This document shows positions 1 through 64,000 of a DNA stretch of 64,000 nt, one piece after another. The DNA lies in assembly GCF_008329945.1 (NCBI RefSeq), contig NZ_CP035807.1:2294001-2358000 (forward strand), read 5' to 3'. A program made the position numbers and the translations under genes. The stretch is from Thiospirochaeta perfilievii (lineage in GTDB: Bacteria; Spirochaetota; Spirochaetia; DSM-2461). The notes below the pieces were generated by a model. The model had not been told where the DNA came from, made no database searches, and saw only the letters and a list, made by a program, of their open reading frames with translations. The first letter of the stretch is position 1. The number at the start of each line of letters is the position of its first letter.

Positions 1-3000
1 TTAATGATCCGCTATTTGGAGCAAGTCATACTGATGTTAAATCTTTAACTATTGAAAGTGGTGCAACTGTTTATACTGCAGGATTTAATTTAACTGTTAC
101 AGGAGAAGTGTCTGGTGAAGGTTATATAGATTCTACAGGGGGAGGTTTAAGTTTTTCGAATATTACCTCTTTAGGCGGATTTTCCATATCTGGTGGAAGT
201 GTAAATTTTACAGGGATTGAAGAGTTTGAAGATTTTGATATAAGTGGGGCTACTTGTAATGCTTCTGGTACCAGTCTAACAATAAATGGAACTATCTCAG
301 GTAGTGGAACAATAAGTAGTTCCAACACAGATGTATCCATAAATGAAATAGCATCTTTAGGGACATTGGATATTAACAGTGGAACTTTAGATATTATTTC
401 AGATTCAACACTAACAAATTTAGAGTTAGATAATATTACTTTTACACCTACTTTAAACATTACTACAACTAATACAACGCTAACTACAAATTCTGTTTTA
501 AATATAGGAAGTGGAAAAGAGTTCTATGTGACTAATCAGCTAGACGATTGGTTTGACTCAATAATAAACCTAGATGGTGGGAATCTGTATGTAGATAATA
601 CCAATGGAAATTTTGCCGAGATAAATTTAACTAATAATTCAACCTTATACGTTTTAGGTAGTAGTGTCGTTGGATTTGGTTCATTAACAACTTCTAATAA
701 TTGTACTATTGATATTGGTAGTGGAAGTATTAATGTTCCTGCAGGTTTAACAGGTTCTCCTCATATTAACTCTAGCGGAGGTAGTTTTGAAATTAATCAG
801 AGTATAAACGCTACAATTACTGGATCTTTTTCAAGTATAAGTCTACAAGCTGGAGGTACGATTACATATGCAGGAGATATTGAATTTTTAGGAAATGCAA
901 TATTTACAAATGTAGATTCTAATGGATATAAAACTTTTTTTAATGGAACTGGAGAATTAACCGGTTCATTATCAGCAGTCTTTGATGATATAGAAATTGG
1001 GAGTTCAGGAAATCTCACCCTAGGATCAGCTATTTCTATTTCAGGTGACTGGATAAATAATGGTGTTTTTATTAATAATAATAACGATGTTACTTTTGAA
1101 GGTTCTGCAAAAGCTTCAGCAATTTATGGTGATAATAGTTTTAAGGGTTTTTTATGTGCAACTGATAGTAAAAAGCTTATTTTTGAAGCTGGAAAAACAC
1201 AAACCATTGCAGTATTAGACTTAAGTGCATCAGATAATGATAATGCAATAACTCTTTCTAGTACTATCCCTGGAACAAAATGGAATTTAATTAATACTGA
1301 ATCTCATACTACCCAAAGACTGCTGGTTATTGATAGTGATGCTACTGGAAGTGCAGCAACAATAGATGCGTGTACTTTAGTTGGAGCAAGTTATGATGGT
1401 GGTAATAATACTAACTGGAATGGATTTACTACTCAAAATACTTGGCTTGGTGGTGCTATAGGGAATGAAACTAATTGGAATGAACCTTCTAACTGGAGTG
1501 AGGGAGTTGTCCCTCCTGGAGGTTCAGATGTTTTTAACGTTAATGACAGAGCTTTAATTCCTACTGGGAAGCCTTATTATCCTGTATTAACAGGTCAAAC
1601 AAAAGTTGCCTTTTTAATTGTTAGTGCCGGTGCTGAGATTGATTTAGCAGGTAATAATTTACAGGTTTATGCTAATTTTAGAAATCAGGGTACTATTAGA
1701 ATTAATGGCTCTGCTTCTATAACGGATTATGCGTTAACTCCAATTTCAGATATAGGTTCTGGTACTGTAGAGTTTTATGGTTCAGCCACTGATACATCAG
1801 GATGGGGACAAGATTTTTATAATTTAGTAATTTCATCCTCTGGAGCTGTTACTTTAAATTCTGCAAGTACAGTATATGGAACCATGGATATCTCTTCTGG
1901 TTCTCTAGATATTGGAGCAAATACACTAACATTAAAAGGTGATATCTCAAATAGTGGTTCAGGTATATCTACTACCGGGGTTGTTAATATCGATGGAAAT
2001 GTTTATTCCACAGGCGATTTTTCTTTTAACAATTTGAATATAACTGCAGGTAATAGATTAACTCTTGCAGGAAATCTAGAAATTTCTGGGGATTTAGATA
2101 ATTTAGGGGACTTAGTAACATCAAATAATAAAGTTACTTTTAATGGTACAAATACTATTACAGGTAATTCTATTACTTTTGGAGATATTGAAAATATAGG
2201 ATCTTTAACTCTTAATCAGGATATTCAAGTTGGTGGAAATTGGATCTTTACAACAGGATTTAGTAGTGGAATATATGATGTTGAATTTGTTGATGGAATA
2301 GGATCTTCTACAATTTATGGAGATAACACTTTTAGTAGTTTTACATGTAATTCCCCAGGGAAATCATTACTTTTTGAATCAAATAAAACGCAGACAATAG
2401 GAAAAATAACTTTATTAGGTATAGAGTCTAATTTAATAACTTTAAATAGTACGTCCTTAGACAAGTATATAATAAATAATACAAACAATACAAATAACAG
2501 TATTGATTCTATTTCAGTATCTAATTCTACTTTAACGGGAGATGATATTAATGCGGGTTATCACTCTGTTGATGCTGGAGGAAATGAGGTTATTACTTCG
2601 CCTAAGTGGATTTTTCCAAGGGAAGTTTATGTTTGGTCAGGATACATTGATACCGATTGGACAAACTTAACAAACTGGGAACTCTCCTCTGGTGATTTAG
2701 TTACAACTCTTCCAAGTTCTACTGATTGGGTTTCAATACCAACGGGATTATCTAATTATCCTGTTATTACTGATGAAAATATAACGTTAAAAAATATTAA
2801 TGTATCTTCTGGAGCTAGTTTAGAAATAGCTGGAACTTCAACTTGTACCTTAGTTAGTTTAAATAATGATGGAACAATTATTATAAGTGGTAGTGATGTT
2901 AATCCAATTAATATTGTTGATACTAATTCTGGTACTTTTGAATATACAGGAACAGTTTCTGTTAAAGATTTTGGAACTACTGATTACTATAATATAAAGT

Positions 3001-6000
3001 TTAGTGGAGTCGGAACAAAAACATTAGTAAATGACTTAAATATAAATGGTTCTCTTGTATTATCTGAAGGTATCCTAGATTGTAGTAGTAATAATATTAA
3101 TCTATCAGGAAATTGGACTCAACTATCAGGTTCCACATTAACTCCAGGTGCTAATACTGTAACATTTGAAGACTCATCAAATTTTACTGGTATAACATCA
3201 TTTGATAATTTAGTAATTGATACAGGGGCCGTATTAAATATATTAAGTGATATTGAAGTAAATAACATTACAATCTCAGGTATCTTAAACGGTGGTTCAT
3301 CAACTATTAAAGTTAACGGTGACTGGGTAAATAGTGGCACTTTTAATCGAGAAACAGGGACTGTAGAATTTTTAGCCGGTGTTGGAGCATCAACTATTTC
3401 TGGTGAAAACACTTTTAACACTCTAAAGTGTATCTCTCCATCTAAAACTATAAATTTTCCACAGGGTGTAACTCAGACATTCTATGATCTTATACTTGAT
3501 GGTGGGGCCATCGGTACTAGAATAACCCTTACAAGTGGAGCTGATTGGACATTTAAAAACCTTAAAGGAGTAGATGCTCAAGTATCTTTTGTCAGTGTAG
3601 AATTTGGTCAAATTGATGAGTCTGGAGAGAATATTGGAGCATCGGATAGTCTTTTTGATGCTAATACAGATACACTAACAACTAAAATTTGGAAAAGTAT
3701 ATCTCCAACAATTATAACTTGGAATGGATCTTCTAGCTCTGTTTGGAATCTCGCATCGAATTGGACTCCTGCACAAATTCCAACAGTTATAGATTCTGTA
3801 ATAATTCCGGATTCTGGAACAACTACAAATGATCCAATCCTAACTACAGATATAGAAGTTAATAATTTAACAATTGAAACAGGTGGTATTTTTGATACAT
3901 CAGATAATAATGTAACTATAAATGGATTAATTGATATCCAAGGTACTGGAATTCTCAAAAGATCTGGTTTAGCTTCCCAGTCTATATCAAAAACTGATAA
4001 TGATTCTGGTACTGTTGAATATGTAACAACAACAACAACTTCTATTCAAAATTATTCAGGAACTGATTATTACAATTTAACAATTAGTAGTGGTGCTAAT
4101 AGTTTAATTTCTGATCTTAGTATTTCTGGAAGTCTTAATTTATCCGGTGGAACATTAGATACTTCAACTTATAGTGTAATATTTAGTGGCGGTGACGCAG
4201 GTTCTATTACAGGTGCAATTAATTTTTATGATTTAATAATAAACAAAAACTTAACAGCAAATACTATAACCATTGATACTGGAATAATCGTTTCAAATGA
4301 TCTATCTATAAGCCAGGGAACCTTAAACTTAAATGGAACCGATAATAGTGTTTCTGGTGATATAAATCTAACTGGAGGAATATTGCTAGGTGGTAGTGGA
4401 ACTTTGGCTCTTTCAGGTTCTTTTAACTCCTCTGGTGGAACATTCACAGCGGAAACAAGTACTATTCTATTAGATGGTGTTAGTTCTTCAATTATTTATG
4501 GTTCAAATAGTTTTTATAATTTTAGCTGTTCAACATCAAATAAAGAAATTAAATTCAAATCAGGAACAACTCAAACAATAACAAATGCTTTTAATATTTC
4601 AGGAGGAAATGATCCTAATCGAATTGATTTAGTTAGTACTTTATCTGGTAGTCAATGGAATTTGTCTGCTGCAACTTCAACAGTGTCTAATGTTAATGTT
4701 CAAGACTCAAATATTGTAGGTGGTGATGATATAACAGCAACTTTAGATAGTGCTGATTTAGGTAATAATACGGTTAGTGGATATCCTAAGTGGATTTTTA
4801 CATCAATTTACACTTGGGATGGAAGTGAAGGTGATGGCGATTGGAATAATGCTGCAAACTGGGATATAAATTCAGTCCCTAGTGGTGTTTTAGATGTGGT
4901 TATTATCCCTTCAGTTGCAACTAATCCAAAACTTCCTATTGGGGGAGTCTCAATATATTCATTGGTAATAGAAACAGGAGGTATCCTTGATTTAAATGGT
5001 CAGGATTTAACTTTATCCTCATTAGATCTACAAGCTGGAGGTACTATAAAGCTACAAGGAATTGAAGATATCATAGGAACTTCAATTCCAGACACTCAAG
5101 GAACTATAATATATTATGGAGTTCCTGGAACTGGAAATTATCCCAATCTCTCTCTAGGTGACTCATACTATAATTTAACCTTTGAGGATGTTGGTGGTAA
5201 TGATGACGTATGGACAATTGCTGCTAATTTAAATATTGCATTAGGAGGGACTCTAACTTTAAATGGTGGTGTTTTAGACCTTGATGATAAGAATTTAACA
5301 ATTAATACAGCAGGAAACTATAGTTATTCAGTAGGAACTTTAAGGCTGGCAGGATCTCAGGGAACAGTTTTTGGTTTAGTTGCTAACCCAGGGAGTGATT
5401 ATATCCCTGGATTAGTTGAGTATACAGGAACAACTTCAGCATTTGCTGCTGGTTATTTATATAATGATTTATCTCTATTAGCAGGAAGTGTTATAACTCT
5501 TGGTAATAATATAAGTATATCTGGTGATATGCTTATTTCTGGAACTTTAATAGATAACGGTCAAACCATAAGTGTAAGTGGAAACTGGACAAACACGGCA
5601 GGAACATTAACAGCCACAGGAGTTGTAGACTTTACAGGAGCAAATGGTTCAACATCTGTAATAGCTGGTAACACCACCTTCGATGTATTAAGTTCATCGA
5701 TAGATAATAAAATAATCCAGTTTACAGCAGGAACAACCCAAAGTGTAAACCAACTAGATATGACCCCAACAACAACAGATGGGACAGCATATATCCACCT
5801 TTATAGTACAGGTTTAGCAACTTGGAATATTTCTAATACCGGTGCTGGTGATGATAATATGGACTATGTAAAGGTTCAGTACAGTGTAAATACTGGGGCC
5901 GATAACCTAAATGCTGGAACACATAGTTTAAACGAAGGAAATAATGAGGTAAGTGGGGCTGCAGGAATCTGGCTGTTCCCAGTAAGCCTAACTTGGGATG

Positions 6001-9000
6001 GATCCTCTAATAATGGGACATGGTACGATATAACAAACTGGACTCCAGAGAGTATCCCTACAGGAGCGAGTACAGCGACAATAGCCGATGTTTCAGCAAC
6101 ATATTTACAACCAGTTTTAGTCTCAGCAGTAGAGATTGATACATTAAACATCTCTACAGATGCAACCCTGGATGTTGCAGGGAATAACCTAACAATAAAC
6201 ACAGCCTTTAATAATGATGGAACCCTTTACCGAACAGGTGGAGAGACAGTAAGTCTAACAGATATAGATAGTGGAACAGTAAGTTATACTGGAGCAGGGC
6301 TTGTAAATATCCAAGACTATGATGCAGGAGCTGGAGCAGATTATTTTAACTTAATAGTCGTAGAAGGAAATAAGAGTTTAACGGCTAACCTATTTGTAGC
6401 TGGAACCCTGGATCTAACAAACTCAGACTCTGTGTTATTAACAGGTGTAAATAATTTAACAGTAACTGGAGCAGTTTCAGGCTTCGGTGTAATCTCATCC
6501 ACAGCTGGAACCACCGATTTAGGTTCAGGAACCATAAGAGCCACAGGAACCCACGGTGTTTTAACAACAGCTGGAGTCTTAACCATAAAAACCGAGTCTA
6601 TAACAGCGACAACAGATAACTTAATAATAACTTCCTTAGAAGGAACAGCAACAACCACGTTTATAGGGGAAGCAAAGGATGCTACAACTAGCGGTGGGTC
6701 TTTACAAATAGATGCCAAAACCGCAGCAGGAACACCAATAGTTTATGGAAAGATAAACGCTTTAAACCTTGGGGTAGATGTAACAAGTGGAGCTAATAAT
6801 TTAGACATTGATACAGGAAGTGGATCAGGAGTAGTAACTTCCACAGCTGGGGATTTTACTCTAGCAGGGGGCACAACTAATATTCAGGGAGACTGGGGCT
6901 TAGTAACTATAAATGGTGGAACAGGAGCAGTTGGCGCTAATAGTTTAACCACAACTGGAAACATAACAGGTACTGGAACACTCACCGCAACAAGTGGAAC
7001 AATAACAGTTGGTTCCGACTGGGATATAGCTAATTTTACAACAGGAACAAGTAGGGTAGTCTTTACCAATGTTACAGCCAATATAACATCTGGTTCCGCC
7101 ACAACTTTTTACGATTTAGAGGTAGGAGTAGGTTCAACTCTAACCCCGGCAGGAGGTGAGACTATAACAGTTTCCAGGGATTTACTTGGTCTTGGAACCC
7201 TAAGCCCTGTAGCAGAAACTGTAGTTGTAAATAGAAACTGGGATATAACAGGTTTTACAAAAGGAACATCAACTGTTCAGTTTAATAATGGCTTTGACTC
7301 TGTAATAAATAAAGCAGTAACCTTTAATGACTTAGAGTTAGTAGCTGGAAACCTAGAACTACTTGCAACCGTGGATATAGGGGCAGCAAATGTAACCCTA
7401 ACTTCAGGAACTCTAACAGATAATGGTCAAACCATAAGTGTAAGTGGAAACTGGACAAACACGGCAGGAACATTAACAGCCACAGGAGTTGTAGACTTTA
7501 CAGGAGCAAATGGTTCAACATCTGTAATAGCTGGTAACACCACCTTCGATGTATTAAGTTCATCGATAGATAATAAAATAATCCAGTTTACAGCAGGAAC
7601 AACCCAAAGTGTAAACCAACTAGATATGACCCCAACAACAACAGATGGGACAGCATATATCCACCTTTATAGTACAGGTTTAGCAACTTGGAATATTTCT
7701 AATACCGGTGCTGGTGATGATAATATGGACTATGTAAAGGTTCAGTACAGTGTAAATACTGGGGCCGATAACCTAAATGCTGGAACACATAGTTTAAACG
7801 AAGGAAATAATGAGGTAAGTGGGGCTGCAGGAATCTGGCTGTTCCCAGTAAGCCTAACTTGGGATGGATCCTCTAATAATGGGACATGGTACGATATAAC
7901 AAACTGGACTCCAGAGAGTATCCCTACAGGAGCGAGTACAGCGACAATAGCCGATGTTTCAGCAACATATTTACAACCAGTTTTAGTCTCAGCAGTAGAG
8001 ATTGATACATTAAACATCTCTACAGATGCAACCCTGGATGTTGCAGGGAATAACCTAACAATAAACACAGCCTTTAATAATGATGGAACCCTTTACCGAA
8101 CAGGTGGAGAGACAGTAAGTCTAACAGATATAGATAGTGGAACAGTAAGTTATACTGGAGCAGGGCTTGTAAATATCCAAGACTATGATGCAGGAGCTGG
8201 AGCAGATTATTTTAACTTAATAGTCGTAGAAGGAAATAAGAGTTTAACGGCTAACCTATTTGTAGCTGGAACCCTGGATCTAACAAACTCAGACTCTGTG
8301 TTATTAACAGGTGTAAATAATTTAACAGTAACTGGAGCAGTTTCAGGCTTCGGTGTAATCTCATCCACAGCTGGAACCACCGATTTAGGTTCAGGAACCA
8401 TAAGAGCCACAGGAACCCACGGTGTTTTAACAACAGCTGGAGTCTTAACCATAAAAACCGAGTCTATAACAGCGACAACAGATAACTTAATAATAACTTC
8501 CTTAGAAGGAACAGCAACAACCACGTTTATAGGGGAAGCAAAGGATGCTACAACTAGCGGTGGGTCTTTACAAATAGATGCCAAAACCGCAGCAGGAACA
8601 CCAATAGTTTATGGAAAGATAAACGCTTTAAACCTTGGGGTAGATGTAACAAGTGGAGCTAATAATTTAGACATTGATACAGGAAGTGGATCAGGAGTAG
8701 TAACTTCCACAGCTGGGGATTTTACTCTAGCAGGGGGCACAACTAATATTCAGGGAGACTGGGGCTTAGTAACTATAAATGGTGGAACAGGAGCAGTTGG
8801 CGCTAATAGTTTAACCACAACTGGAAACATAACAGGTACTGGAACACTCACCGCAACAAGTGGAACAATAACAGTTGGTTCCGACTGGGATATAGCTAAT
8901 TTTACAACAGGAACAAGTAGGGTAGTCTTTACCAATGTTACAGCCAATATAACATCTGGTTCCGCCACAACTTTTTACGATTTAGAGGTAGGAGTAGGTT

Positions 9001-12000
9001 CAACTCTAACCCCGGCAGGAGGTGAGACTATAACAGTTTCCAGGGATTTACTTGGTCTTGGAACCCTAAGCCCTGTAGCAGAAACTGTAGTTGTAAATAG
9101 GAACTGGGATATAACAGGTTTTACACAGGGAACATCAACTGTTCAGTTTAATAATGGCTTTGACTCTGTAATAAATAAAGCAGTAACCTTTAATGACTTA
9201 GAGTTAGTAGCTGGAAACCTAGAACTACTTGCAACCGTGGATATAGGGGCAGCAAATGTAACCCTAACTTCAGGAACTCTAACAGATAATGGTCAAACCA
9301 TAAGTGTAAGTGGAAACTGGACAAATACAGCAGGAACATTAACAGCAACTGGAGTTGTAGACATTACAGGAGCAGACGGTTCAACCTCTGTAATATCTGG
9401 TAATACAACCTTTGATGTATTAAGTTCATCGGTGGATAACAAAATAATCCAGTTTACAGCAGGAACAACCCAAAGTGTAAACCAACTAGATATGACCCCA
9501 ACAACAACAGATGGTACAGCATATATCCACCTTTATAGTACAGGTTTAGCAACTTGGAATATTTCTAATACCGGTGCTGGTGATGATAATATGGACTATG
9601 TGAAGGTTCAGTACAGTGTAAATACTGGGGCCGATAACCTAAATGCTGGAACACATAGTTTAAACGAAGGAAATAATGAGGTAAGTGGAGCTGCAGGAAT
9701 CTGGCTGTTCCCAGTAAGCCTCACTTGGGATGGATCCTCTAATAATGGGACATGGTACGATATAACAAACTGGACTCCAGAGAGTATCCCTACAGGAGCG
9801 AGTACCACGACAATAGCCGATGTTTCAGCAACATATTTACAACCAGTTTTAGTATCAGCAGTAGAGATTGATACATTAAACATCTCTACAGATGCAACCC
9901 TGGATGTTGCAGGGAATAACCTAACAATAAACACAGCCTTTAATAATGATGGAACCCTTTACCGAACAGGTGGAGAGACAGTAAATCTAACAGATATAGA
10001 TAGTGGAACAGTAAGTTATACTGGAGCAGGGCTTGTAAATATCCAAGACTATGATGCAGGAGCTGGAGCAGATTATTTTAACTTAATAGTCGTAGAAGGA
10101 AATAAGAGTTTAACAGCTAGCCTATTTGTAGCTGGAACCTTTGATCTAACAAACTCAGACTCTGTGTTATTAACAGGTGGAAATAATTTGACGGTAACAG
10201 GAGCAGCTTCAGGTTTAGGTGTAATCTCATCTACAGCAGGAACCACCAATTTAGGTTCAGGAACCATAAGAGCTACAGGAACCCACGGTGTTTTAACAAC
10301 AGCTGGAGTCTTAACCATAAAAACCGAGTCTATAACAGCAACAACAGATAACTTAATAATAACATCCTTACAGGGAACAGCCGCAACCACTTTTATAGGG
10401 GAAGCAAAGGATGCTACAACTAGCGGTGGGTCTTTACAAATAGATGCCAAAACCGCAGCAGGAACACCAATAGTTTATGGAAAGATAAACGCTTTAAATC
10501 TTGGGGTAGATGTAACAAGTGGTGCTAATAATTTAGACATTGATACAGGTTCTGGAGCTGGAGTAGTAACTTCCACAGCTGGGGATTTTACTCTAGCAGC
10601 GGGAACAACTAATATTCAGGGAGACTGGGGCTTAGTAACTATAAATGGTGGAACAGGAGCAGTTGGCGCTAATAGTTTAACCACAACTGGAAACATAACA
10701 GGTGCTGGAACCCTAAGTGGGACAACAGGAACAATAACAGCTGGAGCTGACTGGGATATAGCTAATTTTACAACAGGAACAAGTAGGGTCGTCTTTACCA
10801 GTGTAGCAGCTAATATAACATCTGGTTCCGCCACAACTTTTTACGATTTAGAGGTAGGAGCAGGTTCAACTCTAACCCCGGCAGTAGGTGAGACTATAAC
10901 AGTTTCCAGGGATTTACTTGGTCTTGGAACCCTAAGCCCTGTAGCAGAAACTGTAGTTGTAAATAGGAACTGGGATATAACAGGTTTTACACAGGGAACA
11001 TCAACTGTTCAGTTTAATAATGGCTTTGACTCTGTAATAAATAAAGCAGTAACCTTTAATGACTTAGAGTTAGTAGCTGGAAACTTAGAACTACTGGCAA
11101 CCGTTAATATAGGGGCAGCAAATGTAACCCTAACTTCAGGAACCCTAACGGATAACGGTCAAACCATAAGTGTAAGTGGAAACTGGACAAATACAGCAGG
11201 AACATTAACAGCCACAGGAGTTACTGAGTTTATTGATAATGGAGTTATTTCTAGAATCTTCGGTGATACAACTTTTTATGAATTTAAATGTAATACTCCT
11301 GGGAAAACTTTACAATTTGAAGCAGGATCTCTACAAGGTGCCAATATATTTAACATAAATGGTGATAATTCATCTTTACCAGCTTCATTTGTTTCACTAG
11401 AAAGTTCATTAGTTGGAACAGTGTGGAATATTAAAAACAATCCAGGTGTTGATTCTTTGACTTATTTAGCAGTTCAGGACAGCAATGTTGATGATACAGG
11501 GGATAGTTTAGATGCAGGAGCGACCAGTTACAACAAAGGTAATAATGATATTATAGGAGTTAGTTATTGGTTTTTTAGACCTAGTGTAATTACTTGGACT
11601 GGAGCCGGGCCTGATATCGGTGGTGGATTTAGAGATTGGGAAAATGCTTCTAACTGGTTCCCAGAAAGTGTCCCAACCCTAAATAATAATGTAAATATTC
11701 CAAATGTTTCTAATAAACCAAAATTAACTGAGGCCGCATATACTAAAGAATTAAGTATAGATGTAAATGCTGAGCTTTATATTGATGGGAAACAGTTATA
11801 TATTGACCCTGATGATTTAAATGGATTAGATGATTTAACAGACTTAGTAAATGGTGGTACTATTTATAGGCTTGGGACCGCTGGGGAGACTGTGACAAAA
11901 ACTGACTCGACAAGTGGAACAGTTGTATATCAAGGTGTTGGAGTTGGAGATATAGAAGAGTACCCAGGATTAAATGATTATTATAATTTAACAGTTTTAA

Positions 12001-15000
12001 ACGGAAATAAATCACTATCTGCAAGTACAATTGTCACCAATGATTTAGACATTAGTTCTAGTTTAATATGTAATGACTTTAACCTAGAAATTGGAGGCAA
12101 TTTAACAGGGTTAGGAACTTTAACATCTACAGATAATGTAATTACACTTACTGGTAACTGGAGTATTACTAATTACTCTCCATCTGCAACAAAAACAGAA
12201 GGTAGTGTTATCCTAGTTGGACCTGCAGCTTTGGTAAATCCATCACTGCCAGTCACTTTTAATACTTTGACAGTTTCAGGGTCGGGGACAAAAACCATAA
12301 CCCAGGATATTACAGTGGAAAACAGCATTACAGGGGCTGGAGTATTTGATGGAACAGACCAGATTATTACACTTAATGGTGGCTGGAGTCTTCAAGATTT
12401 TATACATGGAACATCAACTGTTAGGTTTCAGACTACACAAACAATAACCCCTACAACAGATAGTGATTTTTATAACCTTGAAATAAACAATGCCTCAATT
12501 TTAACCCTACAAAAAGACATAACAGTTTATAATGATATATGGATAGATAATAGATTAGAAATTGGATCTTATAATTTTAATCTATATGGATATAATCAGG
12601 GAAGTGGAGATGTTACAGGAACAACAGGAAATGTAAATATTCATAGAACAAACCTTGGGGCTTTAGTATCTCCATTTAACTTTACTACACTCTCACTAGA
12701 TATGTTTATTATTAATGACATTACAGTAGATGATGACTTTGTACTAGAAACGTCTGGAAATATTACATTTAATGGTAGTATTAACGGTAAGAGTTTAGAT
12801 GTTTTATCAACTGGTGTTGGACACACAGTAACTATGCTTGGAACAATAGGGGATACAACGCCAATAGGAACAGCAGGAACAGCTGCTCCATTAAATATAA
12901 CATCGGAAAATATAGTATTAACAGAGAATATAACAGTAGCTGGCTCACTATTAGAAAATATATTTACCGGAAATATAGACTTCCAGGGCTTAACTTTAAC
13001 ATCCGCTTCGGATCTAAAATTTACCGGAGGTAGTATAAATACATCTTCGTCTGCAGTTAACATTATTACAACAGGGACAACAAAAAATATAACAATAGAT
13101 AATCCCATTACTCAAAATACAGCTTTAAATATAGATAGTTCAGGATTTATATTATTAAATGAAACAGTAGCTGGAAATGGTAATTCTATAGATTTTACAG
13201 CCGTAGACAATATTGGAATTGTTAAGAGTATAACATCCTCAGCAGTAATGAACTATACATCAACAACCGGAGATATAAATATAAGTGATGTTGCATTAAT
13301 ATCATCATCAGACGAAATAACTTTAGATGCTAAAGATATTAGAGTTGGAGGTATAAAATCTACTAACGTATCCCCAACAGCTGTAAGTATTACAACAACA
13401 GGAAGTTTAATTGATAATGGGGATTCTCTTTTAGATCTTCAAACCCCTAATGGAGGAACAAATCTTAATCTAACTACAGGAACAACTCTACCTATAGAGA
13501 CTCTAATAAAAGAAATCCAGTTTAATGTAACAGGCACCGGGGACTTTGAACTTAACCAAACAGGTGGAGATTTAACAATAAATGGAAGCAGTGTAAACAG
13601 TGGTGTAACAAATATTAATTTAACAGGAGACCTATATATAGACTTTTTAAATGTTGGAGTTAATACCCTTAACATAGATGTTGATGGAAGTATCTTAGAG
13701 TCACCTACACCTGATGCTGGGGTAGATATAACCTCTGGAAATATTAACTTTGTAACATCAAATAACATCTCTTTCTCTGAACCTTTGGAAATAGCAGCCC
13801 CATTAATGGACATAAATAATACAGGTACCGGTGGAATCTCTATAAACAATATCCCAACAGCTGATGTTGTAATTACTAAATTAGATAGCGTAGGTGGAGA
13901 TATAAACTATAATCAGAGCATCAACGACTTAACCATAAATGGAACAATAACCACTACAGGAAATATTGTAATTGATAGTAATGGATCAATTTTAGATGGA
14001 ACTATACCAGAAACTGCAATAATCTCTGGAACAGATTTAACAATATTATCACAAACTGGATCAGTTGGATTAACAGGTAGTGGGGATATAGATGTAGATA
14101 TTACTAAATTAGTTGAAGCCAACTCATCTTTAGGTGGTGTTTATATTACAGAAGTTGGGGATAAAAATCTTGAAGTTACATATATAAACTCAACAAATGG
14201 TAACATTGAGTTATTAAATGAAGCAGCTACAAGTGGAGATATAACAATTGACTCTGGAATTAATAAAGGAATAGTTTCAGATTTAATAGATGATGTTATA
14301 AATATCTCCTCAAATAATGGTGATATCTTATCCCTAGGGGTAACATCTGCAACAAATCTTGATATTGCTGGATATAAAATTAACTTAGTATCAGCAGGAG
14401 TTATAGGTTCTGAATCTAATCAGATCGATATAGACTCAGGTAATGAACTTAATGTAACTACAAACTCTGAAGTTTGGATTAATGATAGATTCGGAGTCTT
14501 GAATGTAAATAGTATCTCTGCCCCTACTGGGGATGTAAGGTTAACAGCTGTAGATGGATTGTTCAGGTTTCCTGGAGGATCAGTTTTATCAGACTCCCTA
14601 CAGTTAATTACAACTAATGGGGATATTGGAACTTCGACTACACCACTAAGTATTGATACCAACAATATAGAAATAAATAGTGGGGGCAGTGTTTATCTAC
14701 TAGATTCTGATGATTTAGTATTAGGATTAACCCCAGGAAAATTTGGATCATTTAATATTAGTGGTGCTTCATTAAACGGGACACTAGAAATTACAACAGA
14801 TGGAAACTTAAGTCTAAACGAAGATATAATAAATAATGGAGACTCATTTATTACCTTTAATAGTGGGGCTGGAATCATCTATCTTTCTGCTAATATAACA
14901 TCTAATAATTTAACAATTAGTGACTTAAAGGATATAGTATTTGAATCCCCCGTTGAACTTACAGGTGTTGGTAGCACCATTGGGACTCTCTATGCTGGAA

Positions 15001-18000
15001 CTGTTGACCTTGATATAACTTTTAACTCAACAATAAACTCAGATGGAAACTTACAACTTAACGCAGGTATCGGTTATGTTGATTTTAATGGTGTAATTGG
15101 TGGAACTACGGCAGTTACAAACCTAACTATTAATAATGCTCAAAGAGTAGATCTTTCCGGTGTAGGGATAGGATTAGATGGAGTTTCAAGTAATTTATCA
15201 GTAACAACAACAAATACAGATGGTTTAATTTTATTAGAAGGAACTAATTATAGGATAGGTGGTTCAACAACTCTAAATGCTGGAAATGATACAAATGGAC
15301 TCTATATAAGTGTTCCATCCGCATTAAATTTTGTAACTGGGGCAACTTTTATTACAAACTCTTTGAACACTTTTATCTATGGTAATACAGCAAACCTTGT
15401 TAATTTAACAGGGACAAGTTTTACATTTAATAACCTCCATATATCCCTAGCTGATAAAACGGTTAATTTATCAGGAGACCTTTTAGCCCAGAATATTGTT
15501 ATGTATAACGGATCATTTAACTCTGTAGGAAATAACATTACTACAACCCAAGATTTAATTATTCTAGGTGATGGGTATAATATAGAAGATCCTGATACCT
15601 CTGTTCCTGACTTATTTGCCTATAACAATACAAATAGAGTTACACCAATAAACTCTGTTATTCTAAACTCATTTATTAGTGGTTTTGACCCAAATTATGT
15701 TCTCCCTGTATCTACTGGTTATACCTCTAAATTTACAAATCTTTCAGGTTCTACACTTGATATAGGTGGTAATTTTTATAATAACGGAGCAGATATGTTA
15801 TCTGGTTCTAACTGGAATCTAATTATTCCAGATAATAATATAGCTTCAGACTCTTTTGCAGAAGCTTACAATATGAGTGTTCAAAACAGTATCTCAAATA
15901 ATCCAGTAACAGCAGTTGAAAATAGTAGTATAACAACCTCAACAAACTGGTTTAATACTAGACCAACTTTTGACATCACTGTTACTGGCTTAGCAACTGT
16001 GTATGATGATGTAATTAGGGTTAGTCTAACAGGTGGTTTACTATTTGAAAATAGTCTAAATGAGATCTCAACAGCACTGGCCTCAGGGCTTATTGGTATA
16101 GATGATAATAGTATAACAGGGGCTGATTTAGCATCCTATTTCGACCAAGAGTGCACTATTTCAACAGATGGGAAAGGGGATATTGGAACTTTTTATCTAA
16201 GAGTGGAAAATGATCCAACTTATAGATGGAATACTGATGCAACTGGTTCATCAGCAGGGTTAGCAACTAGTACAGATAGGGGTAGGGATGGAATTCCTGC
16301 AGAGCATAGAACTACTGTTCCAAATATTGTAGTAGAGAAAGCATCATCATCATTTTTATATACTCTGCAGGATCAGTATAAAAACCGAATAGAACATAGA
16401 CCTTTAGGGTCAAAAATTACAGATGTTAAAGATGAGGCTGATCCAGTAATAGTGCAAATTGAGGCAAGTAAGCACAACTCTGGGACAACAGACCCATTTG
16501 ATGGCCATAACTATTTTGAAATAACATACTCAGAAAATGTAAGTTATAAAGTTAATAGCAGTGTTGAAACATCCTATGGGGCAAATACTAGGAGTTTAAA
16601 TACAATATTAAATACATCAGGGAATCAGTTAGGTAATATTACCCAATCAGGCTCAGATGTTAATGTTGAAGGTTTATTTTTATACCCAGGTATCTTTGAA
16701 CATGGTACATTTAGTGGGGATAAAAATACTCACACCCTATTTAGTTCCCAACAAAATAAGTTACGAATAGACGTTGTTGGTTATAAAGATGGAGCAACTT
16801 GGCCAGGATATCTTGGAAGTCTTACCAATAATATTGATAACTATACAAAAATTACAAACCCTGCCTATAACCAGTTTAGAAATAATTTTAATGGTGAATT
16901 AGCAGACTTAATATCAGAGCAGACTGATTCATCAATAATTAACCAACTGTCTAACTTCTATAAGAGTGTAACAGTTCCTGGGAATCAGGATATATTCGAT
17001 ATCCAGGGTAATATTCTAGAGTCCTCTGGTGTAAGTTATGATGCTTATTTTAAAACAATGAGTATAAGTGGTTCAGGTTGGGATGTTTACCCTCCATACT
17101 TCTCAAAACAGATGTTGGAAAATGGAGATAAAACAGATGTATATGAGATATATTTCCTAGATCAAAATATAGATGTTGGTAACAGAATAGTTGATAATAT
17201 TGCATTCCATGTTTTAGATGACTATGTAATGCTTCCATTCTGGGTCTCTTGGACAGGTTGGGCAAAGGGTGTTGGCATCTCAAATACTGGAATTAGACCA
17301 GATCCAATTGGAGGTATAAGGGATGACCTATTCCTAGGTAATGCCACAGCTTTTAAAATGGGGATATTAGGTAGTTCAAATTATATATCAACTCCAATTA
17401 CAGGAATGTTAACTTCAGTTGATACCTATATGTTAAGGTCCGACGAGGGAAGTGGTTTTGAAATAAATAGTGCTAATGATAACTACTTCTCTATACAGAT
17501 AGATGAGAGTCAAAACTGGCTACTTAATAACCAGATGCATATGGAGTATAACGCTTCAATTGGAAGAATAACAGATTTAGCAGGAAATATAATGCCTAAC
17601 TCTAATAATAAGCTAGATCCATTCCAGTGGATTCCACCTAAAATATTACTTAGTTTAAGTATTGTTGATGATAAAACGCTATATATACAGTATACAAAGG
17701 ATGTCTATTCAAACGACCCTTCAAATAGTGTAAGAACAGGAATTAATAAAGACTCATTCTCCCTAGTATCAACTGAGGGGAATAGTATTACTAATGTTAT
17801 TGCTCTTAAAGGGGACTCAACTGAGACTGCAGGGAAGAAAGAGTTCTTTTTAACTCTAGATCAGCCATTATCAGCAAATGACATGGTAAATGCTCGTCTT
17901 AGATCCAAAGAACTAGAAGTTTTTGACCTCTACGGAACAGATACAGGTATATATGACAGAAGATTAACAGATTTAGGTTTAGGTCTTGTTTCTCCAATAT

Positions 18001-18806
18001 ATGCCAATGACTCCCTACATAGGGATGATAGACTGGTTCTAGATCAAGGTAGTATAAGGAGTTTTGATGGAACAGGACGGCTTCTTCCTGAGGATGTTGT
18101 AATTGCTACAGAGGTAAAGGGTAGCTTAAACCAGGACTTCCCACTATCCTTATATTATGATCTGGATACAGATCTATCAGCGGGTTATGATTACGATACT
18201 ACAGATTCTGTTTACAATAAGAAGTTATGGTTACCAGATGTTCTTCAGGGTACCTATATCTTCTATAATGATTTAGATCTTAGAGAGTTAACTCCAAGCG
18301 GAACTGATGAAAACCTTAGTCTCTTTTCAATTGATAATAGTGATTATGAGCTAAATATTGGTTCAACATTACAGTTTATCTATAAATTGGAACTTCCTTC
18401 TGATGATCCGGTTGAAGATCCAAACCCATTTTCGCTCTACTGTGTATCCCTACCACCTGGAGGGTCCTATCTTTCAGACTTAATTCCCTGGGAAATATCT
18501 ATAGAGGGGCTTAAAACCCAACGAGGTGGAGTTACAATTGTTAATAATGTGATAAATCCATTAGATGGACAACATACAGAGATTTTTGTTGAACAGGAGA
18601 AACCTGGAATGTCTACAATATCTGTATTCTCAATTGATGGAACAGTTGTAGAAACCCTGCAGAAGGGGAGATTAGGAGTTGGCTCCTACCGATACCTATG
18701 GGATGGAACTAACAAATCTGGTAAGCCTGTAGCTAGGGGGATCTACTTTATTAAAGTTATAGCTCCTGGAATAAATGAATCTAGAAAGGTGATGATAGTA
18801 AAATAG
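1..18806 (+). CDS. Giant repetitive surface/adhesin-like protein (5'-truncated by window edge)
   Basis: The frame is open from base 3 to the TAG at 18804-18806, so the GTG at 108 is an internal codon and the true start lies left of the window. At least 6,267 residues are visible. The protein is very rich in Ser, Thr, Asn, Gly and Ile, with short strands of the type L-x-I-x-x-G-A-x-L-x-x-x-G-x-x-L, as in beta-helix or beta-solenoid adhesins. Roughly 1443-11720 carries eight W-G...NW...P modules. Positions 5553-11150 are three tandem 622-residue repeats. About 12600-15800 is a non-modular region resembling filamentous-haemagglutinin repeats. The last ~950 residues are less repetitive, and the final ~80 (from about 18555) resemble a FlgD-type Ig-like C-terminal domain (motifs SVFSIDG, WDGTNKSGKPVARGIYF). 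There is no internal stop and no visible C-terminal beta-barrel. An extracellular or surface role is inferred. The secretion route and ligand are unknown. Confidence 0.85.
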   Translation, partial: NDPLFGASHTDVKSLTIESGATVYTAGFNLTVTGEVSGEGYIDSTGGGLSFSNITSLGGFSISGGSVNFTGIEEFEDFDISGATCNASGTSLTINGTISGSGTISSSNTDVSINEIASLGTLDINSGTLDIISDSTLTNLELDNITFTPTLNITTTNTTLTTNSVLNIGSGKEFYVTNQLDDWFDSIINLDGGNLYVDNTNGNFAEINLTNNSTLYVLGSSVVGFGSLTTSNNCTIDIGSGSINVPAGLTGSPHINSSGGSFEINQSINATITGSFSSISLQAGGTITYAGDIEFLGNAIFTNVDSNGYKTFFNGTGELTGSLSAVFDDIEIGSSGNLTLGSAISISGDWINNGVFINNNNDVTFEGSAKASAIYGDNSFKGFLCATDSKKLIFEAGKTQTIAVLDLSASDNDNAITLSSTIPGTKWNLINTESHTTQRLLVIDSDATGSAATIDACTLVGASYDGGNNTNWNGFTTQNTWLGGAIGNETNWNEPSNWSEGVVPPGGSDVFNVNDRALIPTGKPYYPVLTGQTKVAFLIVSAGAEIDLAGNNLQVYANFRNQGTIRINGSASITDYALTPISDIGSGTVEFYGSATDTSGWGQDFYNLVISSSGAVTLNSASTVYGTMDISSGSLDIGANTLTLKGDISNSGSGISTTGVVNIDGNVYSTGDFSFNNLNITAGNRLTLAGNLEISGDLDNLGDLVTSNNKVTFNGTNTITGNSITFGDIENIGSLTLNQDIQVGGNWIFTTGFSSGIYDVEFVDGIGSSTIYGDNTFSSFTCNSPGKSLLFESNKTQTIGKITLLGIESNLITLNSTSLDKYIINNTNNTNNSIDSISVSNSTLTGDDINAGYHSVDAGGNEVITSPKWIFPREVYVWSGYIDTDWTNLTNWELSSGDLVTTLPSSTDWVSIPTGLSNYPVITDENITLKNINVSSGASLEIAGTSTCTLVSLNNDGTIIISGSDVNPINIVDTNSGTFEYTGTVSVKDFGTTDYYNIKFSGVGTKTLVNDLNINGSLVLSEGILDCSSNNINLSGNWTQLSGSTLTPGANTVTFEDSSNFTGITSFDNLVIDTGAVLNILSDIEVNNITISGILNGGSSTIKVNGDWVNSGTFNRETGTVEFLAGVGASTISGENTFNTLKCISPSKTINFPQGVTQTFYDLILDGGAIGTRITLTSGADWTFKNLKGVDAQVSFVSVEFGQIDESGENIGASDSLFDANTDTLTTKIWKSISPTIITWNGSSSSVWNLASNWTPAQIPTVIDSVIIPDSGTTTNDPILTTDIEVNNLTIETGGIFDTSDNNVTINGLIDIQGTGILKRSGLASQSISKTDNDSGTVEYVTTTTTSIQNYSGTDYYNLTISSGANSLISDLSISGSLNLSGGTLDTSTYSVIFSGGDAGSITGAINFYDLIINKNLTANTITIDTGIIVSNDLSISQGTLNLNGTDNSVSGDINLTGGILLGGSGTLALSGSFNSSGGTFTAETSTILLDGVSSSIIYGSNSFYNFSCSTSNKEIKFKSGTTQTITNAFNISGGNDPNRIDLVSTLSGSQWNLSAATSTVSNVNVQDSNIVGGDDITATLDSADLGNNTVSGYPKWIFTSIYTWDGSEGDGDWNNAANWDINSVPSGVLDVVIIPSVATNPKLPIGGVSIYSLVIETGGILDLNGQDLTLSSLDLQAGGTIKLQGIEDIIGTSIPDTQGTIIYYGVPGTGNYPNLSLGDSYYNLTFEDVGGNDDVWTIAANLNIALGGTLTLNGGVLDLDDKNLTINTAGNYSYSVGTLRLAGSQGTVFGLVANPGSDYIPGLVEYTGTTSAFAAGYLYNDLSLLAGSVITLGNNISISGDMLISGTLIDNGQTISVSGNWTNTAGTLTATGVVDFTGANGSTSVIAGNTTFDVLSSSIDNKIIQFTAGTTQSVNQLDMTPTTTDGTAYIHLYSTGLATWNISNTGAGDDNMDYVKVQYSVNTGADNLNAGTHSLNEGNNEVSGAAGIWLFPVSLTWDGSSNNGTWYDITNWTPESIPTGASTATIADVSATYLQPVLVSAVEIDTLNISTDATLDVAGNNLTINTAFNNDGTLYRTGGETVSLTDIDSGTVSYTGAGLVNIQDYDAGAGADYFNLIVVEGNKSLTANLFVAGTLDLTNSDSVLLTGVNNLTVTGAVSGFGVISSTAGTTDLGSGTIRATGTHGVLTTAGVLTIKTESITATTDNLIITSLEGTATTTFIGEAKDATTSGGSLQIDAKTAAGTPIVYGKINALNLGVDVTSGANNLDIDTGSGSGVVTSTAGDFTLAGGTTNIQGDWGLVTINGGTGAVGANSLTTTGNITGTGTLTATSGTITVGSDWDIANFTTGTSRVVFTNVTANITSGSATTFYDLEVGVGSTLTPAGGETITVSRDLLGLGTLSPVAETVVVNRNWDITGFTKGTSTVQFNNGFDSVINKAVTFNDLELVAGNLELLATVDIGAANVTLTSGTLTDNGQTISVSGNWTNTAGTLTATGVVDFTGANGSTSVIAGNTTFDVLSSSIDNKIIQFTAGTTQSVNQLDMTPTTTDGTAYIHLYSTGLATWNISNTGAGDDNMDYVKVQYSVNTGADNLNAGTHSLNEGNNEVSGAAGIWLFPVSLTWDGSSNNGTWYDITNWTPESIPTGASTATIADVSATYLQPVLVSAVEIDTLNISTDATLDVAGNNLTINTAFNNDGTLYRTGGETVSLTDIDSGTVSYTGAGLVNIQDYDAGAGADYFNLIVVEGNKSLTANLFVAGTLDLTNSDSVLLTGVNNLTVTGAVSGFGVISSTAGTTDLGSGTIRATGTHGVLTTAGVLTIKTESITATTDNLIITSLEGTATTTFIGEAKDATTSGGSLQIDAKTAAGTPIVYGKINALNLGVDVTSGANNLDIDTGSGSGVVTSTAGDFTLAGGTTNIQGDWGLVTINGGTGAVGANSLTTTGNITGTGTLTATSGTITVGSDWDIANFTTGTSRVVFTNVTANITSGSATTFYDLEVGVGSTLTPAGGETITVSRDLLGLGTLSPVAETVVVNRNWDITGFTQGTSTVQFNNGFDSVINKAVTFNDLELVAGNLELLATVDIGAANVTLTSGTLTDNGQTISVSGNWTNTAGTLTATGVVDITGADGSTSVISGNTTFDVLSSSVDNKIIQFTAGTTQSVNQLDMTPTTTDGTAYIHLYSTGLATWNISNTGAGDDNMDYVKVQYSVNTGADNLNAGTHSLNEGNNEVSGAAGIWLFPVSLTWDGSSNNGTWYDITNWTPESIPTGASTTTIADVSATYLQPVLVSAVEIDTLNISTDATLDVAGNNLTINTAFNNDGTLYRTGGETVNLTDIDSGTVSYTGAGLVNIQDYDAGAGADYFNLIVVEGNKSLTASLFVAGTFDLTNSDSVLLTGGNNLTVTGAASGLGVISSTAGTTNLGSGTIRATGTHGVLTTAGVLTIKTESITATTDNLIITSLQGTAATTFIGEAKDATTSGGSLQIDAKTAAGTPIVYGKINALNLGVDVTSGANNLDIDTGSGAGVVTSTAGDFTLAAGTTNIQGDWGLVTINGGTGAVGANSLTTTGNITGAGTLSGTTGTITAGADWDIANFTTGTSRVVFTSVAANITSGSATTFYDLEVGAGSTLTPAVGETITVSRDLLGLGTLSPVAETVVVNRNWDITGFTQGTSTVQFNNGFDSVINKAVTFNDLELVAGNLELLATVNIGAANVTLTSGTLTDNGQTISVSGNWTNTAGTLTATGVTEFIDNGVISRIFGDTTFYEFKCNTPGKTLQFEAGSLQGANIFNINGDNSSLPASFVSLESSLVGTVWNIKNNPGVDSLTYLAVQDSNVDDTGDSLDAGATSYNKGNNDIIGVSYWFFRPSVITWTGAGPDIGGGFRDWENASNWFPESVPTLNNNVNIPNVSNKPKLTEAAYTKELSIDVNAELYIDGKQLYIDPDDLNGLDDLTDLVNGGTIYRLGTAGETVTKTDSTSGTVVYQGVGVGDIEEYPGLNDYYNLTVLNGNKSLSASTIVTNDLDISSSLICNDFNLEIGGNLTGLGTLTSTDNVITLTGNWSITNYSPSATKTEGSVILVGPAALVNPSLPVTFNTLTVSGSGTKTITQDITVENSITGAGVFDGTDQIITLNGGWSLQDFIHGTSTVRFQTTQTITPTTDSDFYNLEINNASILTLQKDITVYNDIWIDNRLEIGSYNFNLYGYNQGSGDVTGTTGNVNIHRTNLGALVSPFNFTTLSLDMFIINDITVDDDFVLETSGNITFNGSINGKSLDVLSTGVGHTVTMLGTIGDTTPIGTAGTAAPLNITSENIVLTENITVAGSLLENIFTGNIDFQGLTLTSASDLKFTGGSINTSSSAVNIITTGTTKNITIDNPITQNTALNIDSSGFILLNETVAGNGNSIDFTAVDNIGIVKSITSSAVMNYTSTTGDINISDVALISSSDEITLDAKDIRVGGIKSTNVSPTAVSITTTGSLIDNGDSLLDLQTPNGGTNLNLTTGTTLPIETLIKEIQFNVTGTGDFELNQTGGDLTINGSSVNSGVTNINLTGDLYIDFLNVGVNTLNIDVDGSILESPTPDAGVDITSGNINFVTSNNISFSEPLEIAAPLMDINNTGTGGISINNIPTADVVITKLDSVGGDINYNQSINDLTINGTITTTGNIVIDSNGSILDGTIPETAIISGTDLTILSQTGSVGLTGSGDIDVDITKLVEANSSLGGVYITEVGDKNLEVTYINSTNGNIELLNEAATSGDITIDSGINKGIVSDLIDDVINISSNNGDILSLGVTSATNLDIAGYKINLVSAGVIGSESNQIDIDSGNELNVTTNSEVWINDRFGVLNVNSISAPTGDVRLTAVDGLFRFPGGSVLSDSLQLITTNGDIGTSTTPLSIDTNNIEINSGGSVYLLDSDDLVLGLTPGKFGSFNISGASLNGTLEITTDGNLSLNEDIINNGDSFITFNSGAGIIYLSANITSNNLTISDLKDIVFESPVELTGVGSTIGTLYAGTVDLDITFNSTINSDGNLQLNAGIGYVDFNGVIGGTTAVTNLTINNAQRVDLSGVGIGLDGVSSNLSVTTTNTDGLILLEGTNYRIGGSTTLNAGNDTNGLYISVPSALNFVTGATFITNSLNTFIYGNTANLVNLTGTSFTFNNLHISLADKTVNLSGDLLAQNIVMYNGSFNSVGNNITTTQDLIILGDGYNIEDPDTSVPDLFAYNNTNRVTPINSVILNSFISGFDPNYVLPVSTGYTSKFTNLSGSTLDIGGNFYNNGADMLSGSNWNLIIPDNNIASDSFAEAYNMSVQNSISNNPVTAVENSSITTSTNWFNTRPTFDITVTGLATVYDDVIRVSLTGGLLFENSLNEISTALASGLIGIDDNSITGADLASYFDQECTISTDGKGDIGTFYLRVENDPTYRWNTDATGSSAGLATSTDRGRDGIPAEHRTTVPNIVVEKASSSFLYTLQDQYKNRIEHRPLGSKITDVKDEADPVIVQIEASKHNSGTTDPFDGHNYFEITYSENVSYKVNSSVETSYGANTRSLNTILNTSGNQLGNITQSGSDVNVEGLFLYPGIFEHGTFSGDKNTHTLFSSQQNKLRIDVVGYKDGATWPGYLGSLTNNIDNYTKITNPAYNQFRNNFNGELADLISEQTDSSIINQLSNFYKSVTVPGNQDIFDIQGNILESSGVSYDAYFKTMSISGSGWDVYPPYFSKQMLENGDKTDVYEIYFLDQNIDVGNRIVDNIAFHVLDDYVMLPFWVSWTGWAKGVGISNTGIRPDPIGGIRDDLFLGNATAFKMGILGSSNYISTPITGMLTSVDTYMLRSDEGSGFEINSANDNYFSIQIDESQNWLLNNQMHMEYNASIGRITDLAGNIMPNSNNKLDPFQWIPPKILLSLSIVDDKTLYIQYTKDVYSNDPSNSVRTGINKDSFSLVSTEGNSITNVIALKGDSTETAGKKEFFLTLDQPLSANDMVNARLRSKELEVFDLYGTDTGIYDRRLTDLGLGLVSPIYANDSLHRDDRLVLDQGSIRSFDGTGRLLPEDVVIATEVKGSLNQDFPLSLYYDLDTDLSAGYDYDTTDSVYNKKLWLPDVLQGTYIFYNDLDLRELTPSGTDENLSLFSIDNSDYELNIGSTLQFIYKLELPSDDPVEDPNPFSLYCVSLPPGGSYLSDLIPWEISIEGLKTQRGGVTIVNNVINPLDGQHTEIFVEQEKPGMSTISVFSIDGTVVETLQKGRLGVGSYRYLWDGTNKSGKPVARGIYFIKVIAPGINESRKVMIVK
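5553..7418 (+). repeat. Tandem 1,866-bp repeat, copy 1
   Basis: This is an in-frame unit of 622 codons beginning at the GATAACGGTCAAACC motif. By eye copy 2 differs at only about four bases: one near 5558, one near 7234, and an AAA to CAG codon change near 7260. That implies a very recent duplication or gene conversion. Confidence 0.95.
7419..9284 (+). repeat. Tandem 1,866-bp repeat, copy 2
   Basis: Exactly 1,866 bp after copy 1 and nearly identical to it over its whole length. Repeats this long and this similar are prone to collapse or expansion in assembly and to unequal recombination in the cell. Confidence 0.95.
9285..11150 (+). repeat. Tandem 1,866-bp repeat, copy 3 (diverged)
   Basis: Same length and frame as copies 1 and 2, but with many scattered substitutions, for example near 9345-9440, 10140-10260 and 10550-10760, several of them changing residues. 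Other stretches remain identical to copies 1 and 2, giving a mosaic look. Confidence 0.95.
11151..11222 (+). repeat. Partial fourth copy of the 1,866-bp repeat
   Basis: About 72 bp match the start of the unit before the sequence departs at 11223. The fragment combines bases typical of copy 1 (GATAACGG; GCCACAGG) with bases typical of copy 3 (AATACAGC), consistent with recombination among copies. Confidence 0.85.
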
Positions 18807-19631
18807 ATGGATATATCCGTAATAATTCCCACTTACAATAGGGCACAGATGTTAAAAAAAGCTTTAGAATCAGTTCTGAATCAGGCATATAAAGCAAAAG
18901 AGATAATAGTAGTTGATGATGGATCAACTGATAATACAGCTGAAATCTTTCCAATAGATGGTGTTTTATATAAATATATAGAACACTCTGGTTTTCCAGG
19001 AAGGGTTAGAAATATAGGAGTAGAGCTCTCTAAGTACGATTACATTGCATTTTTAGACTCGGATGATATATGGGATAAGGATAAACTTTCCAAGCAGGTC
19101 GAATACTTTAAAAACAACCCTAATTGCAGAATTCTCCACACAAAAGAGAAGTGGTTAATGAACAATAAAGTTGTTTCCCAAAAAAAAAGGAAACACAAAC
19201 GTAGTGGTAATATTTTTAAAGAGTCCCTTCAAGGCTGTATTATGGGTCCATCTACTATATTAATGGAGAAGAGTCTCTTTTATGAATACGGTTGTTTCCC
19301 TGAGGATATTGAAGTTGGGGAAGACTACTACCTTTGGCTAAAAATATGTAACTGTGTTGAAATTGACTACTTAGATATGGAGTTAATAAGTAAAATTGCT
19401 GGGCATGGTGATCAACTCTCATTTAAATATGGTTATATAGAGCCATTTAAGGTGGATGTTTTAGAGAGATTAATAAAAGAGGAGTGTTTTACTCCAGATA
19501 ATAGAGCCTTAGCTATGGAAGCACTAATTTTAAAGTATGATATTATAAAAAATGGCTGCACTAAAAGGAGAAATAAAAGTGCAGCCGATATGTATAACAA
19601 TAGAAAGATAAAATTCTTAGAGTCTATCTAA
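18807..19631 (+). CDS. Family 2 glycosyltransferase
   Basis: This 274-residue GT-A fold glycosyltransferase would transfer a sugar from a nucleotide-sugar donor at the cytoplasmic side. The N-terminus VSVIIPTYN-like strand is present as SVIIPTYNR, followed by VDDGSTDN (residues 36-43), the metal-binding DSDD (84-87) and a later GEDYYLW acidic motif. No membrane segment is evident. The ATG directly follows the TAG of the giant gene with no gap, so the two are probably cotranscribed and translationally coupled; the AAAGGTGAT inside the upstream gene is the only SD-like stretch. Glycosylation of the Ser/Thr/Asn-rich neighbour is a plausible inference from position only. Its 3' end overlaps convergent nagA by 15 bp. 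Confidence 0.9.
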   Translation: MDISVIIPTYNRAQMLKKALESVLNQAYKAKEIIVVDDGSTDNTAEIFPIDGVLYKYIEHSGFPGRVRNIGVELSKYDYIAFLDSDDIWDKDKLSKQVEYFKNNPNCRILHTKEKWLMNNKVVSQKKRKHKRSGNIFKESLQGCIMGPSTILMEKSLFYEYGCFPEDIEVGEDYYLWLKICNCVEIDYLDMELISKIAGHGDQLSFKYGYIEPFKVDVLERLIKEECFTPDNRALAMEALILKYDIIKNGCTKRRNKSAADMYNNRKIKFLESI

Positions 19632-20789
19632 GAGAATATCCCCAGCAACTATCGTCATTTTTACATTAAAGTCATCATCTAAAACTGTAATATCCGCTAA
19701 CATTCCTGGAATTAAAGCTCCAGTTTTGTCCATTCGTAATACAGTTGCAGGGTTAGATGAAGCCATTCTAAGGGATTGTTCTAAATTGATCCCCCACTTA
19801 GAAAGGTTTTTTATTCCGCCAATCATTGTAGATGATGAACCTGCAATTACATCATCATCTTTATGTCTGAAAATATCCTCATCTGTAAGGTATACTTCTC
19901 TTTTATTAGCAAGTAGGCAACCACACTTCTGCTTTGTAGGTTTTAAAGCATCAGTAATTAAAACAACCTTATCCATAGGTTTCTCTTTTAAGAGAAGTTT
20001 AACTAGGGATGGGTGTACATGGATTCCATCTGCAATAAGTTCACACGAAATCTCAGGGTGTATCATAATAGCCCCAACACAACCTGGGTCTCTATGGTGA
20101 AGTTTTCTCATGGCATTAAAGAAGTGAGTTGAGTGTAAAATACCTGTTTGCATCCCCTCCACCATCTGCTCATAAGTTGCACTTGTATGCCCTGCAGATA
20201 GAACAATTCCATGTTTCGTACAGTATAGTGCAAGTTGCCTCATATTTTTTAACTCTGGGGCAACAGTCATAATTGATATATTACCACCAGTCTCTTCAAC
20301 AAAAGTCTTCATTAATTCAAGATCAACATCTTTAATACACTCTTCTTTTTGAGCCCCTCTCTTCTCTTTAGAAATAAATGGTCCCTCTAGGTGTATTCCC
20401 CTTATTTTAGCACCCTTCTCCTTGCCTATTGCATCTCTACAAGCGTGAAGGCTACTTAAAAAATCTTCATCAGGTTGGGGGTAAACTGTAGGGCAAAAAC
20501 TAGTCACCCCATACTCAATTAAAGCTTCACTCATACCAAGGATTGACTCAACCGTTCCATCCTCTGTCCCAAAACCGTGAAGTCCGTGTATATGTGTATC
20601 AATAAAACCAGCAGTTAACATTGCACCATTAAGGTCAATAACCTTGGTTCCCTCTTCTAATACTATTTTATTTAATCTCTCAGTTCCTACTACATCAAAG
20701 ATCTGATCATCTTTTATAATAACAGCACCGTTATCTAAATATGTATATCCAGTAAATATTCTGGCATTTTTTAAACATGTATAGCCCAT
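19617..20789 (-). CDS. nagA: N-acetylglucosamine-6-phosphate deacetylase
   Basis: This 390-residue cytoplasmic amidohydrolase removes acetate from GlcNAc-6-P, feeding amino-sugar catabolism and cell-wall recycling. Visible family motifs are the metal-site FIDTHIHG, the HLEGPF loop carrying the metal-ligand Glu, AGHTSA, HFFNAM and ITDAL with the catalytic Asp, and a closing GMLADITVLD typical of amidohydrolases. Length and N-terminal beta-sandwich strand fit the family. The start has a good SD (AGAGAGG) and a strong promoter upstream. No nagB or NAG transporter is adjacent; the gene stands alone between convergent and divergent neighbours. Confidence 0.95.
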   Translation of the reverse strand: MGYTCLKNARIFTGYTYLDNGAVIIKDDQIFDVVGTERLNKIVLEEGTKVIDLNGAMLTAGFIDTHIHGLHGFGTEDGTVESILGMSEALIEYGVTSFCPTVYPQPDEDFLSSLHACRDAIGKEKGAKIRGIHLEGPFISKEKRGAQKEECIKDVDLELMKTFVEETGGNISIMTVAPELKNMRQLALYCTKHGIVLSAGHTSATYEQMVEGMQTGILHSTHFFNAMRKLHHRDPGCVGAIMIHPEISCELIADGIHVHPSLVKLLLKEKPMDKVVLITDALKPTKQKCGCLLANKREVYLTDEDIFRHKDDDVIAGSSSTMIGGIKNLSKWGINLEQSLRMASSNPATVLRMDKTGALIPGMLADITVLDDDFNVKMTIVAGDILLDRL

Positions 20790-20809
20790 TTGAAGCCTCT
20801 CTTATGGTA

Positions 20810-20838
20810 ATCTTATTTCGATGTTGTAAAATTGTCAA
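20810..20838 (-). promoter_or_regulatory. Sigma-70-type promoter for nagA
   Basis: On the minus strand TTGACA (20833-20838) is followed after exactly 17 bp by TAAGAT (20810-20815), about 20 bp before the nagA ATG. Confidence 0.7.
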
Positions 20839-20894
20839 GTTAATATGGTTTACCAAACAAACATTTTGTGAAGAATTTTAATAAGAGGTGATTT

Positions 20895-22319
20895 ATGGAC
20901 AAAAAAATAGAAAAAGTTCTAGAGATCTTTAAAAAGATAAACAGTATTCCAAGAAAATCTAAGAATGAAGAGGCTATCTCTAACTGGCTAGTAGAGTGGG
21001 CAAAGAGTAACAGCTTTAAGGTTGTTAGGGATGATTTTTTAGATGTTTTAATAACAGTCCCGGCAAGTAAGGGGTATGAGGATAGACCCACAATAGTATT
21101 CCAGGGACATATGGATATGGTCTGTGAAAAAATACCAGAGTCTAACCATGATTTTTCAAAAGATCCAATAGAAATGTATATAGATGGGGACTGGTTAAAG
21201 GCTAGGGAGACATCTCTAGGTGCGGATAACGGTATAGCCCTTGCACTAGCAATAGCCATTGCTGAGGATAAGGATGTAAAACACCCAGAGTTAGAACTTC
21301 TTTTTACAGTTGATGAAGAGACTGGATTAACAGGAGCTGTAAATTTAAAGGCTAACTGGGTACAGGGTAAAAAACTTATAAACATTGATTCTGAGGATGA
21401 AGGGGTATTTACTATTGGTTGTGCCGGAGGACGAGATGCTAAAATAGAACTCTCCTCTCCACTGGTTGAAAATTATAAATACGACACATCTTTAATTGTT
21501 GAAGTTGGGGGATTAAGTGGGGGGCACTCCGGGGTTGATATTCACCTAGAGAAGGCAAATTCAAATATTCTGTTAACTAGACTTTTAAAGGAGATATCCT
21601 ATAAAGGTATAGGTTTTAAACTAGCTGAATTAAATGGAGGAAGTGCTCATAACGCAATATCAAGGTCTAGTAGGGCACATATTGCTATAAACAGTTGTGA
21701 TATTGTTACAATTAAAGAGATCTTAAACAGTAAATTAAAACTAATGAAAAGTGAATTTATTGTTACTGACCCAAATATGAAGTTAAGTATAACCGAGTCT
21801 ACAAAACTGGAAAAAGTTAGGGATAAAAAAGTTCTAGATCTAATTTTAGCACTACCACATGGAGTTATGTATAACTCATCACAAATGGAGGGTATTGTAG
21901 AGACATCTTGTAACTTAGCTGTTATCTCAACCGCTGAAAACTGCTTTAAAATTTTAATGAGCCAAAGAAGCTCTGTAATGTCCAGATTAGATGAGATCTG
22001 TAACAAAATAGATTCAGTAGTTAAACTTTCAAGTGGAGGTGTAGAGTTTGGGGGAGGTTACCCTGCATGGCAACCTGATTTTAAATCTACGATATTAAAA
22101 GAGTTAAAGGATTGTTATATTAACATTTTTAATAAAGAACCAAAAATTGAAGTTATCCATGCTGGTTTAGAGTGTGGTGTTATAGGTGCTAAATATCCAG
22201 GTATGGAGATGATCTCTATTGGTCCAACAATTAAACATCCTCATAGTCCAGATGAAAAACTACATATTCCTTCAATAGGAGATATTTGGTTATTATTAGT
22301 TAGGTATTTATCTATTTAA
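20895..22319 (+). CDS. pepD: Xaa-His dipeptidase / cytosol non-specific dipeptidase (M20C)
   Basis: This 474-residue zinc metallopeptidase of the PepD (aminoacyl-histidine dipeptidase) family hydrolyses dipeptides in the cytoplasm. Metal and catalytic motifs are visible: FQGHMDMVCEK, the LGADNGIALA strand with the bridging Asp, DEETGLTGA with the catalytic Glu, and a C-terminal GLECG...IGPTIKHPHSPDE segment carrying the last metal His. Full family length. A strong SD (AAGAGGTGAT) precedes the ATG. It is divergent from nagA across a 105-bp gap. Confidence 0.93.
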   Translation: MDKKIEKVLEIFKKINSIPRKSKNEEAISNWLVEWAKSNSFKVVRDDFLDVLITVPASKGYEDRPTIVFQGHMDMVCEKIPESNHDFSKDPIEMYIDGDWLKARETSLGADNGIALALAIAIAEDKDVKHPELELLFTVDEETGLTGAVNLKANWVQGKKLINIDSEDEGVFTIGCAGGRDAKIELSSPLVENYKYDTSLIVEVGGLSGGHSGVDIHLEKANSNILLTRLLKEISYKGIGFKLAELNGGSAHNAISRSSRAHIAINSCDIVTIKEILNSKLKLMKSEFIVTDPNMKLSITESTKLEKVRDKKVLDLILALPHGVMYNSSQMEGIVETSCNLAVISTAENCFKILMSQRSSVMSRLDEICNKIDSVVKLSSGGVEFGGGYPAWQPDFKSTILKELKDCYINIFNKEPKIEVIHAGLECGVIGAKYPGMEMISIGPTIKHPHSPDEKLHIPSIGDIWLLLVRYLSI

Positions 22320-22324
22320 TTTAT

Positions 22325-22346
22325 ATTTACCCTTAACAGGGTAAAT
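22325..22346 (+). other. Short perfect hairpin after pepD
   Basis: ATTTACCC and GGGTAAAT form a perfect 8-bp stem with a 6-nt loop, beginning 5 bp after the pepD stop. No T run follows, so it may be an mRNA 3'-end stabiliser or a weak terminator rather than a classical intrinsic one. Confidence 0.5.
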
Positions 22347-22369
22347 GTAGCTTTGTGATAAAAAATCAA

Positions 22370-22398
22370 TTGTTTTAATACCTTTTAGGGTGTAGTAT
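22370..22398 (+). promoter_or_regulatory. Probable promoter of the chemotaxis receptor gene
   Basis: TTGTTT, a 17-bp spacer and TAGTAT, followed by an AGGAGG Shine-Dalgarno at 22413-22418 and the ATG at 22424. I saw no sigma-28 consensus. Confidence 0.45.
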
Positions 22399-22423
22399 CG
22401 AGGTGTCTGTTTAGGAGGTTTTT

Positions 22424-24271
22424 ATGAAAATTCGAAGTCAGATGCTAACTAGTATGCTCGCAATAATCTTTATTTTTATTGTCTCAATTATTGTAAATGT
22501 TAAGAACTCCAATGATCTACAAGCTCTTGCAAAAACATCCTCCATATCCTACGAATTATCAAATGCATTTTTAAATTTATATAATAATAGTTTAACTTTT
22601 AAGGTTGAGCAAAAAGCTGTAGAGCTTCATTATGAAAGTTTTACCAGTGGTAAAAAAAAGTTTGAAACTGTTTTAGATAAATTTAACAACGCCCCAGGAA
22701 AGAGACTCTTGAATATAGAGTTTCAGGAAAGGTGGGATAATATTAATAAGTTATGGAATCATACAGAGAAGAGTCTAGATACAATAATTAACGCCTTAGA
22801 TGGTATGGATAATAAACCTATAGCCTTTCTTTTTGATACCCGTTCATTTAATGAGATAATGTCTGATACATCTTTATTTTTAAAAAGTGAGAAGTACCGT
22901 TCTGACTATACCAGTGTTCGTGCAATAGATACAGCTCTTGTCTCTATGGGTTCCACATCGGATATACTTACTACAGCCCTTCAACATACAAGGGATAATC
23001 TTGGTGCTGTTGTGGAAGAGAAGGAGAAAATAAACGGTTATATAGTTCTTATATCAACACTTATTTCAACACTTTTTGCCCTACTGTTTGCTGGGGTTTT
23101 TAGTAGAAGCATCTCAAATAAGATCGGAAAGTTAAAAAAAATCCTGCACCAGATCTCAACTAAAAATTTAGCAGTTGAAATTGATTTAAACTCCAAGGAC
23201 GAGTTTAACGAGCTAGGGCAATATACAAAAGAGTTAATAATTTCTCTACAGGGATTTATTAAAACCGCAGGGGACTCTGTAGATAAGGTAATGGAGAGTA
23301 AAGATGTAATAAATGACGGAACAAGGGAGTCTGCTAAATCATTAAACAGCATTAATAACAGTATTAATGAAATTACCTCCAGGTTTTCAACATTGGATAA
23401 AAATATTGAAACTTCATCCCTAGATATATCTAATATGGATGATGAAGTTGTTAAAATAGTAAACAACATAAATGCTCAATCAGAAGCCGTTGCTTCAAGT
23501 TCTTCTGCAATTGAGGAGATGACTGCATCTGTAAGCCAAATAGCAAACCTAACCTCAAAAAAACAGGAGAGTACAAATGGTTTATTAAAAGTTGTGGCAA
23601 CTGGTGGAGTCTCTGTTGAAAATACCTTAGAGAATATCCAGAAAGTAAATAGCGAGATTGACCTTGTTAAAGGTTTGGTTGAGGTTATTAAAAATGTAGC
23701 AGATCAGACTAATATTTTGTCTATGAATGCCGCTATAGAGAGTGCTCATGCAGGAGATGCAGGTAAGGGATTCTCTGTTGTTGCAGATGAAATTCGATCC
23801 TTAGCAGAGTATACATCAAATAATGTAGAGGCTATAAACTCTGCAATTAAATCAATATCATTAAAGATTGAGTCTTCATTAAAAGCAAGTGAAGAGAGTT
23901 CCGTGGTTTTTGAGCAGATAAACAGGGATGTTAATGACTTCTCATCTGCCATGGCAGAGATATCATCTTCAATAGAGGAGTTAGCTGCTGGAAATAGTGA
24001 GATTCTAAACTCAACAAATAGGGTGTCATCCTTAAATAGTGAAGTTTATGAAGGTGCAGGTAAAATTAAAGAGCAGTCTGGTATGATTGAGTCCTCTATG
24101 CACTCTATTCAGTCTGTATCTAGGGATGTAAATGAAACTATTCAAGGTATATCTAGGGGAACAAACTCAGTACTAGAGTCATTTTCCGGCATAAACGATA
24201 TCTCCGAAGAGAGTGGTGAACAGATTAAAGATCTATTTAAAAGGATGAATGAGTATAATCTAGAGAGTTAA
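22424..24271 (+). CDS. Methyl-accepting chemotaxis protein
   Basis: A 615-residue transmembrane chemoreceptor. TM1 spans about residues 9-26 and TM2 about 205-227, enclosing a mostly helical periplasmic sensor of ~178 residues with no recognisable ligand domain. A HAMP region follows (about 228-285). The long cytoplasmic coiled coil carries the highly conserved hairpin tip (DQTNILSMNAAIESAHAG, about residues 426-443, continuing into GKGFSVVADEIRSLAE) that contacts CheA and CheW. It would report an unknown stimulus to flagellar motility. Glu/Gln-rich methylation helices flank the tip. The last 4 bp overlap the convergent membrane-protein gene. Confidence 0.95.
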   Translation: MKIRSQMLTSMLAIIFIFIVSIIVNVKNSNDLQALAKTSSISYELSNAFLNLYNNSLTFKVEQKAVELHYESFTSGKKKFETVLDKFNNAPGKRLLNIEFQERWDNINKLWNHTEKSLDTIINALDGMDNKPIAFLFDTRSFNEIMSDTSLFLKSEKYRSDYTSVRAIDTALVSMGSTSDILTTALQHTRDNLGAVVEEKEKINGYIVLISTLISTLFALLFAGVFSRSISNKIGKLKKILHQISTKNLAVEIDLNSKDEFNELGQYTKELIISLQGFIKTAGDSVDKVMESKDVINDGTRESAKSLNSINNSINEITSRFSTLDKNIETSSLDISNMDDEVVKIVNNINAQSEAVASSSSAIEEMTASVSQIANLTSKKQESTNGLLKVVATGGVSVENTLENIQKVNSEIDLVKGLVEVIKNVADQTNILSMNAAIESAHAGDAGKGFSVVADEIRSLAEYTSNNVEAINSAIKSISLKIESSLKASEESSVVFEQINRDVNDFSSAMAEISSSIEELAAGNSEILNSTNRVSSLNSEVYEGAGKIKEQSGMIESSMHSIQSVSRDVNETIQGISRGTNSVLESFSGINDISEESGEQIKDLFKRMNEYNLES

Positions 24272-25614
24272 GTTAGGGATACCACCCTTTTAATCCTCTT
24301 GCTATTTGCAATAACTTGATATTTTTTATTAATAACATTGCTAGATGTTTTAACCTTTACCTCTAAGTCTATTATATACTCCCTGTCTCCTTTAACTTCC
24401 ACAAGGGAGCCATCCTTAGGGATGTAACATTTTTCCACATCCCTATCCATTTTGTAGAATATTTTTCTAAGGTCAAACCTTATTATCTCCTTAATTCCAA
24501 AGAGCCTTGAATGGTTTTTATATAGCTTCTTTGTAGATATTTTTACATGTTTTTTATAGTGTATTAAATCAACTATTATATCTTGGGTAGGATCATCACT
24601 CTTTCTAGGAAATGTTACCTTCTCCATTGACCGGCCACACTTTCGTCTGTTTATTGGGCTTATTACTGTTTTTACCCTGTCTGCAAAAACTAAACTAACT
24701 CTTTTTATAAATATTGATTTAAAAATATCCTTAAAACGATCTTTTATAGAGTAGATTAACATGGCCCCGATAAAAAAATATAAACCATCACTACCTATAA
24801 GGTTTCTAAATATCAATGTTATAGAACCGGCTACAAGCATAGCTAAGGCTGCTGCTGAACCAAGAAAAATATGGCTTAAGCCCCTTTGGGTTTTAGAGTC
24901 CTCCATATTTATATACATTATGCTCTCAGCCCACTTTTTTAATAGGTGTTCCTTATATATAAACTTTGAGTTACTATTTTCATCAGCTTTTGTAACACTT
25001 TTATAACCCCTAGACTCTCTAAATTCCCTCTGTCTAATTATCTCTTCTAGGGCTATATCCTCAAAGAGTTTATCCATTAGGTATATTCTGTACAGCGTTT
25101 TTTCTATACGAATACTTATTCCCTCAATAGCCATGTTATATATATTTTTTAGCTCATTAGGTGCTTTTATTGATAGATGAACCAGATTTTCTAGAACACT
25201 GTTAAAGCTAACGATTCTTCTCTTTATTATCTCATCCCAATCCTTTGTTTTATTATAAAATAGGTTTGATTTTGTTATTTTTTTACATTGAAATTTAAAT
25301 GTATTTACTAAGGTTTTTAGTTCGTACTCAATCTCCTCTAAATTCTCAGCCCTTGGATCTATTTTTAGTAATCTAGCCAGTGGATTTAGAGGGTAATTTA
25401 GGTCGGCTAATTGTTCAAGACTTATATATGGGGCGTTGTATCTTGTATAAGTTGTAATCTCATTAAAAAAAGCTTCTGGGGAGTACCCTCCATTATTTAG
25501 GCTTTTAGGAATGTTAAATAGAATCTCAATATCATATATCTCACTCCTCTTGTCACTTTTTATGTCAAAATAGTTTGAAAACTCTATCTGTTTATTTCCA
25601 TGTTTCTTTATCAT
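24268..25614 (-). CDS. Unknown membrane protein with two central transmembrane segments
   Basis: I do not recognise this 448-residue protein. The N-terminal ~220 residues are charged and helical, including a GGYSPEAFFNE stretch. Two adjacent hydrophobic segments at about residues 245-290 (HIFLGSAAALAMLVAGSITL and LYFFIGAMLIYSI) would form a membrane hairpin. The C-terminal ~150 residues are basic (pI clearly high by eye) with predicted strands. It starts inside the last codons of the aminotransferase gene (ATGA overlap), so the two are one operon with coupled translation. A functional link to the aminotransferase is not evident from sequence. Confidence 0.75.
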   Translation of the reverse strand: MIKKHGNKQIEFSNYFDIKSDKRSEIYDIEILFNIPKSLNNGGYSPEAFFNEITTYTRYNAPYISLEQLADLNYPLNPLARLLKIDPRAENLEEIEYELKTLVNTFKFQCKKITKSNLFYNKTKDWDEIIKRRIVSFNSVLENLVHLSIKAPNELKNIYNMAIEGISIRIEKTLYRIYLMDKLFEDIALEEIIRQREFRESRGYKSVTKADENSNSKFIYKEHLLKKWAESIMYINMEDSKTQRGLSHIFLGSAAALAMLVAGSITLIFRNLIGSDGLYFFIGAMLIYSIKDRFKDIFKSIFIKRVSLVFADRVKTVISPINRRKCGRSMEKVTFPRKSDDPTQDIIVDLIHYKKHVKISTKKLYKNHSRLFGIKEIIRFDLRKIFYKMDRDVEKCYIPKDGSLVEVKGDREYIIDLEVKVKTSSNVINKKYQVIANSKRIKRVVSLT

Positions 25615-26357
25615 AAATTGAAATAATCCTTTGCTATTGTTAAGTCGATATTTTGTTTATTTATATAACCTTTTTGAAGTTTAGAGACAGTGGGGTTAGC
25701 TATATTGAACTGGATATTTTCACAGCTCCTTATTGGTAAAATCCCTGGAGATGTCCCTGTAATTATTAAGCTATCAAACTCTTTTAGGCTATTTTTTGTA
25801 ATAACTCTCTCAATAACAGGGATTCCCTCTTCTCTGCATACTAAAAAAATCATCTCCCTAGTTATTCCTTGTAAAGAGCTGCTAAGTGGAGAGGTTATTA
25901 CCCTGCCGTCCTTATCTATACATAAAAAGTTAGAACGACTACCTTCGGTTATCCCACCAATTTTATTCTCTAAGAGTATGTCATAAAAGCCATTTTCACT
26001 ACATATTTTATCGGATATACTACGTAATTCTAAATTTTCCCGTTTAATTAGTGGAGTATCTCTTTCTAAATCGACTATACCCAATGTTCCACCTTTAATG
26101 TAGGAATCTTTGTTAGGAGTTCTGGATTGAACTAGATCAATTGTAAAAATACTACTCTCTAAATTAAAAGTTATTTTAATATTCTTACCCTTTGATTCTG
26201 GTAGTTTCGATAAAATAAGGGGTTTTACAATGTCTAACATCTTTTCATAATCAAGTTGTATATAGTTATTTATTGATCTATGTAATCTCTCCATATGTTG
26301 GAAAAAGAATATTGGGAGATTATCCATTGTAGCCATAACTTCATAAATATTAATCAT
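25611..26357 (-). CDS. Class IV (branched-chain/aminodeoxychorismate lyase-type) PLP aminotransferase
   Basis: A 248-residue fold-type IV PLP enzyme related to IlvE, PabC and D-amino acid transaminase. Conserved features are GGITEGSRSNFLCI (the EG..N PLP-ring motif), a SLQGITREMI helix cap and an ITGTSPGILPIRS loop binding the cofactor phosphate. Lys105, 33 residues before the motif Glu, is placed like the Schiff-base Lys of the family. It is shorter than IlvE (about 305) and the N-terminal domain is abbreviated and divergent, so the substrate cannot be assigned. The ATG has no Shine-Dalgarno and lies 5 nt from a -10-like TAGAAT. Confidence 0.8.
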   Translation of the reverse strand: MINIYEVMATMDNLPIFFFQHMERLHRSINNYIQLDYEKMLDIVKPLILSKLPESKGKNIKITFNLESSIFTIDLVQSRTPNKDSYIKGGTLGIVDLERDTPLIKRENLELRSISDKICSENGFYDILLENKIGGITEGSRSNFLCIDKDGRVITSPLSSSLQGITREMIFLVCREEGIPVIERVITKNSLKEFDSLIITGTSPGILPIRSCENIQFNIANPTVSKLQKGYINKQNIDLTIAKDYFNL

Positions 26358-26399
26358 ACTTTATTCTAGATTAAATATGATGTAATATAAAGTATGATT
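26352..26399. promoter_or_regulatory. Divergent, symmetric promoter region with 13-bp inverted repeat
   Basis: AATCATACTTTAT (26352-26364) and its exact reverse complement (26387-26399) flank 22 bp. Each arm contains the ATG start of one of the two divergent genes and their second codon. -10-like hexamers TAGAAT (minus strand, 26363-26368) and TAATAT (plus strand, 26383-26388) each lie 5 nt before the respective ATG. Confidence 0.6.
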
Positions 26400-26786
26400 T
26401 ATAAAACAGAAATTAAAGTAAGACACTATGAGTGTGATGCCTATGGCCATGTAAATAACGCCAATTATCTAAACTATTTAGAGCATGCTAGATCCGAGTT
26501 CTTAAAACAAATAGGATTTGATTATGCCAGTTTTGTTGCAGAGGGTTACGGAGTATATGTTGTAAAGATTTCAATATCATATAAGAGTTCTGCACTACCT
26601 GAGGATGCACTAGATATTTTTACAAAGGTTACAGAGAGGAAAAAAGCTAGTGGAGTTTTTTATCAGGAGATTAAAAGAGGGGAAACGCTTATCTGTGTAG
26701 CAGAGGTTACATGGGCCTCTATTGGTAAAAGTGGTAGAATGGCTCCAATCCCAAAAGAGTGGGATGTCCCAGGTCTTAATGTATAG
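26394..26786 (+). CDS. Acyl-CoA thioesterase, 4-hydroxybenzoyl-CoA thioesterase (hotdog) family
   Basis: A 130-residue single hotdog-fold thioesterase that would hydrolyse acyl-CoA or acyl-ACP. The diagnostic D-x-Y-G-H-V-N-N-A-x-Y-L...E-x-AR motif is intact near residues 15-33 (DAYGHVNNANYL; LEHAR), with the catalytic Asp. Length is normal for YbgC/FadM-like members; the exact acyl substrate is open. No Shine-Dalgarno is present and the ATG lies 5 nt after TAATAT. The next ATG follows its stop codon directly, indicating an operon with the BrkB-family gene and probably the cyclase. Confidence 0.88.
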   Translation: MIYKTEIKVRHYECDAYGHVNNANYLNYLEHARSEFLKQIGFDYASFVAEGYGVYVVKISISYKSSALPEDALDIFTKVTERKKASGVFYQEIKRGETLICVAEVTWASIGKSGRMAPIPKEWDVPGLNV

Positions 26787-27986
26787 ATGAAGAAAATTTT
26801 TGAATTACTTAGAAGCTTAATAATTAAGTTTTTTGATGATAGTTGTTTAGTTAGGGCTTCAGGTCTGGCCTATAGTACTCTTTTAGCTATGGTTCCCTTT
26901 ATTACAATTATCTATGCCTTTGGTGGTTTTGATACTCTAGGTAGAAGCATAGAAACTGTCCTTCTTAAGGCTATTATACCCACCCAACACCAGGCTATAA
27001 GCCAGGCATTAGATGGTTTTACAAGGAATTCCCTTGCAACAGGAACCCTAGGAATGTTCTTTTTTCTTCTAACCTCTATCTTTCTAATAAATACTATAGC
27101 TAGAAATGTTGATTCAATTTGGGGTATTACTTCAACTGTTAACTTTTTTAGGCGTTACGCCACTTATACCGCAATTCTAGTTTTTGGAAGTCTACTTCTT
27201 GGTATAAGTACATCTATCTCCGGTACCATAGAGAACTATGTTCTCTCAGTAGGTATTAAGGAGATGAGTAGTTATAATGAGTTTTTAAAATTAATACTTC
27301 CATTTGTTTTAACCCTTTTTATATTTTTTATTATGTTAATAGTTATACCCTCTGGAAAGGTTAAGTTTAAGTCAGCAGCAATAGGGGCGCTAACTTCAGC
27401 AGTACTATTTGAAATTGTAAAAAAAATATTTACTTATTGGGTTTTAAACTCGGTTAGAAACTCTTTAATTTATGGTTCTGTAGCCATTATTCCAATATTC
27501 TTAGTAGGGCTCTACCTTTTTTGGTTAATTGTATTAATTGGTGTTGAAATATCATTTTTAATACAAAATCAAGATAGTCCATTAAGGGGTAATATATTAG
27601 AACTTAATATGGAGGAGCGGATAGTTCTAGGATTAGATCTCTTTTTAGTAATTGCCAAATCCTATACTTGTAAGGGGGGTGGGGGTGTTACACTTAAAGA
27701 TTTAGAGAAATCAACCTCCCTCTCATACAATATTGTAAATCCATTTATAGCCAACTTTTTAAAGAACGGGTTAATACTAAAAATACATAGTAATAAGGGT
27801 GGATTTATTCCCTCTAGATCCCTAGACCAGATCTCCTTATCTGACATTGTTTCTGCAATATACGGAGGTAAGTCTAATGTTAATGCAGTGGATTCTATCT
27901 CCTTGGAAAATGGGAAGAAGTTCAGTCTTGGGGGTTATGATTCACTAAGTAAAGAGTCCCTATTATCACTAATAAGAGGAGAATAA
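26787..27986 (+). CDS. YihY/BrkB-family inner-membrane protein with C-terminal winged-helix-like extension
   Basis: A 399-residue member of the YihY/BrkB family (old name RNase BN; the nuclease assignment is not valid for this family). The first ~260 residues hold about six hydrophobic helices and the family signature ASGLAYSTLLAMVPFITIIYA near residues 24-44. After residue ~270 a soluble tail of ~130 residues looks like a winged-helix DNA-binding or MarR-like fold (LKDLEKSTSLSYNIVNPFIANFL...), as also found in longer family members. The function of the family is unsettled. The gene begins directly at the thioesterase stop, and the cyclase ATG comes 5 bp after its own stop. Confidence 0.88.
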   Translation: MKKIFELLRSLIIKFFDDSCLVRASGLAYSTLLAMVPFITIIYAFGGFDTLGRSIETVLLKAIIPTQHQAISQALDGFTRNSLATGTLGMFFFLLTSIFLINTIARNVDSIWGITSTVNFFRRYATYTAILVFGSLLLGISTSISGTIENYVLSVGIKEMSSYNEFLKLILPFVLTLFIFFIMLIVIPSGKVKFKSAAIGALTSAVLFEIVKKIFTYWVLNSVRNSLIYGSVAIIPIFLVGLYLFWLIVLIGVEISFLIQNQDSPLRGNILELNMEERIVLGLDLFLVIAKSYTCKGGGGVTLKDLEKSTSLSYNIVNPFIANFLKNGLILKIHSNKGGFIPSRSLDQISLSDIVSAIYGGKSNVNAVDSISLENGKKFSLGGYDSLSKESLLSLIRGE

Positions 27987-27991
27987 AAAAA

Positions 27992-29731
27992 ATGAAAGTT
28001 CCTAGGTATCACTCTATATCCTTTCTAATTCTACCATTTATAATCTACTTAGCCTTAAATTTTTCCCTTGTAGGTACAGTCTTTTTAAAGGAGATTATCA
28101 CCTATACATCTATTGTTATTCCTAACTTAGAGTTAGAAGAACCTAATTTACAGTTAACAAAAGAGGATCTTATTAAACAAAGGTATGCTAAAGATTTCTC
28201 AGTAACCCTTGTGGTTATAGGTTTTAGTGTAGCCCTTTTTAATCTCCCTTTTAAAATTTTCTTCTTTAAAAAGAGACGAAAAAAACAACCTAAACCCTTG
28301 GAGAGTAGATATACAAAGTTATTAATAAACTTCTCCCCAGAGATAATTACAACTATTGTTCTCTTGGGAACTATCTACATTCACTACTCTATATTTCATA
28401 CTTTTAAGCAAGCCCCAGATAATAATTTTTTTAGTGGGGCTATGAATAATATATTTATAGTATCCGTATTTACCTCAACCCTTGTTGTTATTTTAGTATA
28501 CTTTGGACAGAAGTTTAGGGTTCAGACAAAGTATATTCAACATGTTTTTTCTAAGGAGAGGTTAACAGAAAAACCGACTGGTTTTAATTTCCCTGGTTTA
28601 AGGGGGCGGTTTTTTATAACTACAATTTTTATAACCTTTATCCCCCTAATAATTGTTATGTTTTATGTTATATCAAGCTTTAAAACCGTAAGCTCTATCT
28701 CTGCTCTTTCCAATGTAGAGTTTAATTTTTTGTTTAAGGATTGGATAGAGTTAATATCTATGTTTACCCAGGAAGACCCTAAAAGTTTAATTTTAACTGC
28801 CTTAGATGGTGGTCCAGCCCCATATATTGATACCTTTGGTGTCTTTCAGCTCTTTTTAGGTATAATTCCAGGGCTGTTTTTCTCTCTAATTTATATTTTT
28901 AAAATAGTTAGCTGGAGTAATTACTCAATACTTAAACCAATTAATGAGCTTTTAGTCTCAATGAAAAGTGTCTCAAAGGGTAACCTTGACTCCTATACAA
29001 TTGTAAGATCTAGGGAGGAGACAGGGCAACTATCCTATGGATTTAATCAGATGCTTAATGGCTTAAAAGAGAGAGAGAGGATAAAATCCCTATTTGGTCA
29101 GTATCTCTCTGCAGAGATTTCAGAGGAGATTATAAAGGGTAATGTCGATCTTAATGGAAGTATGTATAAGGCTACAATACTCTTTGCAGATATTAGGGGA
29201 TTCACAACCCTATCCGAATCTATAACTCCCCATGAGACAATCAGCTTTTTAAATGAGTATTACAATGTAATTATTGATGTTATACAGAAGTATGGTGGAA
29301 TAATAGATAAATTTATGGGGGATGGTATTCTTGTGCTTTTTGGTGTTCCCATAACTTCAAAGGACCATGCGGATAGGGCTGTTAATGCCTCATTTGAGAT
29401 CCACGAGAAACTAAAGCAGTTTAATAAAGATAGGGAGTCTGCAGGTCTTTTTACTGTTAAAATTGGTATTGGTATTCATACTGGGGATGTAATTGCTGGA
29501 AATGTAGGGAATTCAAATAAACTTGAGTACACAGTAATTGGTGATACTGTTAATATCGCATCGAGAATAGAGAGTTTAACAAAGAAATTTGAAACGGAAC
29601 TTCTTATTGGTGAGAGTGTGTATGACAACCTCTCCCTTAATAATAAAAATAGGGAGAGGTTTCAAAAACTTGATGGGGTAATTTTAAGGGGTAAAAGAGT
29701 TAAGGTTAACCTATTAAAATTTATCCAGTAA
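27992..29731 (+). CDS. Membrane-bound class III adenylate/guanylate cyclase with HAMP domain
   Basis: A 579-residue class III nucleotidyl cyclase. About six hydrophobic segments (near 9-32, 68-92, 116-135, 153-172, 207-229, 282-305) are followed by a HAMP-like linker (about 306-360) and a catalytic domain (about 390-560). Metal-binding Asp400 (FADIRGF) and Asp444 (FMGDG) are present, as are the transition-state Asn521 and Arg525 (VNIASR). Lys440 and Thr514 occupy the base-selecting positions in the Lys/Thr pattern usual for bacterial adenylate cyclases, so cAMP is the likely product. A good SD (AGGAGAAT) overlaps the upstream gene end. The 3' end overlaps the convergent ABC permease by 11 bp. 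Confidence 0.92.
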   Translation: MKVPRYHSISFLILPFIIYLALNFSLVGTVFLKEIITYTSIVIPNLELEEPNLQLTKEDLIKQRYAKDFSVTLVVIGFSVALFNLPFKIFFFKKRRKKQPKPLESRYTKLLINFSPEIITTIVLLGTIYIHYSIFHTFKQAPDNNFFSGAMNNIFIVSVFTSTLVVILVYFGQKFRVQTKYIQHVFSKERLTEKPTGFNFPGLRGRFFITTIFITFIPLIIVMFYVISSFKTVSSISALSNVEFNFLFKDWIELISMFTQEDPKSLILTALDGGPAPYIDTFGVFQLFLGIIPGLFFSLIYIFKIVSWSNYSILKPINELLVSMKSVSKGNLDSYTIVRSREETGQLSYGFNQMLNGLKERERIKSLFGQYLSAEISEEIIKGNVDLNGSMYKATILFADIRGFTTLSESITPHETISFLNEYYNVIIDVIQKYGGIIDKFMGDGILVLFGVPITSKDHADRAVNASFEIHEKLKQFNKDRESAGLFTVKIGIGIHTGDVIAGNVGNSNKLEYTVIGDTVNIASRIESLTKKFETELLIGESVYDNLSLNNKNRERFQKLDGVILRGKRVKVNLLKFIQ

Positions 29732-30953
29732 TTAACCTTTTTAATATCTGAATAAAGTTACTCTTTACACCCCTAGTTAAAATACCTATTTTAAAAAGTT
29801 TAGCTGAACCAAGTAGTACTAATATTAGGGATGTTAATAATATCGCAATGGAAATTACTATATTCATATTTCCTGGGCTGTCAATTAATAATCTTACACT
29901 CATTACAGATGATGAGGTAAAGGGTATATAACTTAAAACCCGAGCTAGTAATCCATTAGGGTTTGATATTATCCCTCCGCTAATAATCATCGGAGTCATT
30001 AACACTAGTTGTAGTGGTATTTGAACTTGACCTAGATTTTGTTCATTTTCAACATTTGCACCAATAGCTGCATATATAAAGAGATAAAAGAAGAATCCTA
30101 ATATAAAATATAAGAATATAAAAAATAGGTTTATAGGTGTGAATATAGTTATGTTTATTCCTAAGTCCATCATTGGAATAACAAATTTACCAACCATGGT
30201 TGCCATAAGCATCCAAACAAAAAACTGCAGTAGTCCTGCAAGGCCAGCTCCTAGAACCTTACCTAATAGTATAATAAAAGGTTTTACGCTACTTAGTAGA
30301 ATCTCAATAGTTTTATTTGTTCTCTCTCCTAAAATCGATCTTGCAACAGATAGTCCATAAATTAGGGAAGTCATCATTATTAGGATTGATATAACCATGC
30401 CTACAATCAAAACCGACTCATAACTTGAATCATCTACATCTCCATTGTCACTAACTTTTTTACTTAATATCCTTATCTCATCTAAAAGCCATTTACTATC
30501 TTTTTCCGAGATATCTAATTTCTCTAATTTTAATTTATATAGATAGTCATTTATAACATCCTTTATCTCATTAGAGTATTGAAAGTCAGTTCCTGTTGAT
30601 GAGTAGTAGGTTAATGATTTTGTGGTAATCAAGTTTTTTGGTAGTATAACAAAACCCTTAACAACTTCATTTATTACTAGGTTCATTCCCTCTCTCTCAG
30701 AAGATACCCTTATAACCTTAAGGTCCTTATCTAGTAAGTCACTCTCTATCCTATTTAAAATAGTCTCATCCTCCATGGATTGTATGGCTATAACAGCATT
30801 ACTCTCTGGCTCCGATGACTTAATAGCTATATAACTTGGAATAACAGTTATTGCACCAAACAGAATTGGCCCTAGAAAAGTCATAATGATAAACATTTTA
30901 CCCTTTGTTATCTCTCTAAACTCATGCTTAAATATTATATATAGTTTTTTCAT
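29721..30953 (-). CDS. ABC-2 type exporter permease (NatB/YhaP-like)
   Basis: A 410-residue integral membrane subunit. An N-terminal helix (about 20-42) is followed by a ~140-residue extracytoplasmic domain and then about five C-terminal hydrophobic helices, the usual ABC2_membrane_3 layout. The motif F-x-x-E-F-x-E-I-T-x-G-K-M at the N-terminus is typical of NatB-like exporters. It starts within the stop of the ATPase gene (4-bp ATGA overlap), so the pair forms one transporter. The substrate is unknown; NatAB-like systems are reported to export sodium or other small toxic molecules. Confidence 0.9.
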   Translation of the reverse strand: MKKLYIIFKHEFREITKGKMFIIMTFLGPILFGAITVIPSYIAIKSSEPESNAVIAIQSMEDETILNRIESDLLDKDLKVIRVSSEREGMNLVINEVVKGFVILPKNLITTKSLTYYSSTGTDFQYSNEIKDVINDYLYKLKLEKLDISEKDSKWLLDEIRILSKKVSDNGDVDDSSYESVLIVGMVISILIMMTSLIYGLSVARSILGERTNKTIEILLSSVKPFIILLGKVLGAGLAGLLQFFVWMLMATMVGKFVIPMMDLGINITIFTPINLFFIFLYFILGFFFYLFIYAAIGANVENEQNLGQVQIPLQLVLMTPMIISGGIISNPNGLLARVLSYIPFTSSSVMSVRLLIDSPGNMNIVISIAILLTSLILVLLGSAKLFKIGILTRGVKSNFIQILKRLITG

Positions 30954-31858
30954 AATAGATCTTCTCCTATAGAACTAATAAACACCTTATGAAGGGATGG
31001 AACTATTCTCTCATATCTTTTTATAGATATTTTATCTATAATATTTCTTAAAAAGCTATCTGCTAGCTCTTCATCCTTTAGTTCTACTTCTACATATCTA
31101 GGATATTTTATTATTGACTCTACTTCCTCCAGCGCCTCAATAAAAGAACCATCTCCATCAAATTCTAGGGCTATCATCTTGTTACCAAATGAGCTCTTAA
31201 TTTCAGATACAGAACCAGTAATAGCAGCTTCACCTCTGTTTAAAATCATAATATGGGAGCATATCTTCTCCGCCTGCTCCATAACATGGGTTGAAAAAAT
31301 TATGGTTTTCCCTGCATCTTTTAATAGTAGTATCGCTCCACGAAGCTTATCCATACTTAATGGGTCTAGCCCACTAAAGGGTTCATCTAATATTATTATT
31401 TCAGGGTCATGAATTATTGATGTTATAAATTGAACTTTCTGGCTCATCCCTTTAGATAACTCTTCTGTCTTTTTATATCTCCAGTCATGTAGATCAAAAT
31501 ATGTTAACCACTTCTCTATTTCCATCTCTAGTTGCTCTATAGAGCGACCCTTTAACATACCAAAATAGGTAATAAATTCGGTGACTGTAGACTTTTTATA
31601 CATCCCTCGCTCTTCTGGTAGATAACCTATCTTCTCGTTATCACTTGCTTTAAGCTTCTTTCCATCAAAGAGTATCTGTCCTGAATCTGGATCAAGGATA
31701 TTCATTATCATCTTTATAGTTGTGGATTTTCCTGCACCATTTGGTCCTAACAATCCAAATATCTCCCCTGGTTTAATTGAAAAGGAGATATCTTTTACTG
31801 CTTGAACACTGTCATACTTTTTATTTAGTTTTTTTAGTTCTATCAAATCTGGCTCCAT
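30950..31858 (-). CDS. ABC exporter ATP-binding protein (NatA-like)
   Basis: A 302-residue ABC ATPase. Walker A (GLLGPNGAGKST), a Q-loop region ending in GYLPEERGMY, the signature LSKGMSQKVQ, Walker B IIILDEPFSGLDP and the switch-His in STHVMEQAE are all intact. The C-terminal ~80 residues are the extension common in drug/Na+ exporter ATPases. It energises the permease encoded directly downstream. The upstream gap has a TTGACA (minus strand, 31902-31907), but the spacing to a -10 is not ideal. Confidence 0.93.
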   Translation of the reverse strand: MEPDLIELKKLNKKYDSVQAVKDISFSIKPGEIFGLLGPNGAGKSTTIKMIMNILDPDSGQILFDGKKLKASDNEKIGYLPEERGMYKKSTVTEFITYFGMLKGRSIEQLEMEIEKWLTYFDLHDWRYKKTEELSKGMSQKVQFITSIIHDPEIIILDEPFSGLDPLSMDKLRGAILLLKDAGKTIIFSTHVMEQAEKICSHIMILNRGEAAITGSVSEIKSSFGNKMIALEFDGDGSFIEALEEVESIIKYPRYVEVELKDEELADSFLRNIIDKISIKRYERIVPSLHKVFISSIGEDLL

Positions 31859-31913
31859 TTTTTATATGTAGTATAATATAAATTACCAAATATTATTTAA
31901 ATGTCAAGGGGGT

Positions 31914-33158
31914 TTAGTTTATTTTAGGAATCTCCTTCCATGATGTGGTATATCTAGGGGATAGCATCTCCCTTTTCATAAACCATTTTGAGTTTTTACT
32001 CTTATTTAGGTTACAGGTAACAGTCCCATTTCCGTATTTTTTATTAATTTCATTTACGCTAGTTTGTATTTTCTTAAACCTGGGGTCCTTTAGGGTAAAA
32101 AGGTCTGGAGTAATCTCCTTTGATGTTCTTAAATCACTTAAAAGTACACTTGTTTTTTTATATAGATACCCCATCTTATATATCTGTTTAATTCCCATGT
32201 CAGCTGCTTTTATAAAGTCTGGGAGATAGTCTGAGTAATCCTCAAGGTCTATGGTTATAGAGTTACTATACTGTTTATCCTTGTTTCTAAATCTATTTGT
32301 AGTTAGATATATAGTTATTGATTTACCCTTTAGATTCTGTCTTGTCATTTTATTAAAAGCGTCGTGAACGTAACTTTTTGTAGCCTCAAGTAAATTCTCT
32401 AAATCTTTAATCGGTTCTCCAAAGCTTTTTGAACTCATAATAGCTCTGTTCTCTTTTACCTCTGTTTCAAACTCAATAGAGGGTCTACCCTCTAACTCCC
32501 ACTTAGTTCTAAGAGAAACAATACTTAGGTGTTTTTTTATCCACCAATCATCTAATTGTATAAAGTCATAGGCTGTAAAAACATTTCGACTACGAAGAAA
32601 AAGTGAAATTTGTCTTCCAATACCCCATACATCCTCTATAGCAGTATCCCTTAGAATATCCTCTCTTATCTCCTCCCTAATCCAATATATTCCTTCTCTA
32701 TTTTTTTTCCCAATATGATTTGCAATCTTAGCCAATGTTTTTGTCTGGGCTAATCCTATAGAAACTGTCATGCCTGTCCACTGTTTTATTTTAAGTCTAA
32801 GATTATAAGCCTCCTCTACAGGGTCAATAAAATCCCAGTTAGCAAAGGCCTCATCTATAGAGTAGATCTCTGTTTTATCTGTAGAGTCCATTATTATACT
32901 CATTATTCTTCTGGATATATCCCCATATAATGCGTAGTTTGAGGAGAATACTTCTACATTGTTCCTTTCAAATAGATCTTTTAATTTAAAAAGAGGTGTG
33001 CCCCGTGGTATCTTTAGCTTTTTAGCTTCGCTGCTCATGGCGACAATGCAACCATCGTTATTAGACAGGACTACCACAGGTCGATCTCTTAAGTCTGGGC
33101 GGAAAATTTTCTCACATGAAGCGTAAAATGAGTTGCAGTCGATTAGGGATATCGGCAC
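31914..33158 (-). CDS. umuC: DNA polymerase V catalytic subunit, Y-family
   Basis: A 414-residue Y-family translesion polymerase. The catalytic acidic residues are intact: Asp7 in LIDCNSFYASCE and Asp102/Glu103 in YSIDEAF. The helix-hairpin region follows (EDVWGIGRQ), then the little-finger domain (SKSFGEP). Length matches E. coli UmuC (422). It shares the TA/ATG junction with umuD (33158), so umuDC is one operon, expressed on DNA damage in other bacteria and here preceded by a palindromic operator. It copies past lesions at the cost of mutations. Confidence 0.95.
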   Translation of the reverse strand: MPISLIDCNSFYASCEKIFRPDLRDRPVVVLSNNDGCIVAMSSEAKKLKIPRGTPLFKLKDLFERNNVEVFSSNYALYGDISRRIMSIIMDSTDKTEIYSIDEAFANWDFIDPVEEAYNLRLKIKQWTGMTVSIGLAQTKTLAKIANHIGKKNREGIYWIREEIREDILRDTAIEDVWGIGRQISLFLRSRNVFTAYDFIQLDDWWIKKHLSIVSLRTKWELEGRPSIEFETEVKENRAIMSSKSFGEPIKDLENLLEATKSYVHDAFNKMTRQNLKGKSITIYLTTNRFRNKDKQYSNSITIDLEDYSDYLPDFIKAADMGIKQIYKMGYLYKKTSVLLSDLRTSKEITPDLFTLKDPRFKKIQTSVNEINKKYGNGTVTCNLNKSKNSKWFMKREMLSPRYTTSWKEIPKIN

Positions 33159-33550
33159 TACTTATCCCCTCTAAAGTTATGTATTGTAAAAGTTACCACC
33201 CCCCAAATTATAAAATCATCACTGGTAGTTATATCAATAATTGGGTAGTTAGGGTTTTCGGGGTATAAAAAAAAGTCGTTCCCTTTTTTTATAAACCTTT
33301 TTACTGTAAATTCTTTATCTAATGATGCTATAATAATATCATTAGATTTTGGAGTGATAGATCTATCTATAATCATAATGTCTCCAGGGAGAATGCCTGC
33401 ATTTATCATAGAGTCACCTTGGGCTCTTACGGCGTAAGTTGCAGCTTTATTGTGTACAAGATATTTATTAAAGTCTAAGTCCGACTCTATATAATCTGTT
33501 GCAGGAGAAGGAAACCCTGCTTTTATGGTGTTCATGAATAGTGGTATCAT
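33158..33550 (-). CDS. umuD: UmuD, self-cleaving LexA-like (S24) accessory subunit of Pol V
   Basis: A 130-residue S24 peptidase-like protein with the Ser-Lys dyad intact (Ser47 in GDSM, Lys84 in FTVKRF). The cleavage region reads KA-GFPSPA, equivalent to the Cys-Gly site of E. coli UmuD, here Ala11-Gly12. The removable arm is therefore only 11 residues, against 24 in E. coli. After RecA-stimulated cleavage the product would join UmuC. The ATG has no Shine-Dalgarno and lies 6 nt after a -10 element. An alternative start at Met6 would leave an even shorter arm. Confidence 0.92.
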   Translation of the reverse strand: MIPLFMNTIKAGFPSPATDYIESDLDFNKYLVHNKAATYAVRAQGDSMINAGILPGDIMIIDRSITPKSNDIIIASLDKEFTVKRFIKKGNDFFLYPENPNYPIIDITTSDDFIIWGVVTFTIHNFRGDK

Positions 33551-33556
33551 ATTTTA

Positions 33557-33574
33557 ACTATACATCTGTATAGT
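33557..33574. promoter_or_regulatory. 18-bp palindromic operator (likely LexA-type SOS box) at umuDC
   Basis: ACTATACA-TC-TGTATAGT has perfect 8-bp arms around a 2-bp centre. It covers the -10 hexamer of the umuD promoter, the expected place for repressor binding. It matches neither the E. coli (CTGT-N8-ACAG) nor the Bacillus (GAAC-N4-GTTC) consensus. Identity of the binder is inferred from context. Confidence 0.65.
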
Positions 33575-33585
33575 AATATTTACAA
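33557..33585 (-). promoter_or_regulatory. umuDC promoter
   Basis: On the minus strand TTGTAA (33580-33585), a 17-bp spacer and TATAGT (33557-33562). The ATG starts 6 nt after the -10, which puts the expected transcription start at or beside the start codon. Confidence 0.6.
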
Positions 33586-33601
33586 TCTGTTTGGAGTTTA
33601 A

Positions 33602-34813
33602 ATGAGTAAAGATATAAGCAAAATAAGAATCCCTCTACTTGTTACAGGTATAGTTCTTTTTTTTATGTTGGCTATAAGTACATTCACCCAGGGAAATTTA
33701 GATGAGGATTATATTGGATTTCAACTCTTTCGCAACAACCTAACTGTAAATAACATTTCTATAAGAGTTGGGGATAAAGATAATTTAGACTATGTTATGA
33801 ACCAATTAGATTTAAGTTTTTATCTCTTTAAGGATTCTGCATTTTTCTACTTATATAGGCTTGTAGATAAGGATTATGACCTAATATTAACCTCCTTAGA
33901 GGAGGAGTGGAAAACCATTTTTTATCAATATTTTAGGTCAGAGGTAATTGATTTTGATATATTGAATAGCAGTTTGGATAAATTATTAGGCTATGTTGAT
34001 ATTGTTAATGGGGTTCTTACAACAGTTGGTCATAATTGGAGAATCTTTTATAAGGTTTTATTAAGTCTAAACTTAGTGATTTTTATTCTTCTACTAATCG
34101 CTTTTTACCATTTAAGCAGTGGGAATTTAAACAATAATTCCAATGGGATAATGAGTGTAAGAAATGCTCTTATTGAGGGACAGGAGCAGGAGAGACTAAG
34201 AATCTCCCTTGAGTTACACGATAAGGTTGCCCAGGATCTATTTGCATGTAGAATGTTAATAAAGGATATATCTTCATCTAGCAAGGATGAGATGCTCCTA
34301 TCGTCAATAAAAAAGTCACTATCCCTATTAGATACTTCAATTAAAGAGGTAAGGGATATGTCCTATACCCTAAGACCTCCTGCCCTTCAAGCTATTGGTT
34401 TAGATAGTGCCATACAGAGTTATGTAGATAATTTTTCTGGAAAAATAGATACCCCTATAAGTTTTAAGGCTGTAGGTTTGGTTAATAAAAATATTGATGA
34501 AACTGTTAGCATAAACCTCTATAGAATACTACAAGAGACACTAAATAATACTGCTAAACACGCCCATGCAGAAAATATTGATATTAAACTAATATATACC
34601 TATCCATATCTCCTTCTAAAAATTGAAGATGATGGTGTTGGTTTTAAATATGTTAAATCTGAGAGTAAGGTTCGTGGGCGAAATAAACTAGGGCTTCCAG
34701 GAATAAAAGAGAGGGTATCTCTTTTAGGTGGAGAGTTAATTATAAATACAGATAAAGGAGAAGGAACTAAAATTCTAATTAAAGTTCCTGTTGTTGGAAA
34801 TGAAAAAGTGTAA
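33602..34813 (+). CDS. Two-component sensor histidine kinase (NarX/DegS-like, HisKA_3)
   Basis: A 403-residue membrane kinase. TM1 (about 10-27) and TM2 (about 146-168) enclose a ~118-residue extracytoplasmic sensor of unknown ligand. The HisKA_3 dimerisation helix carries the phospho-acceptor His in SLELHDKVAQDLF (about residue 206), and the HATPase_c domain shows the N box (NTAKHAHA), DDGVGF and GLPGIKERV (G boxes). Its 3' end overlaps the response regulator start by 14 bp, so the partner is certain by context. SD TTGGAG precedes the ATG. The gene is divergent from umuDC across 51 bp that contain the palindromic operator. Confidence 0.93.
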   Translation: MSKDISKIRIPLLVTGIVLFFMLAISTFTQGNLDEDYIGFQLFRNNLTVNNISIRVGDKDNLDYVMNQLDLSFYLFKDSAFFYLYRLVDKDYDLILTSLEEEWKTIFYQYFRSEVIDFDILNSSLDKLLGYVDIVNGVLTTVGHNWRIFYKVLLSLNLVIFILLLIAFYHLSSGNLNNNSNGIMSVRNALIEGQEQERLRISLELHDKVAQDLFACRMLIKDISSSSKDEMLLSSIKKSLSLLDTSIKEVRDMSYTLRPPALQAIGLDSAIQSYVDNFSGKIDTPISFKAVGLVNKNIDETVSINLYRILQETLNNTAKHAHAENIDIKLIYTYPYLLLKIEDDGVGFKYVKSESKVRGRNKLGLPGIKERVSLLGGELIINTDKGEGTKILIKVPVVGNEKV

Positions 34814-35462
34814 TGTAATGTTAGTGGATGATCATCCTTTTTTAAGAGCAGGTCTCCGGGAAGTTATTAAAGAGAAAGATAATTACGAGGTTGTAGCTGA
34901 AGCTTCAAATATAAGCGAAGCTATGGAAGAGTTTAATGAAAAACTTCCAGATGTTGTCGTTCTAGATATAAACCTAGGAGCAGAGTCAGGATTAGACCTT
35001 ATACAGCCTTTTAAAGATATGAAAAGTGATGTAGGCATCTTAGTTCTAAGTATGTACGAAGATTATGAATACCTAAGAAAAGCCTTTACTGCCGGAGCAA
35101 ACGGTTATGTTGTTAAGGGGTCTGAGACCGATATTGTACTCTCTGGAATATCTGTAGTCTCATCTGGAGAAACATTTTTAGGACCTAAGATGGCAGGAAT
35201 TCTAGTAAAGAGAGTTCTGGAGAAGGGGAATATTCCCTCCTCTGAAGAGGAGAATGATCGTTATGACTCCTTAACGGATAGGGAGCAGCAAATCTTTAGA
35301 CTTCTTGTAAATGGTCTTACATCGAAACAGATTGGTAAAGAGTTATTTATTAGTTCAAAAACTGTAGATAATCATAAGAGTAAAATTATGAGCAAACTAG
35401 AGGTCCACAACTCTGTAGGGCTATTTAGATTTGCTACAAAAATAGGGTTATTGGATAGTTAA
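34800..35462 (+). CDS. NarL/FixJ-family response regulator
   Basis: About 220 residues: a receiver domain with the acidic pair DD near the N-terminus (VMLVDDHPFL), the phospho-acceptor Asp in VVLDINLG, the Thr/Ser position in VLSMYED and a Lys in YVVKGS, then a LuxR-type HTH (LTDREQQIFRLLVNGLTSKQIGKELFIS). I place the start at ATG 34800 (MKKCNVMLVDD) rather than the TTG at 34791, because it begins directly before the first receiver strand. Overlaps the kinase gene and is followed by the RNase gene after 1 bp. Confidence 0.93.
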   Translation: MKKCNVMLVDDHPFLRAGLREVIKEKDNYEVVAEASNISEAMEEFNEKLPDVVVLDINLGAESGLDLIQPFKDMKSDVGILVLSMYEDYEYLRKAFTAGANGYVVKGSETDIVLSGISVVSSGETFLGPKMAGILVKRVLEKGNIPSSEEENDRYDSLTDREQQIFRLLVNGLTSKQIGKELFISSKTVDNHKSKIMSKLEVHNSVGLFRFATKIGLLDS

Positions 35463-35463
35463 T

Positions 35464-37284
35464 GTGTTAGAACCAAAAAAAGAGTCACTTATAATATATA
35501 AAGGTCAACCTGGGAAAATAGTTAATGTTGATAAAAAAATTGATATAAAATTAGCTGATGGTAGTGGAAAAAAAGTAAGGGAGAAAGACTTTACCCTACT
35601 CCATCCGGGACCTGTAAAGTCCCTTAACATCCCTAGTTTAGATTGTAATATAGAGGAGGTTTGGACTCTATTGCAGGGGGAGAGTGTTTCACTTTTTGAT
35701 TTAGCAGAGTTTCTTTATGGAGATTCTGATTTAAACTCAGTTTATAACGCCTATCTCCACCTGGAGGAAAATCTTTATTTTTCAGGTTCTCTAGAAGAGA
35801 TAATATGCAACTCAAAAGAGTTTATAGAAGAGGTTCAGGAGAGGGAGCTTCTAAAGTCTCAAAAAGCTGAAGAGTATAATAGCTCATTAAAACGTCTCTC
35901 TATGGGGACTTGGATTGAAGAAGATGAAAATGCATTACGAGAGATTGAAGGAGTTGTTTTAGAACAACGTAGTGGAAGTAAGATATTAAAAAGTCTAGGG
36001 ATTAAAGAGAGCCCTGAGAGTGCCCATAAATTCCTAATTAAAATTGGTTATTGGACTATAGAGAATAACCCCTTCCCTGGAAGGCTAGGAGTATCTCTTA
36101 AGTCAACTGTTAAGAAGGATGATTTTATTTTATCTAAAAATAGTCTAGATCTTACCCATTTAAAATCCTATGCGATTGATGATGAGGGCAGTACGGACCC
36201 AGATGATGCTATCTCTTTAGAGAATGGAAATAGGGTATGGGTTCATATTACAGATGTAGCATCTCTTATTCCAAATGGTTCAAACGGGGATATAGATGCT
36301 TCTTCAAAGGGGTCAAACCTCTACCTACCCACAGAGACAGTACATATGTTACCAAAGGAGGTAACTGATATACAGGCACTCGGCTCCTTAGAAGGGAATA
36401 ATGCTATATCATATATGGTGGAGTTTGATGAAGATTATAACATAATAAATAGGGAGGTTCATCTTACTCTAGTTAAGGTCTCAAGGTTGTCTTATAGTGA
36501 GGTTGAGAGTCAAAGAGAGTCTGAAGATTTTAAACCTCTCTATAATTTAGCCCACAAGTTAAAAGATAAGAGGGAGGCTAATGGAGCTCTAACAATCTCT
36601 CTGCCTGAGGTTAAAATGAGGGTTGATGATAAGGGGAATATTGATATAAAACCAATTGGAGGGATAGAGAGTCGTAATATTGTTAGTGAATTTATGTTAT
36701 TAGCAGGGGAGACTGCGGCAATCTTCTGTAGGGATAACAGTATTCCAATACCCTATGCAACCCAACAACCTCCCGAGGCAAAGGGAGCTCCGGAGAACAA
36801 CTTAGCTTCTATGTTTATATGGAGGCGGAAGTTTAAAAGGGGTGAAACAAAGTATAGTCCTGAACCCCATGCAGGGCTTGGTCTACAGCTATATACAAGG
36901 GCTACTAGTCCTTTAAGAAGATATTCCGACCTAGTTGTTAATCAGCAGATAAGAAGCTTTTTATTAGGAGAGAGTTGTATGACACAGGATGAGGTCCTGC
37001 TTAAAGTATCCCCATCTATTGAGTCGATGAAGAGACTCTCTGTATGTGAAAGGTTGTCAAACTATCACTGGAAATTGGTCTATTTAAGCAGGTTTAAGGA
37101 TAGTATATATGTTGGTACTTTTGTGGAGAAGAAGGATAAGGGGGTAGGGGTTCTGCTAATTGAGGATCTAGCCTTAGAGGTGACAATTCCAATGAACGAG
37201 TTTCCTGAATTAAACAGTAAAGTGAATCTGAAAATAAAAAAGATAGATGTACCAGCTGGAGTTGTTACTTTTCAGAGTTGTTAA
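35464..37284 (+). CDS. RNase II/R-family 3'-5' exoribonuclease
   Basis: A 606-residue RNB-domain exonuclease. The catalytic acidic cluster AIDDEGSTDPDDAIS lies near residues 237-251, and the conserved YTRATSPLRRYSDL RNA-binding motif near 477-490. The N-terminal ~50 residues look like a small SH3-like barrel in place of the classical pair of cold-shock domains, and the C-terminal S1-like part is short, as in cyanobacterial/chloroplast-type RNase II proteins. It would degrade single-stranded RNA. Starts with GTG one base after the response regulator stop; it overlaps the convergent nucleotidyltransferase gene by 20 bp. Confidence 0.88.
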   Translation: MLEPKKESLIIYKGQPGKIVNVDKKIDIKLADGSGKKVREKDFTLLHPGPVKSLNIPSLDCNIEEVWTLLQGESVSLFDLAEFLYGDSDLNSVYNAYLHLEENLYFSGSLEEIICNSKEFIEEVQERELLKSQKAEEYNSSLKRLSMGTWIEEDENALREIEGVVLEQRSGSKILKSLGIKESPESAHKFLIKIGYWTIENNPFPGRLGVSLKSTVKKDDFILSKNSLDLTHLKSYAIDDEGSTDPDDAISLENGNRVWVHITDVASLIPNGSNGDIDASSKGSNLYLPTETVHMLPKEVTDIQALGSLEGNNAISYMVEFDEDYNIINREVHLTLVKVSRLSYSEVESQRESEDFKPLYNLAHKLKDKREANGALTISLPEVKMRVDDKGNIDIKPIGGIESRNIVSEFMLLAGETAAIFCRDNSIPIPYATQQPPEAKGAPENNLASMFIWRRKFKRGETKYSPEPHAGLGLQLYTRATSPLRRYSDLVVNQQIRSFLLGESCMTQDEVLLKVSPSIESMKRLSVCERLSNYHWKLVYLSRFKDSIYVGTFVEKKDKGVGVLLIEDLALEVTIPMNEFPELNSKVNLKIKKIDVPAGVVTFQSC

Positions 37285-37708
37285 AAAATACCTTTACATG
37301 GTCCGGGAGGTAGTGTATATGCTTTTTATAGTTATCTCGAATCTCTGTAGCACTAATTGGAGTTATCTCCCTCTTATGGTCGAATTTAAGATGTTTCACT
37401 CCAAGGTAGTCAGCTAGAGTATCTCCATAAGTTTCAGATGAGATAATAGAGTCTAGGTTTGGATACTCTTCCTTTACAAATTTGCACCATGCAGAAGTTC
37501 TGTCTCTCTGGGGGAGTGCATTTATATTGTCTCTATATGTAACATCAACACTAATGTTTTTATACTCTTTGTAATGCTCTAATAACCATGAATACCGTAA
37601 CTCCGCTTCTATAGGATCATCTTTAGAAGCTACAAGTAGTAGAGTTATTTTTTTACAGTATTTTAGGCCATAATCAATTAAATTAAGGTGTCCTGTATGT
37701 AAGGGCAT
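37265..37708 (-). CDS. NadR/NMNAT-like nucleotidyltransferase; start uncertain
   Basis: A 147-residue (from ATG 37708) cytidylyltransferase-like protein resembling the NMN adenylyltransferase domain of NadR: HTGHLNL (HxGH) and a late ISATEIR motif. Family members begin with G-x-F/G-K-F before P-x-H-x-G-H. Here GIIIGKF is encoded in frame just upstream of the first ATG, but no ATG, GTG or TTG precedes it before an in-frame TAG; only ATA/ATT codons are available (ATT at 37718-37720). The natural start is therefore probably a non-AUG codon next to the yjbQ stop (37723), or the ATG form is shortened. Substrate (NMN or other) is inferred from similarity only. No NadR kinase domain is present. Confidence 0.75.
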   Translation of the reverse strand: MPLHTGHLNLIDYGLKYCKKITLLLVASKDDPIEAELRYSWLLEHYKEYKNISVDVTYRDNINALPQRDRTSAWCKFVKEEYPNLDSIISSETYGDTLADYLGVKHLKFDHKREITPISATEIRDNYKKHIHYLPDHVKVFFNNSEK

Positions 37709-37722
37709 AAATTTTCCAATTA

Positions 37723-38142
37723 TTATCCCATTATTGTAGCAATTATCCGTCTTGATCCCCCACTATTTCTATGTTCTCCAAGGTATATCCCTTGCCATGT
37801 CCCAAGGTTTAACTTCCCGTTTGTAATTGGGATGGATATATTTGTACCTATTATAGATGTTTTTATATGGGCAGGCATATCATCATCCCCTTCATAGTTA
37901 TGTTCAAAATATTGGGTAGGCTCTTTTATTAACTTATTAAAAAAATTCTCCATATCCCGCCTAACTTCAGGAGCAGCACACTCATTTATAGATATAGAAG
38001 CTGATGTATGTTTAATATGAAGATTAATTATTCCATATTTAAAATTTGATATTTCAAAAAGGGAGGATACTATTTCATCTGTAATCAGATGGAATCCCCG
38101 GGGTTTTGGTCTTAAAGTGATCTCTTTTTGTATTATACTCAT
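37723..38142 (-). CDS. yjbQ: YjbQ/UPF0047 family protein
   Basis: A 139-residue member of the UPF0047 family; E. coli YjbQ has weak thiamine-phosphate synthase activity, though its true role is unsettled. The family signature is intact: HIKHTSASISINE, then HNYEGDDDMPAHIKTSIIG, LGTWQGIYLGEHR and a C-terminal RRIIATIMG. Histidines of the putative metal pocket are present. Full family length. It starts 5 bp after the stop of the HPr-like gene and its end abuts the nucleotidyltransferase, so the three form an operon. Confidence 0.9.
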   Translation of the reverse strand: MSIIQKEITLRPKPRGFHLITDEIVSSLFEISNFKYGIINLHIKHTSASISINECAAPEVRRDMENFFNKLIKEPTQYFEHNYEGDDDMPAHIKTSIIGTNISIPITNGKLNLGTWQGIYLGEHRNSGGSRRIIATIMG

Positions 38143-38147
38143 TACAA

Positions 38148-39695
38148 TTAACGCCTTAAATAGGATAACTCTTTAGGAAGTACAATATTATTTCCAAACT
38201 TATCTTCACCGTAACCATTCTCAGCTAAAATTTTAATATCCTCTAATACTCTAACATCCCCTTCAAAACAAACCTCTTGGTCTGACTTAATATCTAGGGT
38301 TCCTGTTGCTAGGTGATGGGTTATTGCTCTTTTAGCATATGCTGCGATCTTCTCCCCATGGATTGGAGGCAGATCTTCAAAGGAGAAGGATTTATTGTAT
38401 AGGGTAATATCATTATTCTCCATTAACTGAATATAAACAGCACTAATAGCCTCTCTTAGCTTTACAGAGTCAAGCTCAACACTGTTTTTTTCTTTAATAA
38501 GCTTCATATTGTTAACAACTCTAGTTATCATAAATCTCTTTTGAGCATTTATCACTTCATTTGCTCTAAAAAGTTCCAGAGGTATTGCTGCATTATAGGT
38601 TTTATCATCCATTATCATCTTTATCTCAGTACCATAGTGAATAACAATTTTGGCTATTAAAGTTGAAGGTCTTACATGGAAGCCTCTATAATTAGGGATA
38701 TTAACCTTAATTTTTCCTCTTTTTTCATAGTTTATCAATGTCTCTTTACACAGCCTTTGGGCTTTCTGAGTAAAAACAAGAGCATTCGCTATAAATGTGT
38801 CAATGATTAGAGTTACTAGATCAAGGTCAGATACAGGTTGAACTACCGATGTTAAAAGAGAAGGTTTAAAATATGCAGCGTGTCTCTCTATATAGTGGGA
38901 ACATTTAGTACCTATATCAAGTAGATGATAAATAACTGATATGTAATTTTTTAAGCTAGGTAAGGTTTTGTCTGCATTAAGTTTTTGTGACTCTGAAAGG
39001 TAGGTATCAAATAAGGATTGTAGGCTATGAAATTTATTTTCAAACTGCATTAGTTTAGCCTCATCAAATACATCTGGAATCATTCCTAAATAATCTGACT
39101 TCTTGGTTTTTACAATCTTTTTTAATTGTCCAAAATCCTCCGCAATATTTAAAAAACTCGTAGCTAATGATACAGCGGCATGTTCCGCAGATTTAATAGA
39201 TCTTTTTTTTCTATTTTTCTCAATAAATCCTAAGTCTGGATAGTCATTTTGAAAAGAACAATCAATAGGGCATACTTTTTGTACAACGCCAACTTTTTTA
39301 AATTGTGTAATACTGTTTTTACATGAGTTATACAGTGCTTTTTTTAAAACAGAATAAGCATCAACTATGCTCTCTTTAAACTCTATTTCATCCTTAAAAA
39401 TACGTTTTTTAGGTAGTTGCTCAATTAATCTTGTACACTTAAAACAGCTTCCAGAGAAGGATTTTATTACAGCTACTGATTCCCTAACAGGAAACCACTG
39501 TTTATTGTGCAGGCATCCATAATAATCTAGGAAATCTTCAAGATGTCCTGCTTCCACTTTTAGTCTAGCTAAAAATAATTGAGAGTAAGCTTTTTTTGGT
39601 CCTTTTACCAGGACATGACTAATCAATACAAAAAATACCCTAGACTGTTGTTCCACTGCTTCTAAGTACTTCTTATAGTCTATCTCTGAATCCAT
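38148..39695 (-). CDS. Large protein with embedded HPr-like phosphocarrier domain
   Basis: A 515-residue protein. Residues ~1-325 are mostly helical and not recognised by me; they contain several Cys (SGSCFKC at 81-87, CPIDC at 142-146). Residues ~328-400 resemble PTS phosphocarrier HPr: KVNIPNYRGFHVRPSTLIAK places His340 and Arg342-Pro343 like HPr His15-Arg17-Pro18. The HPr Ser46 region is replaced (NAAIPLELFRAN), so HPr-kinase regulation by Ser phosphorylation would be lost. The last ~115 residues are unassigned. No EI or EII gene is nearby. A regulatory role is an inference. It has no SD, with a near-consensus promoter ending 5 nt before the ATG. Confidence 0.8.
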   Translation of the reverse strand: MDSEIDYKKYLEAVEQQSRVFFVLISHVLVKGPKKAYSQLFLARLKVEAGHLEDFLDYYGCLHNKQWFPVRESVAVIKSFSGSCFKCTRLIEQLPKKRIFKDEIEFKESIVDAYSVLKKALYNSCKNSITQFKKVGVVQKVCPIDCSFQNDYPDLGFIEKNRKKRSIKSAEHAAVSLATSFLNIAEDFGQLKKIVKTKKSDYLGMIPDVFDEAKLMQFENKFHSLQSLFDTYLSESQKLNADKTLPSLKNYISVIYHLLDIGTKCSHYIERHAAYFKPSLLTSVVQPVSDLDLVTLIIDTFIANALVFTQKAQRLCKETLINYEKRGKIKVNIPNYRGFHVRPSTLIAKIVIHYGTEIKMIMDDKTYNAAIPLELFRANEVINAQKRFMITRVVNNMKLIKEKNSVELDSVKLREAISAVYIQLMENNDITLYNKSFSFEDLPPIHGEKIAAYAKRAITHHLATGTLDIKSDQEVCFEGDVRVLEDIKILAENGYGEDKFGNNIVLPKELSYLRR

Positions 39696-39700
39696 AATTT

Positions 39701-39729
39701 AATATAACCCTATGAAAAGGTTAGTTCAA
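39701..39729 (-). promoter_or_regulatory. Promoter of the HPr-like gene, directly abutting the ATG
   Basis: On the minus strand TTGAAC (39724-39729), a 17-bp spacer and TATATT (39701-39706), then 5 nt and the ATG at 39695. A leaderless transcript is predicted. Confidence 0.65.
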
Positions 39730-39821
39730 CCATTTTACAATCTAATTGTGCTTTTATTAATATAGGGCTGTATGATATTGTTAAAATTAACTATAGTTAT
39801 TAGAAATAAGAAGAGGTAAAT

Positions 39822-41129
39822 ATGAGTAAAATATGGGCAAAAGATTATGAGTTAGACTCATTAATTGAGGAGTATACTGTTGGTAACGACTATGTTCTTG
39901 ATTTAGATCTTATCGAGTTTGACTGTGTAGGTAGTATCGCACATGCTAAAATGTTATCAACTATTGGAATCTTAACAGAAAAAGAGTATTTGGATTTAGA
40001 GGTCGAGTTAAAAAATATTATTTCTGATGTTAAAAAGGGTTCTTTTAAAATAAATAGAAGTGATGAGGATTGTCATACTGCAATAGAGGCTAGACTAACT
40101 GATCGGCTTGGGGAAGTAGGGAAAAAGATTCACACAGGAAGAAGTCGTAATGATCAAGTCATTACAGCTACAAGGCTCTATACAAAGACACAGATAGAGA
40201 AGACTCTATCTAGTGGATTATCCCTTGTATCCGCCTTAGTGGATTTAGCTAAAGAGAATGAATTTATTCCTATGGTTGGGCGAACCCATATGCAAACAGC
40301 AATGCCATCATCTGTAGGGTTATGGATGGGTGCCTTTGCCGAGGAGATTATAGACTCCCTTAAACTTTTAGAGTCTGTATACAATATTATTGACCAAAAT
40401 CCCCTAGGGTCCGCTGCTAGTTATGGGGTTCCTCTCTCCTTAAATAGAGAGTTAACCGGGAAGCTGTTAGGTTTTAAGAAGGTTCAAAACAATGTTTTAT
40501 ATGTTAATAATTCCAGGGGGAAATTTGAGTCTATGGTTCTTGATGTCTTAGATCAAATCTCATTAACATTAAGTAAAATGGCCCAGGATTTAATACTCTT
40601 TTCACTTCCTGAATTTGACTACTTTTCCCTACCTAAAGAGCTTTGTAGTGGATCTAGCATTATGCCACAAAAGAAAAATCCAGATGGGTTTGAGTTGCTA
40701 AGAAGTAAGTCCGCAATAGTTTCATCCTGTGCATTTCAAGTTAAAAGTATTATTAGGTCTCTTCCTTCTGGATATAACCGTGATTTCCAGGATACAAAAG
40801 AACCATTTTTAAGAGGGTGTAAGACTTCTCTTTTATCTATTAGAGTAATGGAGCTGTCAATTAAAAATTTACAGGTAAACAGGGATAAGTGTTTAGCAGG
40901 TTTTACTCCAGAAATTTATGCAACAGATGCAGCCCTAGAGTTAGTTGCCAATGGATCATCTTTTAGAGATGCTTATGTAGAAGTTGGATTAAATGTTGAT
41001 AAACTTGGACAACGGGATGCTGTTGAATCAATAAAAAATAGAACCCATACAGGATCAACTGGAAATCTAGGTTTAGATAAAATAAAAGAAGATATATCTA
41101 ATTTAAAATCTAGAATTAGTAACCTTTAG
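39822..41129 (+). CDS. argH: Argininosuccinate lyase
   Basis: A 435-residue member of the fumarase/aspartase superfamily that splits argininosuccinate to arginine and fumarate, the last step of arginine synthesis. The superfamily signature GSSIMPQKKNPD is at about residues 276-287 with the catalytic Ser, and TGRSRNDQV and GRTHMQTAMPSS match the substrate loops. SD AAGAGG precedes the ATG. No argG or other arg gene is adjacent. It is slightly shorter than the common 455-470 residues but with all motifs. Confidence 0.95.
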   Translation: MSKIWAKDYELDSLIEEYTVGNDYVLDLDLIEFDCVGSIAHAKMLSTIGILTEKEYLDLEVELKNIISDVKKGSFKINRSDEDCHTAIEARLTDRLGEVGKKIHTGRSRNDQVITATRLYTKTQIEKTLSSGLSLVSALVDLAKENEFIPMVGRTHMQTAMPSSVGLWMGAFAEEIIDSLKLLESVYNIIDQNPLGSAASYGVPLSLNRELTGKLLGFKKVQNNVLYVNNSRGKFESMVLDVLDQISLTLSKMAQDLILFSLPEFDYFSLPKELCSGSSIMPQKKNPDGFELLRSKSAIVSSCAFQVKSIIRSLPSGYNRDFQDTKEPFLRGCKTSLLSIRVMELSIKNLQVNRDKCLAGFTPEIYATDAALELVANGSSFRDAYVEVGLNVDKLGQRDAVESIKNRTHTGSTGNLGLDKIKEDISNLKSRISNL

Positions 41130-41144
41130 GATTCTCCATATCTA

Positions 41145-41200
41145 TAAAAAAGGGGATGTTGTAAAAGTAATTAAACCTTAGGCAACAGCCCCTTTTTTTA
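41145..41200. terminator. Bidirectional intrinsic terminator between argH and the Na/Pi symporter
   Basis: AAAAAAGGGGATGTTG and CAACAGCCCCTTTTTT form a GC-rich stem with one mismatch, flanked by an A run on the left and a T run on the right, so it can serve both convergent genes. Confidence 0.8.
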
Positions 41201-41215
41201 TTTAGGGAGATTAGA

Positions 41216-42895
41216 CTATTTCATATTTTCCATCTCTTGCATAATGTTCATACAAAAGTCTCCAATATGCTCAATCTGTCTAAGTAGGTCGATATAAAGC
41301 AACTCTGCTTTTACATCACTACCTCCCTGTATTTGTCGTCTAGCTGCCTTCTTAAGAGTAGACCTATAGCTGTTTATCTTCTCTTCTGTTGATTGTGCAT
41401 CAGCAATTTTGTAGTTCTCATCTTTTACAGATAGGTTGTGTACTACATCATTTAAAAATCCTGCAACCAACTCTTCATAAGGTTTTAGGTCTTCGATTGC
41501 TGTTTCATGGAACTTTAGGTTTTGCTCATGTTGTTTATTTAAAATTATCATTAACTTGTAACAACTATCTCCAATACTCTCTAACTCGTTTACAATTCTC
41601 ATTAAAGAAGCGGCGTTTGTAAAACCGTCATCATTTAAGTTGTCCTTTGTACAAGCTAATAAGAATTGAGATAACTCCTCTTGCATCTGATCAGTATAAT
41701 CTTCTTGTTTCTTCATAATATTTAAAGCATTTTCAAAATCTGAAAGATCACCGCAGATACTCTCTCTGTAGCTTGAGTACATCTTTTGAACAATATCTGA
41801 CATCATTCTTACTTCGTTTTTAGCCTTTAATAAGTAGATCTCAGGCATGTCCTGAAAACCTGTATTCATATATTCTAGAGTATATGGTTGATCTTTATAT
41901 TCAACTTCACTCTCTCTTACAATTCTTGTTACCAGTTTGGCAAATTGTGGGATAAACCATACAAATATCAAAGTTGCTGTTACATTAAAAATTGTATGGA
42001 ACATTGCTAGTGTAAATCTTGGATCATCACCTGGTATTATGTAATTTACTAGTTTTAGGAAAGGATAAAAGAATATTAGTGCTAAAATAGTTCCAAAAAC
42101 ATTAAATAATATATGTACCATAGCCGCTCGTTTTGCAGCGGTATTTGCAGCTATCGATGCTAAAAATGCGTCTATAGTTGTTCCTATATTACTACCTAAA
42201 GCCATCGCTGCAGCTACTTCAAAAGGAAGTCCAATCCCTGCTCCATCTGTACCTACAAGTATTAAAATAACCCCCATAGTTGCACTAGAAGAGTGAATTA
42301 TAATAGTAGCAATTGCTCCAACTGCAACAAAAAGTAAAATTGATAAGTAACCTAAATCAGTTAGTTGTTCCAGGCTGGCCATAAAAGCAGCAGCTTCACT
42401 CTTTCCTGGTAAAAGGTCTTTTAAAAGACTTAACCCAAGAAATAAGAGACCAAACCCAACAAAAAACTCACCCCAGTTTTTCTTGCTACCCTTCTTGGAA
42501 AACATCATCATAGGCATACCAATACCTATACATGGAATTGCTATGTGGGACATGCTGACCTTACCTATAACAGCTATTATCCAGCTTGTAACAGTTGTTC
42601 CTATGTTTGCTCCCATAATAACACCAATTGCTTGCGTTAGGTTTAATAGGCTAGCATTTACAAAACTGACTACCATAACAGTTGATGCTGATGATGATTG
42701 AACTATTGCAGTTACAAAAACACCGGTTAATACAGCCATAAATCTATTTGATGTCATCATATTTAATACACTTTGTAGTTTGTCACCAGCAGCCTTTTGT
42801 ATTCCGTCACTCATGATTTTCATTCCGTAAAGGAAGATCCCTAGGCAACCTACGATCTCCAATATTAATATAATTGAAGTAAATATTGTACTCAT
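41216..42895 (-). CDS. Na+/phosphate symporter family protein with C-terminal PhoU-like domain
   Basis: A 559-residue NptA/PNaS-family transporter. The duplicated QSSSA motif is visible (IVQSSSASTVMVVSFVNA near residue 65 and IHSSSATMGVILILVG near residue 200), each within an inverted bundle of helices; about eight or nine hydrophobic segments lie in residues 1-330. The last ~210 residues are a helical PhoU-like regulatory domain. It would import phosphate with sodium at the inner membrane. SD GAGGAGTT is present on the minus strand before the ATG. Confidence 0.92.
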   Translation of the reverse strand: MSTIFTSIILILEIVGCLGIFLYGMKIMSDGIQKAAGDKLQSVLNMMTSNRFMAVLTGVFVTAIVQSSSASTVMVVSFVNASLLNLTQAIGVIMGANIGTTVTSWIIAVIGKVSMSHIAIPCIGIGMPMMMFSKKGSKKNWGEFFVGFGLLFLGLSLLKDLLPGKSEAAAFMASLEQLTDLGYLSILLFVAVGAIATIIIHSSSATMGVILILVGTDGAGIGLPFEVAAAMALGSNIGTTIDAFLASIAANTAAKRAAMVHILFNVFGTILALIFFYPFLKLVNYIIPGDDPRFTLAMFHTIFNVTATLIFVWFIPQFAKLVTRIVRESEVEYKDQPYTLEYMNTGFQDMPEIYLLKAKNEVRMMSDIVQKMYSSYRESICGDLSDFENALNIMKKQEDYTDQMQEELSQFLLACTKDNLNDDGFTNAASLMRIVNELESIGDSCYKLMIILNKQHEQNLKFHETAIEDLKPYEELVAGFLNDVVHNLSVKDENYKIADAQSTEEKINSYRSTLKKAARRQIQGGSDVKAELLYIDLLRQIEHIGDFCMNIMQEMENMK

Positions 42896-43090
42896 TAAAG
42901 AAAACTCCTCTGTTAGCGTTTTATTAGAATAATGGTAATATTCTGTTAAAAATGCAATAAAAAAGAGCTTTATTTAACACAATTCTAACATTTAAAAATT
43001 GTATCTTTTTTACATCCTAGAATTATTGACCCCTAATAACCTACTATGTTAATGTTTAATAACTTTAATATTGAGAAAAAAGGGGCCTTA
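42896..43090. promoter_or_regulatory. Divergent regulatory region, symporter / prs
   Basis: This AT-rich spacer has TTGACC (43026-43031), 17 bp and TTAATG (43049-43054) as a possible prs promoter. If used, translation cannot begin at the ATG at 43046, supporting the start at 43091. No gene is seen here. Confidence 0.4.
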
Positions 43091-44338
43091 ATGAGTTTCT
43101 CACAACCTACTAAGCTCGGCATTGTTGCGTGTCCGGGTGGAGAACAATTCGCCGATGAGATTATAACAAATCTAAAGTCTATTTATTATAGAAGATTTGA
43201 AAAGAAGACTAGAAATATATCTAAGGTATATGGTGTATCGGAGGAAGAGGCTGTAAAGCATCTTAATTATGATAAGGATTTAAGTTCAAGGCAGGTTAAA
43301 ATATACGGAAACCCTGATAAATACAGAGTTCCATCTTTTAAAGTTCCTGGTACTTTTACAAAATTTGCTAATGGAGAGCTAAAAGCTGAAATCAATCACT
43401 CTATAAAGGGTATGGATATCTATATAGTTCAAGATGTTGAGAATGCTGAACCAATCCAGTTTAGTACTGGAAAACCTGTTCGTTGTTCTATAAATGACCA
43501 CATCTTTAATCTATTAGTTACTATTGATGCTGTAAAACAGTCTGGAGCTAGAAGTATAACAGTCGTTGCTCCTGTCTACCCCTACTCGAGGCAGCATAAA
43601 AAAAAGGGAAGAGAAGGGTTAACTGCATCCTCTTTAGGTAGAATGTTAGAAGGGGCTGGTGTAGGTAGGATAATTACCCTCGATATTCATTCTAAAGAGA
43701 TTGAACACACCTTTAAAAAGTTAAGTCTTGTAAACTTACACGCTTCATATCAGGTTTTAAGGAAACTAAGCAATATTATGGACCTTCATAATGAAGATAT
43801 GGTTGTTGTATCTCCAGATACAGGAGCTATAGACCGGAATAAGTATTTTGCTAGCTCATTACAAAAACCCTTAGCTTTGTTATATAAAGAGAGGGACTAC
43901 TCAAAGGTAACTGAGAGTGCATCTGACTCCAATATAACAAGTGCAAGACTTTTAGGTAGTGTCGATGGAAGAAACGTATTTATGGCCGATGACATGTTAG
44001 GTACAGGTGGTACAATGATTAAGGCAATGGAGCTTCTTAAGCAAAATGGGGCAAAAAAGATCGTTTGTGCTGTATCCCTACCTCTTTTTACAGGTAAGGC
44101 TATTGAGTACTTTGATAAGGCCTATGAAGAGGGGAAATTTTATAGAATTATAGGAACTAATGGTGTTACAAAGAGTAAGGAACTTCTAGCAAAAGAGTGG
44201 TATGTTTGTGCTAATGTTTCGAATCTTTTTGCAAGAAGTATTTCAAGAATTCATCACGATAGGTCTTTAAGTCCTATTTTAGATAATAGTAAGATGATTC
44301 AACGTATGCTGAATCAGAGTAAGAAAAAAGATAAATAA
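43091..44338 (+). CDS. prs: Ribose-phosphate pyrophosphokinase (PRPP synthase), long form
   Basis: About 415 residues; makes PRPP from ribose-5-phosphate and ATP for nucleotide, His, Trp and NAD synthesis. Motifs: the flexible-loop VYPYSRQHKKKGREG, DIHS with metal His, VVSPDTGAIDR, and the PRPP loop VFMADDMLGTGGTM. It exceeds the usual ~315 residues because of an insertion of about 60-70 residues near the N-terminus (around YYRRFEKKTRN to KVPGTF) and a longer C-terminus. I chose the ATG at 43091 (MSFSQPTK) because an AAAGGGG SD precedes it; the ATG at 43046 has none. Confidence 0.9.
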   Translation: MSFSQPTKLGIVACPGGEQFADEIITNLKSIYYRRFEKKTRNISKVYGVSEEEAVKHLNYDKDLSSRQVKIYGNPDKYRVPSFKVPGTFTKFANGELKAEINHSIKGMDIYIVQDVENAEPIQFSTGKPVRCSINDHIFNLLVTIDAVKQSGARSITVVAPVYPYSRQHKKKGREGLTASSLGRMLEGAGVGRIITLDIHSKEIEHTFKKLSLVNLHASYQVLRKLSNIMDLHNEDMVVVSPDTGAIDRNKYFASSLQKPLALLYKERDYSKVTESASDSNITSARLLGSVDGRNVFMADDMLGTGGTMIKAMELLKQNGAKKIVCAVSLPLFTGKAIEYFDKAYEEGKFYRIIGTNGVTKSKELLAKEWYVCANVSNLFARSISRIHHDRSLSPILDNSKMIQRMLNQSKKKDK

Positions 44339-44362
44339 TATTAAAATAATAAACAGTTTGTA

Positions 44363-44391
44363 TTGACAATATTTTAGATGGTTGGTATATT
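44363..44391 (+). promoter_or_regulatory. Consensus promoter for tRNA-Thr
   Basis: TTGACA (44363-44368), 17 bp, TATATT (44386-44391); the predicted start near 44398 is just before the tRNA. Confidence 0.8.
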
Positions 44392-44403
44392 TCTCGAGCG
44401 TTA

Positions 44404-44476
44404 GCCTTTGTAGCTCAGTTGGTAGAGTACGTCCATGGTAAGGATGGGGTCACCGGTTCAAGTCCGGTCAAGGGCT
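44404..44476 (+). tRNA. tRNA-Thr (GGT anticodon)
   Basis: A 73-nt cloverleaf: acceptor GCCTTTG/CAAGGGC with one G-T pair, D arm GCTC/GAGT-type, anticodon stem CGTCC/GGATG with loop ATGGTAA giving anticodon GGT (Thr, ACC/ACU codons), and T arm ACCGG/CCGGT with TTCAAGT. CCA is not encoded. Confidence 0.93.
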
Positions 44477-44504
44477 CTTGTGGATGATAGGCTCTAAAAT
44501 AACG

Positions 44505-44533
44505 TTGACATATTTGTTTATTACGCATAATGT
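44505..44533 (+). promoter_or_regulatory. Consensus promoter for rpmG-tRNA-Trp-secE
   Basis: TTGACA (44505-44510), 17 bp, TAATGT (44528-44533). It lies between tRNA-Thr and rpmG; SD AGGAG follows at 44544-44548. Confidence 0.75.
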
Positions 44534-44557
44534 ATATAAAATCAGGAGAGTTGGTTA

Positions 44558-44734
44558 ATGGCTAAAGGAAAAAAAGGCGCTGTTGAGTTAATTGCACTAC
44601 AGTGTACTGAGTGTAAAAGAAAAAACTATACAACACAGAAGAATAGAAGAAATGTACAAAGTAAGTTAGAACTTAAAAAGTATTGTAAATGGTGTAAGTC
44701 TCACATCCTTCATAAAGAGACTAAGATTAAATAG
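44558..44734 (+). CDS. rpmG: 50S ribosomal protein L33
   Basis: 58 codons from ATG (SD AGGAG 9 nt upstream) to TAG. The sequence begins [16 protein letters not shown] and carries two Cys pairs (CTEC and CKWC), so it is the zinc-binding form. The order L33, tRNA-Trp, SecE, NusG is widely conserved. Confidence 0.93.
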
Positions 44735-44744
44735 ATTGTAATAC

Positions 44745-44818
44745 AGGCCAATAGCTCCAATTGGCAGAGCGTCGGTCTCCAAAACCGAATGTTGTAGGTT
44801 CGAATCCTACTTGGCCTG
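44745..44818 (+). tRNA. tRNA-Trp (CCA anticodon)
   Basis: A 74-nt cloverleaf: acceptor AGGCCAA/TTGGCCT with discriminator G, anticodon stem TCGGT/ACCGA around loop CTCCAAA (anticodon CCA), T arm GTAGG/CCTAC with TTCGAAT. It lies between rpmG and secE as in many bacteria. Confidence 0.95.
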
Positions 44819-44848
44819 TTTTTTTTATATGGAATCGGGAGAAACGAA

Positions 44849-45028
44849 ATGGGTAAAATAAAAGCATTTTTAAGTGAAACTGTAGTTGAAATGAAAAAGG
44901 TTGTTTGGCCAAGTTGGCCCTCTGCTTTATCTTCTATGAAGGTTGTTCTTGTATCTACAGTGTTGTTTGCAATGCTGTTTGGGTTAGTTGATTGGTTACT
45001 TTTAAGTGGCTTATATTCAATATTTTAA
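44849..45028 (+). CDS. secE: Preprotein translocase subunit SecE
   Basis: 59 residues. The amphipathic cytoplasmic helix carries the conserved EMKKVVWPSW motif, followed by a single membrane helix (about residues 33-55). This is the short one-TM form. SecE clamps SecY in the protein-conducting channel. SD GGGAGAAACGAA precedes the ATG. Confidence 0.93.
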   Translation: MGKIKAFLSETVVEMKKVVWPSWPSALSSMKVVLVSTVLFAMLFGLVDWLLLSGLYSIF

Positions 45029-45066
45029 TTCGATTTATTTGACTTATATTTTGTTACGTAACTAAT

Positions 45067-45091
45067 CTCAGGCTAAAGCCTGGGATTTTTT
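45067..45091 (+). terminator. Intrinsic terminator between secE and nusG
   Basis: CTCAGGC-TAAA-GCCTGGG forms a 7-bp stem with one G-T pair, followed by ATTTTTTTG. It would end or attenuate the rpmG-secE transcript before nusG. Confidence 0.75.
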
Positions 45092-45114
45092 GTATGTAAG
45101 AAGAAGGTAGATTT

Positions 45115-45669
45115 ATGGCTAAAGGTTGGTATATTCTTCATGTTTTTTCTGGGCATGAAAATAAAGTAGAGAAATACATTCAGATGTATTTAGATGAAGG
45201 TGTATATGGGGATGTAATATCCGATGTGAAGGTTCCTTCTGAAGAAGTGTCTGAGAAAGTTAATGGTAAAACTCGGGTTGTAAAAAAGAAGATTTTACCT
45301 GGTTATGTAATGCTTGAGATGGATCTACCGGAAAGAGGTTGGAAAAAGACTTGTGTTGCCATAAGAAGAATTCAAAGTGTTCTTGGTTTTTTAGGAACAA
45401 TGGGTGATTCTAAACCACAACCTATAAGCTCAGAAGAGGCTAAGGCTATTTTACAGAAGGCTGGAGCAATAAAGGCTGATAAGGGGTTACTTATTGGGCA
45501 GGATTATGTTGCTGGAGAGAAAGTTCGAGTAACAGAGGGTCCATTTGAGTCTTTCTCTGGTGTTATCGAGAAGGTTATGCCTGAAAAGGGTAAGCTGCAA
45601 GTAGTTGTTGGTATTTTTGGAAGATCAACACCTGTGGAAGTAGAGTATCAGCAGGTAGAAAGAGTATAA
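45115..45669 (+). CDS. nusG: Transcription termination/antitermination factor NusG
   Basis: 184 residues. N-terminal NGN domain (GWYILHVFSGHENKV), the conserved LPGYVMLEM strand and a C-terminal KOW domain (EKVRVTEGPFESFSGVIE). It binds RNA polymerase, couples it to the ribosome and modulates pausing and Rho action. SD AAGAAGG precedes the ATG. It begins 24 bp after the terminator, so its promoter is either read-through or not obvious to me. Confidence 0.96.
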   Translation: MAKGWYILHVFSGHENKVEKYIQMYLDEGVYGDVISDVKVPSEEVSEKVNGKTRVVKKKILPGYVMLEMDLPERGWKKTCVAIRRIQSVLGFLGTMGDSKPQPISSEEAKAILQKAGAIKADKGLLIGQDYVAGEKVRVTEGPFESFSGVIEKVMPEKGKLQVVVGIFGRSTPVEVEYQQVERV

Positions 45670-45729
45670 TTGTTTAATATTATGGGAGCTTGGCTTTTGC
45701 TTAAGCGTTAATACCATAAAGGAGATATA

Positions 45730-46161
45730 ATGGCAAAAAAAAAGGTTACAGCAGTTATTAAATTGCAAGTTCCTGCAGGAAGTGCAACTCCTGCACCACC
45801 GGTTGGACCAGCTTTAGGTCCTCATGGTGTTAGTGCACCACAATTTGTTCAGCAGTTTAATGACAGAACAAGTAAGCACGAAAAAGGTATTTTAATACCG
45901 GTAGTTATTGAGGTTTACAGTGATCGAAGTTTTACTTTTATTACAAAAACACCTCCAGCAGCAGTATTATTAAAAAAAGCTGCTAATTTAAAGAGTGGTT
46001 CAGCTGAGCCTCATAAGGTTAAAGTTGCGACTATAACTAAAAAGCAAGTTCAAGAAATTGCAGAGCTTAAAATGCCAGATTTAAACGCTAATTCAATTCC
46101 AGCTGCAATAAGTATTATTTCAGGTACTGCCCGGTCAATGGGTATAGTAGTGGAGGGTTAA
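45730..46161 (+). CDS. rplK: 50S ribosomal protein L11
   Basis: 143 residues with the Pro-rich N-terminal loop ([12 protein letters not shown]) that forms the GTPase-associated centre with 23S rRNA helices 43/44, and the C-terminal rRNA-binding domain ([17 protein letters not shown]). SD AAAGGAGAT. First gene of rplKAJL. Confidence 0.97.
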
Positions 46162-46165
46162 GCTG

Positions 46166-46837
46166 ATGAAAAGAGGAAAGAATTTTAAACAAGCTGCTGC
46201 AAAAGTAGATTCCGCGGTTTTATATCCAACTTTAGATGCTTTAAATTTAGTAAAAGAGATCTCTTATGCTAAGTTTGATGAAACTGTTGAGGTTGCTGTA
46301 AAGTTAAACCTTAAAAAGAGTCATACAGTTAGAGATACTGTAGTTCTTCCTAATCAGTTTGCTGGTGAGAAGAAAATCTTAGTTTTTGCTAAAGGTGAAA
46401 AAGCTGAAGAAGCTAAAGCTGCTGGTGCAACTTATGTTGGTGCAGAAGAGTTAGTTGATAAAGTAAAAGACGGTTGGTTAGATTTTGATGTTTGTGTTGC
46501 AACACCTGATATGATGAGAGAAGTTGGAAAGCTAGGTCCAGTTTTAGGTCGAAGAGGTTTAATGCCTAACCCTAAAACAAGAACAGTTACAATGGATGTT
46601 AAAGGTGCGGTTGCTGAACTTCAGCAGGGTCGAACAGAGTTTAGAGCTGATAAGACAGGTGTTGTTTCAATTGCTATTGGTAAGGTTTCAATGGATGCTG
46701 AAAAGATTCAAGAAAACTTAAACGCTTTTACAGCAGAGCTTAAGAGAAAAAGACCAGTTGATTTAAAAGGTGACTTTGTTAAATCTTTATCTCTTGCTTC
46801 TACAATGGGGCCTGGTGTTAAGGTCGATTTTAAATAG
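46166..46837 (+). CDS. rplA: 50S ribosomal protein L1
   Basis: 223 residues forming the L1 stalk; the signature [15 protein letters not shown] is intact. It starts 4 bp after rplK. In other bacteria L1 represses translation of its own operon; I did not identify the target site here. Confidence 0.97.
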
Positions 46838-46860
46838 TCGGTTACTGAAGGAGATATTCG

Positions 46861-47358
46861 ATGGCAGAGAAAAAAATACAACAATATAAAATTGATGCTG
46901 TAGGTCAGCTTGAAAGACAATTTGGTTCAGTAGAAAGTTACTTTTTAACTGACTATAGAGGTCTTTCTGTGGAGCAGATTACAGAAATTAGAGGTAAGTT
47001 AAGAGCTTTAGATGCAGAAATTCATGTTGTTAAGAATAATTTTGCAAAAAAAGCATTTGAGCTTATTGATGTTAAAGGTTTAGAAGAGTATCTTGTAGGA
47101 CCAACAGCTGTTGCTTTAGTAAAAGGTGAAGCTGGTCCTGTAGCTAAAGCTCTTTTTGCTGCTGCAAAAGAGACATCATTAGAAGTAAAGGGTGGATATG
47201 TTGCCGGAGACTTAATGTCAAGTCAAGAAGCAGAAGTATTCAGTACTCTACCTACTAGAGATGAAGCTATTCAGATGTTAATGTACGCTATGAATGGTGT
47301 TACATCTAAACTTGTAAGAACAATTCAGGCTGTTGCTGACCAAAAAGCAGAAGCTTAA
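46861..47358 (+). CDS. rplJ: 50S ribosomal protein L10
   Basis: 165 residues: base of the L7/L12 stalk, with the N-terminal YFLTDYRGLSVEQI strand motif and a C-terminal helix that holds L7/L12 dimers. SD GAAGGAGAT. Confidence 0.96.
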   Translation: MAEKKIQQYKIDAVGQLERQFGSVESYFLTDYRGLSVEQITEIRGKLRALDAEIHVVKNNFAKKAFELIDVKGLEEYLVGPTAVALVKGEAGPVAKALFAAAKETSLEVKGGYVAGDLMSSQEAEVFSTLPTRDEAIQMLMYAMNGVTSKLVRTIQAVADQKAEA

Positions 47359-47369
47359 AATAATTATTA

Positions 47370-47405
47370 ACAGCGTTAGTCTTCGTAGTTGTTAACTATC
47401 GCTGT
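47370..47405 (+). promoter_or_regulatory. Hairpin in the rplJ-rplL spacer
   Basis: ACAGCGTTAGT and ACTATCGCTGT pair at 10 of 11 positions around a 14-nt loop, 24 nt before the rplL ATG. No T run follows. It could be an RNA-processing or stoichiometry element for L10:L7/L12; that role is inferred. Confidence 0.55.
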
Positions 47406-47429
47406 GACGTATATTTAGGAGAAGATAAT

Positions 47430-47798
47430 ATGACAACAGAAGAAATTTTAGACGCAATTGCTGGAATGACTGTATTAGAGGTTTCAGAGCTTGTAAAAGC
47501 AATGGAAGAAAAATTTGGTGTATCTGCTGCTGCACCTGTAGCTGTAGCTGGTGGAGCTGTAGCTGGTGCTGCTGCTGAAGAGCAAACAGAATTCGACGTA
47601 GTATTTAAAGGTTTTGCTGATGGAAAGAAAATTCCAGTAATCAAAGCTGTTAGAGAGGCTACAGGTCTTGGTCTTAAAGAGGCAAAAGAGATCGTTGAAG
47701 GTTCTGATGCTGTTATTAAAGAAGGTGTATCTAAAGAAGATGCAGCTTCAGTAAAGGAAAAATTAGAAGCAGCTGGTGCTGTAATTGAAGTTAAGTAG
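47430..47798 (+). CDS. rplL: 50S ribosomal protein L7/L12
   Basis: 122 residues: N-terminal dimerisation domain, an Ala/Val-rich hinge (about 33-52) and the C-terminal factor-binding domain ([30 protein letters not shown]). Recruits EF-Tu, EF-G and IF2. SD AGGAGAAG precedes the ATG. Confidence 0.97.
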
Positions 47799-47837
47799 TT
47801 TAATTACTAATTTAAAATTATAATTTTTTCTCAACTA

Positions 47838-47866
47838 ACCACCTCGGAGGGTTCTCCGAAGGTGGT
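47838..47866 (+). promoter_or_regulatory. Stem-loop between rplL and rpoB
   Basis: ACCACC and GGTGGT close a long hairpin whose upper part pairs CGGAG with CTCCG. The following ATTGTTGTCT is only weakly T-rich, so it looks like an attenuator or RNase III-type processing site, as known at this junction in E. coli. Confidence 0.6.
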
Positions 47867-47890
47867 ATTGTTGTCTGGGGGTAGTTTAAA

Positions 47891-50800
47891 GTGTTTGTAC
47901 GAGATAAGTCGGAAGCCCGAAGTTATATTGGGAAAGAATATGATGAGGTAATGGAATTACCAAATCTTATTGACATTCAGTTGTCATCATATAATAAGTT
48001 TTTACAGAAGGGAACTTTAGAAAAGGGCGGAGCTCTCGGAGATGAGGGTTTGGAAAGTGTTTTCAGATCAATTTTCCCAATAGAAAGTTCAAACGGAGAA
48101 CTCACCCTTGAGTATAATAATTATACTTTAGATACTAATAAAGAGTTAATTTCAGAGTCTATATGTAAAAAAAAGGGCTTAAGCTATTCTGTGCCGGTAA
48201 AGGCAAATATTAGTCTTGTATTTAATAATACAGGAGAGATAAGACAGAAAGTTTTATATATGGGTGATGTTCCATTAATGACTGACCGTGGTACATTTAT
48301 AATAAATGGTGCCGAAAGAGTCGTAGTTAGTCAAATCCATCGATCTCCTGGTGTAATTTTTTCCAGAGATAAAGATATATTTTCCTCACGAATAATACCA
48401 TATAGAGGTTCTTGGTTAGAGTTTGAGATCGACCAAAAAAGAGAACTGATTTATGCAAAAATAGATAGAAAGAAAAAAGTTTTAGGTACTCTCTTTTTAA
48501 GAGCTTTAGGTTTTTCTACTCGAGAGCAAATAATTGAGAAGTTTCATGTTATTGAGACTGTAAAAGTAACTAAAAAGAGCAAAGAAGAGTTAATTAATCG
48601 ATACTTCGCTAAAGCCGTTTACGGAGAAAAAGATGGTGAAGAGAAAAAATTATATAGAGCTGGTGAAAAAATTCATCCCCATGATATTGATGAAATGTTA
48701 GCCTCTGGTGTTAAAAAAATTGATGTGATTGACTTTGGTGCTAATGGTTCTTTAGATTCAAGAGTTGTTTTAAACTGCTTTGAAAGAGAAGAGTCAAAAT
48801 TTAGTAAGGATGATCTTGAAAAAGATGAGCCTTCTAGGGAAGAAGCGATTGCCCAGGTTTATGCAATATTACAGCCAGGTGAGCCTATAACAGTTGAAAG
48901 TGCTGAAAAAGACTTAAAGTCAATGTTCTTTTCATTACGAAGGTATGAATTAGGTTCCGTAGGTAGATATAAGTTAAACAAAAAATTCGATTACGAAGAC
49001 GCAAATGACTCCTTAGTACTTGAAATGAGAGATATTGTTAATACCATGTCTCAACTAATAAAAGTATATGAGGGTGATGCTTCAATTGACGATATTGACC
49101 ATTTAGGAAACAGAAGAATAAGAAGTGTTGGAGAGTTATTAACTAACTCTTTAAAAGCTGCCTTCTCTAGAATGGAGAGAATTTCAAAAGAGAGAATGTC
49201 CTTAAAGGATAATGAATCTTTAAAACCTCAAGATTTAATTTCTATTAAGCCTATAGTTGCTGCAATTAAAGAGTTTTTTGGTTCATCTCAATTATCTCAA
49301 TTCATGGATCAGGTAAACCCTCTTTCAGAATTGACACATAAAAGAAGATTAAATGCATTAGGGCCTGGTGGTCTATCAAGGGATAGAGCTGGATTTGAAG
49401 TAAGGGATGTTCATTACTCTCATTATGGTCGAATGTGTCCTATTGAGACTCCCGAGGGTCCAAATATTGGTCTTATTGTCTCTCTTGCAAACTATACAAA
49501 AGTAAATGACTTCGGATTTTTGGAAACTCCTTATAGAAAGGTAATCGACGGAAAAGTAACTAGAGAAGTTGAGTATCTATCTGCAATGGATGAAGAGAAA
49601 TGTTATATTGCCCAAGCAAGTGCTGTTTTAAGTAAAGATGGTGAGTTTGTTGAAGAGCGTGTAGCTGTTAGAAAAAGTGGTGATTATACTACAAAGGTTC
49701 CTGAAGAGATCAAATATATGGATGTTAGTCCAAAACAGATCATTTCAGCTTCAGCATCTCTTATTCCATTTTTAGAGCACGATGATGCCAACAGAGCCTT
49801 AATGGGTTGTAACATGCAACGTCAAGCAGTTCCTCTTTTATTCCCTGAAGCACCACTTGTTGGTACTGGAATGGAAGGTAAATGTGCTTATGATTCTGGT
49901 GTACTTGTAAAATCTAGAGTAGCAGGAGAGGTTACTTACGTTTCAACCAATAAGGTTGTAGTTACCCCTGCAGATGGTTCAGATCCTGTAGAGCATGAGC
50001 TGATTAAGTTCCAAAGAACTAACCAGGATACATGTTTTAACCAGAGACCAATTGTTATGAAGGGTGAAATTGTAAAAGTTGGAGATGTTCTATCAGACGG
50101 TCCATCAGTTGCTAATGGTGAGTTATCTCTAGGTAAAAACTTATTAGTAGGTTTTGTTCCTTGGAATGGATATAACTATGAGGATGCTATTTTAATCTCT
50201 GAAAGAATTGTTAAAGAAGATTATTATACATCTATCCATATAAAAGAGTTTGTTACTGAGATTAGAGAGACTAAACTTGGTCCAGAAAAATTAACTAGAG
50301 ACGTTCCTAATACAGGAGAGAGAGCCTTAGAGCAGTTAGATGCGGAGGGTATTGTTCGTGTTGGTGCTAAAGTTAAATCAGGAGCAATTTTAGTTGGTAA
50401 GGTTACTCCTAAAAATGAAACTGAAACAACTCCAGAATTTAAACTATTAAACTCAATCTTTGGTGAGAAAGCTAAAGAAGTTAGAGACTCTTCTTTAAAA
50501 ATACCCCACGGTGTTGAAGGAACTGTCTTAGATATACAGCGACTAAAACGATCAGAAGGTGATGAGTTATCTCCTGGTGTAGAAGAGGTAGTAAAAGTTT
50601 TAATTGCCACAAAGCGTAAGCTTAAAGAGGGTGATAAAATGGCTGGTAGACATGGTAATAAGGGTGTTATTGCACGAATATTACCAGTTGAAGATATGCC
50701 ATTTATGGCTGACGGTACATCTTTAGATATCTGTCTTAACCCACTAGGTGTTCCTTCAAGGATGAATATTGGGCAGATATTAGAGACTGAACTTGGTTGG

Positions 50801-51376
50801 GCAGCTGGTACTTTAGGTAAGTTTTTTGAAACTCCTGTATTCCAATCTGCTTCAGCTACAACAATTGAAGATACTTTAGAGAAAGCAGGTTTACCTAGAA
50901 GTTCTAAAGTAACTCTATATGATGGTTACACTGGTGAAGCGTTTAAAAACGATGTTTTTGTAGGATATATGTACTACTTAAAACTTCACCATTTAGTAGA
51001 TGATAAAATGCATGCTAGATCTACAGGTCCATATTCATTAGTAACTCAGCAACCACTAGGTGGTAAAGCTCAGTTTGGTGGTCAAAGACTTGGAGAGATG
51101 GAGGTTTGGGCATTCCAGGCATATGGAGCAGCTCATACACTTCAAGAGTTATTAACTATTAAATCAGATGATATGGTTGGTAGAGCGAAAATATACGAAA
51201 GTATAGTAAAGGGTGACGTTGCAACATTTGCAGGTGTTCCTGAGTCTTTTAGAGTTCTTGTTCAAGAACTTAGAGGATTAGCTCTTAACTTAACTATATA
51301 CGACGAAAAAGGTCGTGAAGTTCCACTTACAGAAAGGGATGCAGAAATAATAGATAAACAGGGCAGCCGGTTCTAA
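47891..51376 (+). CDS. rpoB: DNA-directed RNA polymerase subunit beta
   Basis: 1,161 residues starting with GTG after a CTGGGGG SD-like stretch. Conserved regions are all visible, including the rifampicin pocket ([28 protein letters not shown]), the KGPGEKVGD-like lysines region (GRHGNKGV) and the C-terminal [20 protein letters not shown]. Asn488 (codon 49352-49354) replaces the Ser of E. coli Ser531. It lacks the E. coli lineage insertions, which fits its length. Cotranscribed with rpoC, 10 bp downstream. Confidence 0.97.
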
Positions 51377-51386
51377 GGAGAAATAG

Positions 51387-54300
51387 ATGATGAATGAACA
51401 ACAAGATTTTGACCATATAATGTTAAAGCTTGCTTCACCAGAGCAGATCAGAGCATGGTCTTATGGTGAAGTTAAAAAACCAGAAACTATTAACTATAGA
51501 ACTCTTAGGCCAGAAAAAGAGGGTCTCTTTTGTGAGAGAATCTTTGGAACAACTAAAGAGTGGGAGTGTTACTGTGGTAAATTCAAATCTATTAGATACA
51601 AAGGTGTTGTATGTGATAGATGTGGAGTTGAGGTAACCCACTTTAAAGTTAGACGTGAAAGAATGGGGCATATTGAATTAGCATGTCCTGTATCTCACAT
51701 TTGGTATTATAGATCAGTTCCATCAAGAATGGGTCTTCTTTTAGATCTCTCAATTGCTGCGTTAAGAAGCGTTTTGTACTATGAAAAGTATATTGTAATT
51801 GAGCCAGCTGACACAGACTTAAAAAAGCATCAACTCTTAACAGAGGAGGAGTATGCTGAAGCTAAAGATAGATATGGTGTTACTTTTACTGCTGGTATGG
51901 GTGGAGAAGCTGTTAGTTCCATTTTAGAAAACTTAGACTTAGATGCATTGTCATCTGAATTAAGAGCTAAAATGGCTGATAAAGGAGCTAAATCTGATAA
52001 GCGACTACTTAAAAGGATTGAAATTGTAGAAAACTTTAGAGACTCTGGAAATAGATGTGAGTGGATGATACTAGATGTTATTCCAGTAATTCCACCAGAG
52101 TTAAGACCTATGGTTCAATTAGATGGTGGTAGATTTGCGACATCTGACTTAAATGATCTTTATAGAAGAGTTATTAATAGAAATAACAGACTTAAAAGAT
52201 TAATGTCTCTTCATGCTCCTGATATTATTATTAGAAATGAAAAGAGGATGTTACAGGAAGCTGTAGATGCTCTATTTGATAACTCTAAAAAGAAAAAAGT
52301 TGTTAAAGGTGCTTCTAACAGACCATTAAAATCTCTTTCTGATATGTTAAAAGGTAAACAGGGTCGTTTTAGACAAAACTTACTTGGTAAGCGTGTTGAC
52401 TACTCAGGTCGATCGGTTATTGTTGTTGGTCCTAATTTAAAACTACATCAGTGTGGTCTACCTGCAAAAATGGCTTTAGAGTTATTTAAACCATTTATTA
52501 TGAAAAAACTTGTTGAAAGAGACATAGTATATAATATTAAAAAAGCAAAGAGTTTAGTAGAGCATGAAACTCCAGAAGTTTGGGCTGTATTAGATGAGGT
52601 TGTAAAAGAGCATCCAGTACTTTTAAACCGTGCACCAACTCTACATAGATTAGGTGTTCAAGCTTTTGAACCTGTTTTAGTTGAAGGAAAAGCTATTAGA
52701 CTTCACCCTCTTGTATGTCATGCATTTAATGCCGACTTTGATGGTGACCAGATGGCTGTCCACGTACCTTTAACTAGAGCAGCACAGATAGAGTGTTGGA
52801 CTTTAATGTTGTCTGATACAAATCTAATGTCACCTGCAAATGGTCAACCAGTAGTTTATCCTTCCCAGGATATGGTTCTTGGAATTTATCATTTAACTAG
52901 TGAAAAACCAAAGGCTAAAGGAACTGGTAAATACTTATCAAGTAAAGACGAGGCTATTTTAGCGGTACAAGCAAACTCAATAGAGTATCAAGCTTTAATT
53001 AATATCTTAATTGATGGAGAGTGGATAAAAACTACTGCTGGGCGAATTGTATTTAACGATCTTTTACCAGAAGAGGTAGCATTTGTTAACTATAGGCTTG
53101 GTGATGATGAGATTAGAGATTTAATTACACACACTTATGAAGAACATGGAGCTTATGTAACAGTTAAAATGTTAGATATCATTAAAGATACAGGGTATAA
53201 ATATGCAACTATCTTTGGTGCTTCTATTGGTGTTGATGATATTCTTATTCCAGAATGTAAAAAAGAGATGATTGATGCCGCAAATGCTGAAGAGAGTAAA
53301 ATCATAAATCAGTATATGCAGGGACATATTACATCTGACGAGAGATATAACAGAGTTGTTGAAGTTTGGTCTACGACAAATGAGAAGTTAACAAACGAGA
53401 TGATGGATAATGTTGAAAAAGATAAAGATGGATTTAACAATATCTATATGATGGCAAACTCTGGAGCCAGGGGATCTAGAAACCAGATTAGACAGTTATC
53501 AGGTATGCGTGGTCTTATGGCAAAACCTTCAGGGGATATTATTGAGTTACCTATTCGATCAAACTTTAAAGAGGGTCTTTCTGTAATTGAGTTCTTTATC
53601 TCTACAAATGGAGCCAGAAAGGGTCTTGCGGATACAGCTTTAAAAACTGCGGATGCGGGATACTTAACAAGAAGACTTGTTGATATAGCTCAAGATGTTG
53701 TTATTAATGAGGAAGATTGTGGAACTATTAATGGTATTGAGATGACTGCTCTTAAAGACGGTGAAGAAGTTGTTGAGGCATTATCAGATAGAATCCAGGG
53801 TAGGTTTACACTTGAAAGAGTTAAGCACCCTATTACAGATGAGATTATTATTGATGTAAACGAAGAGATAACAGATAAAACTGCAAGAGCTATTGAATCA
53901 GTTGGTGTTGAGTCTGTAAAGGTTAGAACTGTATTAACATGTGAAGCAAAACAGGGTGTTTGTAGAAAATGTTATGGTCGAGATCTTTCAAGAAATAAGA
54001 ATGTTAACATTGGTGAAGCTGTTGGTATTGTTGCTGCTCAGTCAATTGGTCAGCCAGGAACACAGTTAACAATGAGAACTTTCCACGTTGGTGGTGCTGC
54101 ATCTGCAATAACTGAAGATAATAAGATCGCTTTAAACTACCCAGTATTAATTAGATCTTTTGTTGGTCAATCTGTAGAAATCGAAGATGATAAAGTATTG
54201 TTTACTCGAAAGGGTGAAATGACAGTAGCTAAAATCTTAGATACATACAAAATAGAGAAAGCTGACAATATTATAGTCGAAGATGGGCAGAAAGTTATTA

Positions 54301-55592
54301 AAGGTGAAATAATCATTGAAAGAAAGTCAGGAAATGTAGAAGCAGATGATATTGCATTTGTTGTACTTCACGGTGATGACCTTTTACTTGTAGCTCAGGA
54401 TCAAGTTGTTGAAATAAGAAATGGTTCTACGGTAATCGCTAAAGAGAATCAAATTGTTCCAGCAGAAGAGGCTATTGCATTCTTCGACCCATTTAGTGAT
54501 CCAATTATTGCGGAGTTTGAAGGTACTACAAAGTATGAAGATATTATACCTGGTTCAACACTTCGAGAGGAAGTTAATGAGGATACAGGTAAAATAGAGA
54601 AGAAAATATCTGATACAGCAGCTGAAACACTGCAGCCTAGAATTCTTATATTGGATAATAATGGTAAAGAGTTAGCAACATACTTCTTGCCTAATAACGC
54701 TTATTTAAGTATAGATAACAATGAAAAGGTTATAGCGGGAACAACTCTTGCTAAACTGTTAAAAGAGTCTGCTAAGACCCAAGATATTACTGGTGGTCTA
54801 CCAAGGGTTGGAGAGCTATTTGAAGCAAGAAGACCTAGAGAAGAGGCTGTTTTAGCTAAAATCGGTGGTGTTGTTAGATTTAAAGGAATTGCTAAAGGTA
54901 AGAGGCTTATAGCAGTAGAAGATCCATACGGTAGAGAGTTTAAACATCAGATCTTAATGGGTAAACACTTAGTTGTTAGAGATGGAGATACTGTTAAAGC
55001 TGGTGAGAAACTTTGTGAAGGTAACATTGATCCCCATGATGTTTTAGATATCCTAGGAGAAAATGCTCTACAGAGATTCTTAGTTGACGAAGTACAAGAA
55101 GTTTATCGAATGCAAGGTGTTCAGATAAACGATAAGCATATAGGTGTTATTGTTCGGCAGATGATGAGAAAAATTGAGATTACAGAAGTTGGTGATACTC
55201 ACTTTATCTACGGTCAGCAGATCGATAAGTATAGCTTTAGAAAAGAGAATGAGAAAGTTGTATCCCAGGGTGGTCAACCTGCTGTAGCTAGACCTCTATT
55301 ATTAGGTATTACAAGAGCTTCATTACAGATTGATTCTTGGATTTCAGCTGCGTCATTCCAGGAAACAACTAGAGTTTTAACAAATGCTGCTATTGCCGGT
55401 GATATAGATGAGTTACGTGGACTTAAAGAAAACGTAGTTATAGGTCACTTAATACCAGCTGGTACAGGTATGAAACGATATGCTGGACCAAAACTGTATA
55501 ACGAAGAAGTTGAGGACTTAGATCAACACGTTCAAGAGATTATGAATGAGAGAGCTAAGGCTGCTTTAGAGGCTACAGAAGAAGAAATTTAA
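51387..55592 (+). CDS. rpoC: DNA-directed RNA polymerase subunit beta'
   Basis: 1,401 residues. The N-terminal zinc site is CYCG...CDRC, the catalytic magnesium loop [12 protein letters not shown] is intact, and the second zinc site is C-x(6)-C-x-x-C ([11 protein letters not shown] with an upstream Cys). The bridge and trigger helices (around residues 700-900) are conserved. Two tandem ATG codons at 51387 and 51390 follow an AAGGAG; either could be used. Confidence 0.97.
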
Positions 55593-55600
55593 TATATTTA

Positions 55601-55625
55601 TCAAGGGTTTATGCTGGACCCTTGA
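55601..55625 (+). terminator. Hairpin after rpoC (possible weak terminator)
   Basis: TCAAGGGT and ACCCTTGA form a perfect 8-bp stem around a 9-nt loop, 8 bp after the rpoC stop. The following ATTTATATT is only partly T-rich. The rest of the 150-bp gap to rpsL holds no gene. Confidence 0.5.
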
Positions 55626-55742
55626 ATTTATATTCTCAGTATGATATTTTTTGCAAACATGCTGAAACGAATACCATGAATTATTTACTTTGTTAAAATT
55701 GCGGGTTCATTGGATATTTAATTACATTATTAGGAGAGGCGA

Positions 55743-56116
55743 ATGCCAACTGTTAATCAATTAGTTAGAAAAGGACGAAAGTCTACTAAGAAGAAAACAA
55801 AAGCACCTGCATTACAAGGGTGTCCTCAAAAAGAGGTGTATGTACAAGAGTAATGACTGTAACTCCAAAGAAACCAAACTCTGCGTTAAGAAAAGTAGCA
55901 AGGGTAAGACTTTCTAATGGAATAGAGGTAACTGCTTATATCCCAGGAATTGGTCATAACTTACAAGAGCATAGTGTTGTTGCTTTAAGAGGTGGAGCTA
56001 TTAAAGATTTACCTGGTGTTAGATATCATATTATTCGAGGTACTAAAGATACTCTAGGTGTTGAATCAAGAAGACAAGCTAGAAGTAAGTATGGTACTAA
56101 GAGACCTAAGGCTTAG
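55743..56116 (+). pseudogene. rpsL: 30S ribosomal protein S12, one-base frameshift as read
   Basis: The ATG at 55743 (SD AGGAGAGG) opens a perfect S12 N-terminus ([13 protein letters not shown], then [11 protein letters not shown]). The frame shifts at an A5 run (55828-55832), where six A are expected for [11 protein letters not shown]. The rest of S12 continues in the -1 frame to 56116, including [11 protein letters not shown] and [13 protein letters not shown] with the streptomycin-related lysines unmutated. In frame 0 a TAA stops translation at codon 37. S12 is essential, so a missing A in the assembly is the likeliest cause; recoding is the alternative. Outside that base the gene is intact and typical. 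Confidence 0.9.
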
Positions 56117-56127
56117 GGGGAGATAAG

Positions 56128-56595
56128 ATGTCAAGAAGAAGAGCAGCTGAAAAAAGACCAGTAACTCCAGACTCAAAGTATAGTAGTAAGGTAGTTGCAA
56201 AATTTATTTCTAGAATGATGGTTGATGGAAAGAAATCTGTAAGTAGAAAATGTGTTTATGGTGCTATTGATTTTTTAGCGTCTAAAACAGAAAAAGAAGC
56301 TTTAGAGTCTTTCTTAAAATCTGTAGAAAATGTTAAGCCAGCAGTAGAGGTTAAGTCTCGAAGAGTTGGTGGTTCTACTTACCAAATACCTGTAGAGGTA
56401 AGAGATAGTAGAAAAGAAGCATTATCAATGAGATGGATAATTGCAGCAGCAAGAAAGAGAAATGGTAAAACAATGTCTCAAAAACTTGGTGCAGAATTAT
56501 TAGATGCTTACAATCTAACTGGAACAGCTTTTAAGAAGAAAGAAGATGTTCATAGAATGGCAGAAGCTAATAAAGCGTTCTCTCATTACAAATAA
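56128..56595 (+). CDS. rpsG: 30S ribosomal protein S7
   Basis: 155 residues; nucleates the 30S head and lines the E site. Conserved [26 protein letters not shown] segment and the C-terminal [13 protein letters not shown] are present. Starts 11 bp after rpsL with SD GGGGAGAT. Confidence 0.97.
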
Positions 56596-56612
56596 TATAT
56601 TTTTTTACTTAA

Positions 56613-56660
56613 AACCTAGTTTAGACCTTGATAAAAGATCTAAGTTAGGTTATTTTATTT
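56613..56660 (+). terminator. Intrinsic terminator after rpsG
   Basis: AACCTAGTTTAGA and TCTAAGTTAGGTT pair along 13 positions with two mismatches or wobble pairs, followed by ATTTTATTT. Confidence 0.65.
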
Positions 56661-56661
56661 A

Positions 56662-56690
56662 AACACTCTTAAAGGGTGTTTTTGTTTATT
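56662..56690 (+). terminator. Second, tandem intrinsic terminator after rpsG
   Basis: AACACTC-TTAAA-GGGTGTT is a 7-bp stem with one wobble pair, followed directly by TTTGTTTATT. Confidence 0.7.
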
Positions 56691-56947
56691 GCTTTATAGC
56701 AATAGGATAAAGAGTTTTGTATAACTTTTTATGTCTGGCAAAATGATTGCGTTTTGGTAATCCGCTTTTGAACCAGGTTTACAACTTAATTTCAAGATAT
56801 CAAACCACTGGCGTAGTCAGAAGGTGATGGATTTTAATAGTAAGCTTCTTAAGTTCTTAGCGATTCCTTATGCAATAATTTATACATAATATACCCTGTA
56901 ATGGTATTTATATTTTATTTATTAGCAATATTATCCAGGAGGACGGA
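56691..56947 (+). promoter_or_regulatory. Non-coding leader of the tuf-S10 cluster
   Basis: The ~350 bp between rpsG and tuf contain no credible gene. After the two terminators come a small ATTGC/GCAAT hairpin (56688-56703), an imperfect stem pairing CCAGGTTT near 56776 with AAACCACTGG near 56806, and an AT-rich stretch (56870-56935) likely to hold the promoter, although I could not fix one -35/-10 pair. SD AGGAGG at 56937-56942. Confidence 0.45.
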
Positions 56948-58138
56948 ATGGCTAAGGAAAAATTCCAACGAAATAAACCGCATTTAAATGTTGGTACTAT
57001 CGGGCACGTTGACCATGGTAAGACTACTCTTACTGCGGCTATAAGTGCATATTGTTCATTTAAAGCTGGTGACGGTAAAGTAATGAGCTACGAAGATATC
57101 GATAATGCTCCAGAAGAAAAAGAGCGTGGTATCACAATTAACTCTAGACACATTGAGTATGAAACAGAAACTAGACATTATGCTCACGTAGACTGTCCAG
57201 GGCATGCCGATTATGTTAAGAACATGATTACTGGTGCTGCACAGATGGATGGTGCTATACTTTTAGTTGCTGCAGATTCTGGACCAGAACCACAAACAAG
57301 AGAGCACATCTTACTTGCTAGACAGGTTGGTGTTCCTAAGTTATTAGTTTTCATGAACAAAATGGATTTAGCTGACCCTGAGTTAGTTGAGTTAGTTGAA
57401 ATGGAAGTTATGGAGCTTTTATCAGAGTATGGTTTCCCAGGTGATGATACTCCAATAATCAAAGGTTCAGCTTTCCAAGCAATGTCAGCTATTGATGACA
57501 CAGAAAAAACTGCATGTATTGAAGAGCTTTTACAGCAAATGGATACATACTTCCCAATTCCTGAGAGAGAAGTTGATAAAGATTTCTTATTACCAATTGA
57601 GGATGTATTCTCAATTTCAGGTCGTGGTACAGTTGTAACTGGTAGAATCGAAACAGGTGTTTTACATGTTGGAGATACTATTGAGATCGTTGGTATCAGA
57701 GATACTCAAACAACTACATGTACTGGTGTTGAGATGTTCAACAAGTTATTAGATGAAGGTCAAGCTGGAGATAACGTTGGTGCTTTATTAAGAGGTATCG
57801 ATAAAAATGCAGTTCAAAGGGGTCAAGTACTTTGTAAGCCAGGTTCTATTAAGCCACATACTAAATTCTCAGCTGCACTATATGTGTTAACTAAGGATGA
57901 GGGTGGTAGACATAACCCATTCTTTACAGGTTATAGACCACAATTTTACTTTAGAACTACAGATATTACAGGAACAGTAACTCTTCCTGAAGATAAGCAG
58001 ATGGTTATGCCAGGTGATAACGTAACAATTAGTGTTGAGTTAATTCACCCTATAGCAATGACACAGGGATTAAGATTCTCTATCCGTGAGGGTGGTAGAA
58101 CTGTAGCTTCTGGTCAGATTTCTGAGATTATCGAGTAG
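56948..58138 (+). CDS. tuf: Elongation factor Tu
   Basis: 396 residues. G1 GHVDHGKT, G3 DCPGHADY, G4 NKMDLAD and G5 GSA are intact, followed by barrel domains 2 and 3. It delivers aminoacyl-tRNA to the ribosome. It heads the S10 cluster, a position shared with other spirochaetes, and fusA is not adjacent. Strong SD. Confidence 0.97.
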
Positions 58139-58187
58139 TAATTCGAGATAGATCGAGCCTTCCCTGGTTCGATCTTATGGGGGAATA

Positions 58188-58499
58188 ATGGGAAAAGAAG
58201 GAAAAATTCGAGTTAGATTAAGAGGTTTTGATGTACAGTTACTGGATCAATCTGCTAAGGCAATTGTACAGTCTGTTCAGAAACAGGGCGCAAAAGTTGC
58301 AGGACCTGTTCCTTTACCAACAAGAATTAGTAAGTATACAGTGCTTCGTTCTCCTTTTGTTAATAAAAAATCAAGAGAACAGTTTGAAATGAGAACGCAT
58401 AAGCGTCTTATTGATATATTAGAACCAACCTCTGCTGTTATGGACGCTTTAATGAAGCTAGAACTCCCTGCCGGAGTTGACGTAGACATCAAACAGTAA
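58188..58499 (+). CDS. rpsJ: 30S ribosomal protein S10
   Basis: 103 residues with the conserved loop [24 protein letters not shown]. Also the NusE antitermination partner of NusB/NusG. SD GGGGGAAT. Confidence 0.97.
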
Positions 58500-58524
58500 G
58501 TGCAGATAATAGGATAGGTATTAA

Positions 58525-59142
58525 ATGATAAGTCTTATCGGCAAAAAAGTTGGAATGACACAGGTATTTAACGACAATGGTGAATTGGTACCTGTAACGG
58601 TTGTAAAATTCGAATCAAATATTGTTGTAGCTCAAAGAGAGACAGCAAAAGATGGTTATGATGCAGTAGTTATAGGAACAGTTGAAACTAAAGAATCAAA
58701 AGTTTCTAAACCTGTTGCTGGTCAGTTCAAAGAAGTAACGCCTCAAAAACATGTAATGGAATTTAGAGGATTTGATAAAGAGTGCAAAATTGGTGACTCT
58801 TTTGGTGTAGAGCTACTTGATGGAATATCTTTTGTGGATGTTACAGGTACTTCTAAAGGTAAAGGTTACCAGGGTGTAATGAAGAAGCATGGTTTTGGTG
58901 GTGGTAGAGCTACTCATGGTTCAAAGTTTCACAGAGAAGCTGGTGGTACAGGTATGGCTACATATCCAGGTCGTGTTATTAAAAACACAAAAATGGCTGG
59001 AAGAATGGGTAGCGATAAAAAAACTGTGCAAAATCTTGAATTAGTTAAAGTTGATGCAGAGATGCAGATTGCTTTAATTAAGGGTGCTGTTCCTGGTAAA
59101 CGAGGTGGACTCGTGATCGTTAGAAACGCGAAGAAAAAGTAG
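58525..59142 (+). CDS. rplC: 50S ribosomal protein L3
   Basis: 205 residues; the signature [16 protein letters not shown] (target of N5-Gln methylation in other bacteria sits next to it) and a C-terminal barrel ([13 protein letters not shown]) are present. Weak SD (AGGATAGG). Confidence 0.96.
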
Positions 59143-59150
59143 GGGATATT

Positions 59151-59774
59151 ATGGACAAAAAGGTATATTCAATAGAGGGTAAAGAATTAAGAACTGTTAC
59201 TCTTGATGATGCTGTATTCGCTCGTGAAGTTAGCGAAGGTTCAATTTATCTTGCTATAAATAATGAGCTTGCTAACAAAAGAGTTGGAACTGCATGTACA
59301 AAGGGTCGTAAAGACGTAAAAGGTAGTACTGCTAAACCTTGGAAACAGAAAGGAACTGGTCGAGCTCGTGCTGGTGATAAGAAATCTCCAGTTTGGGTAG
59401 GTGGTGGAACTGCATTTGGTCCTAAACCAAGAGACTATAGCTACACAATGCCAAGAAAAGCTAAAAGATTGGCTATGAAGTCAATTTTAAGTTTAAAAGC
59501 TAAAACAGATCTTATTACTGTTATCGAAGACTTTACAATTGAGTCTGGTAAAACTAAAGATTTTGTTAAGGTAATTAGCAATTTTGTAGAGAAAGAAAGA
59601 ACTGTTGTTATTCTAAAAGATGATGATGCAATGGTAAGAAGAGCTGGAAGAAACGTTCCAAACGTTAAGTTTTTAGCCTATAACAGATTAAGAGCGCATG
59701 ATCTTTTCTACGGAAAAAAGATTGTTGTTCTAGAAGGCGCAGTTGAAAAACTGAACGAATTCTACGGGAAATAA
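59151..59774 (+). CDS. rplD: 50S ribosomal protein L4
   Basis: 207 residues with the extended exit-tunnel loop (KGSTAKPWKQKGTGRARAG). In E. coli L4 represses the S10 operon; no such control element is claimed here. Starts 8 bp after rplC. Confidence 0.96.
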   Translation: MDKKVYSIEGKELRTVTLDDAVFAREVSEGSIYLAINNELANKRVGTACTKGRKDVKGSTAKPWKQKGTGRARAGDKKSPVWVGGGTAFGPKPRDYSYTMPRKAKRLAMKSILSLKAKTDLITVIEDFTIESGKTKDFVKVISNFVEKERTVVILKDDDAMVRRAGRNVPNVKFLAYNRLRAHDLFYGKKIVVLEGAVEKLNEFYGK

Positions 59775-59785
59775 TAAGGATTTAA

Positions 59786-60103
59786 ATGATGACAGTTGAT
59801 CAAATAATTTTAGAGCCGGTTATTACTGAGAAATCTATTAACTTACGTGAAAATGCAAAAAAACAGTATACTTTTAAAGTAAATGTTAAAGCAAACAAAT
59901 TACAGATCAAAAGAGCTGTAAGTAAGTTATTTTCAGTAACTGCTACTGATTGTAATATTGTGAATGTGAAGAGAAAACAGAAGGCAAACCTTCCTGTTTC
60001 TAGAGCCAGCTATAAACGTGGTCATGGTTTTACTGCAGCTTGGAAAAAAGCTATAGTAACTCTTGCTGATGGTGAGAGAATTGACATGTTTGAAGGCGCA
60101 TAG
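59786..60103 (+). CDS. rplW: 50S ribosomal protein L23
   Basis: 105 residues; [11 protein letters not shown] and the [19 protein letters not shown] strand-helix are typical. It forms the docking site for SRP and trigger factor at the tunnel exit. Two tandem ATG codons (59786, 59789) after AAGGA. Confidence 0.95.
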
Positions 60104-60126
60104 AGCGAAGGTTTAGGAGGAATTCT

Positions 60127-60951
60127 GTGGGAATAAAAACTTATAATCCTAGAACACCGTCTCAACGATATAGACAGAGTTTAACAACTGAAGGTTTATC
60201 AAAAGAAAGACCTTTAAAAGCTTTATCTAAAGGGACTTCCAGCAAAGCCGGTAGAGGTGCAGGTGGAAGAATCAGTGTTAGAAGACGTGGTGGTGGACAT
60301 AAAAAGAAGTTAAGAGCAATTGATTTTAAACGAAATAAATTTGGTGTACCAGGAAGTGTTAAAGCTATCGAATACGATCCAAATAGAAGTGCAAATCTTG
60401 CTTTAATTTATTATGCTGATGGTGAAAAACGATATATTATCGCACCTAAAGGCTTAGAAGTAGGCGCAACTATAGTAAGTGGAAATGATGCACCAATTGC
60501 TATTGGTAACGCACTACCATTAGAGCTTATACCTGTTGGTAGAACAATACATAATATTGAACTACAGCTTGGTAAAGGAGCTCAATTAGTAAGATCTGCA
60601 GGTGCTGGAGCACAACTTGCTGCAAAAGAAGGGGATTACGTAACAGTAAAACTACCTTCAGGTGAAATGAGACTAGTTTTCAAAAAATGTATGGCTACAT
60701 TAGGTGAAGTTGGTAACTCTGATCACATGAACATCAAGTTAGGTAAAGCTGGTAGATCCAGATGGCTAGGGAAAAGACCAAAAGTTAGGGGTGTTGTAAT
60801 GAACCCTGTTGATCACCCGCATGGTGGTGGTGAAGGTAAAACTTCTGGTGGTAGACATCCTGTTTCTCCTTGGGGACAGCCTACGAAAGGTTTCAAAACA
60901 AGAAAGAAACATAACAAAACTGACAAATTTATTGTCAAACGAAGAAAATAG
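60127..60951 (+). CDS. rplB: 50S ribosomal protein L2
   Basis: 274 residues starting with GTG after TAGGAGGAAT. The peptidyl-transferase-associated [20 protein letters not shown] segment with the conserved His is intact. Confidence 0.97.
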
Positions 60952-60960
60952 GAGTAAAGC

Positions 60961-61236
60961 GTGTCAAGATCAATTAAAAAGGGTCCATTTGTCGCTAAAA
61001 GCCTTTATAAGAAAGTTGAAGCTGCTAAAGCTGGCGATAAAAAGATGATCAAGACTTTTTCTAGAACATCGACTATTGTACCTGATATGGTTGGATTAAC
61101 TGTATCTGTATACAATGGTAAAACTTGGGTTCCTGTGTATGTAACTGAGAATCTTGTTGGACATAAATTCGGTGAATTCGCTCCTACAAGAATGTACAGA
61201 GGTCACGCTGGATCTGACAAGAAGTCTAAGAAATAG
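60961..61236 (+). CDS. rpsS: 30S ribosomal protein S19
   Basis: 91 residues, GTG start. RSIKKGPFV at the N-terminus and [18 protein letters not shown] signature are present. Confidence 0.97.
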
Positions 61237-61247
61237 GTTGGGTATAA

Positions 61248-61613
61248 ATGGAAGCAAAAAAAGGTTATAGCGCCAAAGCTAAAGGTTTACCAATGTCTCC
61301 TTTTAAGATACGACCTGTTGCTGATTTAGTAAGAGGTAAATCTTATGTTGAATCAGTTGCAGTATTAGAAGCTTTGCCAAATAAAAGTGCTAAGCTTTTA
61401 AGAAAAGTACTTCAATCTGCTGGTGCAAACGCAATGTTTCAAAACAGCCAGTTAGATGAAGAGATGTTGTATGTAAAAGAGCTACTTGTTGATGCAGGAC
61501 CAAGTCAAAAAAGAATCTGGCCAAGATCAAGAGGTAGAGCAGATAGATTAATTAAGAGATCCGCTCACATCTTAGTTGTGTTGGATGAAAAAAAGTTGCA
61601 GGGGAATAAGTAG
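61248..61613 (+). CDS. rplV: 50S ribosomal protein L22
   Basis: 121 residues; KIRPVADLVRG and the tunnel-lining beta-hairpin PSQKRIWPRSRGRAD are visible. Followed directly by rpsC with no gap. Confidence 0.96.
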   Translation: MEAKKGYSAKAKGLPMSPFKIRPVADLVRGKSYVESVAVLEALPNKSAKLLRKVLQSAGANAMFQNSQLDEEMLYVKELLVDAGPSQKRIWPRSRGRADRLIKRSAHILVVLDEKKLQGNK

Positions 61614-62318
61614 ATGGGACAAAAAGTACATCCTTACGGACTAAGACTTGGAATCAATAAAACATGGAAATCGAAGTGGTATGTTGATCCTAAAGATTAT
61701 GCAAACACTTTACATGAAGATTTACAGATCAGACATGCTGTATTAAATAGTGCAGAGGGTAAAAGTGCTGATATTTCAGATGTTGAAATAATCAGACAAC
61801 CTCAAAGAGTTACTATTATGGTACATACAGCAAGACCTGGTGTGATAATTGGTTCTAAAGGTGCTAATATTGAAAAACTGGGTAAAGATCTTCAGAAATT
61901 TACATCTCAAAAAATCAACATTAAGATTAAAGAGATTAAAAAACCTGAAGTTGATGCTCAGATAATTGCACTAAATGTTGCAAAACAATTAAAAGGTAGA
62001 GCTGCATTTAGACGTGTTTTAAAAATGGCTATGCAAAATGCTATGAGAGCCGGCGCTCAGGGAATCAAGATTAAGATTTCTGGTCGTTTAGGTGGAGCAG
62101 AAATGGCAAGAGCACAACTGGTTAAAGAAGGTAGAACTCCGCTACATACTTTAAGAGCTAATATCGATTACGGATTCTCTAGAGCAGAAACAACTTATGG
62201 TGCCATTGGTGTTAAAGTTTGGGTGTTCAACGGTGAAGTATATGGTAATGAGCAAAAAGATGACGCTGGACTTCTAGTTAAGAAACAGCGGGAAAGCCGA
62301 CCTTCAAGGAGCAATTAA
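61614..62318 (+). CDS. rpsC: 30S ribosomal protein S3
   Basis: 234 residues. KH domain [14 protein letters not shown] and the C-terminal [12 protein letters not shown] motif are intact. Part of the mRNA entry channel. The ATG follows the rplV TAG directly. Confidence 0.97.
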
Positions 62319-62319
62319 C

Positions 62320-62742
62320 GTGTTAAGTCCAAAACGAGTTAAACATAGAAAGGTACATAGAGGTAGAGCAATTCCTAAAGGTTCTGCTACAAAAGGAAAT
62401 AAAATTTCTTTTGGTGAAATCGGTTTAGTATCAACTGAGAACGAGTGGATAACTAGTCGTCAGATTGAAGCTGCCAGAATTGCATCTACAAGATTTTGTA
62501 AAAGAGAAGGAAAAGTATTCATCAGAATTTTCCCTCATATTCCTTATACAAAAAAACCTGCAGAAACTAGACAGGGTAAAGGTAAGGGATCTGTAGAGAA
62601 ATGGGTTGCAGCTGTTAAAAATGGGACTGTAATGTTCGAAATTGGTGGTGTCGATTTAGGTGTCGCTAGAAGAGCATTAGAGCTTGCAGCAGGTAAACTT
62701 CCTGTTAAGTGCAAGATTGTTGAGAGAAGGAATCTGGGGTAG
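62320..62742 (+). CDS. rplP: 50S ribosomal protein L16
   Basis: 140 residues, GTG start after AAGGAGC in the rpsC end. [14 protein letters not shown] and the [14 protein letters not shown] signature are typical. It contacts the A- and P-site tRNAs. Confidence 0.96.
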
Positions 62743-62745
62743 GAT

Positions 62746-62943
62746 ATGAAAAAGAATACTAACCTTACTTTAGAAGAGTGTCTTGCTAAGAAAGATGAGC
62801 TTAAAAAAGAGTTACAGGATTTAAGATTTAATATGGTTTTAGGTCATGTTGAAAATCCAGTTGCAAAGAGAAATATCAGAAGAGATATTGCTCGAATGAA
62901 CACTGTGATTCGTGAAATTGAACTAAGTATCAGAAAGGCTTAG
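62746..62943 (+). CDS. rpmC: 50S ribosomal protein L29
   Basis: 65 residues, two-helix protein; the [15 protein letters not shown] signature and [11 protein letters not shown] helix are present. Starts 3 bp after rplP. Confidence 0.95.
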
Positions 62944-62953
62944 GAGATAGACT

Positions 62954-63211
62954 GTGGAAAATAAATCAAATAAAAAGCTTTTTACAGGAATCGTAGAAAG
63001 TAATAAGATGGAAAAAACAATTGTTGTTCGAGTAACAACTAAGGTTTTACATCCACTTTATAAGAAATACGTTACTAGTAGTAAGAAATATATGGCTCAC
63101 GATGAAAATAGTGAAGCAAATATTGGCGATACTGTAAGAATTATTGAGTCTAGACCAATGAGTAAAAGAAAAAAATGGGCTATGACTGAAATCGTTGAAA
63201 AAGCGAAATAG
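62954..63211 (+). CDS. rpsQ: 30S ribosomal protein S17
   Basis: 85 residues, GTG start after AGGAGAT. The OB-fold motifs GIVESNKMEKTIVVRV, HPLYKKYV and GDTVRIIESRPMSKRKKW are clear. Confidence 0.96.
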   Translation: MENKSNKKLFTGIVESNKMEKTIVVRVTTKVLHPLYKKYVTSSKKYMAHDENSEANIGDTVRIIESRPMSKRKKWAMTEIVEKAK

Positions 63212-63220
63212 GGGTAATTT

Positions 63221-63589
63221 ATGATTCAAATGCAAACTTACCTTAATGTCGCTGATAACAGCGGTGGAAAAAAGGTAATGTGTATTAAGGTATTAGGTGG
63301 TTCTCATAGAATGACTGCCACTGTTGGTGATATCATCGTTGTAGCTGTAAAAGAGGCTTTACCAAACTCCGGAATTAAAAAGGGAGAGGTTAAGAAAGCT
63401 GTTATTGTTAGAACACACAAAGAGATTAGAAGAAAAGATGGTTCTTATATCAGATTTGATGATAATGCTTGTGTTATTCTTGATGATAAATTAGAGCCTG
63501 TTGGTAAGCGTATTTTTGGACCTGTTGCTAGGGAGCTTAGAGAAGTTGGTCAAATGAAGATCGTTTCTTTAGCACCTGAGGTACTGTAG
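63221..63589 (+). CDS. rplN: 50S ribosomal protein L14
   Basis: 122 residues, [20 protein letters not shown]-terminus and [13 protein letters not shown]-terminus as in the family. Confidence 0.97.
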
Positions 63590-63597
63590 GGGGACTT

Positions 63598-63927
63598 ATG
63601 GCTGTAAAATATAAGATTAAGAAAGGTGACTTAGTACAAATTATTGCTGGAAAAGATTTTAATAAAAAAAATCCTAAAACTGGTAAGGTATTAAAAGTTA
63701 ACCAAGAAAAAGGCCGAGTAATTGTAGAGGGTATTAACATTGTTAAGAAAACTGTAAAAGGTAACCCTCAGACTGGTGAAAAAGGTTCAATTGTTGAGGT
63801 TGAAGCAGCTTTAGATATTTCTAATGTTAAAGTTGTTTGTCCTAAGTGTGGACCAGTACGAGTTGGAATCAAAATTGATGCTAACGAAAAAACTCGTGTT
63901 TGTAAGAAGTGTGGGGAAAAACTGTAA
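63598..63927 (+). CDS. rplX: 50S ribosomal protein L24
   Basis: 109 residues with KOW motif (KGDLVQIIAGKD) and a C-terminal CPKC...CKKC pair able to bind zinc, a common variant. Its TAA overlaps the rplE ATG by one base. Confidence 0.95.
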   Translation: MAVKYKIKKGDLVQIIAGKDFNKKNPKTGKVLKVNQEKGRVIVEGINIVKKTVKGNPQTGEKGSIVEVEAALDISNVKVVCPKCGPVRVGIKIDANEKTRVCKKCGEKL

Positions 63928-64000
63928 TGGGATACGTACCTAAATTAAAAGCTGAATACAAAAACAGTATTGCAGATGCAATGAATAAGGAATTTGGTTA
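63927..64000 (+). CDS. rplE: 50S ribosomal protein L5 (3'-truncated by window edge)
   Basis: The first 24 codons are visible: MGYVPKLKAEYKNSI followed by ADAMNKEFGY, matching the L5 N-terminus. The gene continues beyond the window. Confidence 0.9.
   Translation, partial: MGYVPKLKAEYKNSIADAMNKEFG

Follow-up and report, generated by a model that had tools for sequence, protein, structure and literature searches.

An 18-bp palindrome in front of umuD in Thiospirochaeta perfilievii very probably serves as the LexA operator of the SOS response in this bacterium and its spirochaete family. We analyzed a stretch of 64,000 nucleotides (the window) from the 3.70-Mb genome. The palindrome, ACTATACATCTGTATAGT, occupies positions 33557-33574 of the window (no strand assigned; ACTATACAGATGTATAGT as read towards umuD) and is built of two perfect 8-bp arms around a 2-nt spacer (ACTATACA-TC-TGTATAGT). 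A first-pass annotation had described an 18-bp palindrome with perfect arms that lies across the -10 element of umuD, 7 bp from its ATG. The palindrome is present and contains the -10 hexamer TATAGT, but umuD starts at the minus-strand codon 33548-33550, which leaves a gap of 6 nt rather than 7. The proposal that the site is an SOS operator is supported by the recurrence of the motif at damage genes and by the presence of a single two-domain LexA in the genome. The site is palindromic, as fits a LexA dimer, and overlaps the core promoter of umuD. In the model we favor, umuDC would be kept silent by a LexA dimer sitting on the -10 element, and in many relatives on the start codon as well. Upon damage, RecA filaments would trigger LexA self-cleavage and the strong umuD promoter would fire, giving a leaderless mRNA that would begin at the start codon or about one base from it. 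From sequence comparisons, we infer both that the operator is bound by LexA and that umuDC is induced by DNA damage.

umuD (33158-33550, minus strand) codes for a 130-aa S24 peptidase that matches NF007621 at 155.7 bits (cut-off 110). Its S24 domain carries an Ala-Gly cleavage site, a Ser and a Lys, assigned as Ala11-Gly12, Ser47 of the GDSM motif and Lys84 by comparison with E. coli UmuD. umuC (31914-33158, minus strand) codes for a Y-family polymerase of 414 aa with IMS, IMS_C and DUF4113 domains above their Pfam cut-offs; its top NCBIfam match, UmuC NF002955, reached 337.9 bits, under the cut-off of 431. A HisKA_3 histidine kinase gene (33602-34813, plus strand; GGAG 5 nt before the ATG) diverges from umuD and is followed by a gene for a LuxR-type response regulator (34800-35462, plus strand; ATG at 34800, alternative TTG at 34791). 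This arrangement of umuDC and the kinase-regulator pair is kept in three genus members, namely the window and its closest named relatives, L018 and L019 (Spirochaetales bacterium), whose umuD upstream regions are identical to those of the genus-mates G002 and G001.

Only two S24 proteins resembling UmuD are encoded in the genome, UmuD itself and LexA. The LexA protein, the sole one with a LexA_DNA_bind domain, scored 204 bits against TIGR00498 (cut-off 111) and has a helix-turn-helix as well as an S24 protease domain. It aligned over its full length with solved LexA chains, including structure 3jso, which is DNA-bound. It also keeps the LexA motifs Ala-Gly, GDSM and VTLKRF. The lexA gene sits behind a response-regulator gene.

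We asked how much weight the symmetry of the site can bear. With up to 3 mismatches allowed, the window contained 2 matches to the palindrome, a number reached by 27 of 100 shuffled sequences. Perfect palindromes with 8-bp arms and a 2-nt spacer numbered 4 in the 64 kb, where base composition predicts 1.9, so by itself the palindrome is weak evidence; within the 51-bp intergenic region, about 0.001 of this build would be expected. Searching the genome with the exact pattern gave 55 matches per strand versus 35 for a reversed control. Those listed comprised the window site, one site with a single mismatch (L002) and otherwise sites with 3 mismatches. The L002 site lies before an IS30-like gene. 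Taken alone, the exact-pattern result would argue against an SOS box, so we built a consensus from relatives instead. Among the 12 sites listed for the resulting degenerate pattern in the T. perfilievii genome (0-1 mismatch), those of mraZ and recA appeared along with sites within unrelated genes. Apart from mraZ and recA, we set the single-mismatch matches aside, as they fell mostly inside or beside unrelated genes. The significance of the palindrome thus comes from its conservation among relatives and not from its symmetry.

The operator is present upstream of umuD at each of the 30 best umuD loci. A UmuD search of 118 genomes gave matches in 101 at E 0.001, many of which were LexA, and we read the best 30 loci, 20 from the family of the window (f1) and 10 from families f3, f4 and f18 (labels assigned by the tool). 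Each of the 30 has the operator in its 200 bp upstream, at 13.7 to 25.0 bits, and these loci from four families of the class share the consensus ACTWWACnTATGTWWAGT. The scoring matrix was made from the umuD sites of 20 relatives with the window's own left out, which makes the 22.0 bits of the window site an independent score and those of the relatives not; the relatives' genomes are also not mutually independent. No site of at least 18 bits arose in 20 simulated 64-kb sequences, and 1.28 Mb of simulated sequence yielded 3 sites of at least 15 bits, a rate of about 9 for a genome this large. The 35 sites we collected were freed of 7 identical or nearly identical ones, of the L037 and L047 umuD sites and of one self-complementary duplicate, and gave 51 rows. 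A profile of relatives' sites made without the window site ranked that site first genome-wide (E 0.06). This search found few sites because a motif of 18-22 bp yields weak E-values; besides umuD and mraZ, it returned three sites with no repair gene adjoining (L116, L117 and L119). UmuD-like matches in G006, G041, G008 and G076 fell outside the 30 loci, and that of G006 has a pattern match about 30 bp before it. A Flavobacteriaceae record (L020, 50% identity) examined alongside the relatives lacks the operator. An 18-mer identical to the window operator occurs at L101:1501-1518 (genome G011), with no recognized gene after it.

We scored the upstream regions of other damage genes with the same matrix. 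Each region covered 250 bp plus 20, and 464 control windows set thresholds of 8.1 bits (95%) and 12.7 bits (99%), which are raised because the controls include loci of the T. perfilievii genome picked for motif similarity. Within the family, sites passed the 95% and 99% levels in 20 and 15 of 23 dinB regions (24-40 bp upstream of the aligned start), in 16 and 15 of 23 recA regions (-48 to -156) and in 21 and 16 of 24 mraZ regions (-126 to -147). No site above the 95% level was present at recA in 7 of the 23 family genomes or at dinB in 3 of 23. At uvrA, 6 of 24 genomes have a site, all six from genus g4, and the other 18, which served as a negative control, reached at most 6.9 bits (the partial uvrA locus L299 was left out of scoring). 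Recurrence of the motif at other damage genes had been set beforehand as the test of the SOS reading, and it was found in the T. perfilievii genome at recA (15.3 bits), at mraZ (18.7 bits) and weakly at dinB (10.7 bits, at the orthologous place), as well as across the family. The first-pass annotation had named recA, lexA and uvrA as the genes before which to search; recA has the motif, whereas the uvrA upstream region has no site (0.6 bits) and lexA has no clear box. A score of 10.7 bits is not rare and about 9 sites of recA strength are expected by chance. Thus, umuD and mraZ stand out by score, and the case for recA and dinB is made by position and by conservation among orthologs.

Occurrences of the motif without mismatch were found in 18 of 26 family genomes (44 strand-wise matches, versus 6 for the reversed pattern). 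Among the 23 pattern loci read (L092-L114), 8 are at umuD, 5 at dinB and one each at uvrA, mraZ, an integron integrase gene and a radical-SAM repair-type gene (L092:1501-1518, genome G007; its TIGR03916 match is below the cut-off). The remaining 6 adjoin no repair or division gene: 3 lie between a sigma-factor gene and ppdK, and at 3 nothing was recognized. The former, around position 1501 of L093, L097 and L098 in three genus-g4 genomes, are box-like palindromes with further half-matching boxes nearby, flanked by sigma-factor-like and ppdK-like genes. We kept these out of the regulon, as two of the three resemble intrinsic terminators. In genome G020, a box precedes a small ORF (L111:1501-1518) in surroundings that look phage-like, and it possibly reflects SOS control of a prophage gene.

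The mraZ boxes, at C1:700743-700760 in the T. perfilievii genome (L013/L118/L143) and at L144-L166 in relatives, suggest that the cluster of division and cell-wall genes is under damage control. One of them, L163 at 18.5 bits, comes from a 77% complete genome (G012) in which no LexA was found. Outside the family, recA was scored in 45 genomes along with one further family genome; G043 (15.5 bits), G060 (12.9 bits) and G098 (9.4 bits) have a site, and the other 43 stayed below 8.1 bits. The box at recA is therefore largely a trait of the window's family, and the umuD operator is more widely spread than the recA box.

An autoregulatory site at lexA is common among LexA operators but not universal. 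We found no box of at least 9 bits at lexA in 16 family genomes (of 20 loci read), looking about 2.2 kb upstream in 15 and 0.2 kb in one. In the T. perfilievii genome, 11 kb upstream of lexA held a single site of 11.7 bits, inside a gene, and the same distance in two relatives held at best 8.2 bits in one and nothing of at least 8 in the other. Outside the family, 3 of 36 lexA upstream regions (350 bp) pass 8.1 bits: G043 (14.0), G076 (11.5) and G054 (10.4, at the gene start). G043, from family f19, has sites before both recA and lexA (L209 and L247), and its lexA may be self-regulated by the motif. The recognition helix SVKGAYDH of the family LexA also occurs in non-family genomes without a recA box (for example G030, G038, G048 and G110). 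One family genome, G003, codes for a divergent LexA (L070; 32% identity, helix VSHSSVHERI) and has no full UmuD match and no boxes at recA or dinB, which may point to a LexA replacement. We considered whether box presence tracks LexA type and rejected the idea: G003 fits, but a recA box is also missing from most genomes outside the family that have the usual helix.

The operator is merged with the umuD promoter. The promoter, TTGTAA-17-TATAGT on the minus strand, is sigma-70-like. Its -35 hexamer is at 33580-33585 (TTGATA at the same place in two other genus members), and its -10 hexamer at 33557-33562 forms the umuD-proximal end of the operator and is invariant in the genus alignment. The -10 hexamer ends 6 nt before the ATG, and this gap (33551-33556, minus strand) has no Shine-Dalgarno sequence and is the predicted start of a leaderless mRNA. 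Another ATG lies within the operator (33563-33565, minus strand), in frame with umuD. Positions 10-12 of the operator are ATG in 29 of the 30 umuD loci, and in 28 of 30 this ATG is open into umuD, giving proteins that start MYS, MNS, MIS, MFS or MLS. The operator-embedded ATG is likely the umuD start codon in most relatives read. In the window it runs into TAA after three codons (ATG TAT AGT TAA), so that umuD must start at the ATG 15 nt downstream; the -10 element is likewise 15 bp further down, and the two genus-mates have both ATGs open. It appears that in this genus the promoter and start codon moved 15 bp around a fixed operator, and that the stop in the species of the window closed the old start.

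We looked for promoters with at least 4 of 6 matches per hexamer, a spacer of 16-18 nt and a gap of 4-8 nt to the start codon. One was found before a umuD start in 24 of 30 loci, in every case with a spacer of 17-18 nt and a gap of 6 nt, and none of these 24 starts has a Shine-Dalgarno sequence by the motif used. The promoter serves the operator-centered ATG in 21 of them, with a TATACT-like -10, and in three genus-mates, the window included, it serves the downstream ATG with TATAGT. Control ATGs, among them those of the dinB loci, passed in 159 of 9987 cases (1.6%), while each umuD locus offered one to six candidate starts. At dinB, 14 of 23 loci have such a promoter with a gap of 5-7 nt. By eye, uvrA of G010 has a similar promoter close to its start, and the L092 radical-SAM gene (G007) has an operator-embedded ATG (MYS...) in TTGATA-17-TATACT-6-ATG.

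That the operator forms one unit with the promoter, and in many cases with the start codon as well, suggests a umuD message without a leader, and we predict a leaderless mRNA whose transcription starts at the start codon or within about 1 base of it. The outline of the element is TTGACN-17-TATACT-TAACAT-ATG, with the -35 in front. On balance, we think that in four families a fused unit of about 21 bp comprises SOS operator, -10 element and umuD start, with a leaderless mRNA and a start codon that the repressor would cover. At dinB, too, the operator immediately precedes the start in a comparable layout, as it does in one genus each at uvrA and the radical-SAM repair-type gene. If this reading is right, these bacteria would need leaderless translation for SOS translesion synthesis, and their mutagenic stress regulon would be linked to a non-standard route of translation.

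Other explanations of the conserved site were weighed against LexA control. A different dimeric repressor could bind it, for example an unrecognized one that serves translesion polymerases and division genes, with LexA recognizing some other box. We regard this as very unlikely: umuDC, dinB, recA, uvrA, the integron integrase gene and mraZ make up a classic SOS set, the operator has the geometry of the LexA box of E. coli, a UmuD similarity search of the genome gave no S24 protein besides UmuD itself and LexA, and G043, outside the family, carries sites at recA (15.5 bits) as well as lexA (14.0 bits). These observations stand against the lack of a clear box at lexA in the family, the genomes that have the same LexA helix and no recA box, and the mraZ site of G012, all of which would suit another repressor. 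It is scarcely credible that the conserved sequence is merely a promoter -10 and a start codon whose symmetry arose by chance, with no operator at all. Taken alone, the conservation at umuD could be due in part to the -10 and the start codon, since there the left arm holds the -10 TATACT and the right arm the start codon in most relatives read, and palindromes of this kind are not rare in the AT-rich window. The two-armed motif nevertheless stands away from the start codon at recA (48-156 bp upstream) and mraZ (126-147 bp), with both arms conserved, the genus moved promoter and start yet kept the operator, and simulated sequence never scored 18 bits or more.

The first-pass annotation had suggested that the site could influence the divergent histidine kinase, and if so the operator would govern both umuDC and the kinase and response regulator, making the two-component pair an SOS output as well. 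The kinase start is just 27 bp from the operator, the divergent arrangement is kept in three genus members, and the sole promoter-like match on the plus strand (TATACA-16-TACAAT, a weak 9/12) begins inside the operator. This match is at chance level, though, with 2 promoter matches in the region versus a shuffle mean of 1.4, and the two other genus members have TTAAGT or TTTAGT in place of the kinase-facing TATAGT arm. Shared control of the kinase is therefore possible but unsupported, and we think it unlikely.

We compared the operator with LexA boxes from other bacteria. The E. coli box is likewise a dimer palindrome with a geometry of 16-20 bp and the same kind of target genes, and this shared geometry makes the spirochaete site a variant of that box. 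In a hand alignment, E. coli TACTGTATATATATACAGTA and spirochaete TACTATACATATGTATAGTA agree at 16 of 20 positions. CTGT of the E. coli box becomes CTAT or CTTA in the spirochaete site, with C/G at inner positions, and the recognition helix SVKGAYDH of the spirochaete LexA differs from SPNAAEEH in the E. coli LexA chain 7b5g. The site had been called unlike the boxes of E. coli and Bacillus; its sequence does differ, but with the E. coli geometry it represents no new architecture. PMC3108266 gives CTGTatatatatACAG as the LexA box of E. coli and other beta- and gamma-proteobacteria.

Leptospira, from the same phylum, has LexA1 and LexA2 with recA and dinP as targets, and their boxes (TTTGN5CAAA and TTGTAN10TACAA, respectively) differ from the umuD operator in sequence and spacing (PMC3789691). 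That paper cites an earlier report in which no lexA self-regulation was found, whereas it presents binding of LexA1 to the lexA1 promoter itself. We found no LexA box described for spirochaetes other than Leptospira in the open-access literature, including passages of PMC8565304, PMC8072749, PMC4255059, PMC4398503 and PMC518961, and the passages of PMC3323433 considered name Leptospiraceae only. As far as we found, the operator thus appears new in sequence and ordinary in kind, and its fusion with promoter and start appears unusual and conserved. A searchable SOS motif for non-Leptospira spirochaetes would make their damage regulons readable from sequence.

A precedent for a leaderless SOS gene is lexA of Mycobacterium tuberculosis, whose coinciding transcription and translation starts were shown experimentally according to PMC2897130. 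Here, in contrast, the leaderless genes are umuD and dinB and are predicted only, and a further difference from M. tuberculosis lexA is that in most relatives read the operator encloses the start codon. No report of a leaderless umuD was found in the open-access literature that was read. LexA-type sites at the mraZ-headed cluster also have parallels: the E. coli dcw cluster contains SOS boxes (PMC3265435), and a gut-metagenome mraZ site is bound by B. subtilis LexA (PMC3998124). The spirochaete mraZ site differs in having its own motif, 126-147 bp upstream in 21 of 24 family genomes.

The SOS motif appears to mark an integron integrase gene in a spirochaete in addition to mraZ. In genome G004, the box ACTTAACATTAGTATAGT (L102:104-121) lies 20 bp before an integron integrase ORF that matches TIGR02249 above its cut-off. 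By eye, the box falls between a -35 (TTAACA) and a -10 (TATACT). PMC3108266 reports that only the beta/gamma-proteobacterial LexA motif was found at integron integrases, and counts spirochaetes as one of the groups in which a divergent LexA motif accounts for the loss of integrase control. The L102 box, from one genome, bears on this account and suggests that some spirochaetes keep control of the integrase via their own motif.
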